This document shows positions 1 through 64,000 of a DNA stretch of 64,000 bases, piece by piece. The stretch's first letter is position 1, and every line of letters starts with the position of its first letter. The position numbers and the translations under genes are program-made. The DNA comes from Arthrobacter sp. HY1533 (GTDB lineage Bacteria > Actinomycetota > Actinomycetes > Actinomycetales > Micrococcaceae). The notes under the pieces were generated by a model that saw nothing but the letters and a program-made list of their open reading frames with translations, was not told the origin of the DNA and did not search any database. The stretch lies in contig NZ_JANKZF010000006.1 in the NCBI RefSeq assembly GCF_027568515.1, forward strand, positions 1-64,000, in the 5' to 3' direction.

Positions 1-116
1 AAATTGGTATCAATAAAACTTGGCACACTATTGAGTTCTCAAACAACAACCACACCCAGCCAACACACCAGAACCAACAAACAGTCCGTGACGATCAGTG
101 CCGGGGCAACTTTTCA
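1..116 (-). other. probable rRNA operon leader, runs off left edge
   Basis: Read on the minus strand, this stretch contains TTGAGAACTCAA (31-42) followed by AATAGTGTGCCAAG. This resembles the leader that precedes 16S rRNA in actinobacterial rrn operons, including the antitermination-type segment. No mature rRNA lies inside the window. The 16S gene would begin beyond base 1. The assignment rests on motif recall and on the promoter-like element just upstream (117-145), so it is moderate only. Confidence 0.5.
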
Positions 117-145
117 AGCTTACCCGCAATATCTCAGTAATGCAA
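117..145 (-). promoter_or_regulatory. probable rRNA operon promoter
   Basis: On the minus strand a -35-like TTGCAT (140-145) is followed, after exactly 17 bases, by a -10-like TAAGCT (117-122). TAAGCT-type -10 boxes with 17-bp spacing are typical of strong stable-RNA promoters in actinobacteria. The transcript would start near base 110 and enter the leader-like sequence at the left edge. Confidence 0.45.
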
Positions 146-345
146 ATCCACTCTCAAGCAGACCAACACCACCAAAACACAAGAAAACAACCGGCAAAAC
201 CGGCCACAATCTTTAGGGGTTTTCGTTCCCCCATCAACCGGGGCAACTCGGAAAACAATACACACCTTTTCGGCGTTGCGCAAATCGGAAGGCCGGTGGG
301 TGCCCTGGCCGGGCTGCCCTGCCTGCCACGCCAAGCAAATGAGGT

Positions 346-720
346 CTATTGGGCGGATTGCTTCAGGAGGAACTTGGGAACAAGCACCGCACAAAGCGCC
401 GTAACTCCCCAGATGATCAGTGCGGCCCAGATCCAGGTGAAGAAGCCGTGGATGCGGATTCCGCCAAAGGGGAGTGTGGCGACTATCAGTGCCAGCCAGG
501 TGGATACAAGCGAGGCCGCACCTGCCAGGGCCGGGGCGTACTTGCCAGCCAGTTTTGCCACCAGGCCCGCCAAGAGCGACTGGGCGATGGTGAAGACCAC
601 CACCGCAGTCAGGAATCCCCCGAAGTTCAAGCCAAAGCCGCGCAGGAGAATCGCTGCGAGGACAATGGCCACTGCGGAACTGCCAAGCTGGACGCCAATG
701 CCAATCATGAGGTTGTTCAT
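346..720 (-). CDS. small holin-like integral membrane protein
   Basis: A 124-residue protein made almost entirely of four hydrophobic segments (about residues 5-25, 30-55, 63-85 and 92-117) with short basic or glycine-rich turns. The size and four-helix layout resemble the proteins annotated as phage holin family membrane proteins in Arthrobacter and Streptomyces genomes. No phage genes lie nearby, so a lytic role should not be assumed. It starts with ATG at 720 and faces the rRNA-type promoter. The upstream region holds TATATAG repeats that may carry its promoter. Function unknown. Confidence 0.65.
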   Translation of the reverse strand: MNNLMIGIGVQLGSSAVAIVLAAILLRGFGLNFGGFLTAVVVFTIAQSLLAGLVAKLAGKYAPALAGAASLVSTWLALIVATLPFGGIRIHGFFTWIWAALIIWGVTALCAVLVPKFLLKQSAQ

Positions 721-782
721 TCACCGATCCTATGCCGGGCGTGCATCCATGGAACAGGGGCAGGCAGCCAGCGAAGGAATTC

Positions 783-910
783 TGCACTGTATATAGGGAC
801 GTGTGTTTGCTGCACAGTATATAGAGGTATGCGCGGCGGGCAACAGTCGCTTGCTCAGCGTCCCTATATATAGGAGTGGAACAGCGGGTATATAGGAGTG
901 GAACAGCGGG
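783..910. repeat. TATATAG repeat cluster upstream of holin-like gene
   Basis: Within 128 bp the heptamer TATATAG occurs at least four times in an otherwise GC-rich setting. TATATAGGGACG (790-801) is matched by a perfect inverted copy, CGTCCCTATATA (859-870). CTGCAC followed by a TATATAG box occurs near 783 and again near 811. A 22-bp unit ending in AGTGGAACAGCGGG is present as two exact tandem copies, 867-888 and 889-910. The stretch codes for nothing convincing. It may hold overlapping -10 elements or a regulator binding array. Confidence 0.7.
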
Positions 911-969
911 CTGAAGCAGCTTGCGGGAAGCTGGCCGGCCTTGGATGCCGTCAGACTGTTTCCGGGCAC

Positions 970-1010
970 AAAAAATCCCCGGGAAACCTTGGGTTTCACC
1001 GGGGATTTTT
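970..1010 (-). terminator. intrinsic terminator of tRNA-Leu
   Basis: An inverted repeat with arms AAAAATCCCCGG and CCGGGGATTTTT, extended by imperfect pairing, lies 8 bases past the 3' end of tRNA-Leu on the minus strand and ends in a T run. It may also work on the plus strand. Confidence 0.75.
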
Positions 1011-1017
1011 CAAAACG

Positions 1018-1100
1018 TGCGCGAGGGGGGATTTGAACCCCCACGCCCTTTCGGACACTGGCACCTGAAGCCAGCGCGTCTGCCGTTCCGCCACTCGCGC
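1018..1100 (-). tRNA. tRNA-Leu (anticodon CAG)
   Basis: An 83-nt gene with acceptor arms GCGCGAG and CTCGCGC and an A discriminator. The anticodon stem (CTGGC/GCCAG) closes the loop TTCAGGT, giving anticodon CAG for codon CUG. The long variable arm is typical of class II leucine tRNAs. The T-arm contains GGTTCAAATCC. CCA is not encoded. An intrinsic terminator follows directly. Confidence 0.95.
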
Positions 1101-1490
1101 GTTTTTCGCTACCCACCGAACAGTCGAAGTGATTTCGTCTTTCAGTGGAACAGCGAGATCAAGCATATAGGACGTTTGGCCGATTTGCCTAAACGAGGTC
1201 CCCTGCGGCCCCCAAACGGCTTCGATTCGAGGCGCCCAGGGCCCAGAAAACCCCGAGATTGCGCGGATTTTGGAGACTTCAAAAAAGTTTTGACAAACCC
1301 CTACCCAGGTAGGAAATTTGCCACATCCGGGCCGATCAATGGGTGTATTCAAAGATTCCGGCAGTAGTATCAAGCTTGAACAGGGTTGTCCGCGGCGCGG
1401 GCAACTGGCAGTCTGCGCCCGCCGAGGGCGCGGCTGGACACGGCCCTGCTGCGGTCTTGCAGCGGGCACTGGCAGAGGAGAGGAGAGCGC
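1101..1490. other. intergenic region between tRNA-Leu and fhaA
   Basis: A 390-bp stretch without a convincing gene. It contains AGTGGAACAGCG (1144-1155) and CATATAGGACG (about 1164-1174), echoes of the repeat modules on the other side of tRNA-Leu (783-910). A TTGACA (1290-1295) with GAAATT 17 bases downstream may be the promoter of the fhaA operon. A long untranslated leader would then separate it from the fhaA start at 1491. Confidence 0.4.
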
Positions 1491-2300
1491 ATGGGATTGT
1501 TTGACAACGTTGAAAAGGGCATTGAAAAGGCAGTTCGCGGAGCCTTCTCCCTTGGTTCCAAGTCATTGCAGCCTGTGGAAATGGCCAGCGCACTGCGCAG
1601 GGAGCTTGACGACAAGGCCATGACCTTGGACGCCGGGCGCACACTTGCCCCGAACGTTTTCAACATTCAGTTGGGCGACGCGGACTTTGAGCGCGCCCGT
1701 TCCTGGGGTGTGACGCTCGCCGAGGAACTGTGCGACGTGGTCATCAACCATGCACGCAGCCAAGGCTATGTCCTGCAGGGACCGGTCCGGGTGGCCTTCA
1801 ACCACGACGGCGAACTGCGCCCCGGCCAGTTCGAGGTCCAGTCCTCCACCGAGCGGGAGAGCTCGGCACCTGGTGCGAGCCAGCCGGCCCCGCCGCGCCC
1901 GCCGTCCAGGCCCGGCCAGGTCCCCGGCGCCGCCCCTGCGGCTCCCGCGGCTCCCGCGCCGGTCTACAAGCGCCAGGCTGCCACCCCGGCAGTCCAGGGC
2001 CAGCCCGTGCTGGACATAGACGGCCAGCGCTACTCCCTTAACGCCCCCTCGATCGTTCTGGGCCGCTCCTCGGAAGCCGACATTCTTATCGACGACACAG
2101 GCGTCTCCCGCAAACACCTGGAAATCCGCACACAAGGCGGCGCCGGCACTGCCGTGGACCTTGGGTCCACCAACGGCAGCTATGTGGATGGACACCGCAT
2201 CCAGGGCTCCGCTGAGTTGCACGACGGATCGAGCATCACCATGGGACGCACCCAAATTACATTCCGCATCCTGCCTGCCCGCGGAGGTGGCAGCCGATGA
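1491..2300 (+). CDS. fhaA: FHA domain protein FhaA (DUF3662 plus FHA)
   Basis: A 269-residue cytoplasmic phosphothreonine-binding protein that couples Ser/Thr kinase signalling to cell-wall synthesis. In mycobacteria FhaA binds the phosphorylated pseudokinase part of MviN. Residues 1-120 form the DUF3662 domain (begins MGLFDNVEKGIEKAV). A Pro/Ala-rich linker follows, and residues about 180-265 are an FHA fold with LGRSSEADILID, SRKHLEI and DLGSTNGSYVDG. The ATG at 1491 has a good RBS (AGAGGAGAG). A longer frame from 1386 lacks both an RBS and family similarity. It is the first gene of the fhaA-pknB cluster and overlaps fhaB by 4 bp. Confidence 0.93.
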   Translation: MGLFDNVEKGIEKAVRGAFSLGSKSLQPVEMASALRRELDDKAMTLDAGRTLAPNVFNIQLGDADFERARSWGVTLAEELCDVVINHARSQGYVLQGPVRVAFNHDGELRPGQFEVQSSTERESSAPGASQPAPPRPPSRPGQVPGAAPAAPAAPAPVYKRQAATPAVQGQPVLDIDGQRYSLNAPSIVLGRSSEADILIDDTGVSRKHLEIRTQGGAGTAVDLGSTNGSYVDGHRIQGSAELHDGSSITMGRTQITFRILPARGGGSR

Positions 2301-2782
2301 ACGATCTCAGCCTTGTTGTCACCATCCTGCGCTTCGGCTTCCTGGCGCTCATGTGGATCATGGTTTTCGCCGTCGTTGCTGCCATGCGCCGCGACCTGGT
2401 CATTGGCCGCAAGGCCAAGGTGGGCGCACCCACGGCCAGGCAGGCCCGCCGGCATCCCGAACTTGTTGAGGATGCCCCTCCGGCCAAGGTGCAGGCACGC
2501 CAGCTCGTGGTGACCGAAGGCCCGCTGGCCGGCACCACGCTGGAACTTTCCGGCACACCCATCCTGCTGGGCCGCGCCCAGGAAGCCACACTTGTGTTGG
2601 AGGACGACTACGCCTCCGGCCGCCACGCACGTCTGTTCCCCCAGGGCACGCGCTGGTTCATCGAAGACCTGGGTTCCACCAATGGAACGTTCCTGGGCGG
2701 CAATGCGCTGACCCGCGCCCTGCCTGTGGAACTTGGGGTCCCCGTGCGGATCGGCAAAACGGTCATCGAATTGAGGCCGTGA
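2297..2782 (+). CDS. fhaB: membrane-anchored FHA protein FhaB/FipA
   Basis: 161 residues. A single transmembrane helix at about 10-32 is followed by a short basic stretch and an FHA domain (about 78-160) with LLGRAQEATLVLED, SGRHARL and DLGSTNGTFLGG. This is the FhaB/FipA layout. In mycobacteria the protein reads PknA/PknB phosphorylation and contacts FtsZ and FtsQ. The start overlaps the fhaA stop (ATGA) and the end overlaps pstP, so translation is probably coupled. The phosphothreonine-binding residues (GR, S, H, N of the FHA signature) are intact. Confidence 0.92.
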   Translation: MNDLSLVVTILRFGFLALMWIMVFAVVAAMRRDLVIGRKAKVGAPTARQARRHPELVEDAPPAKVQARQLVVTEGPLAGTTLELSGTPILLGRAQEATLVLEDDYASGRHARLFPQGTRWFIEDLGSTNGTFLGGNALTRALPVELGVPVRIGKTVIELRP

Positions 2783-4491
2783 GCATGGCCGAATACCCGC
2801 TGGTCCTGCGCTATGCGGCCAGATCCCATGTGGGCATGGTCAGGGCAAAGAATGACGACTCCGCCTACGTGGGCGAGTATTTGGCCGTGGTTGCCGACGG
2901 CATGGGCGGGCACGCGGGCGGCGACGTTGCCAGCGCCTCCACAGTCCTGGACCTGGTGCACCTTGACCACAACCACCACGACGGCGATGCCGGGGCCCAT
3001 CTTGCCGATGAGATCCAGAGCGCCAATTCGCTGCTCTCCGAGCTGGTGCACGTCAATCCCAAACTTGCCGGCATGGGCACCACGGTCACCGCACTGCTCC
3101 TCGCTGGCGAGCGGCTGGCATTCGCCCACATTGGCGATTCCCGCGCCTACCGGCTCAAGGACGGCGTCTTTGAGCAGCTGAGCACTGACCACACCTTTGT
3201 CCAGCGCATGATCGACGAGGGCCGCATGACCGAGGCCGAAGCCGAGGTCCACCCCCACAAGAACGTGCTCATGCGCGTGCTGGGCGACGTCGACGCCTCA
3301 CCGGAACTGGACCTCCTGTACTTTGACGCAAGCCCCGGTGAACGCTGGCTGCTGTGCTCGGACGGACTGAACTTTGTCCGCCACGAAATGGTTGAAGAGG
3401 TCATCCGGCACACCAAGTCGCTGGCCACCGCTGCCGACACCCTCATCGAGCTGACCCTGGCGGCGGGTTCGCCGGACAACGTCACCGTTGTTGTCTTCGA
3501 CATCGCCGAGGCCGTCCCGGTCGAAACCCACACCGCAGCCCTGGACACAGTGCCCGCCGACCCTTCGGATGAGCCGGACCTGCCGCCGCTGGAGCAGTCC
3601 CCAGACAAGCACGACGCCGGGTCCCCGGCCGCGCCGGAGGCGGCAGTTGCCGCCGGGGTCACGCCGGCAGACGCCGTCGCCGCTTCCGGGGTGGCGCCTG
3701 CCGCGGCCACCGACGCCCAGGGCGTCGACGAGGCCGAGGGTTCCGTCGAAGGCACCGATGACGCCGAGGCGCTGGACACCCACATCAGGGCCGCAGCCGT
3801 GGCAAAGGAGCTGTCCTCGCGCAAGCATGAGCTGGTGGGTGCGGCACTGACGGCCAATGCCGAGGGCAAGATCCCGCAACTGGAACGGCACCCGGCCACC
3901 CAGCGTGCCGCCACAGTTCTCACGCACAAGACCGCCACCCGCCCCACCCTGGTGGAGGACACTGAGGTTTCGCTGCCCAGGCTGCGACAGCGTCCCCTGG
4001 TGCTGGCCATCGTGGGCGCGCTGGCTGCACTGGCAATCGTGGCCGCCTCGTGGGCCGCCTATGCCTGGACCCAGACACAGTACTTTGTGGGCACCAGCAA
4101 CGGCAACGTGGCCATCTACCAGGGTGTGTCACAGTCCCTGGGGCCCATCTCACTGTCCCACCTGTACCGCGAAACCAGCGTCGAGGTCTCCTCGCTCCCG
4201 GACTATTCGCAGCAGCTGGTGGCAGGCACCATGCCGGCATCAACGCTCGGCGATGCAGAACAGATCATCAGCGACCTGCAGTTGGGCACAGGCACCAGCC
4301 TGCCTCCGTGTGAATTCCTGGCGCCGGCAACCACCGCCACGGCAACCGCAAGTCCCTCGGCAGGCACCTCCGCCCCACCGAGTGCCAAGCCAACACCGAG
4401 TGCCACGCCAAGCGGCAAGGCAACCGCCACGGCACAACCCACGGCAACATCCACCGCACAGCCCAGCTGCATTCCCGGAGGCGGAAAATGA
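2779..4491 (+). CDS. pstP: PP2C-family Ser/Thr phosphatase PstP
   Basis: 570 residues. Dephosphorylates the kinases encoded downstream and their targets. The PP2C catalytic domain covers about 1-240, with the metal-binding motif VVADGMGGHAGGD, AHIGDSRAYRL and GSPDNVTVVV. A long acidic, Pro/Ala-rich juxtamembrane linker follows. One transmembrane helix lies near 405-428, and an extracellular tail of about 140 residues ends in a Ser/Thr/Pro-rich stretch. The linker is longer than in the mycobacterial protein. The GTG start at 2779 overlaps fhaB, with an alternative ATG at 2785. It overlaps rodA by 4 bp. Confidence 0.95.
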   Translation: MSMAEYPLVLRYAARSHVGMVRAKNDDSAYVGEYLAVVADGMGGHAGGDVASASTVLDLVHLDHNHHDGDAGAHLADEIQSANSLLSELVHVNPKLAGMGTTVTALLLAGERLAFAHIGDSRAYRLKDGVFEQLSTDHTFVQRMIDEGRMTEAEAEVHPHKNVLMRVLGDVDASPELDLLYFDASPGERWLLCSDGLNFVRHEMVEEVIRHTKSLATAADTLIELTLAAGSPDNVTVVVFDIAEAVPVETHTAALDTVPADPSDEPDLPPLEQSPDKHDAGSPAAPEAAVAAGVTPADAVAASGVAPAAATDAQGVDEAEGSVEGTDDAEALDTHIRAAAVAKELSSRKHELVGAALTANAEGKIPQLERHPATQRAATVLTHKTATRPTLVEDTEVSLPRLRQRPLVLAIVGALAALAIVAASWAAYAWTQTQYFVGTSNGNVAIYQGVSQSLGPISLSHLYRETSVEVSSLPDYSQQLVAGTMPASTLGDAEQIISDLQLGTGTSLPPCEFLAPATTATATASPSAGTSAPPSAKPTPSATPSGKATATAQPTATSTAQPSCIPGGGK

Positions 4492-5882
4492 GCCAATTGC
4501 AAACAGTGGCCAAGCCCCGCCGCAACACGGAACTGCTTTTGCTGATCCTTGCCCTGGGCATGTCCGCACTGGCCAATGCGCTGGTGAACCTGAATCTGGG
4601 TCGGACCTTTGACAACGACTTCTTCGCCCAGATAGCCATTCTGGCGGGGCTTTCCCTGGCCTTCCACATGGTCCTGCGGTTCAAGGCAAAGTATGCCGAT
4701 CCGGTCATATTGCCTGTTGTGGTGGCCCTGAACGGCCTCGGCCTCGCCGTCATCCACCGGCTGGACATCGCCACAGGCGACACCGCGGGGCAGCGGCAGT
4801 GGATGTGGACCTCCCTGGCCGTTGTTGCTGCCATTGCCGTGGTGTGGTTCCTGCGCGACCACAGGATCCTGCGCCGCTACACATATATTTCGCTGCTGGC
4901 ATCAGTGGTCCTGCTGATTCTGCCCCTGGTCCCCGGCATCAGCGCCGGAAACGTCAACGGCGCAACCGTCTGGATCGCCATTGGCCCGTTCACCTTCCAG
5001 CCGGGCGAGATTGCAAAGATCACGCTGGCCATATTCTTCGCCGGGTATCTTTCCTCCAACCGGGATTTGATCCTGCTGGCAGGAAAGAAGATCGGCCCGC
5101 TGCAGCTGCCGCGCGTGCGGGACTTGGCGCCCATGATCGTGGCCTGGCTGGCCAGCGTGGGTGTCCTGGTGTTCCAGCGCGACCTGGGCACCTCGATCCT
5201 GTTCTTTGGCCTGTTCATGGTCATGATTTATGTGGCCACGAGCCGCATCAGCTGGATCCTGATTGGGCTTGCCCTGATCGCCGTTGGCGGAGTCGCTGCG
5301 TACCAGATCTTCCCGCACGTCACCCAGCGCATCGATGTGTGGGTGAACGCCCTTGACCCGGAATACATCGGCGCGCCCTTCGGCAGCGGCCAGATCGTCT
5401 CGGGCCTGTTTGGCATGGCGAACGGCGGCCTGCTCGGCACCGGTTTTGGCCAGGGCGCCCCGTACAGCATCCCGCTGGCCAACTCGGACATGATCATTGC
5501 CAGCATTGGCGAGGAACTCGGGCTCGTTGGCCTGTTTGCCATCCTGTGCCTGTACGCCCTGTTCATTGCGCGTGGCTTCCGGGCCGCCCTGGGCACGCGC
5601 GATGCGTTCGGCAAGCTGCTGGCGGTGGGTCTTTCCTTTGCCGTGGCCCTGCAGTGCTTTGTCATCATCGGCGGCGTGACGCGGCTGATCCCGTTGACGG
5701 GCCTGACCACGCCGTTCCTGGCCGCTGGCGGTTCCTCCCTGCTGTCCAACTGGATCATCGTTGCGTTGATCCTGAAGATTTCCGACGCCGCCCGGCGCCC
5801 CATTGACGTGACGGGGCCGCCCGCGCCCGTCGAGACGACTCCCACCATTGACCAGGCCCAGAAGGAGGTGCCGGCACCATGA
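4488..5882 (+). CDS. rodA: SEDS peptidoglycan glycosyltransferase RodA/FtsW type
   Basis: 464 residues and about ten to twelve transmembrane helices. SEDS proteins polymerise lipid II glycan strands together with a class B PBP. The region FQPGEIAKITLAIF (about 175) and the conserved C-terminal segment GGVTRLIPLTGLTTPFLA are clear family signatures. The partner PBP lies immediately downstream with a 4-bp overlap, the classic rodA-pbpA pair of the pknB cluster. It is called RodA rather than FtsW from this context. Confidence 0.93.
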   Translation: MSQLQTVAKPRRNTELLLLILALGMSALANALVNLNLGRTFDNDFFAQIAILAGLSLAFHMVLRFKAKYADPVILPVVVALNGLGLAVIHRLDIATGDTAGQRQWMWTSLAVVAAIAVVWFLRDHRILRRYTYISLLASVVLLILPLVPGISAGNVNGATVWIAIGPFTFQPGEIAKITLAIFFAGYLSSNRDLILLAGKKIGPLQLPRVRDLAPMIVAWLASVGVLVFQRDLGTSILFFGLFMVMIYVATSRISWILIGLALIAVGGVAAYQIFPHVTQRIDVWVNALDPEYIGAPFGSGQIVSGLFGMANGGLLGTGFGQGAPYSIPLANSDMIIASIGEELGLVGLFAILCLYALFIARGFRAALGTRDAFGKLLAVGLSFAVALQCFVIIGGVTRLIPLTGLTTPFLAAGGSSLLSNWIIVALILKISDAARRPIDVTGPPAPVETTPTIDQAQKEVPAP

Positions 5883-7348
5883 ACCAGGCCATCCGCAATT
5901 CCTGGATAGTAGCCATCGCCTTGTTTGCGCTGCTCTTTGGCTCGATCTCCTACGTGCAGTTCTTTGACGTGGACTCGCTCAACGCCCATCCAAACAACAA
6001 CAGGCAGCTGGAGCTGAACTTCTGCAGCAGCCGTGGGCCCATCCTGGTGGACGGGCAGGCCATTGCCGAATCCGTTGCCACCAACACTGACTGCAAGTAC
6101 CAGCGCAAGTACAACGACCCCCTGCTGTACGCCGGCCTCACGGGCTTCTTCAGCAAGTTCTCCGGCCAGTACGGCGTGGAGGCAGCCATGAAGGATGAGT
6201 TGACGGGCAATTCCAGCGATGCCTTGTTTGACCGCATCGCCCAGGTGTTCACGGGTGCGCAGCCGCAGGGCCGCTCCGTGGAGCTGACCATCGACAGCAA
6301 GATCCAGAAGATGGCCTATGACATGATCCCGGACGGCATTGGCGGATCCATCGTGGCCATGAACCCCAAGACCGGTGCCATCATCGCCATGGCGTCCAAG
6401 CCGTCCTACGACACCAACCTCATGGCAACGCACGACAAGAAGGCCTTTGACGCCTCCATGGCCGAGCTCCAGGCCATTCCGGGCATCAACCTGTACGGCT
6501 CCTCCGCCTACCGGCAGGCCTATGCGCCCGGTTCGGTGTTCAAGATCATCGACACGGCCGCCGCCCTGGAGTCCGGGAAGTACAACAAGGACAGTGTCCT
6601 GCCCAACCCGGCAAACCTGACCTTCCCCGGCATCGACTACAGCCTGCCCAACTACGCGTATGGCCAGTGCTACACACGGGACAAGGCCACGTTCGCCTTT
6701 GCGCTGGAGAACTCCTGCAACACACCGTTCGCGAGCATTGCCCTGGACCTGGGCCAGGACGCCATTACGGCCCAGGCCGAGAAGTTTGGCTTCAATGACA
6801 AGTCATTGAAGTTCCCCGCCGCGGTTGAAGCCAGCCGCTTCCCCGGCAGCCTGGGCGTGCTGGATGCCCCGTCGCTGGCCCAGAGCGCCATTGGCCAGCG
6901 GGATGTCATCGCAACACCTCTTCAGATCGCCATGATGACCGCGGCCATCGCCAACGGTGGCAAGCAGATGGCACCAAACCTCGTGGAGACGGTCCGCACC
7001 CCTGACCTGAAGACCGTTTCAAGCCTTGAGCCCGAGGTCTTGCGCCAGTCGACCACCCCTGAGATTGCAGCCCAGATCAGGGACTGGATGGTCAGCGTGG
7101 TGGACAACGGCATCGGAGCGGCGGCTGCCGTTCCCGGCGTCGAAGTGGCCGCCAAGACGGGTACGGCCGAACTCGGGCTCGATGAAAACGGAGAAATGTT
7201 GAACAACGCATGGTTCACGGGCTTCGCGCCGGCAAATGACCCGGAAGTGGTCATCACCATCGTCATGCCGAGGGTCAATGTGGCCACCGGCGCAGAACTT
7301 ACCAGTCCAAATGCAAGCAAACTCTTCAAGGCGGTGTTGAACAAGTGA
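5879..7348 (+). CDS. pbpA: class B penicillin-binding protein PbpA
   Basis: 489 residues. A periplasmic DD-transpeptidase anchored by an N-terminal helix (about 9-29). The three active-site motifs are present: SVFK with catalytic Ser near 219, SCN near 279, and KTG near 426. It crosslinks glycan made by the RodA partner encoded just upstream. Length and motifs match the mycobacterial PbpA, which is a target of PknB. It overlaps both neighbours by 4 bp. Confidence 0.95.
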
Positions 7349-9114
7349 GGCCTATTTCCGGTATCACCTTAGGCGGCAGGTTCCAACTCACATCACGCAT
7401 TGCCATCGGCGGCATGGGCGAGGTGTGGAAGGCCCAGGACCTGGTCCTGGGCAGGATTGTCGCGATCAAGATCCTCAAGGATGAATACACGGGCGATCCC
7501 GGCTTCCGCGCACGCTTTCGGGCGGAGGCAAAGCACACTGCGCTGCTGAACCACGAGGGCATTGCCAACGTCTTTGACTACGGCGAAGAGGACGGTTCCG
7601 CCTACCTTGTCATGGAGCTGGTGCCGGGCGAACCCCTGTCCGCCATGATTGAGCGCGAGCATGTGCTGTCGGCCGACTGGACCCTGTCCATGATCTCGCA
7701 GACCGCCCGCGCCCTGGCCGTGGCCCACGCACAGGGCCTGGTGCACCGTGACGTGAAGCCCGGAAACCTGCTGATCACCCCCGACGGCAAGGTCAAGATC
7801 ACCGACTTCGGCATTGCCCGCCTGGCCGACCAGGTGCCGCTGACGCAGACCGGACAGGTCATGGGCACGGCCCAGTACCTTGCCCCGGAGCAGGCAACAG
7901 GACAGGTGGCCACCGGCTCCAGCGACATATATTCCCTGGGTGTCATAGGTTATGAGTGCATCACGGGGCACCGCCCGTTCTCGGGTGAATCCCAGATCGC
8001 CATCGCCCTGGCCCAGGTCAACGACGCCCCGCCGCCGCTGCCCGACACCCTGCCCACACCCGTGCGCGCACTGCTGATGTCGATGCTGGCCAAGGAGCCG
8101 GCCAACCGCCCGGCCAATGCCCTGAAGCTGGCCGAGGCCGCTGACGCCATCCGCGCAGGCGACATCAAGGCCGCCCATGCCGCGGTGCCGGGAATGCTGC
8201 TGTTCGAGGCGACCACCGGCCCCATCACGGCCCCCGTGGACATCAATGCCACAGCGCCCACCACAGTGGTTGGCAGCATCTCAGAGCCCAGCACGACGGC
8301 GCTGCCCACCATCATGGAAGAGGCGCCTGCGCCGACACGTGCGGAAATTCTCGGCGCCGAGCGCGCCTGGGATGCTGAGCACGAAGGCTCCCACGAGCTA
8401 TTGTCCGAGGAGGATGACCTTCCGCCCGAGGCCCCGGCCAAGAAGCACCGCAGCCCGTGGACCTGGCCGCTCGTAGGCCTCATTGCCCTTCTCGTCTTTG
8501 CCGTGGGAGCCCTCCTGCTGCAGGGTACAGGCTTCTTCGGCAATTCCCCGGCCCCGACGGAAAGCAAGACGTCCTCACCGGCCGTCACGAAGACCTCTGC
8601 CCCGCCGCCCACCACGTCCGCGGCTCCCGAGCCCACCGAGGCGACGCAGGAGCCCACAACGGAAGCCCCCAAGCAGTTCGATGTCATCAGCAACATGCTG
8701 GTTGGAAAGACCTTTGATGAGGTCAACGGCATCTTGACCGGCGGCAAGCTGGTGGTGACCCGGGCGGATGAGTTCAGCGCCTCGGTGCCTGAGGGCAACG
8801 TCATCTCCGTGACGCCGACGGGCCTTCAGCCTGAGGGCTCCACCATCACTGTCACCGTGTCCAAGGGCACCGAAACCGCTCCGGTTCCGTCGTCGGCCGG
8901 GCAGGAAGGCAACGCCTACGATGCCGCGCTGGTTGCTGCTGGCTTCATGCCGGCCCGCGTTGAGGAGCCGTCGGCAACCGTGGCACCGGGCCTAGTCATC
9001 CGCACCAACCCTGCCGCAGGAACACCAACGCCCAAGGGTTCGGTGGTGACGTACTACGTCTCCACAGGTCCCGCCGCCGAGGCCACCACTGCACCGACCG
9101 CGGACCCGAAGTAG
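7345..9114 (+). CDS. pknA: Ser/Thr protein kinase PknA-type with PASTA-like ectodomain
   Basis: 589 residues. The kinase domain spans about 6-270, with glycine loop, catalytic HRDVKPGN (Asp near 136), DFG and the APE-like YLAPEQ. A linker with Ser/Thr sites precedes a transmembrane helix near 374-394. The outer part has a Pro/Thr stalk and two PASTA-like units (about 450-515 and 520-580). Position between pbpA and pknB identifies it as PknA, but mycobacterial PknA has a short ectodomain without PASTA repeats. The GTG start overlaps pbpA. Confidence 0.9.
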
Positions 9115-9177
9115 TAGCCCCATCACTGCCCGGCAGCCCTGCGAACCCACCCTCAACCGAAAGGACAAACAGTCACC

Positions 9178-11088
9178 ATGAGTGTTCCGCGCGTCCTGAA
9201 TGACCGGTATGAGATCGGCGGGCTGCTGGGCAGGGGCGGCATGGCCGACGTCTACAAGGCCCGCGACACGCGCCTGGGCCGGACGGTGGCCATCAAGCTG
9301 CTCCGGGCAGATGTTGCCAGGGATTCCCACCTGCAGGCCCGGTTCAGGCGTGAAGCCCAGGCCGTTGCAGGCCTGAACCACCCTTCGATTGTGGCCGTGT
9401 ACGACACGGGTGAACACATCACCTCAGATGTGCCGCACGACAGCACCCACCTGCCCTACATCGTCATGGAGTATGTCCATGGCAAGACCCTGCGCGAATT
9501 GATCCGGGCCAAGTCGATCACGACCGAGCAGGCGCTTGACTACACCATGGGTGTCCTGGCCGCCCTTGACTACAGCCACCGTGCCGGAATCGTCCACCGC
9601 GACATCAAGCCCGCCAACGTCATGGTCACGGAAGACGACCGCGGCGTCCTGGGTCAGGTCAAGGTCATGGACTTCGGCATTGCCCGCACCATTTCGGACT
9701 CCGCGGCAACCATGACCCAGACGCAGACGGTCATGGGCACGGCACAGTACCTGTCCCCGGAACAGGCCCGCGGCGAAAGTGTTGACGCCCGATCCGATCT
9801 GTATTCCGCCGGATGCCTGCTGTACGAAATGCTTGCCGGCCGGCCGCCCTTCACGGGCGATTCGCCGGTCTCGGTGGCCTACCAGCATGTTCGCGAACTG
9901 CCCCCGGCCCCGAGCACGTTCAATCCCGCGCTGTCCCAGGCACTGGACGCGCTGCTTATGCGTGCCCTGCAGAAGGACAGGAACCAGCGCTTCCAGGACG
10001 CAGCCTCCTTCCGCCGTGCCCTGCGCGCTGCCGGCGCCGGCATCATGCCCCCGGACAGTGCCAGCCAGCCGGCTCCCGCCCCCGAATCCACAGCGATAGT
10101 TCCACTGGTCGCCAGTCTGGCCGACACCGAGGCGATGCTGCCCGACGACGGGCCCTCCACCCGTGCCATGGCGAAGGTCATGGCCGGGGGAGCGCTGACC
10201 ACCGACAGCGGAGAACCCGAGGACGCAGCGGAGGTGCCCCCCGCACTCAAGCGCCGCCGGCGGGCCTGGATGGTCACACTCTTTGTCCTGCTTGCCCTTG
10301 TCCTGGGTGGTGGCGCCATTGTGGGCTACAACATGATCAACGCCCAGCCTGACGCAGTCCAGAACGTCAGCATTCCGAACCTTGCCCAGAAGGACAAGGA
10401 CGACGCCCTGGCGCAATTGCTGGCGCTTGGCCTGAATCCCCACAGCACCGAGGAGTTCTCCAAGTCGGTCAGGGCCGGGCTGGTGATCCGCACGGATCCG
10501 CCGGCCGGGTCCACTGCCGCGCCGGGCGCAAACGTAGACGTTTTTGTCTCCAAGGGCCCGTCAGAAGTTGAGATCCCCAAGGATCTCGCGGGCCGCACCG
10601 AGGCAGAGGTGCGCCAGATCCTGCTTGACTTGAAGCTGGTGATCGGGCCCAACCAAATGGTCAACGACGGCACCATCATGGCCAACCAGGTGGTCACCAC
10701 GGATCCTGCCCCCGGCACCAGCGTTGCGGTCGGCACCACCGTCACCTTGAAGATTTCCACCGGCCAGGTGCTGATGCCGTCCTTGTTCGACCTGACCAAG
10801 GATCCGGCCAAGGTCAAGGAATCCGTCACGGAGGCGCTCAAGAAGGTCTCCACGCACCTGGACGTGACGTTCGAGGAGGTGGAGAACTCCGTGGTCACCC
10901 CAGGCATGGTCACCGGCCAGTCCATCCAGGCAGGCACGGCCGTGGCGCAGCGGACAACCGTTGTGGTGACCCTTGCCAAGGCGCCGGAAACCGTGGAGCC
11001 AACACAGGAGCCAACTGGTTCGGTCACCACCAGCCCCACGGAGGGGCCCAGCAAGGGCCCCAAGGACTCCCCGCCGGCGAAACCCTAA
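9178..11088 (+). CDS. pknB: Ser/Thr protein kinase PknB with PASTA repeats
   Basis: 636 residues. The kinase domain (about 9-275) has GRGGMADVYKA, HRDIKPANV with catalytic Asp near 142, DFGIART and a Thr-rich activation loop. One transmembrane helix lies near 364-386. Outside the cell are three PASTA units (about 395-460, 461-530, 531-600), which in this family sense muropeptides and lipid II, and a Pro/Thr tail. It regulates cell-wall growth and division through FhaA, FhaB, CwlM-like and MviN-like targets. The ATG at 9178 is preceded by GAAAGGA. It ends 4 bp from the convergent pabA. Confidence 0.95.
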   Translation: MSVPRVLNDRYEIGGLLGRGGMADVYKARDTRLGRTVAIKLLRADVARDSHLQARFRREAQAVAGLNHPSIVAVYDTGEHITSDVPHDSTHLPYIVMEYVHGKTLRELIRAKSITTEQALDYTMGVLAALDYSHRAGIVHRDIKPANVMVTEDDRGVLGQVKVMDFGIARTISDSAATMTQTQTVMGTAQYLSPEQARGESVDARSDLYSAGCLLYEMLAGRPPFTGDSPVSVAYQHVRELPPAPSTFNPALSQALDALLMRALQKDRNQRFQDAASFRRALRAAGAGIMPPDSASQPAPAPESTAIVPLVASLADTEAMLPDDGPSTRAMAKVMAGGALTTDSGEPEDAAEVPPALKRRRRAWMVTLFVLLALVLGGGAIVGYNMINAQPDAVQNVSIPNLAQKDKDDALAQLLALGLNPHSTEEFSKSVRAGLVIRTDPPAGSTAAPGANVDVFVSKGPSEVEIPKDLAGRTEAEVRQILLDLKLVIGPNQMVNDGTIMANQVVTTDPAPGTSVAVGTTVTLKISTGQVLMPSLFDLTKDPAKVKESVTEALKKVSTHLDVTFEEVENSVVTPGMVTGQSIQAGTAVAQRTTVVVTLAKAPETVEPTQEPTGSVTTSPTEGPSKGPKDSPPAKP

Positions 11089-11092
11089 CTTT

Positions 11093-11731
11093 TCAGCTGT
11101 TGATGAGGGGGCTCAGGGTTGCGGCCTTCGCCGCAGCACCTGCCAGGCCGACCGACTCGAGCCAGTTGCCCAGCATCGTGTAGCCGCCCTCGGTGAGCAC
11201 GGATTCCGGATGGAACTGAACTCCGCACAAAGGTGCGTGCTTGTGCGCCAAACCCATGATCACGCCGTCGGCCGTTTCAGCCGTGACTTCCAGGACGTCC
11301 GGGATGCTTGCCGGAACCGCGGACAGCGAGTGGTAGCGTGTGGCCGTTACTGGGCTGGGCAGGCCCGCAAAGACGCTCGTGCCATGGTGGAGAACTTCAC
11401 TTGTCTTGCCGTGCATCAGCTGCTCGGCATGCGTGACGGTGCCGCCGTAGGCTTCGGCAAGGGCCTGGTGGCCCAGGCAGACACCCATCATGGGCTTGTT
11501 GTTGCTTCCGCACCACTTGATCAGCTCAATGCACACGCCGGCCTCTGCGGGCGTTCCGGGGCCGGGGGAGACCAGCACACCATCGCGGGCCTCGGCCAGC
11601 TCAATGGCCTCGGCGAGGGTGACGTCGTCGTTGCGCACCACAGTGGTCTCGGCACCGAGCTGCTGCAGGTAGCCGACCAGGGTGTACACAAAGCTGTCGT
11701 AGTTGTCTATGACTAGGATGCGCACTGCCAT
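11093..11731 (-). CDS. pabA: glutamine amidotransferase of aminodeoxychorismate/anthranilate synthase
   Basis: 212 residues. A class I glutamine amidotransferase that supplies ammonia to chorismate-using synthases for folate or tryptophan. It begins with the family start RILVIDNYDSFVYTLVGYLQ and has the nucleophile in GVCLGHQ (Cys near 85) and the His-Glu pair in QFHPES. The start ATG at 11731 is chosen because upstream codons lack similarity. Next to pknB this gene is called trpG in mycobacteria. No synthase subunit lies in the window, so PabA versus TrpG cannot be settled from sequence alone. Confidence 0.9.
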   Translation of the reverse strand: MAVRILVIDNYDSFVYTLVGYLQQLGAETTVVRNDDVTLAEAIELAEARDGVLVSPGPGTPAEAGVCIELIKWCGSNNKPMMGVCLGHQALAEAYGGTVTHAEQLMHGKTSEVLHHGTSVFAGLPSPVTATRYHSLSAVPASIPDVLEVTAETADGVIMGLAHKHAPLCGVQFHPESVLTEGGYTMLGNWLESVGLAGAAAKAATLSPLINS

Positions 11732-11732
11732 G

Positions 11733-11897
11733 TCAGACGCCACCGCCGATCGTTGAGTCGTTGAGGGGGTTGAACTGGGAAAGCCACGGGAACACAAACT
11801 GCATGAGCACCAGCACTGCTGCGGCGATGAACAGGATAGACGTGATGATGCGGAACCACAGCGGCCCGGGGAGGTTTCTAAAAATCCAGCCGTACAT
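11733..11897 (-). CDS. 54-residue single-pass membrane protein
   Basis: A short reading frame starting with ATG at 11897, one base upstream of the pabA start and two bases after the sortase stop, so the three genes are packed as one unit. The product starts MYGWIFRNLPGPLWFR, has one hydrophobic helix (about 17-38) and ends with an Asn/Pro/Asp-rich tail. The tight spacing and clean amphipathic design support a real gene. Function unknown. It could assist the sortase or act as a small membrane regulator. Confidence 0.72.
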   Translation of the reverse strand: MYGWIFRNLPGPLWFRIITSILFIAAAVLVLMQFVFPWLSQFNPLNDSTIGGGV

Positions 11898-11899
11898 GC

Positions 11900-12784
11900 T
11901 CAGCCTTTCTGGTTCGCAGCAACTTGGGCCACAATTGCGGCCGGGGGTCCGGCACTGGCCGGCTGCCAGGATTCAAGCACCGAGTAGGCAATGATGCGCT
12001 CCTCGGCGCCGAACCGCGGGTTGCAGCTGGTCATGGTCAGGAACCGCTCGGTGGGCTTGGCATCCGGCTGTGTGGGGACGGGCAGCAACACATCGGCCCG
12101 GTTGGGCATGACGACTTGGTTGTTGCGGAACACGTACGTGTAGTAGCCGTCTTTGGTTTGGATGTAGATCTTGTCGCCCGGCACCAGGGTGTGGATGGCA
12201 TCCAGCACGGCCCCGTGGGTCTGCCGGTGGCCGGCAATGGCGAAGTTTCCCACCCCGCCAGGCATGGTGGAGCTTTCGTACCGGCCCAGGCCCAGGGTGT
12301 CGAGCTGGGCCTGGGCCACACCCTCCACGAGGGGCCGGCTGTAGTTCTTGCCGAAGCGCGGGATGTACGCAACACCAAACACCGTGCTGGGGGCATCCGG
12401 GACGGCCATGACCTTGGGCGGGCCAAAGTCGGTGGAGCCCCCGGGCGGCGGGGGAGTCACGGGGCCCTGGAATTCCTGGGCAAACTGGGAGACTGCATTC
12501 TGCTGGGCGGTATTCGCCTCAATGTTGGTCCACCACAGTTCCCACACCACAAAGAGCAGCAGGATGACGCCGGCGGTGATGAGAAGCTCGCCAACAACCT
12601 GCACGAGTGTGCGGAAGAATCCCTGGCGCGGCCGCTGATCACGGCGGCGCCTGTCCGAGCGCTTGCGCTGCGCCCGTGCCTTGTTGTTCCCGGCGAGGAG
12701 TTCGTCAACGCCCACGACAGAATCGAGGTGGCCTGGCGATTGAACCACGCGGGTCTCCTGACTGGGTTTTGGCGTCAATGTCAT
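11900..12784 (-). CDS. srtE: class E sortase
   Basis: 294 residues. A membrane-anchored transpeptidase that in actinobacteria attaches LAxTG-type proteins to the cell wall. A basic N-terminus precedes a transmembrane helix near 70-95. The catalytic set is visible: His in FAIAGHRQTHG, Cys near 254 in TMTSCNPRF and the following Arg. The ATG at 12784 is the only good start. Its promoter must lie in the 156-bp gap shared with the divergent crgA. No substrate with an obvious sorting signal is seen in this window. Confidence 0.9.
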   Translation of the reverse strand: MTLTPKPSQETRVVQSPGHLDSVVGVDELLAGNNKARAQRKRSDRRRRDQRPRQGFFRTLVQVVGELLITAGVILLLFVVWELWWTNIEANTAQQNAVSQFAQEFQGPVTPPPPGGSTDFGPPKVMAVPDAPSTVFGVAYIPRFGKNYSRPLVEGVAQAQLDTLGLGRYESSTMPGGVGNFAIAGHRQTHGAVLDAIHTLVPGDKIYIQTKDGYYTYVFRNNQVVMPNRADVLLPVPTQPDAKPTERFLTMTSCNPRFGAEERIIAYSVLESWQPASAGPPAAIVAQVAANQKG

Positions 12785-12940
12785 GCAATCAATGGCTGCG
12801 TTAAATGCAGCTAGAATTACGTCAACAATACCGGCAGTTTACCGGCCTGGAACAATTTGCCCCGCAAACCCACAGGTAATGAACTGCCTTGCCAACCACC
12901 GAATCGGCCCTCTTTGCGGCCGCAATGTCAAGGAGCTCCT

Positions 12941-13195
12941 GTGCCTGAGTCCAAGTCGCGTCGCCGCCCCGCAAAGGGCCCGGCCCAAACTCCGTCCACC
13001 AAGGCACAGCAGCCCAACGCCGTGTGGTTTGTGCCGGTCATGGTCTCCTTGATGCTGCTTGGCCTGGCGTGGATCATCACGTACTACATCTCCGACGGCG
13101 CCTTCCCGATCCCGAACATCCACAACTGGAACATCGGCATTGGCTTCGCCATCGCCCTGGCCGGGTTCATGATGACCACGCGCTGGCGGAGCTAG
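12941..13195 (+). CDS. crgA: cell division protein CrgA
   Basis: 84 residues. A small two-helix membrane protein that joins the divisome and recruits or stabilises FtsI and other septal proteins in actinobacteria. A basic N-terminus (MPESKSRRRP) is followed by helix one (about 29-50) and helix two (about 62-80). The WNIGIGFAIALAGFMMTTRW end is characteristic. The GTG at 12941 has the RBS AAGGAGCTCCT. The stop overlaps the convergent repeat protein by 4 bp. Confidence 0.93.
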   Translation: MPESKSRRRPAKGPAQTPSTKAQQPNAVWFVPVMVSLMLLGLAWIITYYISDGAFPIPNIHNWNIGIGFAIALAGFMMTTRWRS

Positions 13196-13515
13196 CCGCC
13201 AGGCTTCCCTTCCTCCCCCGGGTCGCTCTGCGCGTAACGGCCCCTGGCATCACCTGCGGCACGGCCCGGAACGTCTCCGGCCGTGCCGTAGTCGGCTTCA
13301 ACGAACCTTCCGGCACCGTCTCCTTCGCTGGCGCCCTCCGTTCCGGCGGCCCCGTAGTCCCCTTCGACAAAGCGGCCCTCCGAGTCCCCGGCCTCGTGCC
13401 CCTTTTCCGCACCGGCCTTGCCATATTGCCCCTGGACGTACCGTCCCCGTCCGGGTGTGGCCTGTGGCGTCCCTGTTTCTTCTTCACGCTGTGAATCATC
13501 ATGCCCAGACGACAT
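13192..13515 (-). CDS. small hydrophilic protein with four glycine-rich repeats
   Basis: 107 residues, strongly acidic and Gly-rich, with no hydrophobic segment. Four degenerate repeats of 20-25 residues each begin with a core like GRYVQGQYGKAG, GRFVEGDYGAAG, GRFVEADYGTAG and GRYAQSDPGEEG. The conserved Gly-Arg-aromatic and Asp-Tyr-Gly positions occur only in this frame, which argues for real coding. The start ATG is at 13515, and its RBS is weak. It is convergent with crgA, overlapping by 4 bp. The structured element at 13645-13908 lies upstream on the same strand. Function not recognised. Confidence 0.6.
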   Translation of the reverse strand: MSSGHDDSQREEETGTPQATPGRGRYVQGQYGKAGAEKGHEAGDSEGRFVEGDYGAAGTEGASEGDGAGRFVEADYGTAGDVPGRAAGDARGRYAQSDPGEEGKPGG

Positions 13516-13644
13516 TGTGCTGCCCTGCCTTTCGCGGCTCCGGCACCACCGCGCAGGATTGCCCGGCGCGGGTGTCAGCTTTCTTCCATGGTAGGCCGAA
13601 GCCAGTCTCGCGAACAGGGCAATGCAGATCGTCCCGGGCCACTA

Positions 13645-13908
13645 CGAAGGCCCCTGCCGGGGGATGGCAAGGGCCTTCGCGCCTTTCGGCCCGGCGGTCA
13701 GCTGGGGGACTCGACCGCCGTTTCTCCTCTGGCGCCGGGGGACGCCAGAGAGTCCTTTCCTTGTGGCGGCGGTTGGCCACCATGGTTGCCCTGTTGCGTG
13801 GTTCCCCCATGGTTGCGAGCAAGGAAATGCTCGGGAGGGGACGCAAGGCGTCTCCCTCCGTTGGTTCCATGACGAGCCGGCAGAAATTCCATGACTAAAT
13901 CCCCCCCC
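13645..13908. ncRNA. candidate structured RNA: three hairpins with the same loop
   Basis: Three hairpins lie within 106 bp. One is at 13645-13679 (14-bp arms, loop GGGGGAT), one at 13692-13720 (arms CGGCGGTC/GACCGCCG, loop containing GGGGGAC) and one at 13727-13750 (arms CTCTGGCG/CGCCAGAG, loop containing GGGGGA). Downstream, TCCCCC occurs at about 13803 and a run of eight C follows AAAT at 13901-13908; either could pair with each loop. On the opposite strand the loops read UCCCCC. Strand, boundaries and function are not known. Long frames crossing it look like composition artefacts. Confidence 0.45.
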
Positions 13909-14091
13909 AACGAGAGACCCGGTGCACAAGGTGTGCCTGCTCATTGTAGGAAGGGGCCGTCAATGAAAACGCGAGTGGCGATCACTCTAATTTTGGGAAG
14001 GGAAACACATTTTTTGGCGGCGGCCACTCTAATTCCAGCGGTTTTCGGGCACACAACCATGGAGTGGCTTGGCTCGATTAAGAGTGGTCCC
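13751..14091. other. intergenic region downstream of LuxR-type regulator
   Basis: No gene seen. Contains further weak inverted repeats (GAGGGGACGC near 13835 with GCGTCTCCCTC), the direct repeat TTCCATGAC twice (about 13865 and 13888), and the decamer CACTCTAATT at 13983-13992 and 14025-14034 with an inverted near-copy at about 14077-14087. Confidence 0.4.
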
Positions 14092-16749
14092 TCAAGAGGA
14101 ATATGCCTCTGAGGGCACCTTTGCGCGGTCGCCGTTCATCAGGGCGGCCAGTTGTTCCCGTGACTGGATGTCCAGCTTGATGAACGTCCTGTACAGGTGC
14201 CCCTCGATGGTGCGGAGGGAAACATTCAACCGTTCGGCGATGGAATTGTTTGATTCCCCCCGGGCCACGAGCAACGCAATCTGGTGCTCCCGCCGAGTCA
14301 TCTTGGGCTGGTCGATGGACTGGAACACCGGAGAGACCAGGCCTGGCATTTGCTCGCGCATGGCCACAACCTTGCTGGCGGTCTTGCGGCTCTTGTGGAC
14401 CTTGCCCCGGTCATTGAACTTCTTCAGCGCCTGGGTGGCAAGTTCAACGGCGACAAGTTCAAAACCGTAGTCAAGGGCGATTGCACTGGCCCGGTCCAGG
14501 CTGGCTGGATCCTGCGACTGCACGGCGCTGGACCACTCCACATAGAAGTCCTTGCAGGTGGATTCAAGCTGCAAGGAGGCCTCGGCGAGCCTAGGCACGG
14601 ATGCGCTGTCCCCAATCCTCACAAGCAGCCCCAGCACCGTCAGTTCGATGCCGAGGTAGCCGCGGTTCAGGCACTCGCGCTGCAGGCTGCGCAGTCGGGC
14701 CAGGCCAAGTTCGGCCTGCCCGGTCATGACCTGGGCGGCTGCGGCGTAAGCCGCTCCGTCAAGTTCATAAAACTTGCCGCTCCGGCGGTTCTGCGAGGCC
14801 AGGTGATTCAGGGACTCCTGCGAGCCTGCAAGGTCTCCACGCATGACCTGGCAGTAGGCCAAAAGCCCCAGGGCCGTGGTCAGGACCGACCAGGGGTCAT
14901 AGTCGCCCAGGGCGCCCACGGCCGATTCGAGGGAGACCAGTGCTTCCTCAATGTGGCCTCGCCGGCAGTGCATCATGGCCTCGGCCAGATCCCGGAGGCC
15001 GCCCGAATAGAGCATCATGTCCGGATTGGTGAACGTCGCCGGATCCAGGGCGAATTCCACATGGCTCCATGCGCCGTCGTAAATAAATGCCGCGACGGAA
15101 CGTGAGTAGGCGAGGATGGCGATGTCCGGCCGGGGGAATCCGGCCGGGTGCTCCAGAACACCAATGACCTCCATGGCCATTTCCACTGCGCCGGTCAGTT
15201 GCCCCGTGGCACTGAGCACTTCACACTGCAGGGACTTGAGCAGGACCTGATCGCCCGAATTGGCCGTGCCGGGGTGGGCCAGCAGGTCCTGGATGCGTGT
15301 TTCAGCGGCTGCAACGTCTCCAAGTGAGACGTCCCTGGCGGCAAGAAGCAGCAGGACATCGATGTCGGCCCGAGTTGAAGATTCGTTCAGTGCCGTTGTG
15401 CCGAAGCGGTCTTCATGGCGGGCGAGTGCATCATTGAAGCGCTTTTCATAGTCCACCTCCGAGACATGGGCAAGGTGCACCGCCCGCAGTGCCGCGGCGG
15501 CAGCCTTCGGCGAATCTGCCAGGTCCAGCGCCCGCAGGGCAACGGCGCGGGCCTCATCGGGCAGGTTCTTGTTAAGCAGCGCAATGGCCCGTTCCGCCAT
15601 CAATTCGGCCGAAATTGCAACACCTGTCTTGTTGCTGCTGAACTGCAGGGCGTCAATGGGGCGCATGAGCTGGTTTGCCCAGACAGTGGCCTCCAGAATC
15701 CTGTCCTTGCCCACCGGAAGCCCGCAGTCCAGGGACCAGCGGGTGAAGTTGATGATCCTCTCGGCATCCAGGTGGTCGTCCATGGGAAGGACCTCTCCCA
15801 CATCCGCCAAAAGGCGCCGGCTGCGGCCCACGGGGACAATGGCCCTGATGGAGGCCGCCGTGGCCTGGCGGGACAAGCGCATAGTGAGGACTTCGCCGGG
15901 GACAATCTCCACCAATTCACGCTGCTGGATGTCGTCAACGGATTCCGGGCCCGTCAAATCCAGCAGCGCATCCAGGGGCAGCGGCCCTGCCAGCGCCAAG
16001 ATCTCAATGATGCGCCGGGAGCCCGGCGGGACATGGTCAAGCTCCATTTGCAGGAACTCCCAGGACTCCACGCCGAGTTGGTCGGCTGGATGGTCCAGTA
16101 TCCACACATTGTTGACTTTTCGCAGGGAGCCTTCCTCCTCGGCCCCCGCCACGAGGCCCCGCAAGACCAGCGGGTTTCCCGCCGAACGGCTGGTCAGGTA
16201 GTCGGCGGCCGGGCGTGCAACCTTGCCTCCAAGCACTCCCTCCAGGTACGCCTGGACTTCCTCGGCCCGCAGCGGGGCGAGTTCAAAGCGGGTCAGGTGC
16301 CCGTCGCGCCACAGTTCACGCAGGTGCGTGTGGTGCCCGCCGGGCTGGTCCACGAGGATGAGCTTGGCCTCGGTGGACATGACCACCTGGATGATGATTG
16401 CCGCGCTTTGGCTGTCAAGGTGTTCGGCGTTGTCCACCATGAGAAAAACACGATGCCCGGCCGTGACGGAGTCACTGATTTGATCCAGCAGCCCGTTGAG
16501 CACCTCATAGTAGTCACTGCTGCGGACCAGGTTTGCGCCTACGCGGGCGTTCACTGCCCCGAAAGGTATGGCCGACAACGCCTTGCTGGCCGCAAACCTG
16601 ATGGTGACCGATTCCGGGCCAAGGGCAGCAAGAATCTGGCCCAGTGTCCACGTCTTACCCGTGCCGCGTGAACCGACGATCAGCACCCCCCTCGAAGAGG
16701 TGCCGTTCAATTCGTTGACTATGTCCCCAACGTTTGCCCGGCGGGCCAC
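14092..16749 (-). CDS. large ATP-binding LuxR-family transcriptional regulator
   Basis: 885 residues. LAL/MalT-like layout: an N-terminal STAND-type ATPase with Walker A GSRGTGKT (26-33) and a Walker B-like VFLMVDNAEHLD, a long helical middle with TPR-like character, and a C-terminal LuxR helix-turn-helix (about 815-875, LTRREHQIALLVARGES and NNSIAERLNVSLRTIEGHL). Such proteins activate target promoters when an inducer binds, but the inducer here is unknown. The GTG start at 16749 directly precedes the expected N-terminal strand. No adjacent catabolic operon gives a clue. Repeated CACTCTAATT motifs lie past its 3' end, and a DnaA-box cluster lies upstream. Confidence 0.85.
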   Translation of the reverse strand: MARRANVGDIVNELNGTSSRGVLIVGSRGTGKTWTLGQILAALGPESVTIRFAASKALSAIPFGAVNARVGANLVRSSDYYEVLNGLLDQISDSVTAGHRVFLMVDNAEHLDSQSAAIIIQVVMSTEAKLILVDQPGGHHTHLRELWRDGHLTRFELAPLRAEEVQAYLEGVLGGKVARPAADYLTSRSAGNPLVLRGLVAGAEEEGSLRKVNNVWILDHPADQLGVESWEFLQMELDHVPPGSRRIIEILALAGPLPLDALLDLTGPESVDDIQQRELVEIVPGEVLTMRLSRQATAASIRAIVPVGRSRRLLADVGEVLPMDDHLDAERIINFTRWSLDCGLPVGKDRILEATVWANQLMRPIDALQFSSNKTGVAISAELMAERAIALLNKNLPDEARAVALRALDLADSPKAAAAALRAVHLAHVSEVDYEKRFNDALARHEDRFGTTALNESSTRADIDVLLLLAARDVSLGDVAAAETRIQDLLAHPGTANSGDQVLLKSLQCEVLSATGQLTGAVEMAMEVIGVLEHPAGFPRPDIAILAYSRSVAAFIYDGAWSHVEFALDPATFTNPDMMLYSGGLRDLAEAMMHCRRGHIEEALVSLESAVGALGDYDPWSVLTTALGLLAYCQVMRGDLAGSQESLNHLASQNRRSGKFYELDGAAYAAAAQVMTGQAELGLARLRSLQRECLNRGYLGIELTVLGLLVRIGDSASVPRLAEASLQLESTCKDFYVEWSSAVQSQDPASLDRASAIALDYGFELVAVELATQALKKFNDRGKVHKSRKTASKVVAMREQMPGLVSPVFQSIDQPKMTRREHQIALLVARGESNNSIAERLNVSLRTIEGHLYRTFIKLDIQSREQLAALMNGDRAKVPSEAYSS

Positions 16750-16944
16750 AAATCCCCATTTCGTGAAATTCAGTCCCCAGCTGCGGGACCTGCTCGACCG
16801 TGGCGGCGCCGTTGCCGGGCGCCGCCATGAAGTGAAACCACAAAAACTAGCCTCAGTCTATGTAGCCACATGCAATGTGTCGACGCAATCGCCAGCATCT
16901 GGACTTGCCCTCGGCGCAAAGAACAAATCCACAGGCCGCCCATG
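16750..16944. other. upstream region of LuxR-type regulator
   Basis: No gene seen. On the minus strand this should hold the promoter and leader of the regulator gene. The DnaA-box cluster begins at its right side. Confidence 0.3.
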
Positions 16945-17310
16945 CGACTGTCCCCAAGGTTATCCACACTGTGGGTAACCTTTTCCCACAACCCACAGAG
17001 TTGTCCACGGATGTTCACAACTCATTCGAACTATCCACAAGCAATTTTCGAAACTGTGGTTATCCATAGTTGTTCACAAAGTTATCCACAGAAGTGGATA
17101 ACTTTGTGACCCATTTCGCGGCAACCCGGCAAAATCAGCGCGGGAAAGTAATCCACAGCTGTGGAATTACATGTGTGTAACTTATGCCCAGTGTGCACAA
17201 CCCTGTGGAGAACACCGTGTACGACGAATCCTCAACTACTAGAACTACAGCTCTGTAAGTTATGCCCATATGTGGACATCCATGTGGATAACTGTGGATA
17301 CATGGGACGA
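16945..17310. other. dense cluster of DnaA boxes far from dnaA
   Basis: Perfect TTATCCACA boxes lie at 16960-16968 and 17082-17090, and on the minus strand at 17283-17291. Single-mismatch copies include TTACCCACA (minus, 16970), TTGTCCACG (17001), CTATCCACA (17031), TTATCCATA (17060), TTGTTCACA (17070), TTATCCACT (minus, 17093), TAATCCACA (17149), TTCTCCACA (minus, near 17204), ATGTCCACA (minus, 17271) and GTATCCACA (minus, 17293). That is about thirteen or more sites in 366 bp, on both strands, and denser than either oriC interval. The sequence is noncoding and ends at the flavin reductase start. It could titrate or reactivate DnaA, or be a secondary initiation site. Confidence 0.75.
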
Positions 17311-17317
17311 TGATGCC

Positions 17318-17872
17318 ATGGAACTAGCTGATCCCCTCGATGCCCACAGAGTTTTCCCACAGCAATTGACACAGGATGCGATCGACGAATTCCGGCGCCT
17401 GGGCGGTGAACAGGCAAGCGGAGTGGCCATCATCAGCACCACGGAACGCGGCCGCGACCATGCGGCCACGGTGAGTTCCTTCCTGTCAGTGTCCTATGAC
17501 CCACCGACATTGCTCGTCAGCCTGTATGCGGAGTCCCGGATCGCCCAGGCTGTTGCAGCCCGGGGCGCGTGGGCGTTGTCTATTCTCACGGCGGACCAGA
17601 AGTCGGCGGCGAACTGGCTGGCCAGCCCGGGCACGCCCATTGAGGGCCTGTTGAGCCAGGTTGAATTCAGGCGCGGCCCAGTGACCGGCAATGCGGTGAT
17701 AGCCGGCGCGCTGGCCTATTTTGAGGTGGAGACCACCGCCGTCCACGAGGCGGCGACCCACCTTCTTGTGGTGGGCAATGTGGTGTCAATGGGGGAGGAT
17801 GCGCCACTTACCAGGGAGCTGTCCCCCCTGGTCCACTACGGCGGCAGCTACAGCCGGCTCAGCCGAGGATGA
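17318..17872 (+). CDS. flavin reductase-like FMN-binding protein
   Basis: 184 residues of the flavin_reduct split-barrel family, which reduce or bind FMN/FAD and often serve monooxygenases. The segments ASGVAIISTTERGRDHAATV and SFLSVSYDPPTLLVSLYAES form the typical FMN-binding core, and HLLVVGNVV lies near the end. ATG 17318 is preferred because a frame open from 17270 would run through DnaA boxes. No monooxygenase is adjacent. The 3' end overlaps the convergent rhomboid gene by 14 bp. DnaA boxes end only a few bases upstream, so DnaA may affect its transcription. Confidence 0.85.
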   Translation: MELADPLDAHRVFPQQLTQDAIDEFRRLGGEQASGVAIISTTERGRDHAATVSSFLSVSYDPPTLLVSLYAESRIAQAVAARGAWALSILTADQKSAANWLASPGTPIEGLLSQVEFRRGPVTGNAVIAGALAYFEVETTAVHEAATHLLVVGNVVSMGEDAPLTRELSPLVHYGGSYSRLSRG

Positions 17873-18722
17873 AGTTGGGGAACGTGGAGACCTTGTAGAC
17901 CGTCAGGACCACCAGGAGGGCCACAACGGCGGCCATGCCGCCCCACTGGACCAAATTGCGGTTCTTGGCCGGTGCGTAGGCGATGGCGGCTGTGCACAGG
18001 GCCCCGGCGATCAGGCCGCCCAGGTGGGCCTGCCAGGCAATGCCCACGCCGGGAAGGAAGCCGATGGCGGCGTTGATGAGCAAAAGGACAACAATCTGGC
18101 GCACGTCCCCGCCACGCTTGCGCTGCACCACGAAGAGGGCCCCGAACAGGCCAAACACGGCGCCCGAGGCGCCAACCACTGCCGTGTCAATGGGTGAGAG
18201 CAGCAGGACGCCCACAGACCCGGCAAGGGCGCTGACCAGGTACACGGCCAGGAAACGGACACGCCCGAATGCCGGTTCCAGCGCATTGCCCAGGATCCAC
18301 AGGGCATACATGTTGAAGGCAATGTGCATGAAGTTTGATGAGTGCAGGAACGCGGAGGTGATCATGCGCCACGGCTCGGACTCCGTCAGGAAGGGGGCGT
18401 AGGCGAAGGTCTGGAAAATGAAGTCCTTCGGAATCACCCAGCTGGCGACAAACATGGCAACGCAGATGGCCATCATGGTGATGGTGACAACGGGCCTGCC
18501 GGCGCGGGCGACGCCGCCAAAGATGGTGCGGCGCGAAGGCACGGACCTGCTTGCCTCATGCACGCAGTCCACGCATTGGACCCCCACTGCTGCGCTGCGC
18601 TGGCATTCCGGGCAGGTTGGCCGGCCACACCGCTGGCAACTCACATAGGAGACGCGGTCGGGGTGGCGGGGGCAAACAGGAATGCCGGTGGCGGGTTCCT
18701 GGACCGGGAATGCAGAACTCAT
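17859..18722 (-). CDS. rhomboid family intramembrane serine protease
   Basis: 287 residues. The N-terminus carries a Cys/His-rich zinc ribbon (CPRHPD, CQRCGRPTCPEC and CVDCVHEA, about 17-55), followed by six to seven transmembrane helices. The catalytic dyad is visible: Ser near 186 in GASGAVFG and His near 233 in WQAHLGG. HIAFNMYALWILG is the conserved helix-2 motif. It cleaves membrane proteins within the bilayer; substrates are unknown. Zinc-ribbon rhomboids near ppiA are common in actinobacteria. The ATG at 18722 begins a product with no signal peptide. Confidence 0.93.
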   Translation of the reverse strand: MSSAFPVQEPATGIPVCPRHPDRVSYVSCQRCGRPTCPECQRSAAVGVQCVDCVHEASRSVPSRRTIFGGVARAGRPVVTITMMAICVAMFVASWVIPKDFIFQTFAYAPFLTESEPWRMITSAFLHSSNFMHIAFNMYALWILGNALEPAFGRVRFLAVYLVSALAGSVGVLLLSPIDTAVVGASGAVFGLFGALFVVQRKRGGDVRQIVVLLLINAAIGFLPGVGIAWQAHLGGLIAGALCTAAIAYAPAKNRNLVQWGGMAAVVALLVVLTVYKVSTFPNFILG

Positions 18723-18815
18723 GGATCGGGTCCTCAGGGGAGATAAAAGGAAGGCCTTGGCCGCCGGTTCCCCATGGGGGTCCGGCGGCCAAAGCCGTGA
18801 AGGGCAAAGCCGTTG

Positions 18816-19358
18816 TTAGAGCTGCTCGACTGTGACGGAGTTGATGACAACGTCTTCGCGCGGCTTGTCGCCGGCTCCGGTTGCCACGCCCTCGATGGCG
18901 TCCACGACGGCGCGTGAGGCCTCGTCGGTCACCTCGCCGAAGATGGTGTGCTTGCCCTGCAGCCAGCTCGTGTTCACAGTGGTGATGAAGAACTGTGAAC
19001 CGTTGGTTCCGCGGCCGCCCTGGATGCCGGCGTTGGCCATGGCGAACTTGTAGGGGTCGTTGAAGTTCAGGTCAGGGTTGATTTCGTCGTCGAACTGGAA
19101 GCCGGGGCCGCCAATTCCACGGCCCAGGGGATCGCCGCCCTGGATCATGAAGTCCTTGATGATGCGGTGGAAGATGGTGCCGTTGTACAGGGGGGCGTTC
19201 GTCTTCTCGCCGGTGGCCGGGTGGGTCCACTCGATCGTTCCGGTGGCCAGGCCAACGAAGTTCGCCACGGTCTTGGGCGCGTGGTTGCCGAACAGGTCAA
19301 CCTTGATGTCGCCGAGGCTCGTGCTGATAGTTGCTTTTGCGGTTGGGATAGCAGTCAT
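18816..19358 (-). CDS. ppiA: cyclophilin-type peptidyl-prolyl isomerase
   Basis: 180 residues. Catalyses cis-trans isomerisation of peptidyl-prolyl bonds in folding proteins. The cyclophilin core is intact: FHRIIKDFMIQGGDP, the GTNGSQFFITT motif and HTIFGEV. No signal peptide is visible, so it should be cytoplasmic. The start ATG at 19358 is the first codon with family similarity; a frame that runs on to 20471 is an artefact crossing the opposite gene. The place between rhomboid and gyrA mirrors mycobacterial ppiA. Confidence 0.94.
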   Translation of the reverse strand: MTAIPTAKATISTSLGDIKVDLFGNHAPKTVANFVGLATGTIEWTHPATGEKTNAPLYNGTIFHRIIKDFMIQGGDPLGRGIGGPGFQFDDEINPDLNFNDPYKFAMANAGIQGGRGTNGSQFFITTVNTSWLQGKHTIFGEVTDEASRAVVDAIEGVATGAGDKPREDVVINSVTVEQL

Positions 19359-19494
19359 GGCGCCATTCTGCCACGTAAGCGTGGAAATTTTCTGAGAAGT
19401 CAGGGCATTCCGCGCCCGGCGAACTGGCAATGATGGCAACGGGGCGCACGTGGACGTAGGCTGAAGAATGATACTGCCTACATCTGGAGGAAAC

Positions 19495-20442
19495 GTGAAG
19501 AAGGTTGACCGCTTGACCCAAGGTTTGGAAGACTCACTCAATTCCGGCGTCGACAACGCCTTGGAGTGGGCGGCCCCCCACGTGGAGACTGCCCGGGAGT
19601 GGACCGCACCGCGGGTCGAGGCCGCCCTGGGCTGGGCCGTTCCCCGCATTGAAAAGGGCATTGAACACGCTTCCCCGATCGTCCAGGACGGCCTGCGCAG
19701 GGCCGCGGAGTACACGGCGGTCGGCGTTGCGGCCGTCACCCCGAAGCTGCAGGAGGGCCTGGAACGCCTTGCCCCGCGGATTTCCGATGCCGTCGACGAG
19801 GCCACCCCGCACATCCAGGAGGCACTGGATCGGACCGCCCCCGCCATCACCTCCGCCAAGGACCGGGTTGTGGAGGATTTCCTGCCCATGGTTTCGGACA
19901 AGCTGGGCGACGCCGCCCACGCCGTCGAGGCCGCGCTGGACAAGTCCAAGGTGTCCCGCCAGGTCGAGGCGGCCGCCGTTAAGCTGGCCGGCAGCAAGAA
20001 GGCCGTGGCCAAGGCGGAAAAGGCTGCCGCCGAGGCAGCGAAGAAGCTTGCGGATGAGCTGGCCAAGGCTGCCAAGAAGGAAAAGAAGTCCGGCAAGGGT
20101 TGGATCGTGGTTGGCATAATTGCCGCTGCGGCCGCTGCCGGTGCCGCTGCCTGGAAGGCGTCCAAGCCCGTGGCCGACCCGTGGAAGACGCCTGCCCCCG
20201 TGGCCCCGGCCGCCGCCCCAGTCCCCGTGCCTGCCCCGGTTCCTGCCCCTGTCCCCGCGGACGACGGCGCTGCCAAGACCGGTGCGCATGTTGCCGACAC
20301 GGTGGCTGACGTCGTGGACGACGCCAAGGAGGCAGTGGACGACGCCAAGGAGGCAGTCGCCGACGCTGTTGAGGACGTGGTGGACAAGCCGGTTGCGGCG
20401 CCCAAGCCTGCCGCACCGAAGCCTGCCGAACCCAAGAAGTAG
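19495..20442 (+). CDS. amphipathic-helix repeat protein with one membrane segment
   Basis: 315 residues. The first 150 consist of degenerate 11-residue and 22-residue helical repeats with the pattern AAPHVETAREW, APRVEAALGW, TPKLQEGLERLAP, reminiscent of apolipoprotein-like helices. An Ala/Lys-rich coiled segment (about 155-200) precedes a hydrophobic stretch (WIVVGIIAAAAAAGAAAW, near 203-220). The C-terminus is Pro/Ala/Val-rich, with a VVDDAKEAVDDAKEAV repeat and a Lys-rich end. The GTG at 19495 follows TGGAGG. It could coat membrane or wall, but no function is recognised. A strong hairpin terminator follows. Confidence 0.75.
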   Translation: MKKVDRLTQGLEDSLNSGVDNALEWAAPHVETAREWTAPRVEAALGWAVPRIEKGIEHASPIVQDGLRRAAEYTAVGVAAVTPKLQEGLERLAPRISDAVDEATPHIQEALDRTAPAITSAKDRVVEDFLPMVSDKLGDAAHAVEAALDKSKVSRQVEAAAVKLAGSKKAVAKAEKAAAEAAKKLADELAKAAKKEKKSGKGWIVVGIIAAAAAAGAAAWKASKPVADPWKTPAPVAPAAAPVPVPAPVPAPVPADDGAAKTGAHVADTVADVVDDAKEAVDDAKEAVADAVEDVVDKPVAAPKPAAPKPAEPKK

Positions 20443-20453
20443 AAGCAGTGCGC

Positions 20454-20493
20454 GGAAGGGCCCGGATCCAAGTGGATCCGGGCCCTTCCCTTT
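20454..20493 (+). terminator. intrinsic terminator
   Basis: A perfect 16-bp inverted repeat (20454-20469 and 20474-20489) with loop AAGT, followed by CTTT. It ends the helical repeat protein gene and lies just before the convergent EamA gene stop. Confidence 0.85.
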
Positions 20494-20501
20494 AGCCTTG
20501 A

Positions 20502-21368
20502 CTACTTCTTGAGCCCGCTGCGGCCCTGGCGCATGATGACCACGGCCAGCCCGGCCAGGATCAGTGCCAGGCCAACATAAGTTCCCGGCGGGAGCTGCTG
20601 CCCCAGGAAGATGCCGGCCAGGATGGCCGCGCCCGGAATTTCCACGAGGATCATCATGGAGACCACGAGCGGTGAGATGGTGGCCAGCAGGTAGTTGAAG
20701 ATGGTGTGCCCAAACAACTGCGCGGCAACCGTGACGCCAATGATGCCCCACCAGGCCTCCGGCGGAATGTTGACCAGCGGCGCACCGAACACCAGGCACA
20801 TGGCCAGCAGGATCACCGAGCACAGGCCGTAGCAGAGGCTCGAGTAAACGCCTGTGGAGAGGGTCTTGCGTGCCTTGGAGCCGGCCATCGTGTAGATCGC
20901 TGCCAGCACGCCGCCGGCGACTGCCAGCAGGTCACCGATCAGGGCCTCCCGCGAGACGCCCATGTCGAAGCCGGTGATGACCACAACGCCCAGCAGGGCG
21001 GTGCCCAGACCCAGCAGGACGGGCCGCGGCGGCCTTGCCCCCCTGATCCACTGGAACAGGGCAATCCATGCCGCCTGCAGGCAGACCAGGGCCGTTGCGG
21101 CTGCGACGCTGGTCAGCTTCACCGAGGTGACAAAGCAGGCGAAGTGGAAGGCCAGGGCGGTCGCGGCGAGTGCCGTGTATTTCAGCTCCGCCCGGGTCAG
21201 GGACCCAAACAGGCGGGGATTCTTTGCGATCGCGGGGGCGCCCAGGACCAGTGCCCCGAAAACGTTGCGCCACAGCGCGATGGTCAGGGCGGGGGCCGCA
21301 GTGGCCGCCATGATGGGTCCAGAGGCGGAAACGCCCAAAATGCCCACAACGGCCAGTAGTAATATCAC
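20502..21368 (-). CDS. EamA/DMT-family transporter
   Basis: 288 residues and ten predicted helices arranged as two EamA halves (about 1-135 and 150-280), the layout of drug/metabolite exporters. Substrate cannot be told. The reading frame starts with TTG at 21371 or GTG at 21368, both weakly supported by RBS. GTG is chosen. Downstream of the tRNA-Ala terminator it must have its own promoter in the short gap, or depend on readthrough. Confidence 0.85.
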   Translation of the reverse strand: MILLLAVVGILGVSASGPIMAATAAPALTIALWRNVFGALVLGAPAIAKNPRLFGSLTRAELKYTALAATALAFHFACFVTSVKLTSVAAATALVCLQAAWIALFQWIRGARPPRPVLLGLGTALLGVVVITGFDMGVSREALIGDLLAVAGGVLAAIYTMAGSKARKTLSTGVYSSLCYGLCSVILLAMCLVFGAPLVNIPPEAWWGIIGVTVAAQLFGHTIFNYLLATISPLVVSMMILVEIPGAAILAGIFLGQQLPPGTYVGLALILAGLAVVIMRQGRSGLKK

Positions 21369-21399
21369 CAACCAAGCCTAGGGCACGCGGGGACAAACA

Positions 21400-21431
21400 A
21401 AACAACCCCGGTCCGAAGACCGGGGTTGTTT
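21400..21431 (-). terminator. terminator of the tRNA-Ile/tRNA-Ala unit
   Basis: A perfect 14-bp inverted repeat (21400-21413 and 21418-21431) with loop CGAA and A/T-rich ends that give a T-rich tract on both strands. It lies directly 3' of tRNA-Ala. Confidence 0.8.
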
Positions 21432-21435
21432 CCCA

Positions 21436-21511
21436 TGGTGGAGGCACGGGGACTCGAACCCCGAACCCCCTGCTTGCAAAGCAGGTGCGCTACCAATTGC
21501 GCCATGCCCCC
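21436..21511 (-). tRNA. tRNA-Ala (anticodon TGC)
   Basis: The mature body is 73 nt (21439-21511). Acceptor arms are GGGGGCA and TGCCTCC, with discriminator A and an encoded CCA (21436-21438). The anticodon stem CCTGC/GCAGG encloses TTTGCAA, giving anticodon TGC. GGTTCGAGTCC forms the T-arm. It follows tRNA-Ile by 195 bp as in other actinobacterial origin regions. Confidence 0.96.
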
Positions 21512-21706
21512 ATGAGGCAGATTCAAGTATATGTAAAGCCGGGCCAAAGATTCAAATCACAGAATCTGTGGACTTGCTCCACGTTGTCTTCACAACTTTG
21601 GATTCCCGCCATTTCTTGTTCAGGAAAACTGCAGCGACCAAAGCAGTGGCCAAAACCAGCAACTTCTTCAATGCACACCATCCTTGCCAAGAACCAGCAG
21701 GTTCCG

Positions 21707-21780
21707 TGGGCGTACCTGGACTTGAACCAGGGACCTCTTCGTTATCAGCGAAGCGCTCTAACCGCCTGAGCTATACGCCC
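21707..21780 (-). tRNA. tRNA-Ile (anticodon GAT)
   Basis: 74 nt. Acceptor arms GGGCGTA and TACGCCC with discriminator A. The anticodon loop CTGATAA gives GAT. GGTTCAAGTCC forms the T-arm. CCA is not encoded, unlike the neighbouring tRNA-Ala. A good promoter precedes it. Confidence 0.96.
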
Positions 21781-21808
21781 TCAGTGACCCTCACCGGGCC
21801 GAGACAAA

Positions 21809-21837
21809 ACTTTACCCCACAGAATCCCAAAGTCCAA
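21809..21837 (-). promoter_or_regulatory. promoter of tRNA-Ile/tRNA-Ala
   Basis: On the minus strand TTGGAC (21832-21837) and TAAAGT (21809-21814) are separated by exactly 17 bases. The expected start is about 20 bases upstream of tRNA-Ile. It touches the hairpin that ends the gyrase operon. Confidence 0.65.
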
Positions 21838-21874
21838 AATCGGCGGGCCGCAGGGGCCTGCTGGCCCGCCGATT
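21838..21874 (-). terminator. terminator of the gyrB-gyrA-DUF3566 operon
   Basis: An inverted repeat of 12 bp (AATCGGCGGGCC and its complement) around a 13-nt loop, followed on the minus strand by TTTTGG, about 30 bp after the DUF3566 stop. Confidence 0.7.
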
Positions 21875-21902
21875 CAAGGATTTTTGGCTGTTGGACGAGT
21901 CG

Positions 21903-22456
21903 TTAGTCGTCCGTCAGGGTCACGCCGATGCCGCCAACCAGGGTGGCTGAGATGTTGTACAGCCAGGCCGACAGCACCGAAAGTGTGGTCAACAACACAA
22001 CATTCACCACGGCGACAATCGTGGAGAACGATGCCACCTGGCCCAGTGAGGCGATGCTCAGCAGGTCGAACGGTGTTCCGCCCTCCTGGCCCTGGATGTC
22101 GTTGATGAAGGAGTTGACCTTGTCGAACAAGCCAATGGTGTCCAGCACGGACCACAGAACAATGGATGCCACAACTGTCACGATGCCCAGGGCGACGGAC
22201 AGCAGGAAGGCCATCTTCAGGACCGACCACGGGTCGATCTTGCTGACCAGCAGCCGGGCACGCCGTGCCTTGGCCTTGGGCGCGGGCTTGACCAGCGTCG
22301 GCGGCGCCTTGGGTGCAGGTCGCTTGGCCGCGGCACTGCCGGCGGCCGGTGCGCCGGTGGGGCGCTGTGCGGGACGCTGCGCCGGGCGCTGCGGGGGTCG
22401 TGCCGGGGCGCCTACCCTGGGTGCGGAGCCGGGCCGCGGAGTCGGGTTGTTGGTGC

Positions 22457-22460
<4 letters not shown>
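21903..22460 (-). CDS. DUF3566 membrane protein
   Basis: 185 residues. The first 75 are Pro/Ala/Arg-rich and disordered. Two transmembrane helices lie near 85-110 and 145-170 within the DUF3566 domain ([17 protein letters not shown] at its start). The homologous gene follows gyrA in mycobacteria (Rv0007 position). The GTG start overlaps the gyrA stop by 4 bp, so it is the third gene of the gyrase operon. Function unknown; a link to envelope or division is likely from conservation only. Confidence 0.88.
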
Positions 22461-25102
<2,642 letters not shown>

Positions 25103-25171
25103 AATCTTTTATATTCCATTCCCAATATATGTCTGAATCGCTCTATGTCGCAGCTGCCATGAAGGCGTGGC

Positions 25172-27586
<2,415 letters not shown>

Positions 27587-28177
27587 CTATCCGTAGGTGT
27601 CCCGGGGGCCCCTGCCCTTGACGTTGCGGAATCCCTTGCGCCAGCTGGGCGCGGCCGGGCCCAGGACCATGATCTTGGTGACGACGCCGCGGCCCAGTTC
27701 CTCGTCAAAGCGGGCAAGCAGCGATGAGGAAAGCAGCCTCAACTGGGTGGCCCAGCTTGTCGAGTCGCACCTGACGTGGAGGGTGGTGGCCTCAAAACTT
27801 TCCGGCTGGCAGTGCGCGGCAATGTCGGGGCCGACCAGGGCATCCCAGCGTGTCATGACCGAGCCCACGGCAAGGGGTGAACTCCAACCCCGGTCCGACA
27901 CCAGCCGGCTGACCACATTGCCCAGGCCCTGCGGGTCGCGGCCGCTGCCAATTTTTGAATCAAGGAACGGCGTCCGCTTGTTGCCCGGCGAAGCCTTTTG
28001 CCCCAACTTGTTCCGTGAAATTCTCAGTTCCCCGCGGCCCTTGGCGATCCGCCGCATCCGGTTCAGGGCCGCCTGGGCCGCATCAACTTCTGTGGTGTGG
28101 TCCTGTGCCGCAGCCTCCCGGCTGTGTTTTTGGCCCGTCGGATCCTCCTCGGAGAAGCCCGGGGGCTGCTCACTCAT
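27587..28177 (-). CDS. dciA: DUF721 protein, DciA-like helicase loader
   Basis: 196 residues. Residues about 85-190 form the DUF721 domain (WDALVGPDIAAHCQPESFEA, LHVRCDSTSWATQLRLL). DUF721 proteins include DciA, the ancestral loader or operator of the replicative helicase DnaB, which fits the place between recF and gyrB (Rv0004 position). The N-terminus is polar. It overlaps the recF end by 8 bp. Confidence 0.85.
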   Translation of the reverse strand: MSEQPPGFSEEDPTGQKHSREAAAQDHTTEVDAAQAALNRMRRIAKGRGELRISRNKLGQKASPGNKRTPFLDSKIGSGRDPQGLGNVVSRLVSDRGWSSPLAVGSVMTRWDALVGPDIAAHCQPESFEATTLHVRCDSTSWATQLRLLSSSLLARFDEELGRGVVTKIMVLGPAAPSWRKGFRNVKGRGPRDTYG

Positions 28178-29408
28178 TGGGGACCACGCCGCCGGGGATC
28201 ACCTGGACGGTGGAGCCCGCCAGTTCCTGGGGAATGTCGCCACCCACGGCTGCCGTCACGAGGACTTGTTCGGCGGATGCCACCATGGCCGCAAGCTTCC
28301 GCCGACGCTGGGCGTCCAGCTCGGCAAAAACGTCGTCAAGGATCAGGATCGGCTGGTTGCCGTCCACGTGCCTGTCCTCGTCGAGCACATGAAAGGATGC
28401 CAGCCGCATGGCCAGGGCAATTGACCAGGACTCCCCGTGGGATGCGTACCCCCGGGCCGGCGCCTGTCCCAGAAGCAGGTCAAGCTCGTCCCGGTGCGGG
28501 CCCACGAGTGACATTCCGCGCTCCAGCTCGCGGCTTCGGGAGGCTGCCAATTCAACGCGGTAGCGTTCGGCGAGGTCATCGACACTGAGCAGCGACAGGT
28601 CTTCGCCGTCTTCTGCGGAAGGACCCGATGGTGCGCCGGCAATGTCGGGGGCACCGCCGTCGTGCATTCCGGGCTGCTCCTGCGCGCCAATCGGGTCCAG
28701 GCTGCTGCGGTATATGGCCCGCAAAACCTTGGAACCATCTGTCAGCTGGGCATAGGACTCGGCCATGTGTGGGCGGAGCCGGTTGAGCAATTCGAGCCTG
28801 GCGGCGAGCAGCTTAGCGGCGGCAGCAGCCATGTGTTGGTCCCACACATCCAGGGTGGCCAGCTGTGATTCGGAGACGCCTGAACGGGAAAAATGCTGTG
28901 ACCGTGCGGATTTCAGCAGTGCGTTGCGCTGCTTGAGCACTTTGTCGTAGTCGCTGCGCGTGCCGGCATGGCGTGGCATCAGGACAACCAGAAGGTCATC
29001 CAGGAAACGGCGCCGGTTGCCGGGATCCCCCTTGACCAGGGCCAGGTCCTCCGGGGCAAAGAGGACAGTGCGGCAAATGCCCAGGATGTCCCGGGCCCGG
29101 ACGGGATTGGCTCGGTTGATGCGTGCCCGGTTGGCCCGGCTCGCATTGACCTCCACCTCGACCATGACTTTTTGTCCGCCCCTGACCAGCTGGGCCCGGA
29201 TGAGGGCCCGTTCCGTGCCAAAGCGCAGGAGGGGGCCGTCGCTGCTGACCCGGTGTGAGGAAAGCGTGGACAGGTAGCCAATTGATTCCACCAGGTTGGT
29301 CTTGCCCAGGCCGTTGGAGCCCACGAGTACTGTGACACCCGGTGTCAGGGTCAGGTCGACCTGGGCGTAGCTGCGGAAATCGGTGAGCGAAAGGTGTTCA
29401 AGATACAT
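28170..29408 (-). CDS. recF: DNA replication and repair protein RecF
   Basis: 412 residues. SMC-like ATPase that loads RecA at gaps with RecO and RecR. Walker A is GSNGLGKTNLVE (about 35), and Walker B with signature occurs near the C-terminus (ILILDDVFAELD). MYLEHLSLTDFRSYAQVDL is the canonical start, so ATG 29408 is chosen over an ATG at 29423. There is an insertion near residues 255-290 (Gly/Asp-rich) compared with the shortest homologs. Confidence 0.95.
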   Translation of the reverse strand: MYLEHLSLTDFRSYAQVDLTLTPGVTVLVGSNGLGKTNLVESIGYLSTLSSHRVSSDGPLLRFGTERALIRAQLVRGGQKVMVEVEVNASRANRARINRANPVRARDILGICRTVLFAPEDLALVKGDPGNRRRFLDDLLVVLMPRHAGTRSDYDKVLKQRNALLKSARSQHFSRSGVSESQLATLDVWDQHMAAAAAKLLAARLELLNRLRPHMAESYAQLTDGSKVLRAIYRSSLDPIGAQEQPGMHDGGAPDIAGAPSGPSAEDGEDLSLLSVDDLAERYRVELAASRSRELERGMSLVGPHRDELDLLLGQAPARGYASHGESWSIALAMRLASFHVLDEDRHVDGNQPILILDDVFAELDAQRRRKLAAMVASAEQVLVTAAVGGDIPQELAGSTVQVIPGGVVPNE

Positions 29409-29429
29409 GGAACCCGGAATCATCCACCG

Positions 29430-30317
29430 CTAGGAACCGGCAGGTTTTGTTGCATGTCCGCCGAACTGGTGGCGGAGTGCCGAGACCATTTTCATGGCCG
29501 GCGAGTTGTCTTCCCGTGATGCGAACCTGGCAAAGAGGGCGGCCGTGATGGCAGGGGCGGGCACCGCATTGGCGATGGCTTCCTCAACAGTCCAGCGGCC
29601 TTCGCCGGAATCCTCAACGTAGTCGTCAATGGATTCCAGGCCGGGATCCTCATCGAGCGCCTTGACCATGAGGTCCAGCAGCCAGGAGCGCACAACGGTG
29701 CCCTTTTGCCAGGCCCGGAATGTTCCCGGCAGGTCCGCGATGATGTCCTTCTTCGCCAGCAATTCGTAGCCTTCGGCGTAGGCCTGCATGAGACCGTACT
29801 CAATGCCGTTGTGGACCATTTTGGCGTAGTGGCCGGCTCCGACTTCGCCCACGTGGACAAAGCTGTCCGCGCGGTCGCCTTCCGGGCGGAGTGCGTCCAG
29901 GACCGGAAGGGCCCGGGACACATCTTCAGCTGAGCCGCCGGCCATGAGGCCGTAGCCGTTTTCCAGTCCCCAGACACCGCCGGAAACGCCAACGTCCATG
30001 AAGCCGATGCCCTTGGCGGCAAGGAGTTCCCCGTGCTTTTGGTCCTCCGTGAAGCGGGAGTTGCCGCCGTCGACCAGGAGGTCACCCGGTTCCATGAGAC
30101 CTGAGAGCTCGGTGATGACGGAGTTCGTGATGTCGCCGGAAGGGACCATGACCCAGATGAGCCGGGGAGCCGGAACCGCAGCAACGAGTTCCTGCAGGGA
30201 TGACACATCGGTGACGTCCGGGTTCCTGTCGAATCCTGTGACGTCGATGCTGGCTGCACGCAGCCGCGCCCTCATGTTGAAGCCCATTTTTCCAAGTCCA
30301 ACGAGTCCAATATGCAC
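29430..30317 (-). CDS. gnd: 6-phosphogluconate dehydrogenase, short decarboxylating type
   Basis: 295 residues. Oxidises and decarboxylates 6-phosphogluconate to ribulose 5-phosphate. NAD-binding GLGKMGFNM at the N-terminus, DGGNSRFTED, the catalytic loop GVSGGVWGLENGYGLMAGG, and the Lys/Asn set AKMVHNGIEYG. The short form of about 300 residues is often NAD-dependent. It is placed between dnaN and recF, as in mycobacteria. GTG start at 30317. Confidence 0.94.
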   Translation of the reverse strand: MHIGLVGLGKMGFNMRARLRAASIDVTGFDRNPDVTDVSSLQELVAAVPAPRLIWVMVPSGDITNSVITELSGLMEPGDLLVDGGNSRFTEDQKHGELLAAKGIGFMDVGVSGGVWGLENGYGLMAGGSAEDVSRALPVLDALRPEGDRADSFVHVGEVGAGHYAKMVHNGIEYGLMQAYAEGYELLAKKDIIADLPGTFRAWQKGTVVRSWLLDLMVKALDEDPGLESIDDYVEDSGEGRWTVEEAIANAVPAPAITAALFARFASREDNSPAMKMVSALRHQFGGHATKPAGS

Positions 30318-30376
30318 GTTATCTAGCTCTCTTCCATGGTGTGGGTTCTTGATGAGGGGCGGCTGCGGCGGGTGTC

Positions 30377-31501
30377 CTACTGGTTGGGCAGCCTTACGGG
30401 CATGACCAGGTAGCGGTACTCGTCGCGGCGTTCACCGTCGATGTCATCCTGTGCGCTGAGCATGGCCGGCTTGGGTGCCGAGGTGAAGGAGAAACGCACG
30501 TACTTGCTGTCAAAGGCGTTGAGGCCTTCGCTGAGGTAGTGCGGGTTGAAGGCAACAGTGATTTCCTCGCCAACCAGGGTGGCTTCCAGGTTCTCCGAAG
30601 CCTGTGCGTCCTCGCCGGTGCCGGCATCGAGGGTGAGCTGGCCGTCGGTGAAAATCAGGCGAACCGGGGTGTTGCGTTCGGCAACGAGCGACACACGGCG
30701 AACGGCCTCAGCCAGTGCGTGGGTTTCCACCGTTGCGTGGATCGGCGTGGTGTCCGGGAACAGCGAGCGGATCTTGGGGTAGTCGCCGTCGACCAGCAGC
30801 GAGGTTGTGCGCCGGCCACCGCTTTCGAAACCAATGAGCTCGCTGTTTTCAGAGAGGGCAATGTTGATGTTGCCTGAGCTGCCAAGGGTCTTGGCCACTT
30901 CGCTGAGGGTCTTTGCCTTGACCAGCGCACCCGTGGAGATGTTGGGCGTGCTGGGGTTCCAGCGGATTTCACGCAGTGCCAGGCGGTACCGGTCAGTTGC
31001 CAGCAAGGTGATCAGGTCACCCTCGATTTCCATCTTCACGCCGGTGAGGATGGGCAGGGTGTCGTCCTTGCTCGAGGCAATGATGACCTGGGAAACGGCC
31101 TGGGCAAACGCTTCGCCGTCCACTGTTCCGCTCACTTCCGGCAGGGCCGGCAATTCCGGGTAGTCGCTTACCGGCATGGTGGCCAGATGGAAGCGGCTGC
31201 TGCGGCAGGTCAGCGTGACCTTGCTGCCGTCGGTTTCAACATCAACCGGGGCTGCCGGCAGGCTGCGGCAGATGTCTGCCAACAGGCGGCCGGACACCAG
31301 GATGGTGCCTTCCTCGGAAATGTCAGCAGGGATCTGCAGGCGCGCAGAGATCTCATAGTCAAAACTGGCCAGGCTCAGTGTCCCTGCCTCGGCCTTCAGG
31401 AGAAGGCCGGAAAGCACGGGGACAGGAGGGCGTGGTGACAAGGATCGTGCGGCCCAGCTGACTGCTTCGGTCAGAACATCCCGTTCGACTCGGAACTTCA
31501 C
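30377..31501 (-). CDS. dnaN: DNA polymerase III beta sliding clamp
   Basis: 374 residues. Three repeated clamp folds that close around DNA and tether polymerase. VKFRVERDVLTEAVSWAARSL is the usual start, so the GTG at 31501 is used. The C-terminal YLVMPVRL is the conserved end. The region upstream to dnaA is one of the two oriC intervals. Confidence 0.96.
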   Translation of the reverse strand: MKFRVERDVLTEAVSWAARSLSPRPPVPVLSGLLLKAEAGTLSLASFDYEISARLQIPADISEEGTILVSGRLLADICRSLPAAPVDVETDGSKVTLTCRSSRFHLATMPVSDYPELPALPEVSGTVDGEAFAQAVSQVIIASSKDDTLPILTGVKMEIEGDLITLLATDRYRLALREIRWNPSTPNISTGALVKAKTLSEVAKTLGSSGNINIALSENSELIGFESGGRRTTSLLVDGDYPKIRSLFPDTTPIHATVETHALAEAVRRVSLVAERNTPVRLIFTDGQLTLDAGTGEDAQASENLEATLVGEEITVAFNPHYLSEGLNAFDSKYVRFSFTSAPKPAMLSAQDDIDGERRDEYRYLVMPVRLPNQ

Positions 31502-31967
31502 GGAAGGGTGCCGCCTTTCATGGTGCGAAAAAAGTTCAGTGAGCGCCCAACAGTGCTGCCAGGTGGAAGTGCCCACAGCAGGAGGACGCAAATTACATGC
31601 TTGGAGACAGCTTAGCCCCTAGAACTGCCCACGTGGGCATTGCTCTGCACTGCCTGCAGGGCGTCGAACCGGGGAAAGGTAAATGTTCTTTGAAACGAAG
31701 AATTCTTGTAGTTCGTAGTGTTAATAAGTCCTGTGGATACTGTGGATAACTGCCCTGCGTCACGGGATCGCACCGAAGTTGCCTGTGCACAGCCTGTGGG
31801 GTCATCCCGCTTGTGGCTGTGGGGCGAAGTGGAGAACTTTTGGCGCCAATTTAATGATCCACAGGGACCCCCTGAGTTATCCGCAGGGAGTGTGCACTTG
31901 TGCCCTTTTAATCCACAGGCTTATCCACAGCTGTTAATTTCTCAGAAATTTTTCTCCGCTGCGCGGA
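31502..31967. other. oriC: oriC interval between dnaA and dnaN
   Basis: 466 bp without genes. DnaA boxes: GTATCCACA (minus, 31732-31740), perfect TTATCCACA (minus, 31741-31749), TGATCCACA (31855-31863), TTATCCGCA (31877-31885), TAATCCACA (31909-31917), perfect TTATCCACA (31921-31929). An A/T-richer tract at about 31680-31730 (contains GTTAATAAG) is a candidate unwinding element. A perfect 14-bp palindrome, TGCCCACGTGGGCA, lies at 31626-31639 toward dnaN. Confidence 0.8.
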
Positions 31968-33404
31968 CTATCCCTCGCGCTGCTGCTGCTTGATCTTGTT
32001 GGTCAGCTCCGTGACCTGGTTGTAGATGGCCCGGCGTTCGGCCATCAACTCGCGGATCTTGCGGTCTGCATGGATCACAGTTGTATGGTCGCGGCCACCG
32101 AATTCCTGCCCAATCTTCGGCAGGGACATGTCAGTCAGCTCACGGCACAGGTACATGGCGATCTGCCGGGCAGTCACCAGGGTCCGTGTCCTGGACTTGC
32201 TGCACAGCTCCTCCAGCGAGATGTTGAAGTAGGCGGCCGTCTGCCCCAGGATCGCCGTCGAGGTGATTTCCTGCGCACCGTCGTCGGTGATGAGGTCCTT
32301 GAGCACCAGTTCGGCCAGGCCAACATCCACCGGCTGGCGGTTCAGGCTTGCGAATGCGGTGACGCGGATCAGGGCACCCTCGAGCTCACGGATGTTCGTG
32401 GAGATCTTCGATGCGATGTATTCCAGGGCGTCGTCCGGGGCGGAAAGGCCTTCGCCAATGGCCTTTTTGCGCAGGATCGCGATGCGGGTTTCCAGTTCCG
32501 GCGGCTGCACATCGGTCAGCAGGCCCCACTCGAAGCGTGAACGCATGCGTTCCTCAAAGCCCTGGAGGCGCTTCGGCGGAAGGTCGGAGGTGATGACAAC
32601 CTGCTTGTTGTGGTTGTGCAGGGCGTTGAAGGTGTGGAAGAACTCTTCCTGGGTGGCATCCTTGTTGGCCAGGAACTGGATGTCGTCAATCAGCAGGATG
32701 TCCACGTTGCGGTACAGCTGCTTGAAGCTGGCGCCCTCGTCATCGCGGATGGAGTTGATGAAATCGTTCGTGAATTCCTCCGAATTCACGTACCGGACGC
32801 GGATTCCCGTGTACAGGCGGCGGGCATAGTGTCCGATCGCGTGCAGCAGGTGGGTCTTGCCCAGACCCGAATCACCATAGATGAACAGCGGGTTGTAGGC
32901 CTTGGCCGGGGCCTCTGCGACGGCAACGGCCGCGGCGTGCGCAAATCGGTTGGAGGAACCGATGACAAAGGAGTCAAAAATGTACTTCGGGTTCAGCCGG
33001 CCAAACTCCTGCGAGGTACTCGGCGGTGTGGGGGCCGGCTTCGAGGGCTGTTCCTGCGGTTCGTGGTGCACAGGCTGTTCCGTGCGGATGGCCACGGGGG
33101 CCGGGGCCGGCTCTTCTTCCTTTGCCGGCGGCACCAGGTCTGCGTTGACGCTGAAGGCGCAGCTGATTTCCTCGGAGAACACCTGGCCCAGTGCATCGTT
33201 GAGTGCCGTGCTGAGCTGGTTCTGCAGCACTTCGCGCGTCAGTTCATTGGGAACCGCAACCAGCAGGGTGTTTCCAATCAGGCCCTGGGGCTGTGTGAGA
33301 ACCACAAAGCCGCGCTGCCGCGGGGAAACCCTTTCATCCTGTTCCAGGATGCGGATGACCCGTCGCCAGGAACTTCCAACGTCATTGATGTCCTCAGTGC
33401 TCAT
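31968..33404 (-). CDS. dnaA: chromosomal replication initiator DnaA
   Basis: 478 residues. Domain I (about 1-95), a Pro/Glu-rich linker (about 95-140), an AAA+ core with Walker A GDSGLGKTHLL, Walker B ILLIDDIQFLANK and the arginine-finger region, and a C-terminal helix-turn-helix with FGGRDHTTVIHADRKI that reads DnaA boxes. The ATG at 33404 has AAGGAAC as RBS. Boxes occur on both sides of the gene and in a remote cluster near 17 kb. Confidence 0.98.
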   Translation of the reverse strand: MSTEDINDVGSSWRRVIRILEQDERVSPRQRGFVVLTQPQGLIGNTLLVAVPNELTREVLQNQLSTALNDALGQVFSEEISCAFSVNADLVPPAKEEEPAPAPVAIRTEQPVHHEPQEQPSKPAPTPPSTSQEFGRLNPKYIFDSFVIGSSNRFAHAAAVAVAEAPAKAYNPLFIYGDSGLGKTHLLHAIGHYARRLYTGIRVRYVNSEEFTNDFINSIRDDEGASFKQLYRNVDILLIDDIQFLANKDATQEEFFHTFNALHNHNKQVVITSDLPPKRLQGFEERMRSRFEWGLLTDVQPPELETRIAILRKKAIGEGLSAPDDALEYIASKISTNIRELEGALIRVTAFASLNRQPVDVGLAELVLKDLITDDGAQEITSTAILGQTAAYFNISLEELCSKSRTRTLVTARQIAMYLCRELTDMSLPKIGQEFGGRDHTTVIHADRKIRELMAERRAIYNQVTELTNKIKQQQREG

Positions 33405-33986
33405 TGAATGTTCCTTACCTTAACGCCGGTTGGCCCACCGGAATGCTTGTCTGTTAACCCACGCTGCCCGTGATGTCCGTTACACACCGCAGGCCTGTGG
33501 ACTGGATGCGGGGGAAGCAACCCAAATACGGCTAAACCGCCGTAATCCACAGAGTTATGCACATCGGTGGATAACTTGCTACTGGCCTAGCCTAAAGGAT
33601 GGATACTCCAGAAGATAGCTGGAGAAAGGGGTTGTGGATAAATGTCACAGGGGTGTGCCGGATCGGGCTTCTTCCACAGGCATTGTCCACGGAGTTGTGC
33701 ACAGCTGTGGATGAACTGCCCCGGCTCCTGCAGAACCCTGTTGAGTGCTCTGTTGGGCACTGCCGGGAGCCGCCTGGCGGCCGATCGGGCGTCTGGCCGT
33801 TTGACTGCAGGTGCGCCAATGACCTAATGTTGTGAAGTCCCATGTGTCTGCTTTGCGCTACCGCGTACGCTTGTCAAGTATTTCTTGAGAAGCGAGAAGC
33901 CGGCATCCATATACTTAGCGTCGACCCCTTTCTTACCCTGTTAGCTGCGGGCAAGGCGCATCTTTGATTGTCTTGGAGTAACTACC
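33405..33986. other. oriC: oriC interval between rpmH and dnaA
   Basis: DnaA boxes: TAATCCACA (33543-33551), TTATGCACA (33555-33563), TTATCCACC (minus, 33566-33574), perfect TTATCCACA (minus, 33633-33641), TTGTCCACG (33683-33691), TTGTGCACA (33694-33702), TCATCCACA (minus, 33706-33714). This is the second half of the origin. Toward rpmH a TTGAGA (33885-33890) and TATACT (33910-33915), 19 bp apart, may form the rpmH promoter. Confidence 0.78.
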
Positions 33987-34124
33987 GTGAGCAAGCGGAC
34001 TTTTCAGCCGAACAACCGCCGTCGTGCCAAGAAGCACGGCTTCCGCCTTCGTATGCGCACCCGCGCCGGCCGCGCCATTCTGGCCGCCCGCCGTGGCAAG
34101 GGTCGCGTAGAGCTGTCGGCCTAA
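33987..34124 (+). CDS. rpmH: 50S ribosomal protein L34
   Basis: 45 residues, highly basic. [19 protein letters not shown] is the invariant L34 start, and it ends in GRVELSA. The GTG start at 33987 follows TTGGAG. First gene of the rpmH-rnpA-yidD-yidC-jag-rsmG set. Confidence 0.98.
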
Positions 34125-34179
34125 ACAATAACTGCTTGGCAATTCGCCAGGCCCTAGTGAAGTAGCGGTAGGTCGCACG

Positions 34180-34581
34180 GTGCTGGCCACCAGAAACAGA
34201 ATGCGGACTTCCGCCAACTTCTCACATACTGTACGTTCCGGCGTCCGAAATGGACGCCGGAACTTAGTGTTATATGTGGTGTCCACTTCTCCGGATGCAC
34301 CCAGCCAAGTTGGGTTCATCGTGGCGAAAACTGTTGGGAACGCTGTGACCCGGAACCTCGTTAAGAGGAGACTGAGGGAAATAGTTGTTGCGACAGTCAA
34401 AGAGCATCCCTGTGGAATAAACGTTGTGGTGCGGGCCCTGCCTGCCGCCGCCAACGCCTCCTTCAGTGAGCTGGCCACGGACTACCGCAAGGCATTTTCC
34501 ACCGCATTCCCCCGCTTGGGCGGGAGGATGGGAGAAGCTGCGCAGCCTGCCCCGGCAGCTGCCGCAGTCGAGGAACAATAG
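34180..34581 (+). CDS. rnpA: ribonuclease P protein component
   Basis: 133 residues. The protein subunit that assists RNase P RNA in tRNA 5' processing. The RNR motif region AVTRNLVKRRLREI is present, and the C-terminus has an Ala/Pro extension. GTG start at 34180, 55 bp after rpmH. Confidence 0.95.
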   Translation: MLATRNRMRTSANFSHTVRSGVRNGRRNLVLYVVSTSPDAPSQVGFIVAKTVGNAVTRNLVKRRLREIVVATVKEHPCGINVVVRALPAAANASFSELATDYRKAFSTAFPRLGGRMGEAAQPAPAAAAVEEQ

Positions 34582-34603
34582 GGCCATAAGGAGAAGATGT
34601 TTT

Positions 34604-34999
34604 GTGAGCCACTCACAAACCGCAGGCAAGGCACCCAGGTGGCTTTCCGCCGTCGTGCTTTTCCTGTGGCATCTTCCCCGCAACGTCCTGATTGTCCTTC
34701 TTAAGCTGTACCGGCGCGTCATCTCACCCATTTATGGGCAGGTGTGCCGGTTTTTTCCATCATGTTCGGCTTACGCCCTTGAAGCCGTCACCGTTCACGG
34801 TGCCGTCAAGGGAAGCTGGTACGCTGCGCGCAGGGTTCTGCGCTGCCATCCCTGGAGCGCAGGCGGCCTCGATCCGGTGCCTTCGCCGGCCAATGTTGAT
34901 TGGGACGACCCTTCCACGGTGCCCCTCATTGTCCAGCTGAACCATCCGCACGTTTTTCTGGCCAAGCAACAGGCAACACAAGGCCGCGAAGCGGCTTGA
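34604..34999 (+). CDS. yidD: membrane protein insertion efficiency factor YidD
   Basis: 131 residues. The family core YRRVISPIYGQVCRFFPSCS and AYALEAV with conserved cysteines lies at about 35-70, followed by RRVLRCHPWSAGGLDPVP. YidD aids YidC-dependent insertion. The C-terminal tail of about 45 residues is longer than average. The GTG at 34604 is preceded by AAGGAGAAG; upstream codons in the frame overlap rnpA and look unrelated. Confidence 0.93.
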   Translation: MSHSQTAGKAPRWLSAVVLFLWHLPRNVLIVLLKLYRRVISPIYGQVCRFFPSCSAYALEAVTVHGAVKGSWYAARRVLRCHPWSAGGLDPVPSPANVDWDDPSTVPLIVQLNHPHVFLAKQQATQGREAA

Positions 35000-35017
35000 G
35001 GAGATAGATAAAGAAAT

Positions 35018-35983
35018 ATGGGTTTCTTCGATACAATTCTGTTCCCCTTTAAGTGGGTCGTGTCATGGATCATGGTTTCCTTCCATGACGTCCTGACCTG
35101 GCTGGGGATGGACGCCGCTTCCGGTGTCACGTGGACGCTGGCCATCATTGGCCTGGTGCTCGTGATCCGTGCGGCACTGATTCCTGTCTTCGTCAAGCAG
35201 ATCAAGGCGCAGCGCGGCATGCAGGCACTTCAGCCTGACATGAAGAAGCTGCAGGCCAAGTACAAGGGCAAGACCGACCAGCTGTCCCGCCAGGCCATGG
35301 GCCAGGAACAGATGGCACTGTACAAGGAACACGGGACCAACCCGTTCTCGGCCTGCCTGCCCATGCTGATCCAGATGCCGTTCTTCTTCTCCCTGTTCCA
35401 GGTGCTTTCCGGCGTGGCCAAGGCCAACCAGGAAACCAAGGGCATCGGGGCCATGACCCATGACCAGGTGGCCCAGTTCGATTCGGCCACCATCTTTGGC
35501 GCACGCCTCTCCGACGCACTTCTGCCTTCCATGCAGGGCGGCAACCTGACCTTCGCCATTGCGGCACTGTCGATCGTGATGATCGTGGCCATGATCGCCT
35601 CGCAGTTCATCACGCAGAAGCAGATCATGTCCAAGAACATGTCTGAAGAAGCCATGCAGGGCCCGTTCATGCGCCAGCAGAAGATGATGCTCTACGTACT
35701 GCCCCTGGTATTCGGTATCGGTGGCGTGAACTTCCCCATCGGTGTCCTCATCTACTGGACCACCACCAACCTGTGGACCATGGGACAGCAGTTCTTCGTC
35801 ATCCGCCGCATGCCCACCCCCGGGTCCCCGGCCTACAAGGAGTACCAGAAGCGCCGCGAGGCCAAGGGCCTGCCGCTGCTGGGCGCGTCAAAGAAGACCG
35901 TCGTCGAGGAAGCTGTCGAGGAAATTCCTGAGGCCAAGGGCCAGCGGAGCCAGCCGCAGCGCAAGAACAGGAAGAAGAAATAA
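35018..35983 (+). CDS. yidC: membrane protein insertase YidC
   Basis: 321 residues. Inserts and folds membrane proteins with or without Sec. Five helices, with the amphipathic cytosolic loop after helix one (IKAQRGMQALQPDMKKLQ) and the family motif NPFSACLPMLIQMPFFFSLF. The positively charged C-terminus may bind ribosomes. Shares one base with jag (TAATG). Confidence 0.96.
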   Translation: MGFFDTILFPFKWVVSWIMVSFHDVLTWLGMDAASGVTWTLAIIGLVLVIRAALIPVFVKQIKAQRGMQALQPDMKKLQAKYKGKTDQLSRQAMGQEQMALYKEHGTNPFSACLPMLIQMPFFFSLFQVLSGVAKANQETKGIGAMTHDQVAQFDSATIFGARLSDALLPSMQGGNLTFAIAALSIVMIVAMIASQFITQKQIMSKNMSEEAMQGPFMRQQKMMLYVLPLVFGIGGVNFPIGVLIYWTTTNLWTMGQQFFVIRRMPTPGSPAYKEYQKRREAKGLPLLGASKKTVVEEAVEEIPEAKGQRSQPQRKNRKKK

Positions 35984-36558
35984 TGCCTGAAGAAGTGCCG
36001 ACTGCCACTGAAGAATCAACTGCCCCCGCCGAAGCTACCGTGGAGGCTGCTGTGCAGGCACCCGCGGACGAATCCGCTGAGGCTCCCGTCAGCCGTTTGG
36101 AGGAGGAAGGCGACATCGCCGCCGACTACCTCGAAGAGCTGCTGGACATTGCCGACATCGACGGCGACATCGACATTGAGGTCCGCAGTGGCCGCACCTA
36201 CATCTCCATCGTGGCGGAAGAAGGATCGGATTCACTGGCGAACCTGGTTGGCCAGGACGGCGAAGTCCTGGACGCCCTGCAGGAACTGACCCGCTTGAGC
36301 GTGCTTTCGGCAACGGACAGCCGCTCGCGCCTGGTTCTGGACATCTCGGGCTACCGGGACCGCCGCAACGCGGAACTGGCCAAGATTGCCAACGATGCGG
36401 CTGCTCAGATTGCAGCCGGCAGCGAGTCCGTGGCCCTGGAGCCGATGGGCGCCTACGAGCGCAAGATCGTCCATGACGCCATTGCCGAGCTGGGCCTGGA
36501 GTCAGAGTCAGAGGGCGAAGGCCCCAAGCGCCACATCGTGGTGACGGCTGCACAGTAG
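35983..36558 (+). CDS. jag: single-stranded nucleic acid-binding protein Jag (KH-R3H)
   Basis: 191 residues. An acidic Ala/Glu-rich N-terminus (1-40) is followed by KH-II (about 45-115, GQDGEVLDALQELTRL) and R3H (about 120-185, SRLVLDISGYRDRR, LEPMGAYERKIVHD). It binds RNA; in other Gram-positives it affects elongation and division. No Jag-N domain is present, as usual in actinobacteria. Confidence 0.92.
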   Translation: MPEEVPTATEESTAPAEATVEAAVQAPADESAEAPVSRLEEEGDIAADYLEELLDIADIDGDIDIEVRSGRTYISIVAEEGSDSLANLVGQDGEVLDALQELTRLSVLSATDSRSRLVLDISGYRDRRNAELAKIANDAAAQIAAGSESVALEPMGAYERKIVHDAIAELGLESESEGEGPKRHIVVTAAQ

Positions 36559-36587
36559 TGCACGCCATTTGAAGAAGTTTTCCAATT

Positions 36588-36627
36588 GATCCCGGCCGCT
36601 GCGTGAACCGCGTGGCCGGGATCTGGA
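36588..36627 (+). terminator. possible terminator between jag and rsmG
   Basis: GATCCCGGCC (36588-36597) pairs with GGCCGGGATC (36614-36623) around a 16-nt loop and is followed by TGGATTTTAT. It is moderately strong and may be partial, separating rsmG-parAB from the upstream operon. Confidence 0.5.
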
Positions 36628-36645
36628 TTTTATGGGTTTAAGAGG

Positions 36646-37293
36646 ATGCAAACAGTGGTGGAACTTACTGAGCAGGAAGCCGTTGCAGCGGAGCGTATTT
36701 TTGGTGACCGGCTTGACCTGGCCAAGCGCTACGTTGAACACCTGGCCACATCGGGCATTGAGCGCGGGCTGATCGGCCCCCGCGAGGTTCCCCGCCTGTG
36801 GAACCGGCACGTCCTGAACTGCGCCGTGGTGGCGGAGCTTATTGACGACGGCGCCAAGGTCGCCGACGTGGGTAGTGGCGCCGGCCTGCCGGGCCTGTGC
36901 CTGGCCATTGCCCGCCCGGACCTGTACCTGACCCTCATTGAACCGCTGGAGCGGCGCGTGGTCTGGCTCGAGGAAGTCGTCATGGACCTGGGCCTGAGCA
37001 ATGTTGAGATCATCCGTTCACGGGCCGAGGCTGCCATCGGCAAGGTGGAGTGCTCAGTGGTGACGGCTCGGGCCGTCTCCGCACTTAAGACCTTGGCGCC
37101 GCTGACCATTCCGCTTCTTGGCGGCGAGGGCGAGCTCTTGGCAATCAAGGGACGCAGCGCTGAAGAGGAAATCGCCACGGCAGGCAAGACCATCAGGAAT
37201 CTTGGTGGCTACCTTACCGAGGTTGTTGTGGCCGGTCGGGATGTCTTGGAAGAGCCGACAACTGTAGTTCGTGTAAAGGTGAAGCGGCGCTGA
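36646..37293 (+). CDS. rsmG: 16S rRNA (guanine-527-N7) methyltransferase
   Basis: 215 residues. SAM-dependent enzyme that methylates G527 of 16S rRNA (GidB). The SAM site is VADVGSGAGLPGLCLA, and NRHVLNC lies upstream. ATG at 36646; GTG 36655 is an alternative. Lies upstream of parA as in most actinobacteria. Confidence 0.93.
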   Translation: MQTVVELTEQEAVAAERIFGDRLDLAKRYVEHLATSGIERGLIGPREVPRLWNRHVLNCAVVAELIDDGAKVADVGSGAGLPGLCLAIARPDLYLTLIEPLERRVVWLEEVVMDLGLSNVEIIRSRAEAAIGKVECSVVTARAVSALKTLAPLTIPLLGGEGELLAIKGRSAEEEIATAGKTIRNLGGYLTEVVVAGRDVLEEPTTVVRVKVKRR

Positions 37294-37367
37294 TCCCCGC
37301 GCCTGTCGGCTGGAACCGATAGGCTAGAGAACGGCAAACAACGCCACAGGAAAGTGAGAGTGTCAGC

Positions 37368-38417
37368 GTGACCAGCAGCGAAGCAGCTTCGCAACGGATC
37401 CCTCCGTTCATGACCTTGGGATCGGCACGTTCGAATGCCTCAAATCAACCAAAAATGGTTGATTATTCCGGTGTGAAACTGAATGTTTCACGTGAAACAG
37501 ACGTGGCGGCCATTAGCCCGCTCGACAATGACTTCGATGACAGCAGCCCCATTGCGAGCCAGCTGGTCAATGAAACCAAGCGCCGCGAACGGCTGCTGGG
37601 CCGCAAATTGCCGAAGCCCGGACGCACGCGCATCCTGACTGTTGCCAACCAGAAGGGTGGCGTCGGCAAGACCACCACCACGGTCAACATGGCGGCAGCT
37701 CTGGCCTCCGCAGGCTTGCAGGTCCTGGTCATTGACATCGACCCACAGGGAAACGCCTCGACGGCACTTGGCGTGCCACACCACGCGGATGTGGACAGCA
37801 TTTACGATGTGCTGATCAACGACGTCTCCATGGCTGAAGTCATTGCGGAATGCCCTGACATTGACAACCTGTACTGCGCACCGGCGACCATTCACCTGGC
37901 TGGAGCCGAGATTGAACTGGTCTCCCTGGTGGCACGCGAACAGCGGCTTCGCCGGGCAATTGATGAGTACGTGAAGTTCCGCGCCAACAATGGCCAGGAA
38001 CGGTTGGATTTCATTTTCATTGACTGCCCGCCAAGCCTTGGATTGCTGACGGTCAATGCTTTCTGCGCTGCCAACGAGGTCATGATCCCCATCCAGTGTG
38101 AATACTATGCACTGGAGGGCCTGAGCCAGCTCCTGAAGAACATCGAAATGATTCAGAAGCACTTGAATTCTGACTTGGTGGTGTCCACCATCCTGCTCAC
38201 CATGTACGACGGCCGCACCAATTTGGCGGCCCATGTGGCGGCAGATGTGCGCGAACACTTCCCCCAGCAGGTCCTTCAGGCCCTGATTCCGCGCTCTGTG
38301 CGTATTTCAGAGGCCCCCAGCTACCAGCAGACGGTCATGACGTACGACCCGTCGTCAACGGGCGCATTGTCCTACCTTGAAGCCGCCGCGGAACTTGCCG
38401 AGCGGTCGATACCGTAG
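37368..38417 (+). CDS. parA: chromosome partitioning ATPase ParA
   Basis: 349 residues. Walker-type ATPase with the deviant Walker A KGGVGKTTTTVN (about 95-107), DIDPQGNAS and the DCPPSLGLLTVNA motif. An N-terminal extension of about 85 residues precedes the core. A perfect parS site is embedded in this extension and encodes residues NVSRET (about 39-44), so ParB bound here would sit inside its partner gene. GTG start; 87 bp to parB. Confidence 0.95.
   Translation: MTSSEAASQRIPPFMTLGSARSNASNQPKMVDYSGVKLNVSRETDVAAISPLDNDFDDSSPIASQLVNETKRRERLLGRKLPKPGRTRILTVANQKGGVGKTTTTVNMAAALASAGLQVLVIDIDPQGNASTALGVPHHADVDSIYDVLINDVSMAEVIAECPDIDNLYCAPATIHLAGAEIELVSLVAREQRLRRAIDEYVKFRANNGQERLDFIFIDCPPSLGLLTVNAFCAANEVMIPIQCEYYALEGLSQLLKNIEMIQKHLNSDLVVSTILLTMYDGRTNLAAHVAADVREHFPQQVLQALIPRSVRISEAPSYQQTVMTYDPSSTGALSYLEAAAELAERSIP
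37484..37499. promoter_or_regulatory. parS: parS site inside parA
   Basis: Perfect match to the palindrome TGTTTCACGTGAAACA, the ParB nucleation site. Confidence 0.93.
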
Positions 38418-38504
38418 CCTCCACAGGGCTGCACACTTTTCAACTTACAATGAAGTTCATCAGAACCCGACAACGGTGGGGTTCATTCAATGGAGGATGT
38501 CTCA

Positions 38505-39527
38505 ATGACTGACAAGCGCAGGGGTCTTGGTCGCGGCTTGGGTGCCCTAATCCCCAGTTCTTCAGGCGATGAAACAGGATCCTCGCTGCCCACGCGGCCC
38601 GTGGACCTGTTCTTTCCTGAACCCAAGAGCCGCAAGCCTGCGGGAGCTGCGCAGCCTACGCGCGCTGCGAAGAAGCCAGTTGTTGCCGCTGAGCCAGTGG
38701 AGCTTGTTGAGGTTCCCGGCGCCACTTTCATGGAACTTCCCGTTGGGCTGATCCACCCGAACCGCAAGCAGCCACGAACTGTCTTTGATGAAGACGACAT
38801 GGCCGAGTTGGTCCATTCAGTACGTGAAATTGGCGTCCTGCAGCCGATCGTGGTGCGCAAGTCCACCGAAACAGGCGACCAGCCGTACGAATTGGTCATG
38901 GGTGAACGGCGTTGGCGCGCCAGCCAGGCTGCCGGACTTGAGACAATTCCGGTCATCGTCCGCGAAACCACTGACGACAACCTGCTCCGCGACGCATTGC
39001 TGGAGAACCTGCACCGTAGCCAGCTGAATCCGCTGGAAGAGGCTGCTGCTTATCAGCAGCTGCTTGAGGACTTTGGCACCACGCATGAGCAGCTTGCCGA
39101 CCGCATCGGGCGTTCGCGGCCCCAGGTTTCAAACACCCTTCGCCTGCTCAAGCTTCCTCCCGTTGTCCAGCGCCGCGTGGCTGCAGGAGTCCTTTCCGCA
39201 GGGCACGCGCGGGCGCTGCTGGCCCTTCCGGAACCGGCAGCCATGGAGCAACTCGCACAGAAGATTGTGGCCGAGGGCATGTCCGTCCGGGCCACCGAGG
39301 AAGCCGTTCAGCTCTACCACGCACCCCTGGACGGGAAGAAGCCGGCAGGCAAGACCCCGAGCCCACGCCACGAGCGCCTGGACTTCCTGGCCAGCTCATT
39401 GGCCGACCGACTCGATACCAATGTCAAGATTTCCCTGGGAGCCCGCAAGGGCAAGGTCAGCATCGAGTTTGCTTCGGTTGAAGACCTGAACCGAATCATG
39501 GATGTGTTGGGCACTGGCGGCAACTAG
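38505..39527 (+). CDS. parB: chromosome partitioning CTPase ParB
   Basis: 340 residues. Binds parS and spreads as a CTP-dependent clamp. The N-terminus MTDKRRGLGRGLGALIP is the ParA-contact motif. The CTP-binding box contains NRKQPRTVF and GERRWRASQ. The helix-turn-helix lies near 190-225 (LADRIGRSRPQVSNTLRLL), and the C-terminal dimerisation segment ends DLNRIMDVLG. ATG 38505 is chosen because GGAGG lies 8 bases upstream; ATG 38490 overlaps that RBS. Confidence 0.95.
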   Translation: MTDKRRGLGRGLGALIPSSSGDETGSSLPTRPVDLFFPEPKSRKPAGAAQPTRAAKKPVVAAEPVELVEVPGATFMELPVGLIHPNRKQPRTVFDEDDMAELVHSVREIGVLQPIVVRKSTETGDQPYELVMGERRWRASQAAGLETIPVIVRETTDDNLLRDALLENLHRSQLNPLEEAAAYQQLLEDFGTTHEQLADRIGRSRPQVSNTLRLLKLPPVVQRRVAAGVLSAGHARALLALPEPAAMEQLAQKIVAEGMSVRATEEAVQLYHAPLDGKKPAGKTPSPRHERLDFLASSLADRLDTNVKISLGARKGKVSIEFASVEDLNRIMDVLGTGGN

Positions 39528-39544
39528 TCGCAGCGCTTTATGCG

Positions 39545-39570
39545 GGGACTGTTTCACGTGAAACAGTCCC
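39545..39570. promoter_or_regulatory. parS: parS site 3' of parB
   Basis: Perfect TGTTTCACGTGAAACA at 39550-39565, extended by flanking GGGAC and GTCCC into a 26-bp palindrome. May also act as a weak terminator for parB. Confidence 0.93.
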
Positions 39571-40757
39571 CGTTGTCATTTGAGTGGCTTCTCCAGGATT
39601 GATCCTAAGCGCCAGATTCTGATTGGCATCTTTTGCTCAGAGTGGGCCAACAGCGGCGAATTGAAGCCGCTGGCAGTTGCTGCGGTTCTTTCGACACAGC
39701 GGCATGTTCGGGGCCTGTCCGCGTCGGGCCGGATGGTGATTTGTGTTCATTGCCATCACCTTCCTCCGGAGGTAGTTCACGCGGGAATGAAATTGGGTCC
39801 GAGGAACTATCCAGCCGCGTCCCGTTGATTCGAGACGTTCCGCGTGGGTCGCTGCCACCGGTTCCCGATGAGGGCGAGGACGCTCGATGTTTCACGTGGA
39901 ACAATGCCGTGAGGTGATCCCGAGTTTGGGAGATTCACCGGATTGAGGCTGGCGGATCCAATTGGAGATCTAGGATCATGGCGCCAACCAGGGAGGGCGG
40001 CCTGGAACGAATGATGTTCATGCCACCTGGGAAACACGCGAATGAGTGTCCGGATGGACGCAAATGGATCGCAAGGGCGATTCTGGAGAGAGTCGCATTG
40101 GGGGAAATGATCCCGATTGGGCTCCTCAGACAGGTCCAATGGCCATACCAAGGGGCTGCGTGGCCCCCTGAGGCCCGATAGCACCTTCGGGGGAGTGGAT
40201 ACTGCTCAGGGGCGCCGATCGGCGCACAGGGCCCTGCTGGGCGGCTTGTAGGGCCCGCCAGCGCCCCGCGGGCGGTGCAAGGCACTTCCCAGTCCCGCGG
40301 TTCGTCTAGGCAAAGGGTACTTTCGGTAGCGGTGCCTCACCGCGGACGTTGGGCCAGCGATCAAGGCAATTGCCATGAGTGAGGCCAGGCCGGGATTCCA
40401 CATGGAGCTGAGTCGATGGTCCGGCCCTGGCTCGGCTGATTGCGGAAGCAGCGGCCCGGCACTGCCTCAACTTTGGGACCTGTAGCCCGGAAGCCCCGCA
40501 GGGCAATATCCATGATGCACCCCGTCTCCCCGAGCAATGGTCCGCGTTTCGGTCGTGTGCGCGTGGAAGCCCAATGGGACCCGATAGCATTTGCCGCAGA
40601 GTTGGTGAGGCGCCCGGTCCCTGGACGGCCCTAGGGGGAAGCCCGCAACGATCAGGATTCTCGAGCTACCGGTCCCGAGAGGCCCAAACCACGTGCGGAG
40701 ATCGCCGTGCAGCTCCCAGAAAGGTGGGACGCAAATCTCCCGTGGCAGAATCTATCT
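39571..40757. other. non-coding stretch with one degenerate parS
   Basis: About 1.2 kb without a recognisable gene. TGTTTCACGTGGAACA at 39888-39903 differs from parS by one base. The segment at 39597-39627 has an inverted, imperfect copy at 46439-46470. Frames present are short, Pro/Arg/Ser-rich and unlike known proteins; the stretch looks like decayed DNA at the start of an accessory region. Confidence 0.45.
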
Positions 40758-41225
40758 ATGAATCTCAAGCTTGTGAAAATGACCGGGGAGCAAATTCGGA
40801 CGTGGCTTCGAAGCAGCCTCGAGGACTACGTGGGTGATCGCATCAGATCGGGGGAGGCCCCCGACCTCGCACGAAAGACAGCAGAAGAATCGTTCAAGGA
40901 CATGTTTCCTGACGGCAGGCCGCAACCTGGTCATGTGGTTCGAATGGCCGTGGATGAAGTGGGAACACCCGTCGGGACCATTTGGATTGGTCCACAACGA
41001 GATGCACCAAAGAGCGAGTGGTGGGTGTGGGACGTGGTCGTCGACGAGCGGTTCAGGGGACTTGGGTACGGACGGCAAATAATGGTTCTGGCCGAGAATG
41101 AGGTCAGGTTGCATGGAGGCACCCGCTTGGGACTTCACGTATTTGGTTTCAACACCGCGGCGCGCCGGCTCTATGAATCGCTGGGCTACGAACCTACTTC
41201 CATTCGCATGAGCAAAGACCTCTAG
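40758..41225 (+). CDS. GNAT-family N-acetyltransferase
   Basis: 155 residues. Acetyl-CoA binding signature RFRGLGYGRQIMVLAENEV (motif A) at about 95-113, preceded by the strand WWVWDVVVDE and followed by LGLHVFGFNTAARRLYESLGY (motif B). The substrate is unknown; it resembles the broad RimI-like or aminoglycoside-type acetyltransferase group. ATG 40758 begins a product that starts with the expected strand and helix. It stands alone between decayed sequences. Confidence 0.85.
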   Translation: MNLKLVKMTGEQIRTWLRSSLEDYVGDRIRSGEAPDLARKTAEESFKDMFPDGRPQPGHVVRMAVDEVGTPVGTIWIGPQRDAPKSEWWVWDVVVDERFRGLGYGRQIMVLAENEVRLHGGTRLGLHVFGFNTAARRLYESLGYEPTSIRMSKDL

Positions 41226-41812
41226 CCAACTAATTTCTCGTTGACATTCCCAGCAATGAGACCGCCCCAAGAATCCTCCTGCTGTGCATCCTGGTGCGAC
41301 GATGAAGCCGGTAAGCGCCAATTGGGGCATGGCCCGGAGCCGAAGCGTAGCAGTCTCTTCGCAACGTGGGGGACATTGGTTGTCGTCTCTGGCTCCAAGG
41401 TTGTGTAGCGGGGCGGCGCGATCAAGAACGATGCGGCTGGTGCCCGCTATGGACTGGACAAAGACGAGAGCCCCGATCATGCCCCGACGGTGAGACGCAG
41501 GGGGAGTGTCTTTGTGACCACCGCTGCGGCTCAGGCCGGCCTAGGGTCACTACTGTCGATGCCGTGGACCGGTAGGGCGACGTTCTCCCGGCGCTCAACT
41601 GGATGTGTGTTTCCTTGTTTCAATGCTTTACCTCGCTGGAGATGGCCGTCTCCAGGAATCCCGATGACCGCGCTTGGTTTCGGAATGCATCCTGGTCCAA
41701 TGTGCGGCTGAGCGCCCGGGGCCATTCCAACGAGGTCCTAGAAGGGTTGGTGGAGGAGATCGTGGCCCCTGTGGGAGAGACCAGCGGCAACGTGGCCGGC
41801 AAGGGGCCGTGG
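41226..41812. other. non-coding, decayed sequence
   Basis: 587 bp without a recognisable gene. The frames are short and broken. The stretch leads into the IS110 transposase relic and may include unrecognisable upstream parts of it. Confidence 0.35.
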
Positions 41813-42196
41813 AGGTCACTGTTCCCAGTGTCGCTGCCCGGAGCAAGGCGCTGAAGCACCAACTGGAGCTCCATGCCAACGAAGTGGGTTACTGGTCCAT
41901 GACCGCCCTCCTTCATAGTTCTTGTTCTCCATGTCAGGCGTCGGCATCAAGACCAGGGCGAAAATTCTCCGGAGCATCGGTGACGACAGTACTTTCAAAG
42001 GTGCCGTTCGCCTGTGCGCGTCCGCCGGCATGGCTCTAGGTTGCGCGGCGAGCTGCAGCCTTCCACGGCCAGGGACTTCCTTCCATGGTGAGCGCCCATC
42101 ACTTTCAGGCAGCAAGGTTCTGATCGCCGCCACGTCCTCGACTACATGCGAAACAACGGCCCCTTCTACAAACAACAATCCCCGGAAGTCGCTTGA
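41813..42196 (+). pseudogene. IS110-family transposase relic
   Basis: Three pieces in three different frames match successive parts of the C-terminal half of IS110 transposases: VPSVAARSKALKHQLEL (about 41840), then FSMSGVGIKTRAKILRSIGD and GTSFHGERPSLSGSKVL (41922-42120, the transposase_20 region), then YMRNNGPFYKQQSPEVA ending in a stop at 42194-42196. At least two frameshifts and a missing N-terminal RuvC-like half make it inactive. Confidence 0.7.
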
Positions 42197-42655
42197 GCTG
42201 GAGCACAGGGAAGCCCATGGACGTTTGTCTTGGCGCTTGATGTACATGACCAATGGCCAGGTGAATCCTAGTTGAAGGGTTCTGTTCCAATGATGACGTG
42301 GTGCCGCCCAACGTCGGCGATGAAGTGCTCGAGCGCGGCTGTGTCTGGCAGGTGCCAGCTATATCGGCCAGGACGAGTTTGATGCGGCAAAACTACTGGG
42401 TGGGGCGAAAGGTGTCGCTACCCGACGCAAGACCCCCAAGCGGTGACGACCTCAGGATGGCATGAATTTGGGAGTAAGCAATTGTCTCCGGTCAGCGATG
42501 ACCACATGGGCGTAGTCGGATCCGATGCCGCGGATAGGGGTTGCTTGAGCTAGTTGTCCCTGGTCATGAGGTTGGAGGCGCTGCGGTCTTGAAAAAAGGG
42601 GGAGCATCCGGGCTTAGGGGAGTTGTCCAAACCTTCACGTTCCGGAGATTCCGAT
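42197..42655. other. spacer between two transposase relics
   Basis: 459 bp without a recognisable gene. Probably decayed insertion-sequence DNA. Confidence 0.3.
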
Positions 42656-43118
42656 GTCCCACGCCAGTGCGCCTCTCGTTGGGTGCATCGCTACCGAGTC
42701 GAGGGTGTGGCTGGCCTGGTGCGACTTGGTCGCCGGGGATCTGATCCGGGCCCAGCGCATCACCGGGCGCCTCTACGAACGCGAACACCCGGGCGAACCA
42801 ATCCACCTTGATGTCATGAAGCTAGGCCGGATCCCCGACGGCGGTGGATGGAGGGCCCTAGGGCGTGAAGCGACCGTGGCCCACAAATACAAGAAGGTTC
42901 TCACCGCGTTCGATTACATACACGCGGTCATCGATGATCATTCCCCGCTCGCCAACGCCTTCGCCTACCGGAATTCAGCCGCGCTCAAGCCGCACTGCCC
43001 CTGCACCAGCAACACCCAAGGAACCCAAGCTCTTGGCCCGTGGCTGATCCGCTACAACGATGAACACATCCACACCAGCATCGGAACAACACCAATCAAC
43101 CCAGTGTCACCAGCGTGA
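42656..43118 (+). pseudogene. IS481-family transposase relic
   Basis: One frame from 42656 gives the helix-turn-helix VPRQCASRWVHRYRVEGVAG. Another frame gives EREHPGEPIHLDVMKLGR and IPDGGGWR with DYIHAVIDDHSPLANAF, the rve catalytic core with its DDH region, and WLIRYNDEHIHTSIGTTPI near the end at 43118. Comparison with the family shows loss of the linker and of the region with the second Asp and part of the third motif. Frameshifted and deleted, inactive. Confidence 0.75.
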
Positions 43119-43686
43119 TGACCAATTACAGCTAGTAGCGGGGTGTGCGCGGCCACCGTCATCGCAAGGTAGGGGCGAAGTTCGCCACATCGGTATGGAC
43201 CAGCTATTCCGGAGGTCCATGCTCCCACCGGGCACTGGAAGTGCAGGAAGCCCGGTCGCTCTGGCAACACGGGCCGGACCCTGCTGGCCGTTCTTGCTCC
43301 ATGCAACAATTCCTGCTCGAGGTTGGCTGGTATCTTCACCGACGAGTGACAACGAGTTCCTTGGACATGGGCGGCGGATCGGTTGGGGCGTGTCCGGCCA
43401 CCCGACAGTTCGCCGCCGTAAAGAGCAATGGTCCATTGACGTCGGACACGATGAACACGGGAAAGGCGTGAGTCTAGTAGCTCCTAGAAGCTCGGACAGT
43501 CGCCCTTTGTTCAAGATCAATATCCATGACCCGCCCTGACGACGAGCAACCGATTTGAGGCCGTAAAGTGGATCGCCCAGTAGCAGCGGACCTGCTTGTA
43601 GTTTCACGTGAAACGTGGCCGATCAAGAGCTGATGCCAGACCTCTGAGCGTCCCTCGCGACAATCGGTGAGTTTCATTAGTGCTGG
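43119..43686. other. parS: intergenic stretch with a parS site
   Basis: 568 bp without a gene. GTTTCACGTGAAAC at 43601-43614 is the 14-bp parS core with A and G at the outer positions. It lies 73 bp from the end of the DUF222/HNH gene. Confidence 0.6.
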
Positions 43687-45834
43687 TCAATCGGCCCCGT
43701 GGTGGCGCCGGAGGTAGTCTTCGATGCTCGTGGGGTCGAGGGATTCCTCGTCTTCCTCGCTTGGGGCGGGTGGTTCGGGGAGGTTGTCGGTGTCCCAAAA
43801 ATAGCTTTCCCAGCGGGGATCTTCGGGGTCCATGTCGTCTTCGTCGATGCAGTCGGGGTGGGTTTCGGGTCCGGGATCCCCGCCCTGGCAGGGCTCTGGT
43901 GCATTGGACTGTCCCTGGCGTTGTTGGAGTGCCTTCAGGGTGGCGTCGATGAGGGTTTTGAGGGTTTCGTTGTAGACCGGTGGTTGGGTGTCGTGTTGCT
44001 CGGGTGGGTGTTGGTGGCCGGTGGGGCTGGTCCATTCGATGCCCTCTGGGGTCTTGCGGGGGCTCCAGGCGCGGGGGTGGACGGATTGCCGTTCAAAGGT
44101 TTGCTCGGTGCGGATGCGGCCGTTGCGGGTTTTGTCGTCTTTGTGGTGCTTGAGCCTGTGGTGGAGCCTGCACAGGGATTCGAGGTTGTCGTAGGTGGTG
44201 GGTCCGCCGGTGCTAAAGGCTTGGAGGTGGTCGGCCTCGCAGTTCACCGCCCGGGCGTTGCAGCCCGGGAACACGCAATACTCGTCCCTCATCAAAAGCC
44301 TGATCTCCATGGCCTTCGTCACCCGGTGGACATCGGGGGCGGCATCCAGGGGTTGGTTGTTGATCGGGTCCACCAGGACCCGGTAGAAGGACGGCGCGTT
44401 CGCGGTGAGGTACTTCGCGACTTCGATACTGATCGGTCCTGCTCCTGACATCCAGGCCGGCTCGTCCGTGAACCCCAGCAGCGACAACGCCGGCACCAGA
44501 AGGATCGGGGTGACCAGTGGCATGGGCGGCCACACCCCACCACCACATCCAGACACACTGCTCCCCTCCGGACTGGTTTCGGGCCCGGCTGCGCCCTTGC
44601 TTCCCATGGCCGTGAGGTGTGGTGGTTGGCCGGGTACTTGCCAGTCGGGCTGGTTGCGCGGGTCAGGCTCCCGGAAGCCCGGGTCCTGATAGTTGGGGTC
44701 GTCAAAGACGGGAAGTTGCCAGGAGTAGAAGTGTGGGCCGAGGCGGTCAGGGTCAGGGAACGCCCCGCCCTGGCAGGGGTCCGGACCGGTATCGGCCAGG
44801 GTGGTGAACCAGGTGCTCTGCCCGCCTGCGCCGCCTGGTGCCGCTGGGTGTTCCGGGGTGTTGGGCTCGTTGATTGATGCGGGTGCGGGTGCCTGGATGT
44901 TATTGGCCTCGAGGGTTTGGCACAGGAGGAGGGCGGCGGCGATGTCGGCACGCAGCTGGGTCAGGGTCCGCTCCTCGTGGGGGCCTTGGGCCGCCTGGGC
45001 GGTCGCGGTGCATTGGGCCCAGATCGCCTCGATCGTGGGTGAGGGGCCGTAGAGGTTGAGCCAGGCCATGCCATCCCGGGACCTGCTGATCCCCAGCTGT
45101 CGGCGCTCATAGGCCTGCCGGGTTTTGGGGACCAGGGTTTCCGGGTAGGCGCGTTCCCGGGTGCGGCGGGCCTTCTCGCGGAAACTGTGCAGCGTGGCAT
45201 GCTCCGCCTTCCCCAACAACACTTGTTCGAACGCGTCAATCACGTCTTGGGGCAGGTGGGCGGCGCGGAGGAGGCTGGTTTCTTCGGCGATGATGACGGC
45301 ATGTTCCCACCCCAACACCCCCGCCGAGAGCTGCTCCATGGTGGCGGGGAGGTGGCGGACCAGGGTGGCCGCATCGATCATCAGGGCCCCGGCGTAGCCT
45401 TCGGTGATGTTAAACAGCGCGGCGATTTCGGCCCGCACCCCGGCCCGGGATGTTTCGCGCTGCCACGGATCCAACTCCAGCAGGGCCGCTTCGGCCTCCG
45501 CCGCGGAGAGCATTCGTTCCACCAACACCGCGGTGAGGGCAGCGCCCTGGTTCTTGTGTCGGTGCATCGCGGCCAAGGCCGTCGTGGTGCTGTCCTGCAG
45601 GGCCCGGACCCCGGTCAGGCGGGAATCCGGGACATCCCTGGCCCTATCTGAGACGGTGGCATCGGGAACAGCGGCCATGTTCGGATCCGGATAATCGGGC
45701 AAACCCTCCAGGGCCGCAATGTCGGTGGCCAAGGGGATGATGGTGGGAAAGGTGAAGGCATCCAGCAGTTCCGCCACAGCACCTGTGGTGGAGGAACCCT
45801 CCCGATTAGCCGGGAAATTCACCGAACCGCCCAT
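43687..45834 (-). CDS. DUF222 and HNH endonuclease domain protein
   Basis: 715 residues. The N-terminal DUF222 region (about 70-320) is helical. The C-terminal HNH nuclease (about 515-570) is intact: CVFPGCNARAVNCEADHL, then STGGPTTYDNLESLCRLHHR. Between them lies a Pro/Gly-rich variable region (about 320-470). The tail is acidic and Pro-rich. This 13E12-repeat-like family is multicopy in Arthrobacter and mycobacteria, often near mobile DNA. Its role is unknown; it could be a homing-type or element-borne nuclease. ATG 45834 begins the frame. It is flanked by parS and REP-like repeats. Confidence 0.85.
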   Translation of the reverse strand: MGGSVNFPANREGSSTTGAVAELLDAFTFPTIIPLATDIAALEGLPDYPDPNMAAVPDATVSDRARDVPDSRLTGVRALQDSTTTALAAMHRHKNQGAALTAVLVERMLSAAEAEAALLELDPWQRETSRAGVRAEIAALFNITEGYAGALMIDAATLVRHLPATMEQLSAGVLGWEHAVIIAEETSLLRAAHLPQDVIDAFEQVLLGKAEHATLHSFREKARRTRERAYPETLVPKTRQAYERRQLGISRSRDGMAWLNLYGPSPTIEAIWAQCTATAQAAQGPHEERTLTQLRADIAAALLLCQTLEANNIQAPAPASINEPNTPEHPAAPGGAGGQSTWFTTLADTGPDPCQGGAFPDPDRLGPHFYSWQLPVFDDPNYQDPGFREPDPRNQPDWQVPGQPPHLTAMGSKGAAGPETSPEGSSVSGCGGGVWPPMPLVTPILLVPALSLLGFTDEPAWMSGAGPISIEVAKYLTANAPSFYRVLVDPINNQPLDAAPDVHRVTKAMEIRLLMRDEYCVFPGCNARAVNCEADHLQAFSTGGPTTYDNLESLCRLHHRLKHHKDDKTRNGRIRTEQTFERQSVHPRAWSPRKTPEGIEWTSPTGHQHPPEQHDTQPPVYNETLKTLIDATLKALQQRQGQSNAPEPCQGGDPGPETHPDCIDEDDMDPEDPRWESYFWDTDNLPEPPAPSEEDEESLDPTSIEDYLRRHHGAD

Positions 45835-45921
45835 ACATCAATTATAGATCAAATTTGCTGGTAGTGAAATGGTTGTGGAGAAGTTCAAGGACATATTTTC
45901 GCATCACGGGGCCGGGCCCGG

Positions 45922-46065
45922 CCGGGTCTCGACAAGCTCGACCACCGGGGGTAGGCTCGACCACCGGGGCTGCGCCGGGTCTCGAAAGGCTCGACCACCG
46001 GGGCTGCGCCGGGTCTCGACAGGCTCGACCACCGAGGCAGGGTCTCGACAGGCTCGACCACCGGG
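45922..46065. repeat. REP-like palindromic repeat array
   Basis: Five close copies (one partial) of a unit whose core is GTCTCGACAGGCTCGAC followed by CACCGG. The core is itself an interrupted palindrome. Linkers GGCTGCGCC are repeated. Two further copies lie at 46285-46335. This is a short interspersed element type seen between genes in Arthrobacter and relatives. Confidence 0.8.
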
Positions 46066-46353
46066 CTGCTCGATTCCAGGTCAGAGGTGATGCAGCGTTG
46101 GCAGAAAACCAGCATTAAGTGATGCGGCGTTGGTAGTGTTGCGGTCGCGATCGAGTCGCCCGGCCAGCGTCCGGGTCCACATGCGCCGGCGTCGTCTTTC
46201 CCTTCACGAAGCAGTGACTGGGCCAGGGAGAGTCATGGCTTCGGGCATGTTTTGAGTCAGACTAGGCGGGCGCCATGCTGAGTCGCTGCTGACAAGGCCG
46301 ACCACCGAGTCTCGACAGGCTCGACCACCGGTGACCGGACGGACCAAACTTCC

Positions 46354-46367
46354 GTTTCACGTGAAAC
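46354..46367. promoter_or_regulatory. parS: parS site upstream of trx genes
   Basis: Perfect 14-bp core GTTTCACGTGAAAC, about 7 kb from parB. Confidence 0.85.
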
Positions 46368-46490
46368 CAGAAGTGAATCGAGACAGCGGTCAAGGGAAAG
46401 CCCAAAAGAGGGCCAAAATCGCCCAATGCGGCCCGCAAGCCAATCCATTTTCTGACGCTTAGGATCGATCTGGGGGAAGCGAAATAAGGC

Positions 46491-46530
46491 ACAAAAAAAG
46501 TGTGGACCGGACAATGTCCGATCCACACCT
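46491..46530 (-). terminator. intrinsic terminator of trxA
   Basis: On the minus strand a near-perfect 14-bp hairpin (GTGTGGATCGGACA with its partner, 46500-46528) is followed by a run of seven T. It ends the trxB-trxA unit about 50 bp past the trxA stop. Confidence 0.85.
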
Positions 46531-46580
46531 TTCAACAGTTTCAAAGCTTGAGACCCATATATGGAAGGCCCTGCAGCTGA

Positions 46581-46907
46581 CTAGCTGAGTACGCCGGAGA
46601 ATTCCTTCTCGAAGTACTGCTTGGGGCGTGCGCCGATGACCGTGCCGGTCACCTCGCCGCCCTGGAACAGGTACACGGCGGGAATGGAAGTAATTCCGTA
46701 CTTGGCGGAGATTGCCGGGTTGGCGTCAACATCAACTTTCACAACCTCGACCTTGTCCGAGTACTCAACGGAGATCTCGTCCAGGATGGGGCCGAGTTTG
46801 CGGCAGGGGCCGCACCATTCTGCCCAAAAGTCCACAATGACGGGCTTTTCTGAATTCAGAACCGTTTCGGCGAATGTTGCATCAGTTGCGCTCTTTGCGT
46901 TGCTCAT
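46581..46907 (-). CDS. trxA: thioredoxin
   Basis: 108 residues. Disulfide reductase with active site WCGPC (Cys 32 and 35) and cis-Pro in TSIPAVYLF. Reduced by the TrxB product of the gene just upstream (16 bp). Confidence 0.97.
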   Translation of the reverse strand: MSNAKSATDATFAETVLNSEKPVIVDFWAEWCGPCRKLGPILDEISVEYSDKVEVVKVDVDANPAISAKYGITSIPAVYLFQGGEVTGTVIGARPKQYFEKEFSGVLS

Positions 46908-46923
46908 GGCGAACTACTTTCTC

Positions 46924-47880
46924 TTAGGAATTCTGATCGGCCAGGAAGTGCTCCACATCCAGTGCGGCGACACATCCCGAGCCCGCGGCCGTGATGGCCT
47001 GGCGGTAGGTGGGGTCAACAACGTCGCCCGCGGCAAACACACCCGTGACGCTGGTCTTGGACGTGCGCCCCTCAACGGCAATGGTGCCGGCCTCGGTGAG
47101 TTCGAGAACACCCTTGACCAGGTCAACACGGGGATCGTTGCCTATAGCAACAAATACGCCGGTGACGGCCAGTTCACTCTTCTCGCCCGTGACCAGGTTG
47201 TTAAGGCGGATGCCAGTGACCTTTTCTTCGCCGTCAACGCCCACAACCTCGGAGTTCCAGACGAACTTGATCTTGGGGTGGTTCAGGGCGCGGTCGGCCA
47301 TGATCTTGGAAGCGCGCAGGGTGTCGCGGCGGTGAACAACCGTCACTGATTCTGCGAACTTGGTCAGGAAGATGGCCTCTTCCATGGCGGAGTCGCCGCC
47401 GCCGATGACGGCGATGTCGTGGCCCTTGAAGAAGAATCCGTCGCACGTTGCGCAGGAGCTCACGCCGTGGCCCACCAGGCGCTTCTCGCCCTCAACGCCC
47501 AGCTCGCGGTATGCGGAACCGGTGGAAATGATGATGGTGCGGGCCTTGAACTCCTGGCCGTCGGCCAGGGTCACGGTCTTGATGTCGCCCTCGAGCTCGA
47601 CCGACGTGACGTCGTCGTACATCACTTCGGTGCCGAACTTCTCAGCCTGCTGGCCAAGGTTGTCCATGAGGTCCGGCCCCATGATTCCCTCCGGGAAACC
47701 GGGGAAGTTTTCCACTTCGGTGGTGTTCATGAGCTCGCCGCCGGCGGTGACAGAGCCAGCGATCATCAGCGGCTTGAGGTCCGCACGGGCGGTGTAGATC
47801 GCCGCTGTGTAGCCTGCGGGGCCGGAGCCGACGATGATGACGTCACGGACATCGCTTGCGGGGGTGGCTTGCGTGCTCAC
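46924..47880 (-). CDS. trxB: thioredoxin-disulfide reductase
   Basis: 318 residues. FAD/NADPH enzyme that reduces thioredoxin. FAD site [17 protein letters not shown], redox CATC (Cys about 143 and 146), NADPH site [10 protein letters not shown], and the C-terminal [11 protein letters not shown] 47880 is preferred over an ATG at 47949 because the extension lacks similarity and an AGGAAGAGG lies upstream of the GTG. Confidence 0.96.
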
Positions 47881-48007
47881 GGGTGGGTGTTCCTCTTCCT
47901 TCAGTGACCGGGCCGCAGTGTGGCAGCCCAATTGACCTTCGCTATCCACAACGGGGACAGGTGTGAAGATATTCCGCCGCGGAAGTGCGGCGGAATATCG
48001 TCAACGA

Positions 48008-49459
48008 TTACTTGATGCTGATTTCGGTGATCTTCAGCCCGTACGGGTACGTGATGAACGGCTGCAGCTTGGGCAGTTCCGTGAAGCTGATGATGACGTA
48101 CTTTGCCTTGACCCCGGGGGCGGCGGTGAACGTGAAGTCCGGTGCGCTGAACGAACCGCTGCCAATCTTCACAGCTCCTGCCAGCTCCGGCTTGCTGTTG
48201 GTCAGGATGTTGAACTGCCCGCCGGAACCGGCCAGCTGGTTGATTGTCACCGAACTGATGGTGGATTCTTCCGCCAGCTCCACCACAAGGTTCACGCCCT
48301 CAGTCAGGCCGGCAAAGTCGGCGTTCGAGAATTCAACGGTGGGCCAGTAGGTGGCCTTGTTTCCGTCGATCGCGTCCTTCAGCCGGGGGAAGTAGGCCTC
48401 GCTGTAGTTCTGCACGCCGGGAGCATAGGTGGTGATGTCCGTCAGGCCCTTGACCACGGGGGCCACGGGGGCCGGTTCCGCGGGCTTCTCGGAGTTCTCC
48501 GACGTCTGCTCTGCACTGGCTTGCGGAGTTTCCGCGGACGTGGTGGTGCCGGCCTGGTTGTCTCCGCCATTGAAGAGCGTGCCAATGTGCTGAAGCGCAA
48601 AAATGAGTGCGCCGATGAGAAGGACACTGACAATGGCGCCGGTCAGCCAGCGGCCGCCGGTACGGGGCGCATTGCCGTCGTCCTCGTCCTCGAGCAGGTC
48701 ACCGTCTGCGTAGCCGCCATTGCCGGAGTCGCCGTCGCCATCGTCGTCGCCGCGAAGCGCGGCCGGGAACGTGCCCGGGCGGCGTGCTGCGGTTTCCTCG
48801 TGGTCCTCATTGATGAATCCGTAGTCTTCCTCGTCCCACAGCGTCACCTTGGGGGCAGCAGCTGTGGCCGGGGCAGGTGCCGGGGCCGCCGCAGCCGCGG
48901 GAGGAACGACGGCGGGGGCCGGCCTGGCTGCCTGGGGCGGCACTGCCGCCGTGGGCGGTGTTGCGGCCGGGCGGACCGGCTGCGGCGCAGGCTCGCGGCG
49001 CACCACGGGCTGCGGGTGACCGGGCGTCATGGGCGAGTTGTCCTCGTACACGTACGGGCTGCCAGTCGGTGCCGCATCGCGGGCCTTGCCAAAGATTTCG
49101 GTGCCGAGCGTGTCCGTGAAGAAAGGCTCCTGGTAGACCTCTTCCACCGGCTCCGTGGGGACCACAAGGTCCAGCAGGTCCGCCGGTGAGGTCCGGGATG
49201 CAATGAGGTAAGTGGCGTTTTCCGCCACCCCCAGGTCCAGGATGGACACATTGGACATGCGGGCGCCCGTGGCAACCTCGCGTGCGCTCTGGGTCAGGTG
49301 GTGCGAATTGTCGACAGCCGCGACCAGAATGCTGACCGGGCGGTTGAGCACCTGGTCCAGGCCGTCCAGAATGACGTCGTTCTCGGCGGAGGCCAAGATT
49401 CGGCCGGTCACCTTGTAGCGGCCGCCAAGGATGGAGCCCACATCGATGGGTTGTGGCAC
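48008..49459 (-). CDS. pseudokinase-like membrane protein with discoidin-like ectodomain, MurJ partner
   Basis: 483 residues. The first 110 residues resemble the N-lobe of PknB-type kinases (GSILGGRYKVTGRILASAEN) but no HRD or DFG catalytic motif follows. A Pro/Ala-rich acidic linker (about 150-265) leads to a transmembrane helix near 275-295. The outer part (about 335-480) resembles an F5/8 C-type carbohydrate-binding fold. This is the layout of the C-terminal half of mycobacterial MviN, here a separate gene 135 bp after murJ. FhaA, which binds that domain in mycobacteria, is also encoded in this window. GTG 49459 follows AGGAGG. Confidence 0.75.
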   Translation of the reverse strand: MPQPIDVGSILGGRYKVTGRILASAENDVILDGLDQVLNRPVSILVAAVDNSHHLTQSAREVATGARMSNVSILDLGVAENATYLIASRTSPADLLDLVVPTEPVEEVYQEPFFTDTLGTEIFGKARDAAPTGSPYVYEDNSPMTPGHPQPVVRREPAPQPVRPAATPPTAAVPPQAARPAPAVVPPAAAAAPAPAPATAAAPKVTLWDEEDYGFINEDHEETAARRPGTFPAALRGDDDGDGDSGNGGYADGDLLEDEDDGNAPRTGGRWLTGAIVSVLLIGALIFALQHIGTLFNGGDNQAGTTTSAETPQASAEQTSENSEKPAEPAPVAPVVKGLTDITTYAPGVQNYSEAYFPRLKDAIDGNKATYWPTVEFSNADFAGLTEGVNLVVELAEESTISSVTINQLAGSGGQFNILTNSKPELAGAVKIGSGSFSAPDFTFTAAPGVKAKYVIISFTELPKLQPFITYPYGLKITEISIK

Positions 49460-49594
49460 CAAGTCCTCCTCATTGCATGCATGGTGGCTTGTGGAGTCAT
49501 GCGCACGAAGCCATATTTCCACTGATTCTATCGGACAAAACTGCCAGTTCCATGGTTGCCGGACGCGCCCGACGCGCCTGTTTTGGAAATCTGG

Positions 49595-51505
49595 CTAGCG
49601 GCGGGAGGGCAGCCGTCCCCGGACTTTCGCCAGCAGCGGGTTGAGCACGGCATCGACCTCGGCCACGCGCAGCTGCTTGAGCACCAGCACGTAGACGGCG
49701 GCCATGACGCTGCCAACCACGGCCAGGGTCACTGCCGAGGCGCCGATTGAGCTCCACATGAATCCGCCGGTGGAGGAACTGCCAAACAGGCGCAGCCCCA
49801 GTTCGCCGACGATCCCGGAGGCCAGTGCCGCTATGACAAATCGCATGTGCGCGCGCATGATCAGGCCGCCGCCGTAGTCGCCCAGCCTCTTGCGCAGGAG
49901 AACATGGCTCACCACCGGTCCAAGGACATTCGTGAGGGTGTAGCTGGCGGCCAGGCCGTAGATGATGAATTCCTCCGGCAGCAGCGAAGCCAGCAGTGCG
50001 GTGCCCAAGCCAATGCAGACCATGATGCACTGGATGGTGAAAGGTGTCCGGGCGTTTTCCTGTGCATAAAACACCCGGTTCAGGATGAAGTTGATGCTGT
50101 AGAACGGGGCGCCAATGGCCAGGATCGACAGGGTGACGCCGATCTGGCGGCCGGTGGTTTCGTAGCCACCGCTGAACAACATCCCAAAGGGTCCTGACAG
50201 CACCACGAGGGCGACGGCTGCAAAGACCGTGGCCATGCCAGTGGTCCGCAGGGCCCCCGCGAGTGAGGTGCGCAGTCCGGCCAGGTCCTTGCTCGCCGCG
50301 GCATGCGCCATGGCCGTGAACATCACCGTGGCAATGGACAGGGCAATGATGGAGTGCGGCATGATGTACAGCTCGGTGGCGCGGTTGAGCGCGAAGAGGC
50401 CGGGAATGGTGGAGCCCGAGCCGGGCCCGCCGTCGCCGCCGGCCGGGATCGTGGCCACACGCAAGATGACAATGAAGCTCAGGTTGCCAATGATCATGGT
50501 GCCCATGGTCCACACGGCCACCTTGGCCGTTGCACCCAGGCCAGTGCCCCTCCAGCCGAACTTGGGGCGCAGCTTCAGCCCCAGGCGGTGCACGGGAATG
50601 AGCAGCACTGCGGACTGGACAATGATGCCCAGGGTGGCTGTGCCCGCCAGCATCCAGGTCTGCCCCGTGGTCCAGTTGTCCACGGTGTGCGGGTTGGTCG
50701 TGGCACGGCCGGATACGGCAATGAACACGAGCAGGCCCGCGATGGCCACCACGTTGTTGAGCACGGGCGCCCACGCATACGCCTTGAAGGAATTGTGCGC
50801 GTTCAGGACCTGGCCCAGCAGCGAAAACAGGCCGTAGAAGAAGATCTGCGGCAGCAGGAACAGGCCAAAGGTGATGGCCAGCTCAAGGTTTTTGCCTGTA
50901 AAGGATGTGGACAGCCCCATGATGGGAGTCACCAACGCCATGACCACGGCGGTCAGCACCAGCAGCCCGATGACCCCCAGGGTCAGCAGCCTCGAGATGA
51001 AGTCAGTGCCCTTGTCCGGCTGCTTGCTGGCCTTGGCGATCTGCGGGATCAGCACGGCATTGAACACGCCGCCGGCAATCATGAGGAAGATCAGGTTGGG
51101 CAGGTTGTTGGCGCCCTCAAAAATGTTGGCCACTGTCACCGAACTGCCGGCGATCGCAATGCCCAACACAATGCCCTTGACGAAGCCCAGGATGCGCGAG
51201 GCCATGGTGCCAATCGCCATGGAGGCGCTGGAGCGGACGGCACTGGAACGCATGCTGCCGCCGGATGACTCGGCCTCGGGCTCGGCAGGCGGTGCGTGCT
51301 CAGCCAGAATGGTCGACGGCGTGCGGCCCACGTTCAGGTGGGTGGCCGCCGGCTGCTGCTGCGTGTACGGGGACGCCTGCATGGCCGCCTGGGGCGAGGC
51401 CTGCACGACGGCCAGCATCGAGGTGTCCATGCTGGCCTGCAGGGCAGCCGACCGTGGCGCTGAGGTTGGTTTGGGCGGGATGTTCACCCGTTCATGGTTA
51501 GACAT
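49595..51505 (-). CDS. murJ: lipid II flippase MurJ (MviN)
   Basis: 636 residues. A polytopic protein of the MOP exporter family with about 14 helices that translocates lipid II for wall synthesis. An N-terminal cytosolic extension of about 90 residues (Gln/Ala/Pro-rich) precedes helix one (SMAIGTMASRILGFVKGIVLG). Unlike mycobacterial MviN it ends soon after the last helix, without a fused pseudokinase. ATG 51505; ATG 51514 is possible. Confidence 0.93.
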   Translation of the reverse strand: MSNHERVNIPPKPTSAPRSAALQASMDTSMLAVVQASPQAAMQASPYTQQQPAATHLNVGRTPSTILAEHAPPAEPEAESSGGSMRSSAVRSSASMAIGTMASRILGFVKGIVLGIAIAGSSVTVANIFEGANNLPNLIFLMIAGGVFNAVLIPQIAKASKQPDKGTDFISRLLTLGVIGLLVLTAVVMALVTPIMGLSTSFTGKNLELAITFGLFLLPQIFFYGLFSLLGQVLNAHNSFKAYAWAPVLNNVVAIAGLLVFIAVSGRATTNPHTVDNWTTGQTWMLAGTATLGIIVQSAVLLIPVHRLGLKLRPKFGWRGTGLGATAKVAVWTMGTMIIGNLSFIVILRVATIPAGGDGGPGSGSTIPGLFALNRATELYIMPHSIIALSIATVMFTAMAHAAASKDLAGLRTSLAGALRTTGMATVFAAVALVVLSGPFGMLFSGGYETTGRQIGVTLSILAIGAPFYSINFILNRVFYAQENARTPFTIQCIMVCIGLGTALLASLLPEEFIIYGLAASYTLTNVLGPVVSHVLLRKRLGDYGGGLIMRAHMRFVIAALASGIVGELGLRLFGSSSTGGFMWSSIGASAVTLAVVGSVMAAVYVLVLKQLRVAEVDAVLNPLLAKVRGRLPSRR

Positions 51506-51585
51506 TGTTCCCATCTTCTCACTGCAGGCTCAAAGACTGCTGGCAGCACCGTATGCCGAACCACAACGCGGCACGCGGCAGTGCG

Positions 51586-52140
51586 TCAGGCCTGGAAGTG
51601 TTCGGGCAGCAGTTCCCGGGCCAAATCGGTGATGCGGCGCTCATTGGGGAAGGACAATTTCCGGGCCAGCTCGTCAAGCGGAACCCAGGCGACGTCGACG
51701 GCCTCGTGGTCGGGGTCGTTCTCGATGGTGAGGAAACCGCCCGTGGCACGCAGCAGGAAGTGGTGGACTGTCTTGTGCACCCGGTGGCCGCTGACAGTGA
51801 ACCAGTAGTCGATGCTGCCCAGTGTGGCCAGGACGTCCCCGGCAATCCCGGTTTCCTCCTCAATTTCACGCACGGCGGCCTCGGCGTGTGTCTCCCTGCC
51901 CTCGGGGTGGCCCTTGGGCAGGCACCACTCGAGCCGGCCACCGCGGTTGATGCGGGCAATGATCGCAACCCGGGGGACGCCGTCGAGCATGTCAACAACC
52001 ACGCCGCCGGCGGAGACCTCTTCAACCGTGGGCAGCTGGCTGGGCGAGCTCGGTGCGGCGGGCACGGCCGAATTGCCCGTTGCGGGGGGCAACGGGTTCC
52101 TCTTGGGCGCGCGCGGCACGGGGTGGACCATGGAGTCCAC
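51586..52140 (-). CDS. NUDIX hydrolase
   Basis: 184 residues. A complete Nudix box, GHPEGRETHAEAAVREIEEE followed by TGI, lies at about 80-102, so it should hydrolyse nucleoside diphosphate derivatives with Mg2+. The N-terminus (1-40) is Pro/Ala-rich. It occupies the mycobacterial mutT4 position beside pcnA and murJ. ATG 52131 is an alternative start. Probably co-transcribed with murJ. Confidence 0.9.
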   Translation of the reverse strand: MDSMVHPVPRAPKRNPLPPATGNSAVPAAPSSPSQLPTVEEVSAGGVVVDMLDGVPRVAIIARINRGGRLEWCLPKGHPEGRETHAEAAVREIEEETGIAGDVLATLGSIDYWFTVSGHRVHKTVHHFLLRATGGFLTIENDPDHEAVDVAWVPLDELARKLSFPNERRITDLARELLPEHFQA

Positions 52141-52261
52141 TCTAGCTACCTTTGGCCACGGATGATGACAGGCCGCAGGGGTGGTTTCCGCCCGCGGCCC
52201 CCTCAGTTGGCGGGGGCGGGGAAAGCGCGCGGGTGCAAAAGTCTGGCATTCTTAAGCAACC

Positions 52262-53728
52262 ATGGATTTTGCGCCTGATACCTCTAATTTTGACCCGGTT
52301 GTCCTTGAACTTGGACGGCTCTTTGCCGACGCCGGATACGAACTTTCCCTCGTGGGCGGGCCCGTCCGCGACCTCTTTTTGGGCCGGACGTCCCCCGACC
52401 TGGACTTCACCACCAACGCCACGCCCGATGAGATCCTCGCCGTGGCCGCCAAATGGGCGGATTCGCACTGGGAAATGGGCCGGGAATTCGGCACCATCGG
52501 CTTCCGCAAGCGGAACCGCAAGAAGGAGGTGCTCCTCATTGAGGTCACCACCTACCGGGCCGAGGCCTACGACCCCGACTCCCGCAAGCCCGTGGTGGCT
52601 TTCGGAACCTCGCTGGTGGATGACCTGCAACGCCGCGACTTCAGCGTCAACTCCATGGCGCTGCGGCTGCCCGAGATGGAACTCGTGGACCCGTTCGGCG
52701 GCGCGGAGGACCTGGCCGCCGGCCTGCTGCGCACCCCGGGTGCCGCCGAGGACTCCTTCTCCGACGACCCCCTGCGCATGATGCGCGCCGCCCGGTTTGC
52801 CTCGCAGCTTGGCTTCTCCCTGCACCCCGAGGTCCTGGCGGCCATGACGGGCATGGCCGGGCGCATCAGCATCATCTCCGCCGAGCGTGTCCGCGACGAG
52901 CTGGTCAAGCTCATCTGCGGCGCCCACCCGCGCACGGGCGTGGACATCCTGGTCGAGACCGGCCTGGCCGAACTGGTGCTGCCCGAGGTGCCGGCCCTGA
53001 AGCTGGAAACCGACGAACACCACCGCCACAAGGACGTCTACCAGCACTCCCTGCAGGTGCTGGAGCAGGCAGCCTCCCTGGAGACGGGGCCCGACGGCGC
53101 CGTGCCCGGCCCCGACTTTGTGCTCCGCTTTGCAGCCCTGATGCACGACGTCGGCAAGCCCAAGACCCGCCGTTTTGAGCCCGGCGGCGGTGTCAGTTTC
53201 CGCCACCACGACCTGGCCGGCGCCAAGCTCACGGCCAAGCGGATGAAGGCGCTGCGCTTTGACAACGACTCCATCAAGGCCGTTTCCCGGCTCGTGGAAC
53301 TCCACATGCGTTTCTACGGCTACGGCGAATCCGGCTGGACCGATTCGGCCGTGCGCCGCTACGTGACCGACGCCGGGCCGCTCCTGGAGCGCCTGCACCG
53401 CCTGACACGCTCTGACGTAACAACCCGCAACCAGCGCAAGGCCGACAGGCTCTCCTTCGCCTACGATGACCTTGAGGCCCGCATTGCCGTGCTGGCCGAG
53501 CAGGAGGAGCTCGACTCCATCCGCCCCGACCTTGACGGCGGCGCCATCATGGCGCTGCTGGGCATCAAGCCGGGACGGGTTGTGGGCCGGGCCTACAACT
53601 TCCTGCTGGAACAGCGCATGGAGCACGGGCCCCTGGGCCCGGAGCGCGCCGAAGCCGAACTGCGGCAGTGGTGGGCCGAACAGCCCGAATCCCAGCCTGA
53701 AGAGGCCCAAGCGACAGGAACACCATGA
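52262..53728 (+). CDS. pcnA: CCA tRNA nucleotidyltransferase
   Basis: 488 residues. Adds or repairs the tRNA 3' CCA (class II nucleotidyltransferase). Motifs: VGGPVRDLFLGR, DLDFTT, RRDFSVNSMA. The C-terminal half has an HD domain (FAALMHDVGKPKTR) with HHDLAGAKL. It matters here because tRNA-Leu and tRNA-Ile genes lack an encoded CCA. ATG 52262; overlaps the next gene by 4 bp. Confidence 0.94.
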   Translation: MDFAPDTSNFDPVVLELGRLFADAGYELSLVGGPVRDLFLGRTSPDLDFTTNATPDEILAVAAKWADSHWEMGREFGTIGFRKRNRKKEVLLIEVTTYRAEAYDPDSRKPVVAFGTSLVDDLQRRDFSVNSMALRLPEMELVDPFGGAEDLAAGLLRTPGAAEDSFSDDPLRMMRAARFASQLGFSLHPEVLAAMTGMAGRISIISAERVRDELVKLICGAHPRTGVDILVETGLAELVLPEVPALKLETDEHHRHKDVYQHSLQVLEQAASLETGPDGAVPGPDFVLRFAALMHDVGKPKTRRFEPGGGVSFRHHDLAGAKLTAKRMKALRFDNDSIKAVSRLVELHMRFYGYGESGWTDSAVRRYVTDAGPLLERLHRLTRSDVTTRNQRKADRLSFAYDDLEARIAVLAEQEELDSIRPDLDGGAIMALLGIKPGRVVGRAYNFLLEQRMEHGPLGPERAEAELRQWWAEQPESQPEEAQATGTP

Positions 53729-54342
53729 GCAACGGAACCACCCCCGCGGCAGCACCCGTCCCCGGCGGCCCCAAGCTGTGGCTGCTGCGCCACGGGGAAA
53801 CCGAATGGTCCCGCAGCGGGCAGTACACGGGCTTGACCGACCTGCCGTTGACGGAGGAGGGCGAGGCCCAGGCCCGGTCCGCGCACAAGGCCCTGTCCGG
53901 CGTCGAACTTGACCTGGTCCTGACCTCGCCGCTGCAGCGCGCGCGCCGCACGGCCACCCTGGCCGGCTTCCCCGACGCGCAGCTGGAGCCCAACGCCGTG
54001 GAATGGGACTACGGCGACTACGAAGGCATTGACAGTGCTGTGGTGCGCGCACAGAACCCGGGCTACCTCATCTGGGACAACGGCGTGCCCAACGGCGAAA
54101 CCCTTGAGCAGGTTGCCGCCCGCGCGGACCGGATCGTGGAGCGGGTGCGCGCCGTGAAGCGGGACGACGGCGCCCCGGCGAACGTGCTGCTCGTGGCCCA
54201 CGGGCACTTCCTGCGCATCCTCACAGCCCGCTGGCTGGGGCTCCCGGCAGGGCAGGGCCGGCACTTTATGCTCGGCACCGCCAAGGTCTGCACGCTGGGC
54301 TGGGACAAGAAGACCCCGGCCGTGGAGCAGTGGGGGCTGTAG
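53725..54342 (+). CDS. histidine phosphatase family protein
   Basis: 205 residues. Phosphoglycerate mutase-like fold with catalytic LRHGETEWS near the N-terminus, RARRTATLAGF and the second His in VAHGHFLRIL. Acts on a small phosphorylated metabolite; the substrate is unknown. Its start overlaps the pcnA stop (ATGA), so translation is coupled. Confidence 0.9.
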   Translation: MSNGTTPAAAPVPGGPKLWLLRHGETEWSRSGQYTGLTDLPLTEEGEAQARSAHKALSGVELDLVLTSPLQRARRTATLAGFPDAQLEPNAVEWDYGDYEGIDSAVVRAQNPGYLIWDNGVPNGETLEQVAARADRIVERVRAVKRDDGAPANVLLVAHGHFLRILTARWLGLPAGQGRHFMLGTAKVCTLGWDKKTPAVEQWGL

Positions 54343-54428
54343 CCACTGCCGAGCCCGCTGCCGCGGCACCGCCGCGGATGTGACGCAATCGACGATTGCC
54401 GCCCCTGCCAGCCGGTAGGCTCGTAGCC

Positions 54429-55865
54429 ATGCAGGATTCACAGGCCACGGGGACTTCCACCCGGCTTCCCATAGTTGTGCCCTCACGCAGCGATGCACTG
54501 CTGCGCACCCTCACGGAGCCTGTGGGCGGGCCGCTGGGCAAGCGGACAGGGCCGGGACGCACCAACCCCGGGTTCTTCACCGTGGAACGGGTCCTTGTCA
54601 TCATGGCGGCCGTGTCGGCCTTCATCGCGGTCATGGGCAAGGGGCACTGCCGCACCTCCGGCTGGACCACACCCGACCAGTACTCCACCGTGTGCTGGTC
54701 AATGTTCCCCAACGCCTTTGCGGAGAACCAGCTGGGCTCCGTGTTCCCTTTCTTGGGCCAGGGGTCAACGTTTGACCAGCCCGTGCTGGCCGGCTGGGTT
54801 GCCGGCCTCACCGCCTGGTTGACCCAGGGCTCCGGCGACGGCGCGCTGCGCCAGCTGGCGTTCTTCGACCTCAATGCCGCGCTCATCGCCGTGCTCTGGA
54901 TCGCCACGGTTGTCCTGGTGGCCCGCAGTGCAGGACGCCGCCCCTGGGACGCCGCCATTGTGGCCGCCAGCCCCGTGCTTGTGCTCACCGCGTTTGTCAG
55001 CTGGGACTTCTGGGCGGCAGCCCTGGTGGCCCTGGCCGTGTTCCTCTTTGCCCGGCGCCGGACCCTGTGGGCCGGCGCTGTGCTGGGCGTGGCCGGGATG
55101 GCCGCACCGTACCCGGCGGTCATACTGGTGGCGCTGGTTCTGCTGGGCTTCCGCACCGGGCGCGCCACCAAGATGCTGGAGATGGCTGCAGCGGCCGTCA
55201 TCGCCTGGCTGCTTGTCCTGGCCCCGGTCATGGCCCAAAACCCGCCGGCCTTCCCGGACTACCTCAAGAAGCTCATCGCTGCCGAACCTTCGGAATCATC
55301 GCTGTACGGCGGCTGGAACCTCGTGGCCGGGCGCATGGGCCTGCCGCAGCTGGGGCTCGGAACCAGCAATGCACTGGCGGCCATCCTGTTCGTGGCCCTG
55401 CTGATGGGACTGGCCTGGCTGGCGCTTTACGCCCCCAGGCGGCCCCGCGTGGCCCAGCTGCTGTTCATAGCGGTTGCCGGTTTCACGGTTGTCAACAAGG
55501 CCGCCGAGCCCTGGCATGCCATTTGGCTGCTGCCGTTGCTGGCCCTGGCCCTGCCGCGCTGGCGGCCCGTGCTGCTGTGGCAGGCCGCCGTCATCACGCA
55601 CTTCATTGCGCTCATGCTGTTCCAGGGCAAGGTGCTTGGTCAGACCAGCAACCAGCACGCCATCGACACCCCCTACTTTGTGATTGCCGCCCTGCTGGCA
55701 GGGGCCGCCAGCTGCGCGCTGCTTGGCCTGGTGGTTCGGGACATATACGCGCCGGAGCATGATGTGGTGCGGCGCGGCGGCGTGGACGACCCCCAGGCAG
55801 GTGTCCTGGCCGGTCCGCCTGCCGACCCTTCGCAGGCCCTGGCCGCCGGGGCGGAACAGGCCTAG
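54429..55865 (+). CDS. polytopic glycosyltransferase-like membrane protein (GT87/DUF2029 type)
   Basis: 478 residues and about ten helices. The N-terminal 50 residues are cytosolic. After helix one an outer loop of about 60 residues (HCRTSGWTTPDQYSTVCWS) precedes the rest, which contains a WDFWA motif. The layout matches actinobacterial mannosyltransferase-like GT-C proteins that use polyprenyl-phosphate sugars. No sugar can be assigned. ATG 54429 is chosen because the upstream ATG at 54396 lacks similarity. Confidence 0.72.
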   Translation: MQDSQATGTSTRLPIVVPSRSDALLRTLTEPVGGPLGKRTGPGRTNPGFFTVERVLVIMAAVSAFIAVMGKGHCRTSGWTTPDQYSTVCWSMFPNAFAENQLGSVFPFLGQGSTFDQPVLAGWVAGLTAWLTQGSGDGALRQLAFFDLNAALIAVLWIATVVLVARSAGRRPWDAAIVAASPVLVLTAFVSWDFWAAALVALAVFLFARRRTLWAGAVLGVAGMAAPYPAVILVALVLLGFRTGRATKMLEMAAAAVIAWLLVLAPVMAQNPPAFPDYLKKLIAAEPSESSLYGGWNLVAGRMGLPQLGLGTSNALAAILFVALLMGLAWLALYAPRRPRVAQLLFIAVAGFTVVNKAAEPWHAIWLLPLLALALPRWRPVLLWQAAVITHFIALMLFQGKVLGQTSNQHAIDTPYFVIAALLAGAASCALLGLVVRDIYAPEHDVVRRGGVDDPQAGVLAGPPADPSQALAAGAEQA

Positions 55866-55866
55866 C

Positions 55867-57321
55867 GTGGTCGACGTCGCGGTCGTCGGGTCGGGCCCCA
55901 ACGGCCTGGCCGCCGCCGTGACCATGGCCCGGGCCGGACTTTCGGTCCAGCTGTTCGAGGCCGCGGATTCGGTGGGCGGCGGCACCCGGACCGCCGAGTT
56001 GACGCTTCCGGGATTCCGCCACGATGTGTGTGCCGCCGTGCACCCCATGGCACTGGCCTCGCCCTTCTTCAGGGCCTTTGAGCTGGGGCGCCGCATCGAG
56101 TTGCTGGTGCCGGAGATTTCCTACGGCCACCCGCTGGACGGCGGCAGGGCAGGCATTGCCCACCGCAGCCTGGACCGCACGGTGGAGGGGCTGGGCGCCG
56201 ATGGCCGGGCGTGGCGCACGCTGATGGAACCGTTGCTGCGCCGGCTGGACGGCGTCATTGACTTCACCCAGGGAAGCCTGCTGCGGCTGCCCAGGGATCC
56301 GGCCGCCGTGGTCAACTACGGGCTCCGGACCCTCCTGCAGGGGACCCCGGCGTGGAACATGGGATTCGCCGGCGATGTGGCCCCGGCCATGCTGACAGGT
56401 GTGGGCGCCCATGCGATCGGCCGGCTGCCGTCGCTGGCCACCTCGGGGGCCGGGCTGCTGCTCGGGGTGCTGGCGCATGCCGGCGGCTGGCCTGTGCCCA
56501 GGGGCGGTTCTCAGGCCATCGCCGCAGCCATGGCGGACGATCTCACCGCCCATGGCGGCCGGATCGAGCTCGCACACAGGGTGGACAGCGTCGCGGAGCT
56601 GCGCTCGGCTACCGGGGCCAAGGCGGTCATTTGTGACACCACGCCCCGCGCCCTGGCGGCTATGGCAAGCGACCAGCTGCCGGAACGGTATATGCGCCAA
56701 CTGGAATCCTTCAGGTACGGGGCCGGCGTCTGCAAGGTGGACTTTGCCCTCTCCGGTCCTGTGCCCTGGACGGCGGAGGAACTCCGCCAGGCACCCACCC
56801 TGCACCTGGGTGGAACGCGCGCTGCCATCGCCTTCGCCGAAAAAGAGGTGCTGGCCGGGCGCCACCCGGAGAACCCCTATGTGCTGGCCGTCCAGGCAGG
56901 GGTGGTTGACGGCAGCCGCGCCCCTGCCGGGCAGCACACCTTCTGGGCCTACACCCACGTCCCCGCAGGATCCACCAGGGATTGCACCGAGGACATCATC
57001 AGGGCCGTGGAGAAACACGCGCCCGGATTCAGGGAGCTGATCCTGGCCAGCAGCACCCAGACCGCCCGGGACGTGGGCGCGTACAACGCCAACTACATTG
57101 GCGGGGACATCAGCTCGGGGGCCGTGACCCTGCCCCAGCTGATCAGGCGGCCCGTCCTGTCCCCGGACCCCTGGCGGACGCCCGCAGCCGGGCTGTACCT
57201 GGGTTCGGCGTCGACCCCGCCGGGGCCGGCCGTGCATGGCATGGCCGGTTGGCTGGCGGCACGCTCGGCGCTCAAGAACACCTTCGGCCTGCCCGCGCCG
57301 GAGCTGGGGCTGCAGGCTTAA
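55867..57321 (+). CDS. FAD-dependent oxidoreductase, phytoene desaturase-like family
   Basis: 484 residues. GTG start one base after the stop of the upstream gene, giving VDVAVVGSGPNGLAAAVTMA, a Rossmann FAD site, then GGGTRTAEL. VPRGGSQAIAAAMADDL and the C-terminal LYLGSASTPPGPAVHGMAG are typical of the NAD(P)/FAD (PYROXD2-like) family. No carotenoid genes are adjacent, so substrate is unknown. Confidence 0.87.
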   Translation: MVDVAVVGSGPNGLAAAVTMARAGLSVQLFEAADSVGGGTRTAELTLPGFRHDVCAAVHPMALASPFFRAFELGRRIELLVPEISYGHPLDGGRAGIAHRSLDRTVEGLGADGRAWRTLMEPLLRRLDGVIDFTQGSLLRLPRDPAAVVNYGLRTLLQGTPAWNMGFAGDVAPAMLTGVGAHAIGRLPSLATSGAGLLLGVLAHAGGWPVPRGGSQAIAAAMADDLTAHGGRIELAHRVDSVAELRSATGAKAVICDTTPRALAAMASDQLPERYMRQLESFRYGAGVCKVDFALSGPVPWTAEELRQAPTLHLGGTRAAIAFAEKEVLAGRHPENPYVLAVQAGVVDGSRAPAGQHTFWAYTHVPAGSTRDCTEDIIRAVEKHAPGFRELILASSTQTARDVGAYNANYIGGDISSGAVTLPQLIRRPVLSPDPWRTPAAGLYLGSASTPPGPAVHGMAGWLAARSALKNTFGLPAPELGLQA

Positions 57322-57324
57322 CAA

Positions 57325-57379
57325 AAACGGCCCGTGGGGTCGGGGAACCTTCATGGTTCCCCGACCCCACGGGCCGTTT
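57325..57379. terminator. bidirectional terminator
   Basis: A perfect 25-bp inverted repeat (57325-57349 and 57355-57379) with loop TTCAT between convergent genes, A/T-rich at both ends. Confidence 0.88.
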
Positions 57380-57388
57380 GCGGCAGTG

Positions 57389-57778
57389 CTAGTTGCGGCG
57401 GTCCAGGGTGCCCAGGGTCTTGCCTGAGGCATCCGTGACGGTCAGGGTGTCGCCGTCGATGTGGCCGCCGGCGGCCTTGGACAGCCAGGTGTCCACGCCT
57501 TCGCAGGCCATCAGGGTGCCGCCAAGCTGCTGGAAGGAAAGCTCGCCCTTCACCAGGAACCACTGCCCGCTGAGGCGGTTGCAGCCGTCGCTGCCCTTGA
57601 CAAAGCCGGCCTGCTCAAAGCTGGGGTCCTGGTCTGCTGCCAGGGAGAGCTCCAGGTACGGCGCCTTGTCGACCTTGTAGCCGTCCCCCCAGGTGCCGAC
57701 GGGGCCGGTTGCGGCACCGCAGGAGGAGATGGTGAGGGCCAAAAGAAGGCTGCCGGCAAGGGCTGCAATGCGTTTCAT
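57389..57778 (-). CDS. META domain lipoprotein
   Basis: 129 residues. The N-terminus MKRIAALAGSLLLALTISSC is a lipoprotein signal with Cys 20. The META fold follows (SDGCNRLSGQW, LGGTLMACEGVDTWL). META proteins are linked to heat-shock or envelope stress; the role is unknown here. ATG 57778 is set by the signal peptide. Confidence 0.82.
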   Translation of the reverse strand: MKRIAALAGSLLLALTISSCGAATGPVGTWGDGYKVDKAPYLELSLAADQDPSFEQAGFVKGSDGCNRLSGQWFLVKGELSFQQLGGTLMACEGVDTWLSKAAGGHIDGDTLTVTDASGKTLGTLDRRN

Positions 57779-57865
57779 GGTGGGAGAAGCTCCGATCGCG
57801 CTGGGCTGGACGTGCGTTTCCTTCATGTTATTGCATGGGGCCGGAATCCCGGCCTTCGCAAAAGC

Positions 57866-58570
57866 TCAGGCTGCCCCGACGCCGGCGCCGGCAGGCACGG
57901 GTGCCGCCAGGACGCCGTCGCGCATGGTGGCCACGGCATCGGTGAGCGGAACGAACTCGGTGTCGTGCGTGACCATGATGGTTGCCACCTTGAATTCGTC
58001 GGTGACCTCGCGCAGGAGTTGCACGATCGAGGCGCTGCGTTCGTGGTCAAGTGCCGCCGTGGGCTCGTCCACCAGCAGGACCTTGGGCTGCGCCATGAGG
58101 GCACGGGCAATGTTGACGCGCTGGCGCTGGCCGCCGGAAAGCTGGTGCGGACGCTTGTTGCCGCAGTCTGCCAGGCCCACGAGGTCCAGCAATTCCGCTG
58201 CCCGGGCGGTGGCGGCCTTGAGGGGCTTTCCGCGCAGGTGGTCCGTGATGACAAGCTGCTCGATCGAGGTCAGCGAGGCAAGCAGGTTGGGCTGCTGGAA
58301 GATGATGCCCACCTTGTCGCGGCGCAGTTCCGCCAGTGCCTTTTCGCCCAGGGCGGTGGCGTCGACGCCGTCGATCATGACCAGGCCGGAGCTCGGCTTG
58401 ACCAGGGTGGCGGCAACGGCCAGCAGGCTCGACTTGCCCGAGCCGGAGGGGCCCACAAGGGAGACGAACTGGCCCGCGGGCACCGCGAGGTCCACGGCGT
58501 CCAGCGCCTTCAGGGTGCCTTCGCCGTCAGGGTATTCGAGGGTGACGTTGATGAGGTTCAAAGCAGTCAT
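57866..58570 (-). CDS. ABC transporter ATPase (MacB/LolD type)
   Basis: 234 residues. Walker A GPSGSGKSSLLA, Q-loop FQQPNLLAS, signature LSGGQRQRVNIARAL, Walker B VLLVDEPTAALDHE and H-loop. Pairs with the FtsX-like permease 54 bp upstream. Divergent from a two-component system that may control it. Confidence 0.94.
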   Translation of the reverse strand: MTALNLINVTLEYPDGEGTLKALDAVDLAVPAGQFVSLVGPSGSGKSSLLAVAATLVKPSSGLVMIDGVDATALGEKALAELRRDKVGIIFQQPNLLASLTSIEQLVITDHLRGKPLKAATARAAELLDLVGLADCGNKRPHQLSGGQRQRVNIARALMAQPKVLLVDEPTAALDHERSASIVQLLREVTDEFKVATIMVTHDTEFVPLTDAVATMRDGVLAAPVPAGAGVGAA

Positions 58571-58624
58571 GGGATTTTCCTTGGGAAAGTGTGCGAAAGG
58601 GTTTTCGGCGGGCGGCGGGGGAGG

Positions 58625-59755
58625 TCAGTTGCCGCCGAGGGCGATCATGGCGTCGACGCGGGTGACCTTGCGGACGGCCAGGGCGGCGCCGGCCAGGCCC
58701 AGGGCCACAATGCCCACGATGGGCAGCAGCGTGGTGGCCGGGGTGAGCAGGAACGGTGCGGCCTGCGAGGCGAAGACGCCTCCCACAATGCCCACGAGCC
58801 CGCCCAGGCCTGCTCCGGCCAGCAGCACCAGGGCCGCCTGGGTCAGGGCGTCGCGCAGCAGGTAGCTGCCGGAGGCGCCCAGGGCCTTGAGCACTGCGAT
58901 GTCGCGGGTGCGCTGCACGGTCCACACCGTCAGGAAGGCCACGATCACCAGGGCCGAGATGCCGTACAGGAACGCCTGCATCATCATGAGCGAGCCGTTC
59001 TCGCTCTTGTATCCGCCCAGCCCGGCGAACGATCCGCTGCGCGTGGTGCTGACGGTGCCGGCTGCGGCGTTGGCGGCGTCCGTGTCAACAGTGGCACCCG
59101 GCTGCTTGGTCACGGCCAGCACGGTGGCAATCTGTTCGGGGTCGCTGAGGTGGGCCACCTTTGTCCAGGTGGGAAGCGTGGTCCAGACAACCGAGCTGTG
59201 CGAGTACCACTGGTCCGGCACAATGCCCGAAACCGTCAGTTCGGTGCCTGCAATCGTCACGGCGTCGCCCGTGGACAGGGAGAGGTCCTTGGCGACGCTT
59301 TCGCCGATCACCACTGTGGTGTCACTGATGTCCGACGGCGCGATCCCGGCGTCCGCGGCCGTCCCGCCGCCCGCCGGGGTGCCCAAGCCAAACACGGCAA
59401 CGTTGGTGATGCCCAGGCTGTCCCCGGCGCCCTGGAAGCGGCTCTGGCTGATGCCCAGCGGCACCACGGACTCCACGCCCGGCTGCTTGGCCCATTCACC
59501 GGCCTGGCCGGCAGTGACCTGGCTTTCGGTGAAGGAGACCTTGGGGTCGTTCTTGGCCGGGGCGCCAAACACGATCTGGCTGACGCCGCTGCCCGAGCCG
59601 CCGCCCAGCTGCGCGACGGCCGAGGTGGACTGGTTGCCCAGGCCGGCCGTGAGGCCGGACAGCAGCACCAGCAGCAGGCTGATGAGCGCCACGACGGCGC
59701 CCATGAGGGCAAACCTGCCCTTGGCAAAGCGGATGTCTCGGATCGCGAGGAACAT
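58625..59755 (-). CDS. ABC transporter permease (FtsX/MacB type)
   Basis: 376 residues. One N-terminal helix (FALMGAVVALISLLLVLLSG, about 15-35), a large outer domain (about 40-250), then three helices of the FtsX domain with the LKALGASGSYLLRDAL coupling region. MacB-type exporters act on the envelope or export peptides. Confidence 0.9.
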   Translation of the reverse strand: MFLAIRDIRFAKGRFALMGAVVALISLLLVLLSGLTAGLGNQSTSAVAQLGGGSGSGVSQIVFGAPAKNDPKVSFTESQVTAGQAGEWAKQPGVESVVPLGISQSRFQGAGDSLGITNVAVFGLGTPAGGGTAADAGIAPSDISDTTVVIGESVAKDLSLSTGDAVTIAGTELTVSGIVPDQWYSHSSVVWTTLPTWTKVAHLSDPEQIATVLAVTKQPGATVDTDAANAAAGTVSTTRSGSFAGLGGYKSENGSLMMMQAFLYGISALVIVAFLTVWTVQRTRDIAVLKALGASGSYLLRDALTQAALVLLAGAGLGGLVGIVGGVFASQAAPFLLTPATTLLPIVGIVALGLAGAALAVRKVTRVDAMIALGGN

Positions 59756-59874
59756 GTGGAGCTACTTTCGTGTGCCGGACCACCTGGATTTGTCCGGATT
59801 CTTCTGGTGTTTCCACTCTCCCGCGGACGCGCGCACCTTCCATCGCAGGCTTGGATGATCCCCGGAAGTGGTTG

Positions 59875-59912
59875 GGTTGATCCGCCGGTCAACCATTTGG
59901 TTGATACGCCGG
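59875..59912 (+). promoter_or_regulatory. candidate operator upstream of the histidine kinase
   Basis: GGTTGATCCGCCGG (59875-59888) and GGTTGATACGCCGG (59899-59912) are direct repeats 24 bp apart (centre to centre). The first also forms GGTTGA-N8-TCAACC. They lie just upstream of the kinase start, in the region shared with the divergent ABC exporter. Confidence 0.55.
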
Positions 59913-59938
59913 GCGGGTTGGGGAACTAGGCTGGTGGC

Positions 59939-61231
59939 ATGTCTGCCGTGGATGCGCCGCCCGTGACCAGTGGCATGATCCTGCGCTTTCTGCGCGTGAG
60001 CCTGCACGTTGGCTTTGCCGTGCTGCTGGCCGTGGGCATGGTCCGCCTCGCAGTGGAGCCGGCCGCGGGCGCCGGACGCTACATCTACCCGGCCCTGTCG
60101 CTGCTTCTTGCCGCGGCCTACCTGGTGGGCACCGTCGCCGAGAAACGCTTCGCCGGCGGAACGCTGGCACGCAACCCCCGCCGCTTGGCCATCCTGTGGC
60201 TGGCCGTGGTGACGACACTGTGGGCCGTGCTCATGATCGGCTCCGTGGAGTTCTCCTGGCTTGTCTTCCCGCTGTTCTTCCTGCACCTGCACCTGCTGCC
60301 CCGCTGGGCGGGCCTGGCCATGGTGGTGCTCATGACGGCCGGCGTTGTGTGGTCCCAGTGGGCGGCCTCGGGCGCCGCGGTCCCGCCCCTGGCAGTGGTG
60401 GTGGGCCCCGTGTTTGGTGCCGCTTTCGCCGTGGCAACCTCCAAGGCCTACATGCTGCTGTACCAGGAGAGTGAAACGCAGCGGCTGGCAGCCGACGAAC
60501 TGCGCCGAACCCGCGCCGAACTTGCCGCAACCCAGCATGAATCCGGCGTGCTGGCCGAGCGTGCCCGGTTGGCCCGCGAAATCCACGACACCCTGGCCCA
60601 GGGCTTCTCCTCGATCATCCTGGTCTCCCGCGCAGCACGGCGCAGCCTGGAATCCGGTGACCTGGACTCCACGGCCGAGAGCCTTGCCATGGTTGAGGCC
60701 ACCGCCGCGGAGAACCTGGCCGAGGCCCGCAACTTTGTGCGTGGGCTCTCCTCCCCGGCCCTGGCCGAAACCTCGCTTGTGGAGAGCCTGTCCCGGCTGT
60801 GTGAGAAGACGCAGCGGGAGGCTGCCGCCCGGGGTGGAACGCTCACATGCACCTTCCGCCTGGACGGCGAACCCGTGGACCTGCCCCAGCCGTACCGCGT
60901 GACCCTGCTGCGTGCCGCCCAGGCGAGCCTGGCCAATGTCTGGCTGCACGCCGCGGCGGGCTCCGCCGTGGTCAGCCTGGCCTTTTTGGGCAGTGAGGTG
61001 ACCCTTGACGTGTACGACGACGGCCGCGGCTTTGAGCCCGAAACGCTGGCGGACACCGTGGCGGGGAGGGCAGACGGCAGCGGATTTGGATTGCGTTCGC
61101 TGCGCGAGAGGGTCGTGGCGCAACAGGGGACCCTGACCATAGAGTCGGCCCCGGGGGAAGGTACCGTGGTGGCCATCCGGCTGCCGCTGGATGCAGGGCA
61201 AAGTGCGGCTCAAGGGGATGAAAATGGCTGA
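59939..61231 (+). CDS. sensor histidine kinase (HisKA_3 type)
   Basis: 430 residues. Five to six helices in the first 150, a short coiled segment (about 175-205), the phospho-acceptor helix REIHDTLAQGFSSIILVSRAA with His near 216, and an HATPase_c domain ending DGSGFGLRSLRERV. NarL-type kinase partner of the next gene, overlapping it by 8 bp. The 5' UTR is short and lacks a clear RBS, so leaderless expression is possible. Confidence 0.9.
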   Translation: MSAVDAPPVTSGMILRFLRVSLHVGFAVLLAVGMVRLAVEPAAGAGRYIYPALSLLLAAAYLVGTVAEKRFAGGTLARNPRRLAILWLAVVTTLWAVLMIGSVEFSWLVFPLFFLHLHLLPRWAGLAMVVLMTAGVVWSQWAASGAAVPPLAVVVGPVFGAAFAVATSKAYMLLYQESETQRLAADELRRTRAELAATQHESGVLAERARLAREIHDTLAQGFSSIILVSRAARRSLESGDLDSTAESLAMVEATAAENLAEARNFVRGLSSPALAETSLVESLSRLCEKTQREAAARGGTLTCTFRLDGEPVDLPQPYRVTLLRAAQASLANVWLHAAAGSAVVSLAFLGSEVTLDVYDDGRGFEPETLADTVAGRADGSGFGLRSLRERVVAQQGTLTIESAPGEGTVVAIRLPLDAGQSAAQGDENG

Positions 61232-61874
61232 AATACGCATATTGCTGGTGGACGACCACCCGGTGGTGCGTGCGGGCCTGCGGGCCATGCTCACGGAATT
61301 TGAAGGCTTCACTGTGGTGGCCGAAGCACCGGAAGGGTCCGCCGCCATCAAGGAGGTCCAGCGCCTGGCCATGCTCGGCGAGCCCGTGGACGTGGTGCTC
61401 ATGGACCTGCAGATGGGGGCCGGCATGGACGGGGTCAGCGCCACCAAGGCCATCAAGGAGCTGGCGGAGGCCCCGCCCGTGCTGATCCTGACCACCTACG
61501 ACACGGATGCCGACATTCTGGCCGCCGTGGAGGCAGGCGCCAGCGGCTACATGCTCAAGGACGCGCCGCCGGAGCAGATCCGCGCCGCAGTGCAGCAGGC
61601 GGCGGCGGGGCAGACGGCCCTGGCCCCCGAGGTGGCGGCGCGGCTCATGGGCCGGATCCGCAACCCCGCCCCCGTACTGTCCGCGCGGGAGGTGGAGCTC
61701 GTGGAACTTCTGGCCACGGGAATGGCCAACAAGGAGATCGCCCGCCAACTGTTCATTTCCGAAGCCACCGTCAAGACCCACCTGGTGCACATTTACGACA
61801 AGTTGGATGTGGACAACCGCACGGCCGCCATCTCCGTGGCGGTGGCCCGGCGGATCATCCGTGGCACCGGCTGA
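61224..61874 (+). CDS. LuxR/NarL-family response regulator
   Basis: 216 residues. Receiver domain (1-125) with DDH at 9-11, phospho-acceptor Asp near 61 in VLMDLQMG, and Thr/Lys switch residues (LTTYDTD, YMLKDAP). C-terminal LuxR helix-turn-helix (about 150-212, LSAREVELVELLATGMANKE). ATG 61224 has AAGGGG as RBS. Likely controls the divergent ABC exporter or itself. Confidence 0.93.
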   Translation: MAEIRILLVDDHPVVRAGLRAMLTEFEGFTVVAEAPEGSAAIKEVQRLAMLGEPVDVVLMDLQMGAGMDGVSATKAIKELAEAPPVLILTTYDTDADILAAVEAGASGYMLKDAPPEQIRAAVQQAAAGQTALAPEVAARLMGRIRNPAPVLSAREVELVELLATGMANKEIARQLFISEATVKTHLVHIYDKLDVDNRTAAISVAVARRIIRGTG

Positions 61875-62110
61875 GGACTCCACCTGCCTTTCCCTGCCGC
61901 TTCGTTGAATGTTCACGTCATGTTGGCGCAGCCGCAACACACTTCGACTACCGTGTGATATGCATAACATATGTGGGAAATAGTTCGGATCGCTTTCGTG
62001 GCCGGATCGATTCTGACAAGTTGTGTTTTTTCTCGGAAATTCAGTGGGCGACTGGCCAAATCGGCGTAAGCTCAGCACTACCGCGTGCAATGATGCAGGA
62101 GGACCATCTA

Positions 62111-63310
62111 GTGACGTTTTCGCGAGGCAAGTCACGGACATACCAGTTGAGTATGGCCGTGGTCTGCACATTGCTGGCCTCCGGTGGTTTTGTGGGGGCC
62201 GGCTATGTTGGCACGTCCTCCGCCGACGCCGCCGCAGCACTTAGTGTCCAGCAGGCCGGCCGCACCCAGGCCACGTCCCCCGACGTCCAGCCGGCCGGCT
62301 TTGATTCCGTGGCCGCCCAGGGGCTGGGGGCGAAAATTTCCTTTGCCAACACCCTGATCAGCGCCAGAAAGCCCGCCGCCAAAAAGATCTTTGACCTGAC
62401 CGACCCCAACGGCAACACGCCCCACCTGGCTCGGGGGGTCAATGCCATGCGCGGGGACATTCCCGAGGTGTCCGCGGAACTGATCTCCCAGGTCCGCAAG
62501 GACATCCTCGCCGCCGCCTACCAGGGCCTGGGGCACCGCTACGTCTGGGGCGGCACGAGCTTTGAAAACGGCTGGGACTGCTCAGGATTTGTCCAGTGGG
62601 CCTACGCGCAGGCCGGGGTGGTGTTGCCGCGCACCGAGCAGTGGGTGCCCATGGTGGAAACCAACAACCCGCAGCCCGGTGACATTGTGGTGCAGAATCC
62701 CGACGGCCCCAACCACTGGTCGCACATTGGCATTTACATTGGCAACGGCAAGATGATCAGCGCACTGAACCCCTCGGTGGGCACCTTCATCCATGCACCG
62801 TCCGATGTCAGCTCCTCCTCGAGCTACTTCACCATGCCGGCCTTTGCCGCTGCAGACGCCAAGGCCAAGGCCGATGCCGAGGCCAAGAAAGCCTCTGCGG
62901 CAGCAAGCTCCGCGGCCACCACACCAGGCAAGACCAGTGGCCCGGCCAAGCCCACCCCAACGAAGCCGGGAGCCACCAAGCCGCCGGCCACAACAGGACC
63001 CGGGACGAAGCCACCCACGACGCCACCTGTCACCACGCCGACGACGCCGCCTGTCGTCACCACTCCGCCCATCACCACGCCGCCGGTGACAACCCCGCCC
63101 GCGACCACCGAGCCGCCGGCAACCACCGAACCGCCCGCATCGCCGCCGCCGGCCACCGAGGACCCCACCAGCGACGCCCCGGCCACAACGGATGCGGGCA
63201 CCACCGAACCGGTAACGGTGGCCCCCTCGGGCACCGGACTGGCCACAAGCCAGTCGGCAACGGAATCGAGCGAAGCGACGGAGCCGGGCACCGCCACCCC
63301 AACTCCATAA
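62111..63310 (+). CDS. secreted NlpC/P60 peptidoglycan hydrolase
   Basis: 399 residues. A signal-type hydrophobic segment (about 15-35, ending near SSADA) precedes a linker and an NlpC/P60 domain (about 130-245). The catalytic Cys near 157 lies in GWDCSGFVQWAY and the His near 205 in WSHIGIYIG. The C-terminal 140 residues are a long Pro/Thr-rich repeat tail (TTPPVTTPP) that may cross the wall. It should cut D-Glu-to-meso-DAP type stem peptide bonds. The GTG at 62111 follows AGGAGG. Confidence 0.92.
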   Translation: MTFSRGKSRTYQLSMAVVCTLLASGGFVGAGYVGTSSADAAAALSVQQAGRTQATSPDVQPAGFDSVAAQGLGAKISFANTLISARKPAAKKIFDLTDPNGNTPHLARGVNAMRGDIPEVSAELISQVRKDILAAAYQGLGHRYVWGGTSFENGWDCSGFVQWAYAQAGVVLPRTEQWVPMVETNNPQPGDIVVQNPDGPNHWSHIGIYIGNGKMISALNPSVGTFIHAPSDVSSSSSYFTMPAFAAADAKAKADAEAKKASAAASSAATTPGKTSGPAKPTPTKPGATKPPATTGPGTKPPTTPPVTTPTTPPVVTTPPITTPPVTTPPATTEPPATTEPPASPPPATEDPTSDAPATTDAGTTEPVTVAPSGTGLATSQSATESSEATEPGTATPTP

Positions 63311-63323
63311 TTGTCAGCGAACG

Positions 63324-63365
63324 GGTCCCGTCCAGCGTCTCCATGACGCGGGACGGGACCTTTTT
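63324..63365 (+). terminator. intrinsic terminator of the NlpC/P60 gene
   Basis: GGTCCCGTCC pairs with GGACGGGACC, with an inner GCGTC/GACGC stem, followed by TTTTT. Confidence 0.9.
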
Positions 63366-63503
63366 ACTGCCCCTGCGCCCGCAGTGGTATGCGTCACAAA
63401 AGTCCCCGAACTTGACCTGCGTCACAGTCTTCAGTGATTGTTGGTGAGTATTTCAAGATGCAAGTAGTCACAAACAGTCGTCTCGCACTGAAAGTTGGTT
63501 CGC

Positions 63504-64000
63504 ATGCCGTTGTTCCACGAGAAGAAACCGGCCACCACGCCGCCAAAACAGAAGGGACGGCGGGCCATGGGCCGGCGCAGTGTGGCCGTTGCCCTGGCCG
63601 GCCTGCTCGCCGCCGGTGCCGTTCCTGCACTGGCACTGCCCCAGGCGGCCCTCGCCGCCCCCGGAACGCCCATTGCGGCGTCGAACATCAAGCCAGAGGT
63701 CCCCGTTGAAAGCAACGGCTCCACCCTCGGCGCCATCAGCACCTTCACGCAGGCCGGCAATGTGGTCAGCCTGGCCCCGGCCACCGGCGCCATCCGCGTG
63801 ACCTTCCTGGACGATGGCAACTTCCGCCTTGAGGCAACCCCCACGGGATCCTTCTCGGATCCGGCCAACAGCCCCGAATCACCTGCCGACGCAACGCGCA
63901 CCGCCAACATCGTTGTGGGTGCGGCCGACTTCAAGGCAGGCACGGTCAACGTGGCCGACGCGGGCGGTGTCATCACCATGTCCACGGCCAAGGTGAAGCT
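63504..64000 (+). CDS. secreted protein, N-terminal part, GH31 alpha-glucosidase-like (runs off right edge)
   Basis: At least 165 residues, open to the end of the window. A basic N-terminus and a hydrophobic core (SVAVALAGLLAAGAVPALA) with cleavage near LAAPG give a Sec signal. The mature part has GAIRVTFLDDGNFRLEATPT and PADATRTANIVVG, which resembles the N-terminal beta-sandwich of GH31 alpha-glucosidases and glucosyltransferases of Arthrobacter. The catalytic domain lies outside. ATG 63567 is an alternative start with an RBS-like AGAAGGGA. Confidence 0.6.
   Translation, partial: MPLFHEKKPATTPPKQKGRRAMGRRSVAVALAGLLAAGAVPALALPQAALAAPGTPIAASNIKPEVPVESNGSTLGAISTFTQAGNVVSLAPATGAIRVTFLDDGNFRLEATPTGSFSDPANSPESPADATRTANIVVGAADFKAGTVNVADAGGVITMSTAKVK

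Follow-up and report, generated by a model that had tools for sequence, protein, structure and literature searches.

The chromosome of Arthrobacter sp. HY1533 carries, between the gene of a rhomboid-family membrane protein and crgA, a cluster of DnaA boxes which is conserved at this place in the Micrococcaceae and well beyond, has a preferred box spacing, is joined by a second, palindromic motif and is probably separate from the replication origin. Judged from the sequence, the element is probably an undescribed switch which limits how often the chromosome is copied. Slightly better than even, in our estimate, are the chances of a more specific reading, namely that it is an origin-proximal cis element of the datA type, distinct from oriC, which would sequester DnaA together with a putative partner protein and thereby damp re-initiation; this suggestion draws on the sequence and on the analogy to known systems. 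To our knowledge, it is largely open how actinobacteria keep DnaA from firing the origin twice, and we do not know of any use of Hda, SeqA, or Dam by them. One syntenic site across many families together with a nearly unique motif gives deletion work a well-defined site and provides a bait with which the partner protein could be captured. All coordinates refer to the analyzed stretch of 64,000 nucleotides, called the window in the following, unless stated otherwise.

Ten DnaA boxes are found on both strands between positions 16960 and 17301, three of them perfect copies of TTATCCACA (16960+, 17082+, and 17283−) and seven with one mismatch. An earlier note on this DNA had rightly named three perfect boxes on both strands but had put the one-mismatch boxes at about ten; ten other sites, in or just beside the region 16945–17310 which we take as the cluster, have two mismatches, and the outermost of these (16925–16933) lies just outside. 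In 2000 dinucleotide shuffles of this region a mean of 0.17 boxes and a maximum of 3 was obtained. The region thus combines several boxes in noncoding DNA outside oriC with a number above chance expectation, and elements of this sort, clusters of DnaA boxes which are not part of oriC, are known. The 4.30 Mb assembly has 17 perfect boxes, three in the cluster, three flanking dnaA, and 11 elsewhere, each of the latter being single on its contig. The distance between the cluster and dnaA, previously given as about 15 kb, is 14.7 kb. Compared to either flank of dnaA the cluster has more boxes in total but, contrary to the earlier claim, is not denser per base: its 10 boxes are spread over 342 bp, while 198 bp on the dnaN side have 6 and 172 bp upstream of dnaA have 5.

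Several boxes of the cluster are arranged in close pairs. At 16960–16978 a box TTATCCACA on the plus strand (16960–16968) and a box TTACCCACA on the minus strand (16970–16978) form a convergent pair with an offset of 10, and at 17074–17109 a perfect 16-bp inverted repeat encloses the convergent boxes 17082+ and 17093−, whose offset is 11. A tandem pair with an offset of 10, TTATCCACA and GTATCCACA, is located on the minus strand at 17283–17301, 16 bases before the ATG at 17318. With this ATG as the start of the flavin reductase gene the 366 bp are noncoding, as the earlier note had it; with an alternative in-frame ATG at 17270 they are not entirely so.

Reading leftward, the window contains dnaA (31968–33404, minus strand), dnaN, recF (assigned from position and sequence alone), gyrB, gyrA, two tRNA genes, ppiA, the rhomboid gene (PF01694; 17859–18722, minus strand, with its 3′ end towards the cluster), a flavin reductase gene (PF01613; 17318–17872, plus strand), the cluster, the gene of a large LuxR-type ATPase regulator with GerE and AAA domains (14092–16749, minus strand, start at 16749), and crgA (PF06781; 12857–13195, plus strand), which codes for a cell-division protein and is the usual far-side neighbor of the element in relatives. 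The earlier placing between crgA and the cyclophilin gene is correct, but the luxR, flavin reductase, and rhomboid genes lie within this interval as well. Among 12 stretches compared, only the window and a complete genome of the same genus (G024) have the flavin reductase and luxR genes beside the cluster, and in none of 63 named loci are these genes found beside the rhomboid locus. Several members of the family, this genome included, have other genes inserted between crgA and the rhomboid gene. Outside the family, 36 of the 39 named syntenic loci have crgA facing the rhomboid gene, as do 17 of 19 in the Micrococcaceae, so that the boxes lie mostly at 3′ ends and a shared promoter is unlikely to explain them.

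The neighborhood of dnaA, gyrA, ppiA, and crgA is broken or stretched in some relatives (G001, G049, G071, G042, and G066), where about 44–149 kb separate dnaA from the rhomboid gene, and in G042 and G066 these two genes are on opposite strands. The rhomboid protein of the window has an N-terminal cysteine-rich zinc finger which resembles a B-box, with a Pfam match below the cut-off, and the cysteines of this finger are invariant among 12 aligned sequences.

Retention of the boxes at this locus in relatives had been set beforehand as a test of the proposed remote DnaA-regulating cluster. The boxes are kept, in the family and well beyond. When 80 genomes of Micrococcaceae were searched, boxes were found after the rhomboid gene, mostly on the side of crgA, in 79; one genome with a truncated rhomboid match was left out of the box count. 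All 30 fetched loci have 2–15 boxes within 1.5 kb after the rhomboid gene, and 40 further loci have at least one box in every case and at least three in 38. Eight more Micrococcaceae contained in longer stretches have at least three boxes each, the locus L098 has two, and at least three are found in all 19 named loci of the family. One genus of the family (L013, L020, and L021) keeps just 2–4 scattered boxes. The element is still present where the rhomboid locus is 108 kb (G001) and 149 kb (G049) away from dnaA.

Outside the family, we compared named loci and samples of the order and the class. The 80 named loci comprise the 19 of the Micrococcaceae, 49 of other families with ppiA beside the rhomboid gene, and 12 without ppiA or crgA in reach. 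At least one box is present in 43 of the 49 syntenic loci (34 of 39 and 9 of 10) and none in six, whereas the 12 non-syntenic loci, which serve as negative control, have no box, two of them offering less than 200 bp of sequence there. Of 40 genera sampled from the rest of the order, 38 have boxes, in 33 of them two or more and in 23 three or more; these loci contain 126 boxes together compared to a shuffle mean of 3.7 and to 4 boxes in the adjoining 700 bp of all 40 loci. This sample excluded 13 genera fetched earlier, whose 22 loci have one or two boxes in 16 cases, never more, and none in six (five of them from one genus), so that 12 of the 13 genera have at least one box. Taken together, at least one box is found in 50 of 53 genera of the order and at least three in 23 of 53. 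Among the best 30 of 113 class-wide matches, boxes follow the rhomboid gene in 22 and are absent in eight. Named syntenic loci of Streptomyces have 3–4 boxes. Mycobacteria seemed to lack the element, as no box was found at five rhomboid loci, but these rhomboid genes are located elsewhere; at the mycobacterial ppiA–crgA locus there is a perfect box beside crgA in four of five cases and a one-mismatch box in the fifth. A locus of the order sample (L357, family f4) has 14 boxes in the same gap, apparently by an independent expansion. Since the boxes are kept at the locus in relatives, a remote cluster regulating DnaA, as the earlier note had proposed, appears to be the best reading.

The arrangement of the boxes is not random in orientation and distance. 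Tandem (53) and convergent (42) arrangements account for all 95 adjacent pairs at most 14 bp apart in 49 family loci; no pair is divergent, and an offset of 11 is the most frequent convergent spacing in the family. Neighboring boxes favor a spacing of 10–14 bp, that is about one helical turn. A first periodicity test gave a period of 10.9 bp with p = 0.0005, the signal coming mostly from the 10–14 bp spacings. Without distances below 16 bp we obtained p = 0.008 with a period of 11.1 in 13 genera and p = 0.006 with a period of 9.7 in 30 genera, all these statistics ignoring the shared ancestry among the genera. Long-range helical phasing was dropped, as it is weak beyond 16 bp and its period is unstable, and we therefore limit our claim to a preference for a spacing of about one turn.

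Two further groups of boxes deserve mention. Upstream of dnaA (33543–33714; loci L116–L145), 21 of 29 loci have a triple consisting of a plus-strand box, a minus-strand box 11 or 12 bp on and another minus-strand box 12 bp further, which resembles a shortened DARS core and perhaps takes part in dnaA autoregulation. Another group of five boxes is located upstream of dnaB (G000:C10, 59307–60662, minus strand; locus L210) and could serve as another control site or as an operator of dnaB; the corresponding region has 2–8 boxes in the 30 family loci fetched out of 80, with a convergent pair of offset 14 seen 11 times. The dnaB gene of G024 (L040) is one long frame of 879 amino acids with an apparent intein, and a split dnaB match occurs in several other genomes of the family.

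Besides the boxes, the cluster contains two copies of a second motif, both on the minus strand: TGGGCATAAGTTACACACATGTAATTC at 17164–17190, with the palindrome TTACA-N4-TGTAA, and TGGGCATAACTTACAGAGCTGTAGTTC at 17242–17268. The extended motif TGGGCATAASTTACANNNNTGTARTTC has these two copies and no other in the genome when up to three mismatches are allowed; its 19-base core has one additional genomic site at one mismatch, in a 3-kb locus without DnaA boxes. With at most one mismatch the palindrome is present in all 49 family loci of one set (30 fetched and 19 named). A second family set has it in 30 of its 40 loci. Among the 49 named syntenic loci of other families there are 25 with the palindrome (21 of 39 and 4 of 10), and within the order it occurs in 17 of the 40 sampled genera and 8 of the 22 further loci. 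Among the controls, 320 kb of sequence gave a single match and 690 kb gave none. No palindrome was found at the loci of Streptomyces and the mycobacteria, though boxes are present there. The palindrome also keeps preferred distances to the boxes: of 82 palindromes from the family, 36 are preceded by a box whose start is exactly 20 bp ahead, and in 8 of 19 palindromes of the order a box abuts it, 14 bp after its start. An RNA hairpin or terminator was considered and rejected: the AT-rich arms speak against it, and both terminator-like matches in the region involve different stems. The loci were found by letter match, so that co-varying forms would escape. The literature searched has no paper on the palindrome, an absence which says little as many subscription papers were beyond reach.

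The replication origin lies most likely between dnaA and dnaN. In the window this gap contains, at 31715–31749 on the minus strand, a probable unwinding module of oriC, composed of the boxes TTATCCACA and GTATCCACA, a 4-base spacer and the block TTATTAACACTAC. The same order of a box like TTATCCACA, a second box, the 4-base spacer and TTATTAACACTAC is found in the gap of the 30 best-matching of 80 dnaA loci, the block being exact in 28 of them and having one mismatch in two. Of 13 genomes checked separately, 10 have the block at dnaA with no more than one mismatch, while the divergent G011, G044, and G049 have an altered form with three to four mismatches. An exact-block comparison with 30 cluster regions never found TTATTAACACTAC there with fewer than two mismatches. 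The layout of the gap matches the plan of box, spacer, and trio set out in the available part of PMC8287927, and for a Kocuria, too, oriC is predicted between dnaA and dnaN (PMC12500396, part of the text).

Mainly because of the GC skew, one might instead take the cluster for the true replication origin, for an additional one, or for an outlying part of a divided oriC. The cumulative skew minimum of the window is at 17522, i.e., at the cluster, and that of G024 is at 1771322, inside this genome's own cluster (400 kb examined). Eleven stretches, those of the window and 10 relatives, contain both the rhomboid locus and dnaA; in seven the minimum is closer to the rhomboid locus and in four closer to dnaA. 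At four-fold sites the minus-strand genes between both loci have a pooled skew of −0.159 and thus resemble the lagging genes left of the cluster (−0.161; another lagging set has −0.191) more than the leading genes (about −0.10), which if anything favors an origin at the cluster, whereas the interval's small number of plus-strand genes, with −0.178, lean away from it. However, the skew shift coincides with the change of gene strand, G026, which is without the cluster, shows a similar drop in its interval genes, and this strand-corrected test is confounded by gene-specific codon choice. Moreover, in the rearranged genomes the minimum is near the dnaA–dnaN gap and not at the cluster: in G001 it lies 0.1 kb beyond dnaN, with another, hardly shallower dip near 80 kb, and in G049 it lies 8.4 kb from the gap (400 kb examined in either case). 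The cluster thus has the boxes expected of an origin but neither the unwinding module of the family nor a skew minimum which stays with it after rearrangement. As the module found in most of the family and the skew of G001 and G049 point to an oriC between dnaA and dnaN, the cluster is probably separate from the origin, and a relocated or second origin was rejected as the main reading. We keep it as a very improbable rival, rated slightly higher because the module at dnaA is altered in three divergent genera.

The boxes might alternatively reactivate DnaA as the DARS sites do, with head-to-head boxes holding ADP-DnaA, releasing the ADP and promoting initiation, which we regard as unlikely. A convergent pair with an offset of 10–12 and a third box 12–14 bp aside occurs at 5 of 49 family loci and at 3 of 52 others, a set from which most boxless loci were left out, and such triples resemble the cores of E. 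coli DARS1 and DARS2 (+ 14 − 12 −). Head-to-head boxes are a prominent feature of DARS in the available part of a review (PMC5742627), and the second motif could parallel the IHF and Fis sites of DARS2. Nevertheless, none of the triples at the loci has exactly the spacing 14 and 12, the convergent spacing is 10–12 here as opposed to 14 in DARS, and triples of this kind occur much more often upstream of dnaA. While DARS cores are marked by convergent pairs, datA has one as well (boxes 4392906+ and 4392918−), so that the sequence is compatible with sequestration or reactivation. The DARS sites of E. coli lie far from oriC; reactivation beside oriC just after initiation would favor re-initiation.

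Quite improbable, in our opinion, is a role of the boxes as DnaA operators for the flavin reductase, luxR, rhomboid, or crgA gene, by which replication would be tied to the redox state or to division. It is true that 16 bases separate the last box from the ATG at 17318, that the cluster lies between two divergent genes in this genus and that crgA is a division gene. But where crgA faces the rhomboid gene no neighboring promoter is expected, and a scan for sigma-70-type promoters found its sole match in 16600–17500 left of the cluster (expectation 0.5). Redox-linked control, which had been suggested previously, is not supported, and a redox operator of the flavin reductase gene was rejected, as this gene, like luxR, was found beside the cluster in this genus only. 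There is likewise very little to be said for a locus which mainly organizes or anchors the chromosome, with the palindrome protein tethering or loading something near the origin and DnaA as its partner. In this genome the extended palindrome is practically confined to a single target locus, which is near the origin, and its spacing to the boxes shows preferences; on the other hand, there is no candidate for a palindrome-binding protein, and at the Streptomyces and mycobacterial loci the boxes remain without the palindrome.

We rather suggest an element which sequesters DnaA. It would be an old element, kept beside the rhomboid gene and crgA in actinobacteria and enlarged in the Micrococcaceae. 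DnaA would bind several boxes about one helical turn apart, as their sequence and spacing suggest, and a second, putative protein would bind the adjoining TTACA-N4-TGTAA, for which conservation, near uniqueness in the genome, and preferred spacing argue. Because the site is close to oriC it would be duplicated soon after initiation, and the doubled sites could take up, and perhaps help to inactivate, DnaA, so that re-initiation would be damped by analogy to datA and to the clusters of Streptomyces and Bacillus.

A wider reading is possible but rather doubtful: the gap between the rhomboid gene and crgA would be a class-wide actinobacterial site where DnaA and a dedicated palindrome protein with essentially one target reset DnaA after initiation, as an independent counterpart of datA and DARS. 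Its probability was lowered since the long-range phasing is weak. The literature reached does not mention a syntenic element of this kind, present across the class and joined by a second motif, and as subscription papers were often outside, this says little; literature passages on crgA and a DnaA box contained nothing of relevance.

How does the element compare to known systems? With E. coli DARS1 and DARS2 it shares a head-to-head pair with a third box beside it, and the available part of the review also gives partner-protein sites for DARS2 (PMC5742627). It differs by its convergent offset of 10–12 instead of 14, by the presence of the full triple at few loci and by its position beside oriC.

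Smulczyk-Krawczyszyn and colleagues reportedly described in 2006 three origin-proximal clusters of S. coelicolor (H69, H24, and D78), one of which, we presume, may be the same locus as this cluster; the literature searched has no paper on D78 with a DnaA box in S. coelicolor, and this absence says little. The DnaA-box clusters of B. subtilis are said to have been described by Okumura and colleagues in 2012, and we know of no second motif in them. Clusters in both B. subtilis and S. coelicolor repress untimely initiation according to the review (PMC5742627), and those of S. coelicolor are similar to the present one as non-oriC clusters of DnaA boxes in an actinobacterium, whereas the named syntenic Streptomyces loci differ by their 3–4 boxes and the missing palindrome. 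In B. subtilis the joint removal of non-origin clusters advances initiation (PMC5295017 and PMC13220808, excerpts); the excerpt of PMC5295017 reports this for the deletion of six clusters, yet the same paper also says that no clusters with significant roles have been identified in B. subtilis. The B. subtilis system differs in being distributed over several loci and, in these excerpts, in that a strong effect is reported solely for the removal of six.

E. coli datA, finally, is likewise noncoding, near oriC and composed of boxes and a partner site. It has five DnaA boxes and one IHF site and acts by its copy number, as given in the available parts of PMC5742627 and PMC4585315. The closeness to oriC is found for the present element as well, at 14.7 kb from dnaA in the window and at 108 and 149 kb in two relatives. 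The element differs from datA by its larger number of boxes, by unrelated neighboring genes and by its second motif, a conserved palindrome with a putative protein partner of its own.
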